Shown here in pieces: positions 1 to 21,054 of a stretch of DNA of 21,054 bases. The DNA is from a virus: IMG/VR virus record IMGVR_UViG_3300037225_000592, positions 1-21,054 of that record, one strand, 5' to 3'. Below the pieces are notes generated by a model that worked only from the letters and a program-made list of their open reading frames with translations, did no database searches and had not been told where the DNA came from. Position numbers and translations under genes: made by a program. The first letter of the stretch is position 1; each line of letters starts with the position of its first letter.

Positions 1-2
1 AA

Positions 3-752
3 GATATTGTGAATGCTCTTATGGACTTAATAGAAAATCAAAAGGGAGAGCAAACAGCAAAAGCAAATGCCGAAAGAGAAAAAGAAGAGGCAAATAAATC
101 AAAGGAAGATGTAGAAAAGAATCAAGCTAAAGCACTAAAAAGAAAAGAAGCGACTCAAAAAGGAATAGAAACAAGAAAAAAGACATTAGCACAGAGGAAA
201 GCAGATGAAGAAGCTAAAAGAAAAGAAGATGAGAAGATTAAAAGTTTAGGCTATACAGATCCTCGTAACGGCAAGTGGGGATATTTTGATTTGGATTACG
301 CTGATGTTGAATTATTAAGAGATCGATTTATGCAGAATTCAAATTGGATAGGTAAAAAAAGAGAATACGCATGGAAGACAGATACAAGAAATAGTTCCTT
401 TCAGGAATTTGGTGAAGGCTTTAGATATGAAATTGCAGAATCTTTTAAAGGAAAAACGGGTGGAGATAAAGGAGAAGTTATATTATTTCAGTACTTTAAA
501 AATATTCTTCCTAATATAGCAATGATAATTTTTAAAGGAGAACTTAGTTTTAATATATTTTGTGAACTTCAAATTTTAAAACCAGAAGATAAGATAGGCT
601 TAGAGAAAAAGATTCATCTACGATTTGCTCCCCAAGTTCGATGGTTTAATAATGATCCTAAACAATTAGCTCCTGTCGATAGAGCAGAAACATTAGATAA
701 GAAACAGAATGAGAACATTGGATGGTATGATAGAAATCTTGTAGAAGTCTAA
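3..752 (+). CDS. Hypothetical phage protein, 5' partial, charged coiled coil plus globular C-terminus
   Basis: The frame is open to the left edge, so the true start is probably outside the window; a GTG at 9 is the first in-window start candidate. About the first 75 residues are almost entirely Lys, Glu, Ala and Gln and should form a long helix or coiled coil. The remainder (about residues 80-250) is mixed, rich in aromatic residues (GKWGYFDLDYADVE, FRYEIAESF) and looks like a folded domain. The last 40 residues are polar and end in GWYDRNLVEV. I do not recognise the family. It lies just upstream of a gp26-like baseplate hub gene and is co-oriented with the tail genes, so a structural or tail-assembly role is plausible but inferred only from position. 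Confidence 0.75.
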   Translation, partial: DIVNALMDLIENQKGEQTAKANAEREKEEANKSKEDVEKNQAKALKRKEATQKGIETRKKTLAQRKADEEAKRKEDEKIKSLGYTDPRNGKWGYFDLDYADVELLRDRFMQNSNWIGKKREYAWKTDTRNSSFQEFGEGFRYEIAESFKGKTGGDKGEVILFQYFKNILPNIAMIIFKGELSFNIFCELQILKPEDKIGLEKKIHLRFAPQVRWFNNDPKQLAPVDRAETLDKKQNENIGWYDRNLVEV

Positions 753-789
753 TAGCACACCTGCCAGAAGATTAAATAAAAGCAACAAT

Positions 790-797
790 TATATATA
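790..797 (+). promoter_or_regulatory. Probable late promoter, variant TATATATA
   Basis: The sequence AATTATATATACT differs by one base from the AATTATAAATACT shared by the clear late promoters in this window. It lies 47 bases before the start of the gp26-like gene, in a 90-base intergenic gap. The one-base departure from TATAAATA makes it less certain than the others. Confidence 0.4.
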
Positions 798-843
798 CTG
801 TTATAGAGTTTAATTTATACACATTGAACTGAAAGGGTTTAAT

Positions 844-1683
844 ATGAAACTTGAAGATGTTACAGAAACTCCTATTCCTGCTGTCATTGCCTCGCAGAAA
901 ATTGTAGAAAGTCCTCAGATTGCTCCTGCTACTCAAGATTTTATTGCAGAAGGATTTTTTGAGATTCTTGGATTGCCTTCTGCGATGAAATTGTATCCGG
1001 ATGGGACTCGTATTTGGTGTCGTCCTCTCCGCGTTATAGAGTGTAAGCAACTGGCAGGAATCAATTCTGAGAATGCGGACAATATAATTAATTCTGTGTT
1101 GAAGCGGGCAGTCCGTGGGTTGGAGCACGAGAAAATTCTTGTTGCTGATAAGCTTTTTATTCTGTTGTGGTTAAGGGGCGTAACTTTTCCTGATCCGAGT
1201 TTTGGAATAAACTTCAAATGCAATATATGTGAGAAGGAGAGTAAATACAATTTCAGTTTAGATAAAATTGAAATTCGTCAGATTGATGAAAAGTTTACTG
1301 CAGATAAATTAAAATTTTCTCTTCCTAATAAAGCAGAAATAACATTCGCGTTCCCTACTATTTCAGAAGAGAAAATGAGTGAGAATTTTATAGCTAATAC
1401 TACTTTTGTTAAAGATCTTGATAAAGACCTCGTAAGTCAGGCCGTGTTGATTAGGGAAATAAACGGAGAAAAGAAAACAATGTTAGAACGTTATAATTAT
1501 TTGGCTACTCTTAGTCCAGAATCATATGTATTTTTTTTATCATACATTGAGAAGTGGTCTTTTGGAATAAAATATGTCATCACAGCAGAGTGTAGTCTCT
1601 GCGGAGGGCCGAACCAAATGGGTGTCTTTTTTCTTAATGACCCAGGATTCTTCTTACCGAGAGTGGATATTTCCAAAGATTAG
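844..1683 (+). CDS. 26: Baseplate hub assembly protein, T4 gp26-like, zinc ribbon
   Basis: This 279-residue protein has the general plan of T4-type baseplate hub assembly proteins (gp26 family): a polar N-terminus, then a helical domain beginning near FEILGLPSAMKLYPDG, and two CxxC pairs, CNIC at about 126-129 and CSLC at about 250-253, which together could bind one zinc. T4 gp26 itself is about 208 residues, so this version is longer, mostly through its N-terminal 40 residues. The start is supported by AAAGGG eight bases upstream. It is followed after 13 bases by a small gene in the same direction, in the order expected before a tape-measure gene. The assignment rests on the paired CxxC pattern and position; the exact T4 counterpart is less sure than the general class. 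Confidence 0.6.
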   Translation: MKLEDVTETPIPAVIASQKIVESPQIAPATQDFIAEGFFEILGLPSAMKLYPDGTRIWCRPLRVIECKQLAGINSENADNIINSVLKRAVRGLEHEKILVADKLFILLWLRGVTFPDPSFGINFKCNICEKESKYNFSLDKIEIRQIDEKFTADKLKFSLPNKAEITFAFPTISEEKMSENFIANTTFVKDLDKDLVSQAVLIREINGEKKTMLERYNYLATLSPESYVFFLSYIEKWSFGIKYVITAECSLCGGPNQMGVFFLNDPGFFLPRVDISKD

Positions 1684-1696
1684 TTATGATTATATT

Positions 1697-1873
1697 ATGT
1701 CCATCCAATTTGAATTGTCTTATGGCTTTCATTGCTCACCTTTTAGTTTTGATGAAGTAGAATTTTTTGAATTTATTAATATGTGGGATATGTTGGCAAA
1801 AAGGAAAGAACTTGAAGCAAAACAGAAAGCAGGGAATTCATCAACTTCATTAGAGAGTTTATTGGGTAATTAA
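1697..1873 (+). CDS. Small conserved-looking tail protein of unknown function
   Basis: This 58-residue protein begins MSIQFELSYGFHCSPFSF, has an acidic aromatic stretch (DEVEFFEFINMWDML) and ends in a Lys/Glu-rich helix and a Ser-rich tail. The frame is open further upstream to 1574, but that region overlaps the gp26-like gene in another frame, so the ATG at 1697 is the sensible start. No clear Shine-Dalgarno is seen, and translation may be coupled to the gene ending at 1683. Its place between the gp26-like and tape-measure genes is where T4 has gp28 and other hub factors, but no sequence similarity can be claimed. An AT-only hairpin (1873-1889) begins at the last base of the stop codon. Confidence 0.6.
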   Translation: MSIQFELSYGFHCSPFSFDEVEFFEFINMWDMLAKRKELEAKQKAGNSSTSLESLLGN

Positions 1874-1911
1874 AATAATTCAATTATTTCTTGATTTAAT
1901 GATACAAAAAT

Positions 1912-1919
1912 TATAAATA
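1912..1919 (+). promoter_or_regulatory. T4-type late promoter TATAAATA
   Basis: An exact TATAAATA sits in the context AAAAATTATAAATACTATT, which is repeated at other gene starts here. It precedes the endonuclease fusion gene at 2028 and would give an RNA leader of about 100 bases, which folds (1929-2001). In T4 this motif is read by host RNA polymerase carrying the phage sigma factor gp55. Confidence 0.75.
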
Positions 1920-1928
1920 CTATTGAAT

Positions 1929-2001
1929 GAGGAAATCTATGTAGTATTGTTCTAAACAATCTACAAACAACCGAGAGGTCTTGTTGCTTCTCAATTTCCT
2001 C
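1929..2001 (+). promoter_or_regulatory. Structured 5' leader RNA, three-way junction
   Basis: Three helices can be read directly. An outer helix pairs GAGGAAAT (1929-1936) with ATTTCCTC (1994-2001). Hairpin 1 pairs 1940-1951 with 1955-1965, eleven base pairs with one bulged T and a CTA loop. Hairpin 2 pairs AACA and ACC (1966-1972) with GGT and TGTT (1977-1985) across a GAGA loop of the stable GNRA type, with a two-base bulge. The element starts about 10 bases after the late promoter and ends about 10 bases before the GGGAGG ribosome binding site of the gene at 2028. I cannot match it to a known riboswitch or ribozyme class. Confidence 0.55.
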
Positions 2002-2027
2002 GAAGATATTTATAATGGGAGGTTCAA

Positions 2028-3119
2028 ATGGATTCTACAAGCTCAGTTATTGTTTTAGATGTTATTCCTTCTGCTCAGCCTACTTATTCTTATTATCTTT
2101 CTGCAATTGATATTCCTTCTTTAAGTGCTTATGTGGATTTTACTATCTCTGGGATCTATGTTACTACAATTACTCCAATGATGTATATTACTTATGTAAC
2201 TACTTGTAAGATCAATAACAAAATTTACGTAGGACAACATAGTTTATTAAGTAAAAAGAAAATGTATTTGGGCAGCGGAATATTAATAGCTAGAGCAATT
2301 AAGAAATATGGTAGTGAAAACTTCTATAGAGAAATAATTGAATATAATACTGTTGTTAATATTGATGATCGCGAAACTTATTGGATTGCTGCTTTGAGTG
2401 CTACAGATCCAATGATAGGATATAATATTGCAAAAGGAGGCAGGGACGGGTCGACAGGTTTAAAACGTTCAAAGGAACAAATTCAAAAAAACAAAGGTCA
2501 CAAAGACAGAAAACACACAGAAGGAACAAAAATAAAAATAGGGATTTATTCAGCACAACATAATTGGGCCAGCAAATTCACATATATTCTTAGTAATAAT
2601 CAGCATATTTGGGATGTTTTTGATAAAGTAGAAAGACGCAATATAAGTATGAGATTTAATCATCACAAATCAAATATTATAGTTTATAAAGGAATTACGA
2701 TTGAGAGAAAATTAAAAGATAATATACACGAAGCATATAAAAATTACATCAATCCAAGGTTAGGAAAACATCCATCAGAAGAAACAAATAGAAAAAATAG
2801 TGAATCTAATAAGGGCAGGGCGTGTTGGTGTAAGGGGATGCCCAAACCTCAAGAAACAAAAGACAAAATCAGCAAAACACTTACAGGAAAGCCACCCACA
2901 AATTATAAATTTTATTATATATTATCAAACGGAGAAGATTTTTGGAATTTTTATAATAGACTTCAAAGATTTAATATAAATAGAAAGATTAATAGACACA
3001 TACAAGCAGGAGATCTTAGCAACACAATCATCTACAAGGGAATCACAATTACTCGCAGGCTTAAAAATCCTTCAAGTCTTCCTCCTGTAACTTTAAATCT
3101 GAAAGAATCTATAACATAA
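2028..3119 (+). CDS. GIY-YIG homing endonuclease fused in frame to the start of a late phage protein
   Basis: Residues 1-50 (beginning MDSTSSVIVLDVIPSAQPTY) are rich in Ser, Thr, Tyr and Pro and look like the start of a structural protein. A GIY-YIG nuclease domain begins at about residue 52: YITY stands for the first motif, IYVGQ (67-70) for the second, with candidate catalytic Arg89 (in ARAIKKYG) and Glu116 (in DDRETYW). NUMOD3-like DNA-binding segments follow (about 147-172 and 249-290). Two copies of a module ending in YKGIT with a basic tail lie at about 184-231 and 294-346. The last 15 residues return to a Pro/Ser/Leu composition. A GGGAGG ribosome binding site seven bases before the ATG and a late promoter precede it. 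GIY-YIG enzymes cut DNA at a specific site and spread their own gene. Confidence 0.85.
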   Translation: MDSTSSVIVLDVIPSAQPTYSYYLSAIDIPSLSAYVDFTISGIYVTTITPMMYITYVTTCKINNKIYVGQHSLLSKKKMYLGSGILIARAIKKYGSENFYREIIEYNTVVNIDDRETYWIAALSATDPMIGYNIAKGGRDGSTGLKRSKEQIQKNKGHKDRKHTEGTKIKIGIYSAQHNWASKFTYILSNNQHIWDVFDKVERRNISMRFNHHKSNIIVYKGITIERKLKDNIHEAYKNYINPRLGKHPSEETNRKNSESNKGRACWCKGMPKPQETKDKISKTLTGKPPTNYKFYYILSNGEDFWNFYNRLQRFNINRKINRHIQAGDLSNTIIYKGITITRRLKNPSSLPPVTLNLKESIT

Positions 3120-3121
3120 AT

Positions 3122-3129
3122 TATAAATA
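3122..3129 (+). promoter_or_regulatory. T4-type late promoter TATAAATA
   Basis: Exact TATAAATA within AATTATAAATACTATTAGA, three bases after the stop of the endonuclease gene and 48 bases before the tape-measure gene. The next bases (AACC then CTCAC) are also closely matched downstream of the promoter at 15177, so the similarity runs past the core motif. It probably drives the operon from the tape measure to the hub gene. Confidence 0.8.
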
Positions 3130-3177
3130 CTATTAGATAACCCTCTCACAGCAAACCCTAATCAAAGAATATAATAT

Positions 3178-5238
3178 ATGGCAGAGCAAGTCATGACAGA
3201 GAAAACTGCGAAGGAATTAACAGACGCAATAAAAAGCCTGACAATTCCTACAAAAGAACTCGTGAGAAAAGGTCAAGGCAATCCCACAACACAGCAACCT
3301 CTCCAAACTGTTGGTGCATCGGATACAACTAAATTCATGAAAAAAGAAGATCCTGCAAAAAATTATTATAAGAATTCCCTGCTTACTCTCAAAGAAATTC
3401 TGAAAGTTAATAAAGACATACTAAAGAATTCGATGCAGAAATTTACTATGGGATTAGGCAGTCTTGCAATGATTGGAGGGCTTCTGGGTTGGTTGCTTAC
3501 AGGAAAAACAGATCTGCTTAATTTGGCCGTAAAAGCATTCGAGAAGAAATTTATTTTACCATTAGGGCAGGCATTTGATAAAATTCTTCAAAAAATTGCA
3601 AAATTTGCATTAAAATTCTTAGAAAAACCAGGAGCTGAAAAAGCAGGAGGAAAGATAGCAGAGAAAGTAGGAACAAGTATAGGTAGAAGATTGGCAAAAG
3701 GTAAAGACAAATTAAAGGCAGGGGAAAAAATTGCAGAAAAAGCAGGAACAAGTATAGGTAGAAGATTGGCAAAAGGTAAAGACAAATTAAAGGCAGGGGA
3801 AAAATATGTTTGGAGAAAAGGTGGTGCATTTGCTGAGGCAGGATCTGAAGGAGCAGTAAGAGGCATAGAGAAAATGTCTGCTAAAGAATTAGAAAAGGCA
3901 GCACTAAAAACAACAGAAAAAGCAGGATTAAAAGGGTTGATTAAAGGAGGAAGTAAACTTGGATTGAAGGCTTTAACAAAAATTCCTATTCTTGGTACAA
4001 TCTTAGGACCTGTAGTTGGATTGATTTTTGCCTTTGAGAAATGGAAAAAAGGAGATTATGTTGGTGCTCTTATGGAATTAGGTTCTGGGTTTCTTGCTAT
4101 GATTCCTTTTTTAGGTACTCCTTTATCTATTGCTATGGATTTAATTATAGGCTTTAGAGATTTAAAAAGATCACAGGCAGACATAGACAAATCTGCATTA
4201 AATAAACCAAAAAACGTTACTTTAAAAATGTCAGATGCAATTTTAGATGGCCTCCCAGTAATTGGTACAATTCGCGCATATAATAGAATGAAAAAGAAAT
4301 GGGCAGCGAAAGATCCTGTTGGTGCTTTTATGGAATTAGGTATGGGCTTTGGTTCTTTTATTCCTGGATTAAACACAACAATAGAAATTATGTCTGCAAT
4401 ATTTAAATCAGGCACAGACATATCAGGACAATCAAACGTAGGTGCTCTTGGAAAACCTGTTTCATATAGTACAGATTCAAGGTCTCCAAGTGCTGATGCA
4501 GATATTGATGCGCTGATGAATGGAACAAATCAACTTACTAATTTCAAGCCAACAAATTATAATGTTCCAATGTCTCCAGAAGCTTACATGGCAACTACTC
4601 AAAAAGCATTTCAAACTTACTCTGAATACTCTAAGGACAATCCTCTTTACATATATCCTGGTGCAACTATTAATGGCCTGAGATCAAATGTAAAGCAGAA
4701 TCTCTTAGGAATGGGACAGGAATATTACGCTCTTACGGGACAGAAGCTTCAGATTAATTCTGCTTATAGAGATTATGCAGCACAGAAGAAACTCTACAAC
4801 CAATATAAGGCAGAGGGAAAACCGGAGTATGCTTCCAATCCAGATGATCCTGTGACTGGCAAACCTCGCGCACCGAGAGCACATATGCGTGGGGTAGCCG
4901 TCGATATCCAAAGTAGCTCCGCAGATTATCTTGATCAAACAGGACTATTATCTAAGTATGGATTCAAACGTCCGCTTATGCAACTGGCAGGACAACCACA
5001 GAATATAAAAGAACCTTGGCATATACAAGCTCCAGAGCAAGGTGACTTTACTAATAGTGATGCCATCTCTCCTCAAAGTTTTGCGATGAATATGGATAAA
5101 ATAAATAAAGCAACAGGTGGGAACGGGATGAAAGATTTAATTAATATATTGACAGAAAATAATAAGAAGTTGATGAAGACAATCTTAAGTCAAAAAATGT
5201 CACATGCTCAAAGTCTTTCAATTAATTCAGCAGGATAA
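3178..5238 (+). CDS. Tape-measure-like tail protein with M15/VanY-type peptidoglycan peptidase domain
   Basis: The protein has 686 residues. Residues 90-150 are hydrophobic and helical. Residues 157-207 hold a tandem 25-residue basic repeat. Two related hydrophobic segments (GDYVGALMELGSGF near 292 and DPVGAFMELGMGF near 379) resemble the membrane-active parts of tape measures. Residues 500-620 form a D-Ala-D-Ala carboxypeptidase/endopeptidase domain: SAYRDYAAQ (528-536), zinc ligands His569 and Asp576 in AHMRGVAVD, and Glu612 and His615 in EPWH. The tail end is a helix. In T4 the tape measure gp29 lies just before gp48, and here a tube-cap gene follows after 5 bases, which supports this role. 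The peptidase probably cuts peptide cross-links as the tail passes the cell wall. No Shine-Dalgarno is visible before the ATG. Confidence 0.8.
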   Translation: MAEQVMTEKTAKELTDAIKSLTIPTKELVRKGQGNPTTQQPLQTVGASDTTKFMKKEDPAKNYYKNSLLTLKEILKVNKDILKNSMQKFTMGLGSLAMIGGLLGWLLTGKTDLLNLAVKAFEKKFILPLGQAFDKILQKIAKFALKFLEKPGAEKAGGKIAEKVGTSIGRRLAKGKDKLKAGEKIAEKAGTSIGRRLAKGKDKLKAGEKYVWRKGGAFAEAGSEGAVRGIEKMSAKELEKAALKTTEKAGLKGLIKGGSKLGLKALTKIPILGTILGPVVGLIFAFEKWKKGDYVGALMELGSGFLAMIPFLGTPLSIAMDLIIGFRDLKRSQADIDKSALNKPKNVTLKMSDAILDGLPVIGTIRAYNRMKKKWAAKDPVGAFMELGMGFGSFIPGLNTTIEIMSAIFKSGTDISGQSNVGALGKPVSYSTDSRSPSADADIDALMNGTNQLTNFKPTNYNVPMSPEAYMATTQKAFQTYSEYSKDNPLYIYPGATINGLRSNVKQNLLGMGQEYYALTGQKLQINSAYRDYAAQKKLYNQYKAEGKPEYASNPDDPVTGKPRAPRAHMRGVAVDIQSSSADYLDQTGLLSKYGFKRPLMQLAGQPQNIKEPWHIQAPEQGDFTNSDAISPQSFAMNMDKINKATGGNGMKDLINILTENNKKLMKTILSQKMSHAQSLSINSAG
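3643..3792 (+). repeat. Tandem repeat, two 75-bp units inside the tape-measure-like gene
   Basis: Units 3643-3717 and 3718-3792 encode 25 residues each (containing GTSIGRRLAKGKDKLKA) and are nearly identical at the DNA level; differences cluster in the first third. A partial third unit begins at 3793. The period is a multiple of three, so unit gain or loss keeps the frame. Confidence 0.9.
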
Positions 5239-5243
5239 CAAAC

Positions 5244-6161
5244 ATGAACTTTCCAAATAAAAAAATGTTGTATGATACATCTTCTATTATTAATGCTATA
5301 TCATCTAAAGGTGGACAATATGGAATTACTATTATAGCTACTATAGGCACAACAGAAATACCAATTAGAGGAATTCTTAAAGATGCAATTTCATTTGGAG
5401 TAGATGCGAATTGGAGCGAGTTGACTCTTGAAAATATTATAGAAAGCATAGCTACATCAAATCCACTTTTGCAAGCAGTAAATACATATCTTGATTTTAC
5501 TAATGCAGTTGCAGGATCTTCATTTGTTAATACAGGAATTTTTAGTCGTCTCTTTTATAAAGCTTCTGGTCGTTTAGAAATAGCCCCTAATTTTCGAGTA
5601 TTTGATTTTGATGCTTCTGGAATTTGTGGAAATGTAGCAAAAGTATTATCTTCTCTATGTATACCAACAATTAAAGAATCAACAACAGGAAAAAAATTTG
5701 CGGAAGATGTTGTAGATATTAGTAAAGATATATTAACAAGCATGGATATTCCAGTAAATACAGGCCCAGCAGAGCAACTTATACAAAATGCAAAGGCAGC
5801 AGTATATAAGATACAAAATAACAAAAAGACACCATCCGTTTTAAAACACATAATTCAAAATTCAGAAAAGACATTTGACATATTAGCAAATGGTAGCATT
5901 AATTGGACAGACGCACCCAATCCTGTGAGTATTTCTATAGGAAATTGGCTGACATTAAAACAAGCAGTTATTACAAGTACAAATTTTGCTTTTAGTTATG
6001 AATGTACAAAAGCAGGCCCGATCTATGTTGATGTTGCTCTAAAACTAAGAACACTTGAGAATCTTGCAATAGGAACAAATGGAGATCTACAACAAATAAA
6101 AATAGGCGGCGATGGAAATTCAAGAGTCAGTATTAATGGATCAAACCGAGTCTTCGCATAA
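5244..6161 (+). CDS. Baseplate tail-tube cap protein, T4 gp48/gp54-like
   Basis: This 305-residue protein ends in a domain (about 212-272) with the pattern of tail-tube junction proteins: PVSISIGNWLTLKQAVIT, then FSYECTKAGPIYVDVALKL, matching the strand pattern of gp48/gp54, which are built on the tail-tube fold and cap the baseplate to start tube growth. The middle third is helical and may be an insertion specific to this group. T4 uses two such proteins (gp48, about 364 residues, and gp54, about 320); only one is seen here. It starts five bases after the tape-measure stop, with AGGA upstream, and is followed by gp53, as expected for a baseplate operon. Confidence 0.7.
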   Translation: MNFPNKKMLYDTSSIINAISSKGGQYGITIIATIGTTEIPIRGILKDAISFGVDANWSELTLENIIESIATSNPLLQAVNTYLDFTNAVAGSSFVNTGIFSRLFYKASGRLEIAPNFRVFDFDASGICGNVAKVLSSLCIPTIKESTTGKKFAEDVVDISKDILTSMDIPVNTGPAEQLIQNAKAAVYKIQNNKKTPSVLKHIIQNSEKTFDILANGSINWTDAPNPVSISIGNWLTLKQAVITSTNFAFSYECTKAGPIYVDVALKLRTLENLAIGTNGDLQQIKIGGDGNSRVSINGSNRVFA

Positions 6162-6173
6162 AGGATTTAATAT

Positions 6174-6512
6174 ATGTCACGCAATAATAGATCTAATTTT
6201 TATCCAAAGGTTACTATAACAGATTCTGACAATAATCCTGTTACTATAAATGATTTTGGTAATAGCTTTTACAATAGATTTTTCGAAGCAAAGCGTCCAT
6301 TAACTTTCTATACAATTAAATCTGAGGACATTCAAAGATTTGATTTAATTTCTTACAAAGTTTATGGCAGTCAAGAATATTGGTGGATTTTAGCAAAGTT
6401 TAACGATATCCAAGATGTCTGGAATGATCTTGAAGAGGGCAAAGTTCTTTCAGTTCCAGATGTCCTTGATATAGACGACTTCATTATATTATCAAACAAA
6501 GCACAACAATAA
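6174..6512 (+). CDS. 53: Baseplate wedge protein, T4 gp53-like
   Basis: The 112 residues carry the gp53 signature: a short FYPKV start, then FYTIKSEDIQRFDLISYKVYG followed closely by QEYWWILAKFNDIQD. This is the arrangement of aromatic and Trp residues seen in gp53/LysM-like wedge proteins. T4 gp53 is about 196 residues, so this is a short form, as in many T4-like phages. In T4, gp53 binds the gp6-gp25-gp7 wedge. AAAGGA lies ten bases upstream of the ATG. It lies 12 bases after the tube-cap gene and only one base before the hub gene, so it is certainly part of one transcript. Confidence 0.8.
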   Translation: MSRNNRSNFYPKVTITDSDNNPVTINDFGNSFYNRFFEAKRPLTFYTIKSEDIQRFDLISYKVYGSQEYWWILAKFNDIQDVWNDLEEGKVLSVPDVLDIDDFIILSNKAQQ

Positions 6513-6513
6513 A

Positions 6514-7698
6514 ATGGCTACAACACAATCACAGTTCTCCCCTGGTCTTGCAAATTATTTCTGCAAGCTTAAAATAAATAACATAGATGTGCCAGTTGAT
6601 TCTATAAGTTCAATAGTAATTCGTAATTGGATATTTGACGTGATACCAAGGATAGAACTCACAATACAAGACAATGGGACATTCTGTGAGATCTATCCTT
6701 TAACTGACGCAACAGAAATCCTCTTAGAAATTGGAAAGAGTAAAGAATCAAATCATATTACTACTACATTTATTTTAGATAATTATGCCATAGATATTCT
6801 TGCAGGCAATTCGAGTAATATTATAACTATCACAGGATTCTTAAAGTATAACGATTTCTTTTTTCCAGTACATACAAGAGCATTTAAAAATCAAACTTCT
6901 ATTAGTGTTCTCGAAAAAATTGCAGGGGAAGCAGGATGGACGGTTAATAATGTAATCCCATCTCAGAGTAATGATAAGATGTCTTGGCTTCAGATAAATT
7001 CCTCAAATTACGATTTCTTACAGCACGTACTTAAGAGGTCTTCTATAACAAACGATTTACTAATAGCATATGCAAAATTTAATAGTACTTTTATAATAAC
7101 TTCTTTAAAGACTGCAATTTCTCAAAGTTTCTTAAAGACTTGTAGATTTGATCTGAAGAAAGCTGCAGCAGATGTCCTCACAGATAAGAATGATGCAATG
7201 GTACTTTGGACGAATGGATATAAAGTTGACAGCATTGCAGGATACTTAAATAAAATTGGAGGGTATGGGCTTACAAGTAGTTTCTACGATATGACAAGTG
7301 CAAAGACTTTGAGTTCTGCCATTGACTCACATCCTCTTGCAAAATATAAATCTAATCAATCTTATATAGGGAAATTTGTAGATTCAATTAATTATGGATC
7401 TCTTAATGCGAATATGTCAAACAACTATTATAAAGGACAGATTACTAATAGAAATTTGATGGCCTCGCAGTTTGGTACTATGATTACTGCTAAAATAAAT
7501 CCGTTAGCTCTGAACAAAGTAAATTTAATGGATGTGATAAACTTTACGATGCCTAGTATAAACGCCAGACAGAATAATGAAATTTACTCAGGAGATTATC
7601 TAGTTTGTGGTATGGTAGCTTATTCCTCAAAGAGTTCTCCATTACAATTAGAGATAAATCTTTTACGCAATGGTAGGAATAAATCTGCTATTGTTTAG
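6514..7698 (+). CDS. Baseplate hub protein, gp27 / gpD-like
   Basis: The 394-residue protein has the layout of the hub family (T4 gp27, P2 gpD): an N-terminal barrel (YFCKLKINNIDVPVDSISSI, followed by RIELTIQDNG), a middle section with SISVLEKIAGEAGW and NYDFLQHVLKRSS, and a C-terminal barrel ending in SSKSSPLQLEINLLRNG. The motif in which a short helix predicts 'D-F-L/Q-V-L' is typical of these hub proteins, which form the trimer between the tail tube and the spike. The gene begins one base after gp53. Its stop overlaps by four bases the end of a convergent minus-strand gene, which marks the end of this late operon. Confidence 0.75.
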   Translation: MATTQSQFSPGLANYFCKLKINNIDVPVDSISSIVIRNWIFDVIPRIELTIQDNGTFCEIYPLTDATEILLEIGKSKESNHITTTFILDNYAIDILAGNSSNIITITGFLKYNDFFFPVHTRAFKNQTSISVLEKIAGEAGWTVNNVIPSQSNDKMSWLQINSSNYDFLQHVLKRSSITNDLLIAYAKFNSTFIITSLKTAISQSFLKTCRFDLKKAAADVLTDKNDAMVLWTNGYKVDSIAGYLNKIGGYGLTSSFYDMTSAKTLSSAIDSHPLAKYKSNQSYIGKFVDSINYGSLNANMSNNYYKGQITNRNLMASQFGTMITAKINPLALNKVNLMDVINFTMPSINARQNNEIYSGDYLVCGMVAYSSKSSPLQLEINLLRNGRNKSAIV

Positions 7699-8093
7699 AT
7701 TTGATAGTCATCTTCTATAAGTTCTTTAAGTTTTCGTTCTATTGTAATTCCTTTGTAGATTATTATATTAGATTTTTTAATGCAAAATTTATGAGTAATG
7801 CTACTTTTTTCTGCTTCCGTAAAAAATTCAAATAAATCTTTTCCATTGCTTAATATATAATAATATCTTCTATGAGGAATGCCTCTTTTTGTTTTGGTTT
7901 CTTTTGATGGTTTTTTATTTTCTTTTATTGCTAAGTTACTATAAACATCTTCTTTAAAATTATAATTAGTGGATTCTGTACTTAATTGTATAACGTTTTG
8001 TTTTAGATGATATATGTGGTAATATTCTTTAAGATATTGTTTTCTTTTAATATTTTGTGCTTTCCAATACTCTCTTTGTTCTTGTGTGCTCAT
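7695..8093 (-). CDS. Homing-endonuclease-related DNA-binding protein without a nuclease domain
   Basis: The first 35 residues of this 132-residue protein are basic and helical (REYWKAQNIKRKQYLKEYY). Residues about 77-125 are a module (YYYILSNGKDLFEFF then SNIIIYKGITIERKLKEL) clearly related to the two C-terminal modules of the GIY-YIG endonuclease at 2028-3119. No GIY-YIG or HNH motif is present. It may be the DNA-binding remnant of a homing endonuclease, or a repressor-like protein derived from one. It starts two bases after the polynucleotide kinase stop and is presumably read from the same early promoter at 9333-9361. Its 3' end overlaps the hub gene. Confidence 0.7.
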   Translation of the reverse strand: MSTQEQREYWKAQNIKRKQYLKEYYHIYHLKQNVIQLSTESTNYNFKEDVYSNLAIKENKKPSKETKTKRGIPHRRYYYILSNGKDLFEFFTEAEKSSITHKFCIKKSNIIIYKGITIERKLKELIEDDYQI

Positions 8094-8094
8094 T

Positions 8095-8991
8095 TTAGAA
8101 ATTCCCCTCTGCGACCTGGAGTACTGTGAGATTCATATTTCTCCACATCCTACAAACCTTTGATCTATCGTCCAAAACAAAAAGAACATTAAATTTATTC
8201 AAGACATTTGCCTCATAGAGTTCTCGCTTAACAATATCATCTGCTCTATTATCTCCTGCATTCCTCATAAAAATATAATCATAGGGAATCTCATATTTCT
8301 TTAACCATGCTTCTGTATCTACTTTGATTTGATTTTCTATTCCTCTCCCAGACATAATAATAATCTTAGTTCCTGTATTATGATATGTCTTAACAATATT
8401 GGCTATGGGAACATTTAAATAGTCAGTGGAGATCTTATTCCAATCAAAAGGTCCCCTATCACCGTGAAGTGCAAGAGTTCCATCGATGTCAACCATACAA
8501 GCATTAGGAAGATCAAGATTGGTTATGAAGGCATTATGTTTTTTCGGGAAGTAAATTGTCCTCTCAGTCTTTGATATATGTGAGAAGTTTTCTTGCATTT
8601 TCTTCATCACATTATCTGGCACTTTTTCTATTCCCGTTCTGTTATTATTCCTTCTGCAACACTCCTCAAAACTAACATCAAAGATTTTCTCAGTTACTTG
8701 TATTTCTCCAATACGTTTGGCTATGTTGCAGATCTCAGAGAAATAAGATTCCGTGCAATGACAGTTATCTACTATGACATTCTTGCCTTTGCCCAAAATT
8801 GATTCGAGAGTATATGTTTCAATTTGAGTTACAAGATTTTCAATTCTCTGGTCATATGTTTCTCCGATAAGTCCACGTCTAATGCTATCACGATTTACCC
8901 TGTAGTACTTCGGATTATCTATGAGGAACTGCTTGCAGAATGTACTTTTACCACTTGCGGGGATTCCTCTAAGGACGAAGATTGTTCTCAT
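8095..8991 (-). CDS. pseT: Polynucleotide 5'-kinase / 3'-phosphatase, T4 Pnkp type
   Basis: This 298-residue protein matches T4 Pnkp (301 residues) in length and order. The kinase domain has a P-loop, GIPASGKST (9-17), and a substrate-side motif RVNRDSIRR (31-39). The phosphatase domain has the HAD motif DIDGTL (168-173, with Asp168 and Asp170 expected to be catalytic), MSGRG (213-217), and an acidic motif LDDRSK near 275. The enzyme makes 5'-phosphate and 3'-hydroxyl ends so that RNA ligase can reseal cut RNA; in T4 it repairs tRNA broken by host anticodon nucleases. No RNA ligase gene is in the window. Its ATG overlaps the TGA of the upstream gene, with GGAGG just before, so the two are co-translated. 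Confidence 0.92.
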   Translation of the reverse strand: MRTIFVLRGIPASGKSTFCKQFLIDNPKYYRVNRDSIRRGLIGETYDQRIENLVTQIETYTLESILGKGKNVIVDNCHCTESYFSEICNIAKRIGEIQVTEKIFDVSFEECCRRNNNRTGIEKVPDNVMKKMQENFSHISKTERTIYFPKKHNAFITNLDLPNACMVDIDGTLALHGDRGPFDWNKISTDYLNVPIANIVKTYHNTGTKIIIMSGRGIENQIKVDTEAWLKKYEIPYDYIFMRNAGDNRADDIVKRELYEANVLNKFNVLFVLDDRSKVCRMWRNMNLTVLQVAEGNF

Positions 8992-9212
8992 TTTCCTCCA
9001 AGTATACTATCATGATATTCGAGATCTCCAATTATCTCTGCTACTCTTTTAGGAGTTATAATTTCATCACATTCTACCCATTTATGGAATATTTCTTTTT
9101 TATTTTGCCATATCTTTAATCTTCCTCCACCTTCATATTTATCACAATTTGGTACATACTTCCAAGCATATTCAACACTATCAACTATTATTACTCTAAT
9201 TTTCTTTTTCAT
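8988..9212 (-). CDS. Small hypothetical protein cotranscribed with polynucleotide kinase
   Basis: The protein has 74 residues, a hydrophobic start (KIRVIIVDSVEYAWKYVPNC) and a mixed remainder with three Trp residues; it looks like a small globular fold. I do not recognise it. AAGGAG nine bases upstream supports the ATG. Its stop overlaps the kinase start (ATGA). It lies 31 bases downstream of tRNA-His on the same strand, so the tRNA and this gene probably share a transcript. Confidence 0.75.
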   Translation of the reverse strand: MKKKIRVIIVDSVEYAWKYVPNCDKYEGGGRLKIWQNKKEIFHKWVECDEIITPKRVAEIIGDLEYHDSILGGK

Positions 9213-9243
9213 GTAAACTTACTCCTTTATAAATAATATTGTT

Positions 9244-9318
9244 TGGGTTGAGAAATGAGAATCGAACTCATATCACTGGAACCACAATCCAGAGTTCTAC
9301 CATTAAACTATTCTCAAC
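9244..9318 (-). tRNA. tRNA-His, anticodon GTG
   Basis: All four arms can be folded by eye. The acceptor stem has seven pairs, with an extra G at -1 facing C73, the identity mark of tRNA-His. The anticodon stem is CTGGA/TCCAG with loop TTGTGGT, giving anticodon GTG. The T arm is ATGAG-TTCGATT-CTCAT. T8, G18-G19 and T54-T55-C56 are in place, and the CCA end is encoded. One G-U pair closes the D stem. The 5' end lies about seven bases from the predicted start of transcription of the early promoter at 9333-9361. Confidence 0.95.
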
Positions 9319-9332
9319 ATAGATCAATAGAT

Positions 9333-9361
9333 AATATAATAGGTGCTCAAAGGAAAGTCAA
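9333..9361 (-). promoter_or_regulatory. Early sigma70-type promoter before tRNA-His and the kinase genes
   Basis: Reading the minus strand: TTGACT (9356-9361), a 17-base spacer and TATATT (9333-9338), near the ideal sigma70 pattern. The spacer begins TTCCTTTGAGCA, shared with other minus-strand promoters here. The predicted start is near 9325, a few bases before the tRNA. Confidence 0.8.
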
Positions 9362-9370
9362 TACAAAAAT

Positions 9371-9378
9371 TATAAATA
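9371..9378 (+). promoter_or_regulatory. T4-type late promoter TATAAATA
   Basis: Exact TATAAATA in the context AAAAATTATAAATACTA, 56 bases before the spike gene. It lies only nine bases from the -35 box of the divergent early promoter, so the two could not easily be occupied together. Confidence 0.8.
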
Positions 9379-9434
9379 CTAATATAGAAGACTTCCTCCA
9401 ATAATTATAACAAACAATCAAAGAAATCAAATAT

Positions 9435-10106
9435 ATGGCAGTATCGAAGTACGAATCTGAAAATCCACGGACAATTTACAACACTCCTCTGGCAGAACTT
9501 CAAAAGCAATTCTTATCAGAGGACGCGCACGAGGTTTATCACTACATTTATTGTGGAAAAGTCTTATCAAATTCAGACCCTCTTAAACAAGGTAGATTAA
9601 AAATACAGATAATAAATTTCTTTGATAACCTGACAGTAGATGAGATTCCTTGGGCGTATCCAGTACAGCCGATTGTAGATGGAGCTTTTAGTATCCCAGA
9701 AGTAGGACAATATCTTGAAGTATTTTTCGATCATGGAGAAATTTACAGCCCGAAATATATTGGTCATGCTTTAAATCTTAATCAAATTCCATCTAAGCTC
9801 TCTGAGAATTATCCTAATACAATCGTGATTTTTCAGACTAAGACAGGAAATTACTCTACATTAAACAGAATTACGGGCGAGTTTAAAATTGTTCAATCAA
9901 CAGGAGCTAAAATAGTTATCAAACCTTCAGGAGAAATAGATGTAGAATCTCCAACTTTTATAAACATTAAATCTCCTTTTGTTAAGATAGAGCACCAAGC
10001 AGGGGCAGTAGTTCTCCCAGATGCATCGGGCGGACCTTATTGCGCATTGCCCCTAGACCCGATCACAGGAAGTTTGCATCAAGGTCAACTAGTGAGCAAC
10101 ACATAA
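9435..10106 (+). CDS. Baseplate spike protein, gp5/gpV-type OB-fold
   Basis: The 223-residue protein opens with a short linker and then an OB-fold domain (about residues 35-115): YIYCGKVLSNSDPLKQGRL, IPWAYPVQP, VGQYLEVFFDHG, YIGHAL. The order of 'grvkvqi', 'PWA.P' and 'vG..v.v.F..Gd...P...G' motifs is typical of gp5 and gpV spikes. The following part (about 125-195) is a run of short beta strands (GEFKIVQSTGAKIVIKPSGE) fitting a narrow triple-stranded spike stem. T4 gp5 has a lysozyme domain between OB fold and stem; here it is absent, and wall hydrolysis may instead be done by the peptidase in the tape measure. No clear Shine-Dalgarno precedes the ATG. Confidence 0.8.
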   Translation: MAVSKYESENPRTIYNTPLAELQKQFLSEDAHEVYHYIYCGKVLSNSDPLKQGRLKIQIINFFDNLTVDEIPWAYPVQPIVDGAFSIPEVGQYLEVFFDHGEIYSPKYIGHALNLNQIPSKLSENYPNTIVIFQTKTGNYSTLNRITGEFKIVQSTGAKIVIKPSGEIDVESPTFINIKSPFVKIEHQAGAVVLPDASGGPYCALPLDPITGSLHQGQLVSNT

Positions 10107-10107
10107 T

Positions 10108-11871
10108 ATGATAAATCAAAATGTCCTCTTACATACAATCCACGCTGCAAAAGAAAATCTATGGAATGATAGTCTCTCAGGTGTCATTCATGATATTTCT
10201 GGTTCTATATCTTTGAGTGCAATTAATAATGTAAGAACTATGCAATATAGCAAGTCCTATAATGATCTTGGCTTGTTAACTCCATTGGAAATATTAAATG
10301 ATGCTTTATTTCAGAATATAGTATTGAGTGGTGGTCTTGGAGGAAATGTTTATGTTCTCTCAGCGCAATCAGATCAATTAGCACTATCAGCAATCCAAGA
10401 AGGAGATATTGTAGTTAGAACAGATACTGCCAAGACATATGCTAATCTATCAGGAACAAATGGAGCAATGGGAGACTGGCAGGAGCTGTTAGCCTACAAT
10501 GTCTCTAATGGGATTGTTAAATCGGTAAATGGAGTCTTAGAGAATGTTTCTACAAATACAGAAGCCAATAATTATGTTTTGACAACTGATGCTTCTGGAA
10601 ATTATTTTTGGTCTGATAAAAGTGGAGGAACATCCGGAACGATAAATTCTCTAAATGGGTCTAATGAGCAAGCACAAACAATAAATGGAGGAACAGGATT
10701 AACTGTTATAGATTCTGGAACTGGAAATTGTGTTCATACTGTATCTGCTGCTTCTGGTTATTCTATTCCTACTGTAATAAATCAGAGTAATTGGAATACT
10801 GCTTATGGTTGGGGAGATTGGCATCATACAACACTTAGCGGGTATGGAATAACGGATGGACAATCTTTATCAACAAATCTCACTTCACTTGCTAGTTTAT
10901 CGTATGTTTCATCTTCTTTTGTCAAGATGACAAGTGCGGGTACTTTTAGTTTGTCTACGGCTTTGACCGCTGCGGAGATGTCTGCGATTTTCACCACGCC
11001 AACCACTAATTATCTGCAAAAATATAATGGTGCGAATTTGGCGAACAGTTTGATTTATGACAATGGTACGAGAGTCGGCATCGGCACGAAGTCGCCAGTG
11101 TACAAAATGGACATTAATACAGGGACTATCGGAGGCGGAGTAAATGCAAATGGGTTGAGAATAATCGCAACCGCAACATCGGAAGGCGCAGCAGTATCAT
11201 ACGGTTTATGGGTTGATGCGGGAGGCAGCGACGACGGCAATTATGCGGCCAATTTTAATACAGGTTCCGTTGGAATTGCAAACGCTACTCCCACATATCA
11301 ATTTCAGGTTGGTGGCACGGGTAGTCAGGGGTCAATCGGCATAAACACAGCAGGAGTTATACACCCGTACATTGAGGGCATACAATACGGTGGAGCAAAA
11401 ACCCTAAAAATAGCGACACAAGGGGACGCATATTATACGGGCGGCAACATCGGCATCGGCACGAAGTCGCCTTTATCAACTCTCTGTGTCAATGGTGGTG
11501 TACATATTGGTAGTGACTCTGACGCAGGGGATAATAATTTACTTGTAGATGGAACAATAAGCTTATTAGCAAATAATCCATTGAAATTTTACGATAGTGA
11601 TAATTATATTAAATATGATTCAGGAGTTACAGGTTTAGTTTTGGCCGGAACAGGAGGATGTTCACAATCCAATTCAATAACTATTAATGCATCTGGAATA
11701 GCTCTACATACATTAAGTGTCCAAATTACTACAGATTCAATATTTCTCCCAGCACAACACACAAACATTACCCAACCAGGTTATGTTAAAGGGGCTATTT
11801 ATTTTAATACCACTTTAAATAAATTGATGGTGGGCGGTGCTACAGGATGGGAAACAGTGACAAGCGTATGA
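10108..11871 (+). CDS. Tail fibre / receptor-binding protein
   Basis: This 587-residue protein is Gly/Ser/Thr/Asn-rich, with few charged residues. Residues about 85-130 (GDIVVRTDTAKTYANL, then MGDWQELL) form a common tail-fibre motif. Residues 190-300 include SGYGITDGQSL-type repeats. Two copies of a VGIGTKSP or IGIGTKSP motif, typical of trimeric fibre shafts, occur in the second half. The last 40 residues (YVKGAIYFNTTLNKLMVGG) form a widespread fibre end domain. The gene starts one base after the spike stop and overlaps the next gene. Codon use between about 10930 and 11470 is richer in G and C (gcg, ggc, acg codons) than both ends of the same gene, suggesting a middle section acquired by recombination. 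Confidence 0.8.
   Translation: MINQNVLLHTIHAAKENLWNDSLSGVIHDISGSISLSAINNVRTMQYSKSYNDLGLLTPLEILNDALFQNIVLSGGLGGNVYVLSAQSDQLALSAIQEGDIVVRTDTAKTYANLSGTNGAMGDWQELLAYNVSNGIVKSVNGVLENVSTNTEANNYVLTTDASGNYFWSDKSGGTSGTINSLNGSNEQAQTINGGTGLTVIDSGTGNCVHTVSAASGYSIPTVINQSNWNTAYGWGDWHHTTLSGYGITDGQSLSTNLTSLASLSYVSSSFVKMTSAGTFSLSTALTAAEMSAIFTTPTTNYLQKYNGANLANSLIYDNGTRVGIGTKSPVYKMDINTGTIGGGVNANGLRIIATATSEGAAVSYGLWVDAGGSDDGNYAANFNTGSVGIANATPTYQFQVGGTGSQGSIGINTAGVIHPYIEGIQYGGAKTLKIATQGDAYYTGGNIGIGTKSPLSTLCVNGGVHIGSDSDAGDNNLLVDGTISLLANNPLKFYDSDNYIKYDSGVTGLVLAGTGGCSQSNSITINASGIALHTLSVQITTDSIFLPAQHTNITQPGYVKGAIYFNTTLNKLMVGGATGWETVTSV
11075..11096 (+). repeat. 22-base direct repeat, copy 1, in tail fibre gene
   Basis: It is identical to 11450-11471 and encodes the GIGTKSP fibre motif. 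The exact base match, including G/C-rich codons unlike the rest of the phage, suggests recent duplication or recombination. Confidence 0.85.
11450..11471 (+). repeat. 22-base direct repeat, copy 2, in tail fibre gene
   Basis: It is identical to 11075-11096, 375 bases (125 codons) away and in the same frame. Homologous recombination between the copies would remove exactly 125 residues without a frameshift. Confidence 0.85.
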
Positions 11872-12380
11872 TAGTTTACTTTCGCTTACGTCAAGATCAC
11901 GAACCGTATCAACAAGTAATTGCGTCTTTAGCAAGACAAACAATACCTTGTGAAATTATCAAAGTTTATAATCAGGGTGGCACAGAAAACACACACAGAA
12001 CATATACACCAATAAGACGCATGGCCGAGATGAAAGGTTGTGTTGATATATTTTGTCGTGCTGTTATATTAGGAGATGAATTCTTTTGTTCTTCTGATTG
12101 GGATTACGAACATTTAAAAGATACCAATATTGCTGAAATGCAGTCAGTGTTTTCTGATCCTGTTATTGGGGCTGTATCGATAGCAAAACAATATCAAACA
12201 GGTATCCATGTAGATATTGGATTTGTTATGTATCGCCGGAATGCAGTAGCAAAATCTGATTGGCAAAACCTGAAGAATAAGTATGGTAGTTGTTCTTGTC
12301 TTGAGGTAAACGAGTTAATAAGAAACGCAGGATATAAGTTTGTTAGGCTCGACAATTTAAATAGAACAAGAGAAATGTAA
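11868..12380 (+). CDS. Small paralogous protein 1, possibly GT-A-like, downstream of the tail fibre
   Basis: This 170-residue protein is a paralogue of the products of 17832-18359 and 18468-18992. Shared points are a beta strand at the start, an SxxxQ segment near residue 25, an acidic cluster (SSDWDYEHL), IGAVSIAK, HVDIGFVMYRR, a CSC pair and NAGYKF near the end. The short first strand, the acidic cluster and the size suggest a small relative of GT-A sugar-nucleotide-binding proteins, but this is inference and no function is proven. The ATG at 11868 is chosen over 11847 because it matches the paralogues and overlaps the fibre stop as ATGA. It might modify or assist folding of the fibre it follows. 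Confidence 0.7.
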   Translation: MIVYFRLRQDHEPYQQVIASLARQTIPCEIIKVYNQGGTENTHRTYTPIRRMAEMKGCVDIFCRAVILGDEFFCSSDWDYEHLKDTNIAEMQSVFSDPVIGAVSIAKQYQTGIHVDIGFVMYRRNAVAKSDWQNLKNKYGSCSCLEVNELIRNAGYKFVRLDNLNRTREM

Positions 12381-12384
12381 TTAT

Positions 12385-12392
12385 TATAAATA
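12385..12392 (+). promoter_or_regulatory. T4-type late promoter TATAAATA
   Basis: Exact TATAAATA, preceded by ATTAT and followed by CATATAAG, so it is less like the longer shared context than the others. It lies five bases after the preceding stop and 44 bases before the next gene. Confidence 0.65.
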
Positions 12393-12435
12393 CATATAAG
12401 AAGTAAAGTTTATTTAACCAATGGGGAGTTTGTTT

Positions 12436-12642
12436 ATGAGTGAAATTAAAAGTGCTGATAAGATTGCAATTGTTGAGATGAGATTGAATCAAGTCGAAGC
12501 TACTATTTATGATTTGGTTATACAAAAAAGAGTGATGGATAGAGTTGGAGATAAGGAAGCAGGGGAAAATATTATTAAGCAATTAGAGAAATGTGAGAGG
12601 ATGAAAGACGAATATAATAATATAGTTAAAGAAATCAAATAA
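12436..12642 (+). CDS. Small coiled-coil protein between fibre and gp25 genes
   Basis: The 68 residues are almost wholly helical, with heptad-like spacing of Ile, Leu, Val and Met (IVEMRLNQVEATIYDLVIQK, then IIKQLEKCERMKDEYNNIVKEIK), so a coiled-coil dimer or hairpin is likely. The frame also has an ATG at 12421, but GGGGAG lies eight bases before the ATG at 12436 and inside the longer reading, so the later start is preferred. It is followed four bases on by gp25 under the same late promoter. A role in baseplate assembly is only inferred from position. Confidence 0.7.
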   Translation: MSEIKSADKIAIVEMRLNQVEATIYDLVIQKRVMDRVGDKEAGENIIKQLEKCERMKDEYNNIVKEIK

Positions 12643-12645
12643 ATT

Positions 12646-13038
12646 ATGCCAATAACTTCCAGAGAAAATACAGATCATTTCGCTTATGATATTTCCTCTA
12701 AGATTATATCAAAGGGTGAATGTTATGATACAGATGTTATTAATCAAGAAATATCAAATATCTTAGGTACAAATTTTGGGTCCCGCGTCTTTAATTTAGG
12801 GTTTGGAAGTTCTCTTGGATTTAAATTATTTGAGATCTTTGATACTCGGAGTGGCGAAGAACTTTTAAATTTAATCGTAGAACAGCTATATGTTTATCTC
12901 TCAAATCAAATCACCATAGACGAAGCCAATATAAAAATGGACTTAGATAAAAATAATAATTCAATGGCTCTGAGTATTCCCTACAGCGTAAAAAATACTG
13001 CGAAGAAATCATATTACAAAAAGAAATTTATTTTATAA
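12646..13038 (+). CDS. 25: Baseplate wedge protein gp25 (lysozyme-like family)
   Basis: The 130-residue protein (T4 gp25 has 132) has the family motifs: GSRVFNLGFGSSLGFKLFEI at 45-64, corresponding to 'G.r...p.fG..l...lF', then a helix (SGEELLNLIVEQLYVYL) and a strand-rich end with NSMALSIPYSV. The family is gp25/gpW-like and forms the wedge core with gp6 and gp53; it resembles lysozyme in name only and no catalytic activity is implied. No strong Shine-Dalgarno is visible; the gene starts four bases after the coiled-coil gene and may be translated by coupling. It is the last gene of its operon and meets the minus-strand micro-gene cluster tail to tail. Confidence 0.85.
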   Translation: MPITSRENTDHFAYDISSKIISKGECYDTDVINQEISNILGTNFGSRVFNLGFGSSLGFKLFEIFDTRSGEELLNLIVEQLYVYLSNQITIDEANIKMDLDKNNNSMALSIPYSVKNTAKKSYYKKKFIL

Positions 13039-13080
13039 TTTCTTCATATAAGACTATTGATTGGAGAATAGAATCCAAAT

Positions 13081-13275
13081 CTATTTTATAATTAATGCGC
13101 GCAGAATGAATTTTCTTATAATAAAACATAACCCATGACTTATTGTTAATCTGAATTTTGTTGTTTTGTCTTTGTTTGTATAAAATCCAAAACATATCCA
13201 TTGGTTCTGTGATGTGTCAATTACTGTCCATGTTTTATGAATGAAAGGGTTTAATTTATCTTTTATATTCTTCAT
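13081..13275 (-). CDS. Micro-cluster protein G, hypothetical
   Basis: This 64-residue basic protein begins MKNIKDKLNPFIHKTWTVID, has two Trp near the middle (NQWICFGFY) and a strand-like end. It starts six bases after the previous gene's stop, without a Shine-Dalgarno. Its start (MKNI-KL) resembles that of the 61-residue ORF at 14817-15002. It is the last gene of the cluster and no function is recognised. Confidence 0.55.
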   Translation of the reverse strand: MKNIKDKLNPFIHKTWTVIDTSQNQWICFGFYTNKDKTTKFRLTISHGLCFIIRKFILRALIIK

Positions 13276-13281
13276 TTAAGT

Positions 13282-13431
13282 TTATTTTTTTAAAGCTGTG
13301 TGAATTATAAAACTAAGATGATAGACTTGATCCCATACACGTTCTTTAATTTGATCTGTAAGTAGAGGATAGATTTTATTATAAACACAATCTCCGGTTT
13401 TATTCCATACCAAGTGTCTAATATTATTCAT
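13282..13431 (-). CDS. Micro-cluster protein F, hypothetical, 49 residues
   Basis: It begins MNNIRHLVWNKTGDCVYNKI. Its ATG overlaps the previous stop as ATGA and no Shine-Dalgarno is seen, so coupled translation is likely. The section LLTDQIKERVWDQVYHL resembles LIPHDIFVYILWNEVKHQ in the ORF at 14817-15002, suggesting that the small proteins of this cluster are relatives. No function is recognised. Confidence 0.55.
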   Translation of the reverse strand: MNNIRHLVWNKTGDCVYNKIYPLLTDQIKERVWDQVYHLSFIIHTALKK

Positions 13432-13589
13432 TTATTTTTTATTTCTTTTTTGAGAGTATCTAATAATAAATAAATAAATAAATCAAAAGGTTGTATTCCA
13501 TCCCAATCAAATTTACGAGATATTTGGGATATGTCAAAAGAGAATTTATATTCATGATGAGGACAAAGAATTTGAGTTAATGTTTTCAT
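13428..13589 (-). CDS. Micro-cluster protein E, hypothetical, 53 residues
   Basis: It begins MKTLTQILCPHHEYKFSFDI and ends in a hydrophobic then basic helix (LFIYLLLDTLKKEIKNK). The N-terminus is paralogous to the neighbouring gene at 13594-13791 (common pattern L-T-x-I-L-x-P-H-H), which supports both as genes. It starts four bases after the previous stop and overlaps the next start. Confidence 0.6.
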   Translation of the reverse strand: MKTLTQILCPHHEYKFSFDISQISRKFDWDGIQPFDLFIYLLLDTLKKEIKNK

Positions 13590-13593
13590 TTAT

Positions 13594-13791
13594 CTAATCT
13601 ACCAAGAACGTTATAATTTCTTTACATTCTTTTCTGAGTTGGTATAAAATTTTATCATTAAATGTATTGAAGTGTATTACAAGTTCATAAGCATTTCCAT
13701 GATGATGAATATTTTTAAGAAGACCATCATTATCAAACACTCTAAAATCTTGTTGGTGATGAGGATATAAGATTTTAGTTAATATTTTTAT
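13594..13791 (-). CDS. Micro-cluster protein D, apparent AUA start, 65 residues
   Basis: The frame reads KILTKILYPHHQQDFRVF, paralogous to the start of the next gene (KTLTQILCPHH), and runs for 65 residues to TAG with a helical end (KILYQLRKECKEIITFLVD). At the place where the paralogue has ATG AAA, this one has ATA AAA, and that ATA overlaps the preceding stop (ATATAA). Either translation begins at AUA through coupling, or a GTG at codon 18 is used, which would discard the conserved section, or the start has mutated. The reading is real; the start is uncertain. Confidence 0.5.
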   Translation of the reverse strand: MKILTKILYPHHQQDFRVFDNDGLLKNIHHHGNAYELVIHFNTFNDKILYQLRKECKEIITFLVD

Positions 13792-13955
13792 ATTATTTCT
13801 TTAAGAGTGTAGAATACGGGGTTCATGAAATTACTTATATCTAAAATATTTACTCTATTAGTTTTGTAAAGGTTTGATAATCTAATATATTCAGGTAACG
13901 ATTGATATGCATTCATTTCAATGATATTATAAATCTCATATGTTAGATTATTCAT
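13788..13955 (-). CDS. Micro-cluster protein C, hypothetical, 55 residues
   Basis: It begins MNNLTYEIYNIIEMNAYQSL and ends in FYTLKEII. The ATG overlaps the last codons of the preceding gene, so translation is probably coupled. It is helical by composition and shares the MNN start with the gene at 13282-13431. No family is recognised. Confidence 0.6.
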   Translation of the reverse strand: MNNLTYEIYNIIEMNAYQSLPEYIRLSNLYKTNRVNILDISNFMNPVFYTLKEII

Positions 13956-14250
13956 TTATCCATACTTCTGTTCCATCAATAGTAGCTGCAACGATGGCAT
14001 CTGCTTCTGATTCATGTACCCAAAATAGCTTTCCTACATCCTTTTTAGTAAAATTAGCAGATCCTTTAGAATAAATTATTTGATTATCTTTACGATGAAT
14101 TAAATATATTTGCATGATTCCATCTTCATCTTCTCCTTGGCAAACAATTCCTTCTGTATCTTTTAAATAATAAGATAGAGCATTCGAGGCACATCTACAC
14201 ATAATAATAGGAAAAGGAACTTCTGAAGGATCGTCTCCATTTAATATCAT
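13948..14250 (-). CDS. Micro-cluster protein B, hypothetical, 100 residues
   Basis: The 100-residue acidic protein has a Cys pair (IMCRCASNAL), strand-like middle (IMQIYLIHRKDNQIIYSKG) and the end VAATIDGTEVWINE, suggesting a small alpha/beta fold. AAAGGAG lies six bases before the ATG, a good early-gene ribosome binding site. It follows the 47-residue gene by 12 bases under the promoter at 14432-14460. I do not recognise it; many early phage proteins of this size act on host factors, but nothing here shows that directly. Confidence 0.75.
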   Translation of the reverse strand: MILNGDDPSEVPFPIIMCRCASNALSYYLKDTEGIVCQGEDEDGIMQIYLIHRKDNQIIYSKGSANFTKKDVGKLFWVHESEADAIVAATIDGTEVWINE

Positions 14251-14262
14251 AGAATCTCCTTT

Positions 14263-14406
14263 TTATACTTCATCTAACATTTCACCAATTTGTTCTCTGA
14301 TTAAAAGTAATTCTTTGAGGTTTACAATAATATTTTGATCTTCTGTGTTTGCTGCTTTAATCATTAATTCGTATAATTTTGGAACGTCTTTCTCTATATA
14401 ATCCAT
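14263..14406 (-). CDS. Micro-cluster protein A, acidic helical protein of 47 residues
   Basis: It begins MDYIEKDVPKLYELMIKAAN and ends GEMLDEV; nearly all helix-forming and acidic. It has the best ribosome binding site of the cluster, AGGAGG six bases before the ATG, and a sigma70-type promoter directly upstream (14432-14460), giving an RNA leader of about 20 bases. It is the first gene of the seven-gene run ending at 13081. Confidence 0.75.
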   Translation of the reverse strand: MDYIEKDVPKLYELMIKAANTEDQNIIVNLKELLLIREQIGEMLDEV

Positions 14407-14431
14407 AATTGACCTCCTGTAGGATATTATT

Positions 14432-14460
14432 AAGATATATTATGCTCCAAAGAAAATCAA
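14432..14460 (-). promoter_or_regulatory. Early sigma70-type promoter of the micro-gene cluster
   Basis: On the minus strand: TTGATT (14455-14460), 17 bases, TATCTT (14432-14437). The section upstream and into the spacer (GAGAAATAGCTTGA, then CTTTGGAGCA) is nearly the same as at 14780-14808, which argues that these are copies of one promoter. Confidence 0.7.
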
Positions 14461-14511
14461 GCTATTTCTCTGATTGTTTTGAGAATTTTATAATTAATAC
14501 AATCTATAATT

Positions 14512-14742
14512 TTAATCTAATATACTATGATAATTGATCTCTCGAAACACACCTAGAAATCCAGCAGCTTTAATTATTATGGGTTTTATTTGTTTAAAAT
14601 CTTTTTCTTCAAATGTGGATGATTTATTGAATATTAAATCCCTGGCTTGTTTAATGTTATAGGCAAGCACACAAACTTTTCCGATATCAAAATCTACCAA
14701 TACATCATCCCATATATACATCTTTAATTTTTGCTTAGACAT
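14512..14742 (-). CDS. Small hypothetical protein, 76 residues
   Basis: It begins MSKQKLKMYIWDDVLVDFDI and contains a helical middle (NIKQARDLIF) and a C-terminal AAGFLGVFREI. The frame extends upstream to an ATG at 14820, but the ATG at 14742 has AAAGGAG at the right distance, and a promoter overlaps the longer N-terminus, so the shorter form is chosen. It may be a small alpha/beta protein; no function is recognised. Confidence 0.75.
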   Translation of the reverse strand: MSKQKLKMYIWDDVLVDFDIGKVCVLAYNIKQARDLIFNKSSTFEEKDFKQIKPIIIKAAGFLGVFREINYHSILD

Positions 14743-14779
14743 TATAGCTCCTTTGTTTGGTTGTTTCTTTCTCCCTATT

Positions 14780-14808
14780 AAGATAAGTTCTGCTACAAAG
14801 GAAGTCAA
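14780..14808 (-). promoter_or_regulatory. Early sigma70-type promoter before the 76-residue gene
   Basis: On the minus strand: TTGACT (14803-14808), 17 bases, TATCTT (14780-14785). The predicted start is near 14773, with the ribosome binding site about 20 bases further on. It shares the bases around and after the -35 box with the promoter at 14432-14460. Confidence 0.7.
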
Positions 14809-14816
14809 GCTATTTC

Positions 14817-15002
14817 TCATCTTTTATAAATATAGGTGTAATTTTGGTGTTTTACTTCATTCCATAGAATATAGACAAAAATATCATGGGGTATTAAAAG
14901 CTTAACGAAACTATAACTAAGTACTCTGTAATTTATAATATTTCTAAGAAATTGGCAATTAAACTGAAGTTGATCTTTTAATTTATTAGATATATTTTTC
15001 AT
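14817..15002 (-). CDS. Small hypothetical ORF downstream of the structured RNA
   Basis: The 61-residue reading begins MKNISNKLKDQLQFNCQF and is rich in Tyr, Phe and Ile. It starts seven bases after the inverted-repeat RNA and has no Shine-Dalgarno, so expression is uncertain. Two weak likenesses favour it: the first eight residues resemble the protein at 13081-13275, and LIPHDIFVYILWNEVKHQ resembles part of the protein at 13282-13431. The TATAAATA near its end (14825) faces the plus strand and seems fortuitous. Confidence 0.4.
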   Translation of the reverse strand: MKNISNKLKDQLQFNCQFLRNIINYRVLSYSFVKLLIPHDIFVYILWNEVKHQNYTYIYKR

Positions 15003-15008
15003 AGTAAT

Positions 15009-15123
15009 GTCTTGAAAGTATTATAGTATCGGCCTTCAGCACTACTCACGCAGCCGACAGTTGAGACATCCTCTGAGGTGTTATTTCAGGAGTAGTTTAA
15101 CATTCCTATAATACTTTCAAGAC
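15009..15123 (-). ncRNA. Structured RNA: 18-bp closing helix, internal pseudoknot and hairpin
   Basis: Bases 15009-15026 (GTCTTGAAAGTATTATAG on the plus strand) and 15106-15123 form a perfect 18-bp inverted repeat. Between them, ACTACTC (15041-15047) pairs with GAGTAGT (15090-15096), and TCGGC (15029-15033) pairs with GCCGA (15053-15057), the two helices crossing as a pseudoknot. A further hairpin pairs ACA and CCT with AGG and TGT (15066-15081). The promoter at 15130-15158 would start RNA at about 15123, the first base of the closing helix. There is no U-run, so it is not a simple terminator; it is either a discrete RNA or the leader of the ORF at 14817-15002. It matches no class that I know. 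Confidence 0.6.
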
Positions 15124-15129
15124 AACTTT

Positions 15130-15158
15130 AATATAATTAATTCTAAAAAGAAAGTCAA
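15130..15158 (-). promoter_or_regulatory. Early sigma70-type promoter of the structured RNA
   Basis: On the minus strand: TTGACT (15153-15158), 17 bases, TATATT (15130-15135). Seven bases beyond the -10 box lies the G at 15123 that opens the 18-bp helix. Confidence 0.75.
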
Positions 15159-15176
15159 GTTCTTTAATACTAAAAT

Positions 15177-15184
15177 TATAAATA
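15177..15184 (+). promoter_or_regulatory. T4-type late promoter TATAAATA
   Basis: Exact TATAAATA in AAAATTATAAATACTATTAGA, 47 bases before gp6. The following AACCTCAC resembles the sequence after the promoter at 3122. It is divergent from, and 18 bases away from, the -35 box of the early promoter at 15130-15158. Confidence 0.8.
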
Positions 15185-15231
15185 CTATTAGACAACCTCA
15201 CCTTATTAAAAACATAATATAGGAAACCACA

Positions 15232-17826
15232 ATGACAACCAATCAACAAATTTTAAGTTATACGGGGATTTCGTATGAAGACGTAATTGGCCAGATCAAC
15301 ACCAAAATACTAGCAGACCCCCGCTTCCAGAACTATAACGATTCCCAAATATCAGCATTATTAAACCAGATCCTCGCATCTTCTGTAGACTTTTTAACTT
15401 TCCTCATGGATTCTTGCTTTGCAGAAAATTTCTTCCAGACCGCCAAGCTAAAATCTTCGGTCATAAATTTGTCCAGAAATCTTGGATACTCTGTTCAGCG
15501 CCCAATCAGCTCTACTGCCAAAATGCAAGTAAAGCTTTTTGGACAATTTAATAATATGAATGTTGGAGACACAATCCAGATTCCCTATCATTCCCAATTT
15601 TCATTCGGTGATTCAAATTTCATCCTAAAAGATTCTCTATACATTCCGATAACTGCACAAATGCAATCCGACATGGGAAGTCTCAGAGCAAATTATAGCT
15701 CAGTCATTTCTGTGGACTATAAGGGTGGAGATATAACTCTTATTGAAGGAACGATAAAAGAAAACATTATAATAGGAAACAATAATCCACAAGTAGCTAA
15801 TATATTTCAGTTATACAAGATTACAGATAAGACATTCTCAAATCATTATGGAGACTCTGATTTTTCTCCCAATGAAGTTACTCAGGTATATTGTGGAGTT
15901 AATAAGAATAGGAAATATTTGATTGATAAGAGGTCTGTGATAAACTGGGAGAATTTTGTCTATGATTCTTCCACTCCTGCAAAAGGTATATGTGTTGTGA
16001 GAACTGGAAGTGATGAAGGAATTGAAATATTATTCGGAGACGGTATATTTGCAGACATCGGAGCAAAATCAACTGCTGAGAGTGTTTGGATTTCCTATCT
16101 ATCTACTAAAGGCTCGAAGGGAAATCAGACAGGACTCATCGGAGAAAAACTTACATATTCAGGAAAAGTCTATTCTTCTACCAATCAAGACTTAACAAAC
16201 AACATAGAATTTCAATTTAAGACGAATCCTACTGGCGGTTCTGATATGGAGTCCTTAGATTCAATTAAGATGAATGCTCCTTCGATTTATTATAGCTTAG
16301 ATAGATTAGTTACTCAGAAGGATTATATTAATTATCTAAAATCTCTGACATCTCCGATTACTGTAAAGAATGCGCTTGCTTGGGGAGAACAGGGAGAAAT
16401 TACAAAACATGTTCCTCTACAGACATCAGATATAAAAATGTTCAATGTAGTTCTTTTTACAGTTCTCGGAAGTCTTTATAATGTAGATGTGAGTCCTTAT
16501 TCCCCCAGAGAAACTAATAGTAATCTGAATCTCGCAGTTCTTGATAGTAATTATAATGAAGATGAAGTTCCAATAAGAGGGTACTTTAATATTTACATGA
16601 GACAAGACCAAGTAGACCAACTCTTAGAATATACCACATCTGCAAGTTATTGGAATACTCAGGGAATAGTAACTTCGGCTACATCGATACTGGCAGATAC
16701 TCAAGCTCTTGCATCATATGGTACTGCTTCATTATCGGCTTCTTATTCATCAAAGAATACTGAAACAACCTTAATAGGAACTTCTGCATTGTTAATAGAT
16801 GTTTCTGATATGGTTTATCAAACTTCAGTCTCTGCTGCGATGAATACAATTGCTTCAAGAATCACTACTCAGCTTATAACAATAAAAGATGAAAGAGGAT
16901 TGATAGCAACTAATACAAGTAAAGGACAAGATGCCTTCGATTCAATTAAGTGTTATTATAATCCTAATACTTATACATTGGCTACCTCTGCTTCATCTAA
17001 TGATCCTTGTTATCTTTATACTTTTACAGGGGATTTTGCTAATGCCATTGGATTGTCTGGGATATCTGCTTCTCAAAATCTTCAAACAGCAACTGATTAT
17101 ATTGCCGAGAACATCGTAGCAGTTAGAGATTTAATACAAGAGAGAGCACAGATAACTACCAAGAGTGTATATCTTTCTCCAATAATTCATACCTTTAATT
17201 TATCTGGAAGTGTTTATGTCAGTCCTCTTTACGATCTTGAAACAACCAAAACACAAGTAGAAGATTTATTATATAGCTTCTTTAATTTGAATGCAGACTT
17301 TAATGTTCCAATACATATTTCAGAGGTAGTAGATATTGTAAAGAATAATTTGGGAGTAAAGTATTGTGATATAGGATTTCAGTCTACATATCCTTCGAGA
17401 TCTGATGGGCAGACTTATGTATATACTGAATTAATGAAATCTATCTATTCCTCTTATTGGGATGGAATATATCCAAGTGTAATTTTTGGATTGCCATTAT
17501 CACAAGCACTCTATGTGTTTTCTACAACTGTTATTATTCCATCTGCTTTGAGTTTTAATGAAAGGACTTTACTTAATCAATTAAAATCTATTTATGATGT
17601 TGGAGTGGTAAGTGCGAAACGATTTGCGGTTAGTAATGATTTCTTGAATTTTTGTACGGCTGTAAGAAAAGATAATGTAAGATATATCAGGGATCATTTA
17701 ATTAATCCGCATGGTAATATTGGAGAAGGATTATTGCAGACAGATAATTCTACTCTCTATGATTTCTCTGTGGGGTCTGAGATTGTAAAGATTAGATGTT
17801 CTTTGAATTACGTTTATAAAGGTTAA
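15232..17826 (+). CDS. 6: Baseplate wedge protein gp6 (baseplate J family)
   Basis: This 864-residue protein (T4 gp6 has 660) shows the family start: a helix ending in FLTFLMDSCFAENFFQTAKL, then SSVINLSRNLGYSVQRP, the motif of gp6/gpJ proteins. Residues 100-330 are strand-rich and include VRTGSDEGIEILFGDGIFAD, the conserved 'G...I.FGdG..G' section. SIYYSLDRLVTQKDYINYL near 350-370 is another hallmark. The C-terminal third includes alpha/beta units. An internal insertion rich in Ser, Thr and Ala (about 470-620) may explain the extra length. gp6 forms the ring that holds wedges around the hub. AGGA lies ten bases before the ATG. Confidence 0.88.
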   Translation: MTTNQQILSYTGISYEDVIGQINTKILADPRFQNYNDSQISALLNQILASSVDFLTFLMDSCFAENFFQTAKLKSSVINLSRNLGYSVQRPISSTAKMQVKLFGQFNNMNVGDTIQIPYHSQFSFGDSNFILKDSLYIPITAQMQSDMGSLRANYSSVISVDYKGGDITLIEGTIKENIIIGNNNPQVANIFQLYKITDKTFSNHYGDSDFSPNEVTQVYCGVNKNRKYLIDKRSVINWENFVYDSSTPAKGICVVRTGSDEGIEILFGDGIFADIGAKSTAESVWISYLSTKGSKGNQTGLIGEKLTYSGKVYSSTNQDLTNNIEFQFKTNPTGGSDMESLDSIKMNAPSIYYSLDRLVTQKDYINYLKSLTSPITVKNALAWGEQGEITKHVPLQTSDIKMFNVVLFTVLGSLYNVDVSPYSPRETNSNLNLAVLDSNYNEDEVPIRGYFNIYMRQDQVDQLLEYTTSASYWNTQGIVTSATSILADTQALASYGTASLSASYSSKNTETTLIGTSALLIDVSDMVYQTSVSAAMNTIASRITTQLITIKDERGLIATNTSKGQDAFDSIKCYYNPNTYTLATSASSNDPCYLYTFTGDFANAIGLSGISASQNLQTATDYIAENIVAVRDLIQERAQITTKSVYLSPIIHTFNLSGSVYVSPLYDLETTKTQVEDLLYSFFNLNADFNVPIHISEVVDIVKNNLGVKYCDIGFQSTYPSRSDGQTYVYTELMKSIYSSYWDGIYPSVIFGLPLSQALYVFSTTVIIPSALSFNERTLLNQLKSIYDVGVVSAKRFAVSNDFLNFCTAVRKDNVRYIRDHLINPHGNIGEGLLQTDNSTLYDFSVGSEIVKIRCSLNYVYKG

Positions 17827-17831
17827 TTGAG

Positions 17832-18359
17832 ATGTTATGTTTAATTCCTCTTGCTATTGGTCAGAGTGTCTCACAGAGTGTTATATATTCTATTAAAAAG
17901 CAAACAATAATATGTGATATAATAACCTGTGAGAGTCTTGGAGTTATTAAAAGTAATCATGGAGTTTATACTAAGGAAAAAATAAGAGGAATAAAAGCAT
18001 CAAGATTATTATGTATTGAGAAAATAAAAGATCTTAAAGAAGAATATTGTTTAATGCAGGACAGAGGATTCATCCATAATAAGATTGACAACATAGGAAA
18101 TGGGATTATTTTTCTTGAATATAATAAGAACATCGGAGCAGTTTCATTTGCAAAGCCCGATAACAATAACAGCTCTCATATTGATATTGGAGTAATGGTT
18201 TGGCGAACTGATCTATTAAAGAAGATAACATTTAAGTTCTGGGATGATGATTGTAAAAAATGTCCTTGTGATCCTTGGAGAAAAGAAGTTAATGAGATGG
18301 GCTATGATTTCTGTTATTATCCGATTAAAGAATGGTTAGCTACAAGAGAAAGAGAATAA
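17832..18359 (+). CDS. Small paralogous protein 2, possibly GT-A-like
   Basis: The protein has 175 residues and is related to the products of 11868-12380 and 18468-18992: the start MLCLIPLAIGQSV, SIKKQT, IGAVSFAKP, HIDIGVMVWRTDLLKK, a Cys cluster (CKKCPCDPW) and MGYDFCYYP. Where paralogue 3 has QDDD, this one has MQDRGF, so a metal-binding acidic motif is not kept, which speaks against a working glycosyltransferase in this copy. It starts five bases after gp6. Several Cys residues may bind zinc, but this is inferred only from spacing. Confidence 0.7.
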   Translation: MLCLIPLAIGQSVSQSVIYSIKKQTIICDIITCESLGVIKSNHGVYTKEKIRGIKASRLLCIEKIKDLKEEYCLMQDRGFIHNKIDNIGNGIIFLEYNKNIGAVSFAKPDNNNSSHIDIGVMVWRTDLLKKITFKFWDDDCKKCPCDPWRKEVNEMGYDFCYYPIKEWLATRERE

Positions 18360-18442
18360 TGAAATATATAAATTTTATTTTTTGTATTATATTGATTGTA
18401 TGTGTTAGTTCTACATTTGCCGCGAGGTTCCGTAAATTATAA
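18359..18442 (+). CDS. Tiny signal-peptide-like ORF, 27 residues
   Basis: The ATG overlaps the last base of the previous stop. The reading is MKYINFIFCIILIVCVSSTF followed by AARFRKL: a basic start, a hydrophobic core and an Ala-x-Ala-like site, i.e. a textbook signal peptide or single membrane span with almost nothing after it. It could be a membrane microprotein or the remnant of a secreted protein. There is no separate ribosome binding site, so coupling would be needed. Confidence 0.4.
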   Translation: MKYINFIFCIILIVCVSSTFAARFRKL

Positions 18443-18467
18443 AACATATATTAAGTGGAGATAATGG

Positions 18468-18992
18468 ATGATACCAATTTTAATTCCAATGATAGAGGGT
18501 ACTGAATTAAAGAAAAGGATAGAAGACTCCATTCAATCGCAGTCTCTCTACGTCAATATTATAAAATGCTATGCTCCAGGAAAGAAAACAAGACAGAGAG
18601 ATTATAATAGTGATAGATTAAAATATGAACCAATGGCAAGAAACAAGTGTAAGGAAGAAGCGATAAAGTATAATGAGGAATTTGTAGTTATTCAAGATGA
18701 TGATATAGTGCAATTAAACTCAGATAACTTCAAAGACATGCAATCGTTTCTTATAAATAATAGTAGCTACTGTGCTGTCTCAATAGGTGGAAGAACAAAG
18801 GATCACAGTAAAATATTAACTCATATAGGAATTTCTTGTGTTATGTTCCGATTAGATTGCTTAAAGAAAATTATATTTAAAAGAAGCTCAATCGATCGGT
18901 GTATGTGTGGAGATGTTACTTCAGCAATAAGAAAACTCGGATATAAATTCGATTTCTTGGATGATAAAATTAGAGTTTTGGAGATAAATTAA
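18468..18992 (+). CDS. Small paralogous protein 3, possibly GT-A-like, with QDDD motif
   Basis: The 174-residue protein starts MIPILIPMIEGTELKKRIED, followed by SIQSQSLYVNIIKCYAPG, resembling the first strand-helix-strand of GT-A folds. VVIQDDDIVQL near residue 80 resembles the DXD metal and nucleotide site of family 2-type glycosyltransferases. The later shared motifs are AVSIGG, THIGISCVMFRLDCLKK, a CMCGD Cys pair and LGYKFDFLDD. At 174 residues it is shorter than typical GT-A enzymes (about 220-300), so activity is unproven. GTGGAG lies upstream of the ATG. It is one base before the LRR receptor-binding gene, so it may act on that protein. Confidence 0.7.
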   Translation: MIPILIPMIEGTELKKRIEDSIQSQSLYVNIIKCYAPGKKTRQRDYNSDRLKYEPMARNKCKEEAIKYNEEFVVIQDDDIVQLNSDNFKDMQSFLINNSSYCAVSIGGRTKDHSKILTHIGISCVMFRLDCLKKIIFKRSSIDRCMCGDVTSAIRKLGYKFDFLDDKIRVLEIN

Positions 18993-18993
18993 A

Positions 18994-21054
18994 ATGTCTG
19001 ATTATACTTATACACTTGATGGTGATAATGCTACTATAACTGAATATACTGGTGCTGGAGGATACATAACAATTCCATCTACAATAGATGGGCATCCTGT
19101 AGTATCTATAGGATATCATGCATTTTATAGTTTATCAACCATTATAACTGTTATAATTTCTGATGGTATTATAAGTATTGGTGGAGGAGCTTTTCAGTTG
19201 TGCTCTTCATTAGTAGAAATAACAATTCCTAATAGTATTACTTCTATTAGCAATTTAGTTCTTGCTAACTGCACATCATTAAGAAATGTATTTTTTGGTA
19301 ATGGAGGGATAACTGCTATAAGTGATAGTTTATTCTCATATGATGAGTCACTTAATAATATAGTACTTCCTAGTACTATTACATCTATTGGAATTGGTTC
19401 CTTTTATGGGTGTAGTGAACTAACTGAAATAATAGTACCTAGTGGAGTTACTACTGTAGGTAATGGAGCTTTTAGTAATTGTACTTCCTTATTATCTGCT
19501 ATATTTTTAGGTAATTCTCCAACAATTGGAGTTAATGTATTTGAAAATGCTGCTCCAGGATTTTTAGTTTATTATCAAGCAGGAACATCTGGATGGAGCA
19601 ATCCTTGGAGTATTTATGAATATTCTACGCAAGAAATCGGATTACCTATAAATTACATAACAGAACTTTCATGTAATCCTGGAGATCAAAATGAATTTTC
19701 TACTTCTGCAATTTGGGTAATAGATAATTATACTCCCGGTGAATGGGATGGAGAAGAAGGAAATCTTGTTGCTTTCTTTTCAAGCACATCAGGATCACAA
19801 GTTACTATTAGTTTATCTGCAATAGGAAATATTAATCCTGTTTCTTATATGAGTTTTCAAGATATTAATTTTATTGGTGGTAGTGTTAGTGCAGATTATC
19901 ATTGTGAGGATTTAGGAAATAATAGTGGGATTGTATTTCTTTCAGTTCCAGAGAGTAATTTTTATGCTGATATAGATGATGCTTATACAGGAACGAGTCA
20001 TACAGGAACAATTGGAGATCCTTTTTCATGGGACGATTTGAATACTCATTCATCTAATACTTCTGCTGGTATGACTTATAATATTAAAGGAATTCACAAC
20101 GATACATTTGCTTGTGGTGCATATGTTAGTATTATGGCTAATATATGGCAAGGATGGAATCCAAGTGTTAATGGTCCTTGGAGAATAAAGTCAATTGATC
20201 ATGCAAGCGGAACAAGTATAAATCTTGCTGCGCTGTATGGAAGTAAAATAAAGGGGGGAATTTTTTATGCTCCCGATGAATACGCTTCACTCGTTATAGG
20301 ACAAGGAGATTATTATTCTTGTATATTTATTGCAGATGATAATATTTATGTACCTATATATGATAATGTTAATTTTTATGGATGTTCTTTATATGGAACT
20401 TTTACTGGTTATAATAGCTGCCAAGAAATAGATTTTTATAATAGTTGTATTGATATGTTTGGATATACAGGTCCTGGTTATTTATATAATTGTGCAATAG
20501 CGGATAGTCAAGTAGGTAATTCTATTTCTGTAGATTGCCAAATAAATTGGAGTATGCCAGCACGACCTCAATGGGATGGTGCAAGTTCCGTATTTAAGAA
20601 TAGCGTATTGAGTGCAGGAATTACTACTCCTCCAGAGCCAGGACTTTTACCTTATACAGATTATGAAGTTGGATTATGGGACTCTGCTAGAACTGGTATA
20701 GGTGCATTTTATTTTGATTCAATTACTCCCCCTTCTGCCACTAATTTTTATGCTGATATAGATGATGATTATACAGGAACAGGACATGCAGGAACCGAGA
20801 TAGATCCATTCTCTTGGACAGATTTATATAACCATTCAACAACTTATACTTCTGGGAATACTTATAATATTAAAGGAACAAGAACAGATACAACGACTGA
20901 AGGGGGAGTTTACTTATCTGTAAATAAGAATACATGGCAGGGCTGGAATCTCTCTGCTAATGGTCCTTGGAGAGTTAAAGCTACATTGACAAGTATTAGT
21001 AATGTTAATGATAATGTAGATGGAGTTGTAAAGGATGCGATATTAAATGTAGAT
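18994..21054 (+). CDS. BspA-type leucine-rich-repeat receptor-binding protein, 3' partial
   Basis: The frame stays open for 687 codons to the window edge. Residues 1-180 contain about six BspA-type (LRR_5) repeats, e.g. LVEITIPNSITSI, LTEIIVPSGVTTVGNGAF, with the typical 'GAF..C..L' ends. After a middle section follows a module at about 323-400 (FYADIDDAYTGTSHTG to NGPWRIK) which recurs at 585-662 (FYADIDDDYTGTGHAG to NGPWRVK); between the two lies a Gly/Tyr/Cys-rich, beta-helix-like section. The protein starts one base after small paralogous protein 3. Position after gp6 and the repeat make-up indicate a tail fibre or adhesin that contacts the host surface. LRR_5 domains are common in surface adhesins of gut and oral bacteria, but this does not identify the host. 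Confidence 0.8.
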   Translation, partial: MSDYTYTLDGDNATITEYTGAGGYITIPSTIDGHPVVSIGYHAFYSLSTIITVIISDGIISIGGGAFQLCSSLVEITIPNSITSISNLVLANCTSLRNVFFGNGGITAISDSLFSYDESLNNIVLPSTITSIGIGSFYGCSELTEIIVPSGVTTVGNGAFSNCTSLLSAIFLGNSPTIGVNVFENAAPGFLVYYQAGTSGWSNPWSIYEYSTQEIGLPINYITELSCNPGDQNEFSTSAIWVIDNYTPGEWDGEEGNLVAFFSSTSGSQVTISLSAIGNINPVSYMSFQDINFIGGSVSADYHCEDLGNNSGIVFLSVPESNFYADIDDAYTGTSHTGTIGDPFSWDDLNTHSSNTSAGMTYNIKGIHNDTFACGAYVSIMANIWQGWNPSVNGPWRIKSIDHASGTSINLAALYGSKIKGGIFYAPDEYASLVIGQGDYYSCIFIADDNIYVPIYDNVNFYGCSLYGTFTGYNSCQEIDFYNSCIDMFGYTGPGYLYNCAIADSQVGNSISVDCQINWSMPARPQWDGASSVFKNSVLSAGITTPPEPGLLPYTDYEVGLWDSARTGIGAFYFDSITPPSATNFYADIDDDYTGTGHAGTEIDPFSWTDLYNHSTTYTSGNTYNIKGTRTDTTTEGGVYLSVNKNTWQGWNLSANGPWRVKATLTSISNVNDNVDGVVKDAILNVD

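Follow-up and report, generated by a model that had tools for sequence, protein, structure and literature searches.

We identified, behind an early promoter of a T4-like phage, a stem-closed element with a possibly pseudoknotted interior, and we tentatively favor reading it as a small structured RNA gene or an autonomous 5' RNA domain that would be expressed early, with its 5' end protected by a stem, and that is an orphan. The earlier note on this DNA had proposed an early RNA that it could not classify, with its 5' end at the base of a helix. That proposal is supported in part, having in its favor a promoter family, the arrangement of a tRNA-His gene, and the lack of an Rfam match, while the pseudoknot it included is read from one sequence.

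The stretch of DNA that was analyzed (the window) is a virus record of 21,054 bases, a fragment that is linear in IMG/VR, and its source is a divergent T4-like phage. Its baseplate genes encode a T4_baseplate protein as well as gp53-like, gp5-like, gp25-like, and gp6-like proteins of a T4-type tail, the gp6-like protein being 19-21% identical to cyanophage, Pelagibacter phage, and Streptomyces phage counterparts. The element lies in the gap between the gp25-like and gp6-like genes and heads a 2-kb island of small minus-strand ORFs.

Several other features of the window were recorded along the way. These include a minus-strand row of ORFs of about 50-65 codons (13030-14400), mostly without ribosome sites, whose stops and starts overlap or abut; a homing-endonuclease-like gene (2028-3119), which fits the TIGR01453 group I intron endonuclease model; a shorter ORF on the opposite strand (7695-8093), whose tail sequence resembles that of the homing-endonuclease-like gene; and, near the end of the record, a 137-nt direct repeat (19956-20092 and 20742-20878) that is 77% identical, its copies 786 nt apart.

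Closing stem and early promoter

The element is closed by an inverted repeat (helix P1) of 19 bp with zero mismatches, its arms at 15008-15026 and 15106-15124. The perfect repeat of 18 bp claimed previously is thereby borne out and is one base pair longer, and the 79 nt found between the arms equal the claimed interior. Read on the minus strand, the 5' arm of the RNA is TGTCTTGAAAGTATTATAG (15106..15124) and the 3' arm is CTATAATACTTTCAAGACA (15008..15026), both from repeat search, shuffles, and folding. When the window was shuffled 100 times under a first-order Markov model and at most 300 nt were allowed between arms, the longest perfect repeat obtained was 16 bp. The base rate in 1.2 Mb of other loci was about 1 per 300 kb (four perfect repeats of at least 17 bp with a spacer of 30-300 nt), and a repeat of the size of P1 is rare, yet expected somewhere in a large scan. 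Perfect inverted repeats of 19 and 22 bp around 80-100 nt were also noted in two other phage contigs (L049 8747-8885 and L036 12869-12991), where the sequence is unrelated to that of the window's repeat.

The folding z-score of the whole element is -4.7 on the minus strand and -5.2 on the plus strand. This signal comes from the closing stem, because the nested fold of the interior alone is no better than that of shuffles (z +0.3 minus, -0.6 plus). None of the 19 bp of P1 is a G-U pair or a mismatch, and such perfection would fit a DNA-level or recent origin no less well than selection on an RNA.

The repeat stands above its base rate because its edge coincides with a predicted transcription start. 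A near-ideal minus-strand promoter (TTGACT-17-TATATT) had been claimed, and it was found at 15158-15130, with the -35 box TTGACT at 15158-15153 and the -10 box TATATT at 15135-15130. It is one of a four-member family; the motif TTGAYTTYCYTTKNAGNA-N5-TATMTT occurs in the window at 9333-9361, 14432-14460, 14780-14808, and 15130-15158, each time on the minus strand, as compared with 0.05 occurrences expected. Judging from these counts, the early promoter is real as a class; it is phage-specific and of sigma-70 type. Normal -10 spacing, with a 6-nt discriminator following the end of the -10 box at 15130, predicts a start at G15123. This is the first base of the 18-bp helix or the second of its 19-bp version, in keeping with the claim that transcription begins at the base of the closing helix. 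By simple arithmetic, four predicted starts in 21 kb give a probability of ~0.001 that one of them lies no more than 2 nt from the edge of the repeat.

The gp6-like gene has a T4-type late promoter, AAATTATAAATACTA (15173..15187, plus strand), which is divergent from this early promoter. The late promoter has four exact copies, all on the plus strand, at 1908, 3118, 9367, and 15173, and the window holds two divergent early/late pairs (9333-9361 with 9367, and 15130-15158 with 15173).

A parallel early unit (9244..9361, minus strand) consists of a promoter at 9361-9333 followed by tRNA-His at 9317-9244. The tRNA begins ~9 nt after the predicted start of the same promoter class; next comes a small early gene that has a good ribosome site. 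Since tRNA-His comes first in this parallel early transcript, it provides a precedent within the window for a structured RNA in that slot. Near tRNA-His, and in the same early direction, lies a polynucleotide kinase-phosphatase (PNKP) gene (8095-8991, minus strand) that may serve tRNA repair.

Interior fold and search for relatives

The interior has a GC content of 47%, against 33% for the window, as would be expected of a structured RNA in an AT-rich genome. Both of the crossing helices claimed for it (5 bp and 7 bp) were found. Helix A, a single-sequence prediction, pairs ACTACTC (15090..15096) with GAGTAGT (15041..15047) over 7 bp. The 5-bp core of helix B (TCGGC/GCCGA) extends on the minus strand only, where TGTCGGCT (15052..15059) would pair with GGCCGATA (15027..15034) over 8 bp, including two G-U pairs. 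Nested minimum-energy folding of the minus strand yields helix B, whose 3' arm directly adjoins P1, such that helix B could stack on the closing stem. On the plus strand its two G-U pairs become non-pairs, leaving a 5-bp helix, which modestly favors the minus strand as the RNA.

The arms of helices A and B alternate in the order A-B-A'-B', as in an H-type pseudoknot, whose loops would measure 30, 4, and 6 nt. The summed stacking energy of A and B was matched by 4 of 500 mononucleotide shuffles and 2 of 500 first-order shuffles (0.4-0.8%). Between the 5' arms of A and B, direct reading also yields the hairpin that had been proposed, ACA-CCU-CAG-AGG-A-UGU (15066..15081), although it is a weak one of 3+3 bp with a bulge. 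Taken together, this one sequence is suggestive of a pseudoknot that is plausible, not established.

The element could not be matched to an RNA class by the author of the earlier note, who asked for an Rfam scan. At gathering score, only tRNA-His matches Rfam 15 within the window, and a permissive search of the element gave nothing below E 2. It matches no Rfam ribozyme, and thus no known self-cleaving class, and is called as a tRNA or tmRNA by neither ARAGORN nor Rfam. Nothing found speaks for the ribozyme or the nuclease decoy raised in the earlier note. We also dropped an integron attC (no attC core in the sequence), a retron (no reverse transcriptase nearby), and a CRISPR repeat (no direct repeats).

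Relatives were sought at the level of DNA, protein, and structure. Searches of phage DNA with the locus and with the 124-nt core, and of plasmids, returned nothing beyond a chance match of E 4. Single-protein searches of IMG/VR by gp6 and by PNKP gave no relatives. A six-member gp6 alignment gave one near relative (L071), with a gp6 49% identical, and a pair-alignment search of IMG/VR returned only L071 again and one remote record. No such inverted repeat lies between gp25 and gp6 of L071; where the window has its early island, L071 has a TnpB-type gene (2826-3992; OrfB_IS605 and Cas12f1-like TNB domains). Two patterns of pseudoknot letters found 62 and 2 matches in IMG/VR. Of the 62, one in the GC-rich L038 lies close to a 9-bp complement but lacks an ACTACTC arm, and the remainder have neither the complement nor that arm. 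Both matches to the second pattern fall inside long coding frames or span them. Searching IMG/VR by the closing stem (15-bp arms) and by the early promoter motif gave no matches, and none of 85,000 prokaryote genomes searched by the stem (outer 12 bp) has both arms; three exact 19-mers in those genomes have no partner arm. A one-sequence covariance model run over 87 fetched loci found the window alone. A 13-nt stretch matching L073 and L120 falls, on inspection in L073, within sequence that looks coding, and we took it as chance. As there is no homologue in phages, plasmids, IMG/VR, or the 85,000 genomes, there are no compensatory changes to count.

Leader, DNA element, or chance

The element is followed on the minus strand by a 61-codon ORF (14817..15002), whose ATG at 15002 lies 5 nt past the helix end at 15008. 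It might therefore be a cis-acting 5' leader that represses or gates translation of this small early gene, in the manner of phage autoregulatory leaders or riboswitches, a reading that seems to us rather unlikely. The structure would take up the entire predicted leader, beginning where transcription starts and leaving 5 nt ahead of the AUG, and the ORF extends exactly to the next early promoter, stopping just short of it. T4-type phages offer a model, in that gene 32 of T4 is controlled by a gp32-bound 5' leader pseudoknot, and a pseudoknot in a 5' leader is the likeness between our element and gene 32 of T4, T2, and RB69 (PMC3014915). However, a leader of that type precedes gene 32 and carries an A+U-rich, single-stranded operator that covers the ribosome site. 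The phage element has no gene 32 downstream, no identified protein ligand, and no identified gp32-type operator, and it has a long closing stem of a kind not described for the T4 leader. We rejected this class on finding downstream a protein without a family match and without a Shine-Dalgarno sequence.

The ORF itself also argues against a leader. No Shine-Dalgarno sequence was found at any position near the AUG, whereas neighboring early genes have strong ones (AAAGGAG or CAGGAGG), and codon usage carries no coding signal (z 0.1), by a test of low power at 60 codons in which a false ORF scored z 2.7. The ORF is possibly either untranslated or dependent on the structure for its translation, and the 19-bp closing stem appears too stable for an ordinary switch. 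We prefer an RNA gene over a leader mainly because of the precedent of tRNA-His, which is a single one.

It is improbable, in our estimation, that the repeat is a feature of the DNA, either as the ends of a short non-autonomous mobile element or as a template-switching palindrome, that came by chance to lie behind a promoter. Such an origin would suit a perfect repeat without G-U pair or mismatch, its TG...CA ends, and the differing GC of the interior, and the TnpB gene of L071 indicates that the gp25-gp6 gap accepts mobile genes. On the other hand, neither a target-site duplication beside the ends nor a second copy in the window was found, as would be required of an inverted-repeat mobile element (MITE or IS end), and the genome and IMG/VR searches by the stem gave no copy, the partnerless 19-mers included. 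The coincidence of the repeat edge with the transcription start would also be left unexplained.

Lastly, that a palindrome and a pseudoknot arose by chance and have no function is doubtful; one such repeat is expected in a scan of many windows of viral contigs and the nested interior fold is ordinary, but there are only four early promoters, one of which has its predicted start at the edge of the repeat, and the composition of the element differs from that of the genome.

Among the results that the earlier note listed as refuting its proposal is a match to a known terminator or to an insertion-element end; we looked for one and found none. An intrinsic terminator (a short GC-rich hairpin with a U-run) was rejected, as direct reading confirmed the reported lack of a U-run past the helix on either strand and there was no terminator call at the element. 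With no terminator behind the stem, a small RNA could become free only through processing of its 3' end.

A proposed stem-protected early RNA

Several observations lead us to favor a structured early RNA: a repeat beyond chance, a promoter ending 6 nt before the helix, the raised GC content, crossing helices matched in fewer than 1% of shuffles, G-U pairs that are strand-specific, the slot shared with tRNA-His, and an ORF without Shine-Dalgarno sequence or codon signal. This reading is weakened by the lack of a homologue and of a terminator, the ordinary nested fold of the interior, a predicted start that is unmapped, a stem without G-U pair or mismatch, and the low power of the codon test.

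We hypothesize that the element would be transcribed early, on the minus strand, from the phage-specific sigma-70-type promoter. A start at G15123 would leave the 5' triphosphate end locked in an 18-bp duplex with 15009-15026. Base pairing at the 5' terminus stabilizes bacterial RNAs, since RppH and RNase E require an unpaired 5' end (PMC3997798), and the duplex may likewise shield this RNA from enzymes with that requirement (RppH, and RNase E in its 5' tethering), which would render it stable. As a stable module, the RNA would present its interior, which probably folds into an H-type pseudoknot that stacks on the stem, and it would occupy the position taken by tRNA-His in the parallel early unit. 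Its 3' end would probably be made by processing beyond the stem, which we propose because there is no terminator.

Known systems share parts of this arrangement. The 5'-terminal stem-loops of the ompA and papA leaders, which stabilize these bacterial mRNAs, pair the first bases of the transcript and so hinder RppH and RNase E (PMC3997798), and the predicted start of the phage element would place its first bases in a helix as well. The phage stem differs in its 18-19 bp and in closing a 79-nt, possibly pseudoknotted interior. The RCd22/AbiF antitoxin RNA of a C. difficile prophage is similarly a structured phage RNA of ~100 nt right behind a sigma-A type promoter and before a gene; it has two abiF motifs, a terminator, and an AbiF gene (PMC12373285), none of which occurs at the phage element. 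Phage tRNA genes transcribed from early promoters, such as tRNA-His of this phage, share its promoter class and first-in-transcript position, whereas the element is not itself a tRNA.

To our knowledge, few structured noncoding RNAs are known from lytic phages. A further proposal, and a long shot, is that the element represents a new class of phage early noncoding RNA, with a duplex-sealed 5' end and a pseudoknot core, that stands first in an early unit in place of a tRNA and acts in trans on a host nuclease, an RNA-sensing defence, or the ribosome. More generally, an early RNA built to withstand 5'-end decay would be a candidate for a role in host take-over or counter-defence, and even if the element were only a stabilized leader, it would still be a case in which a phage begins a transcript within a long stem.
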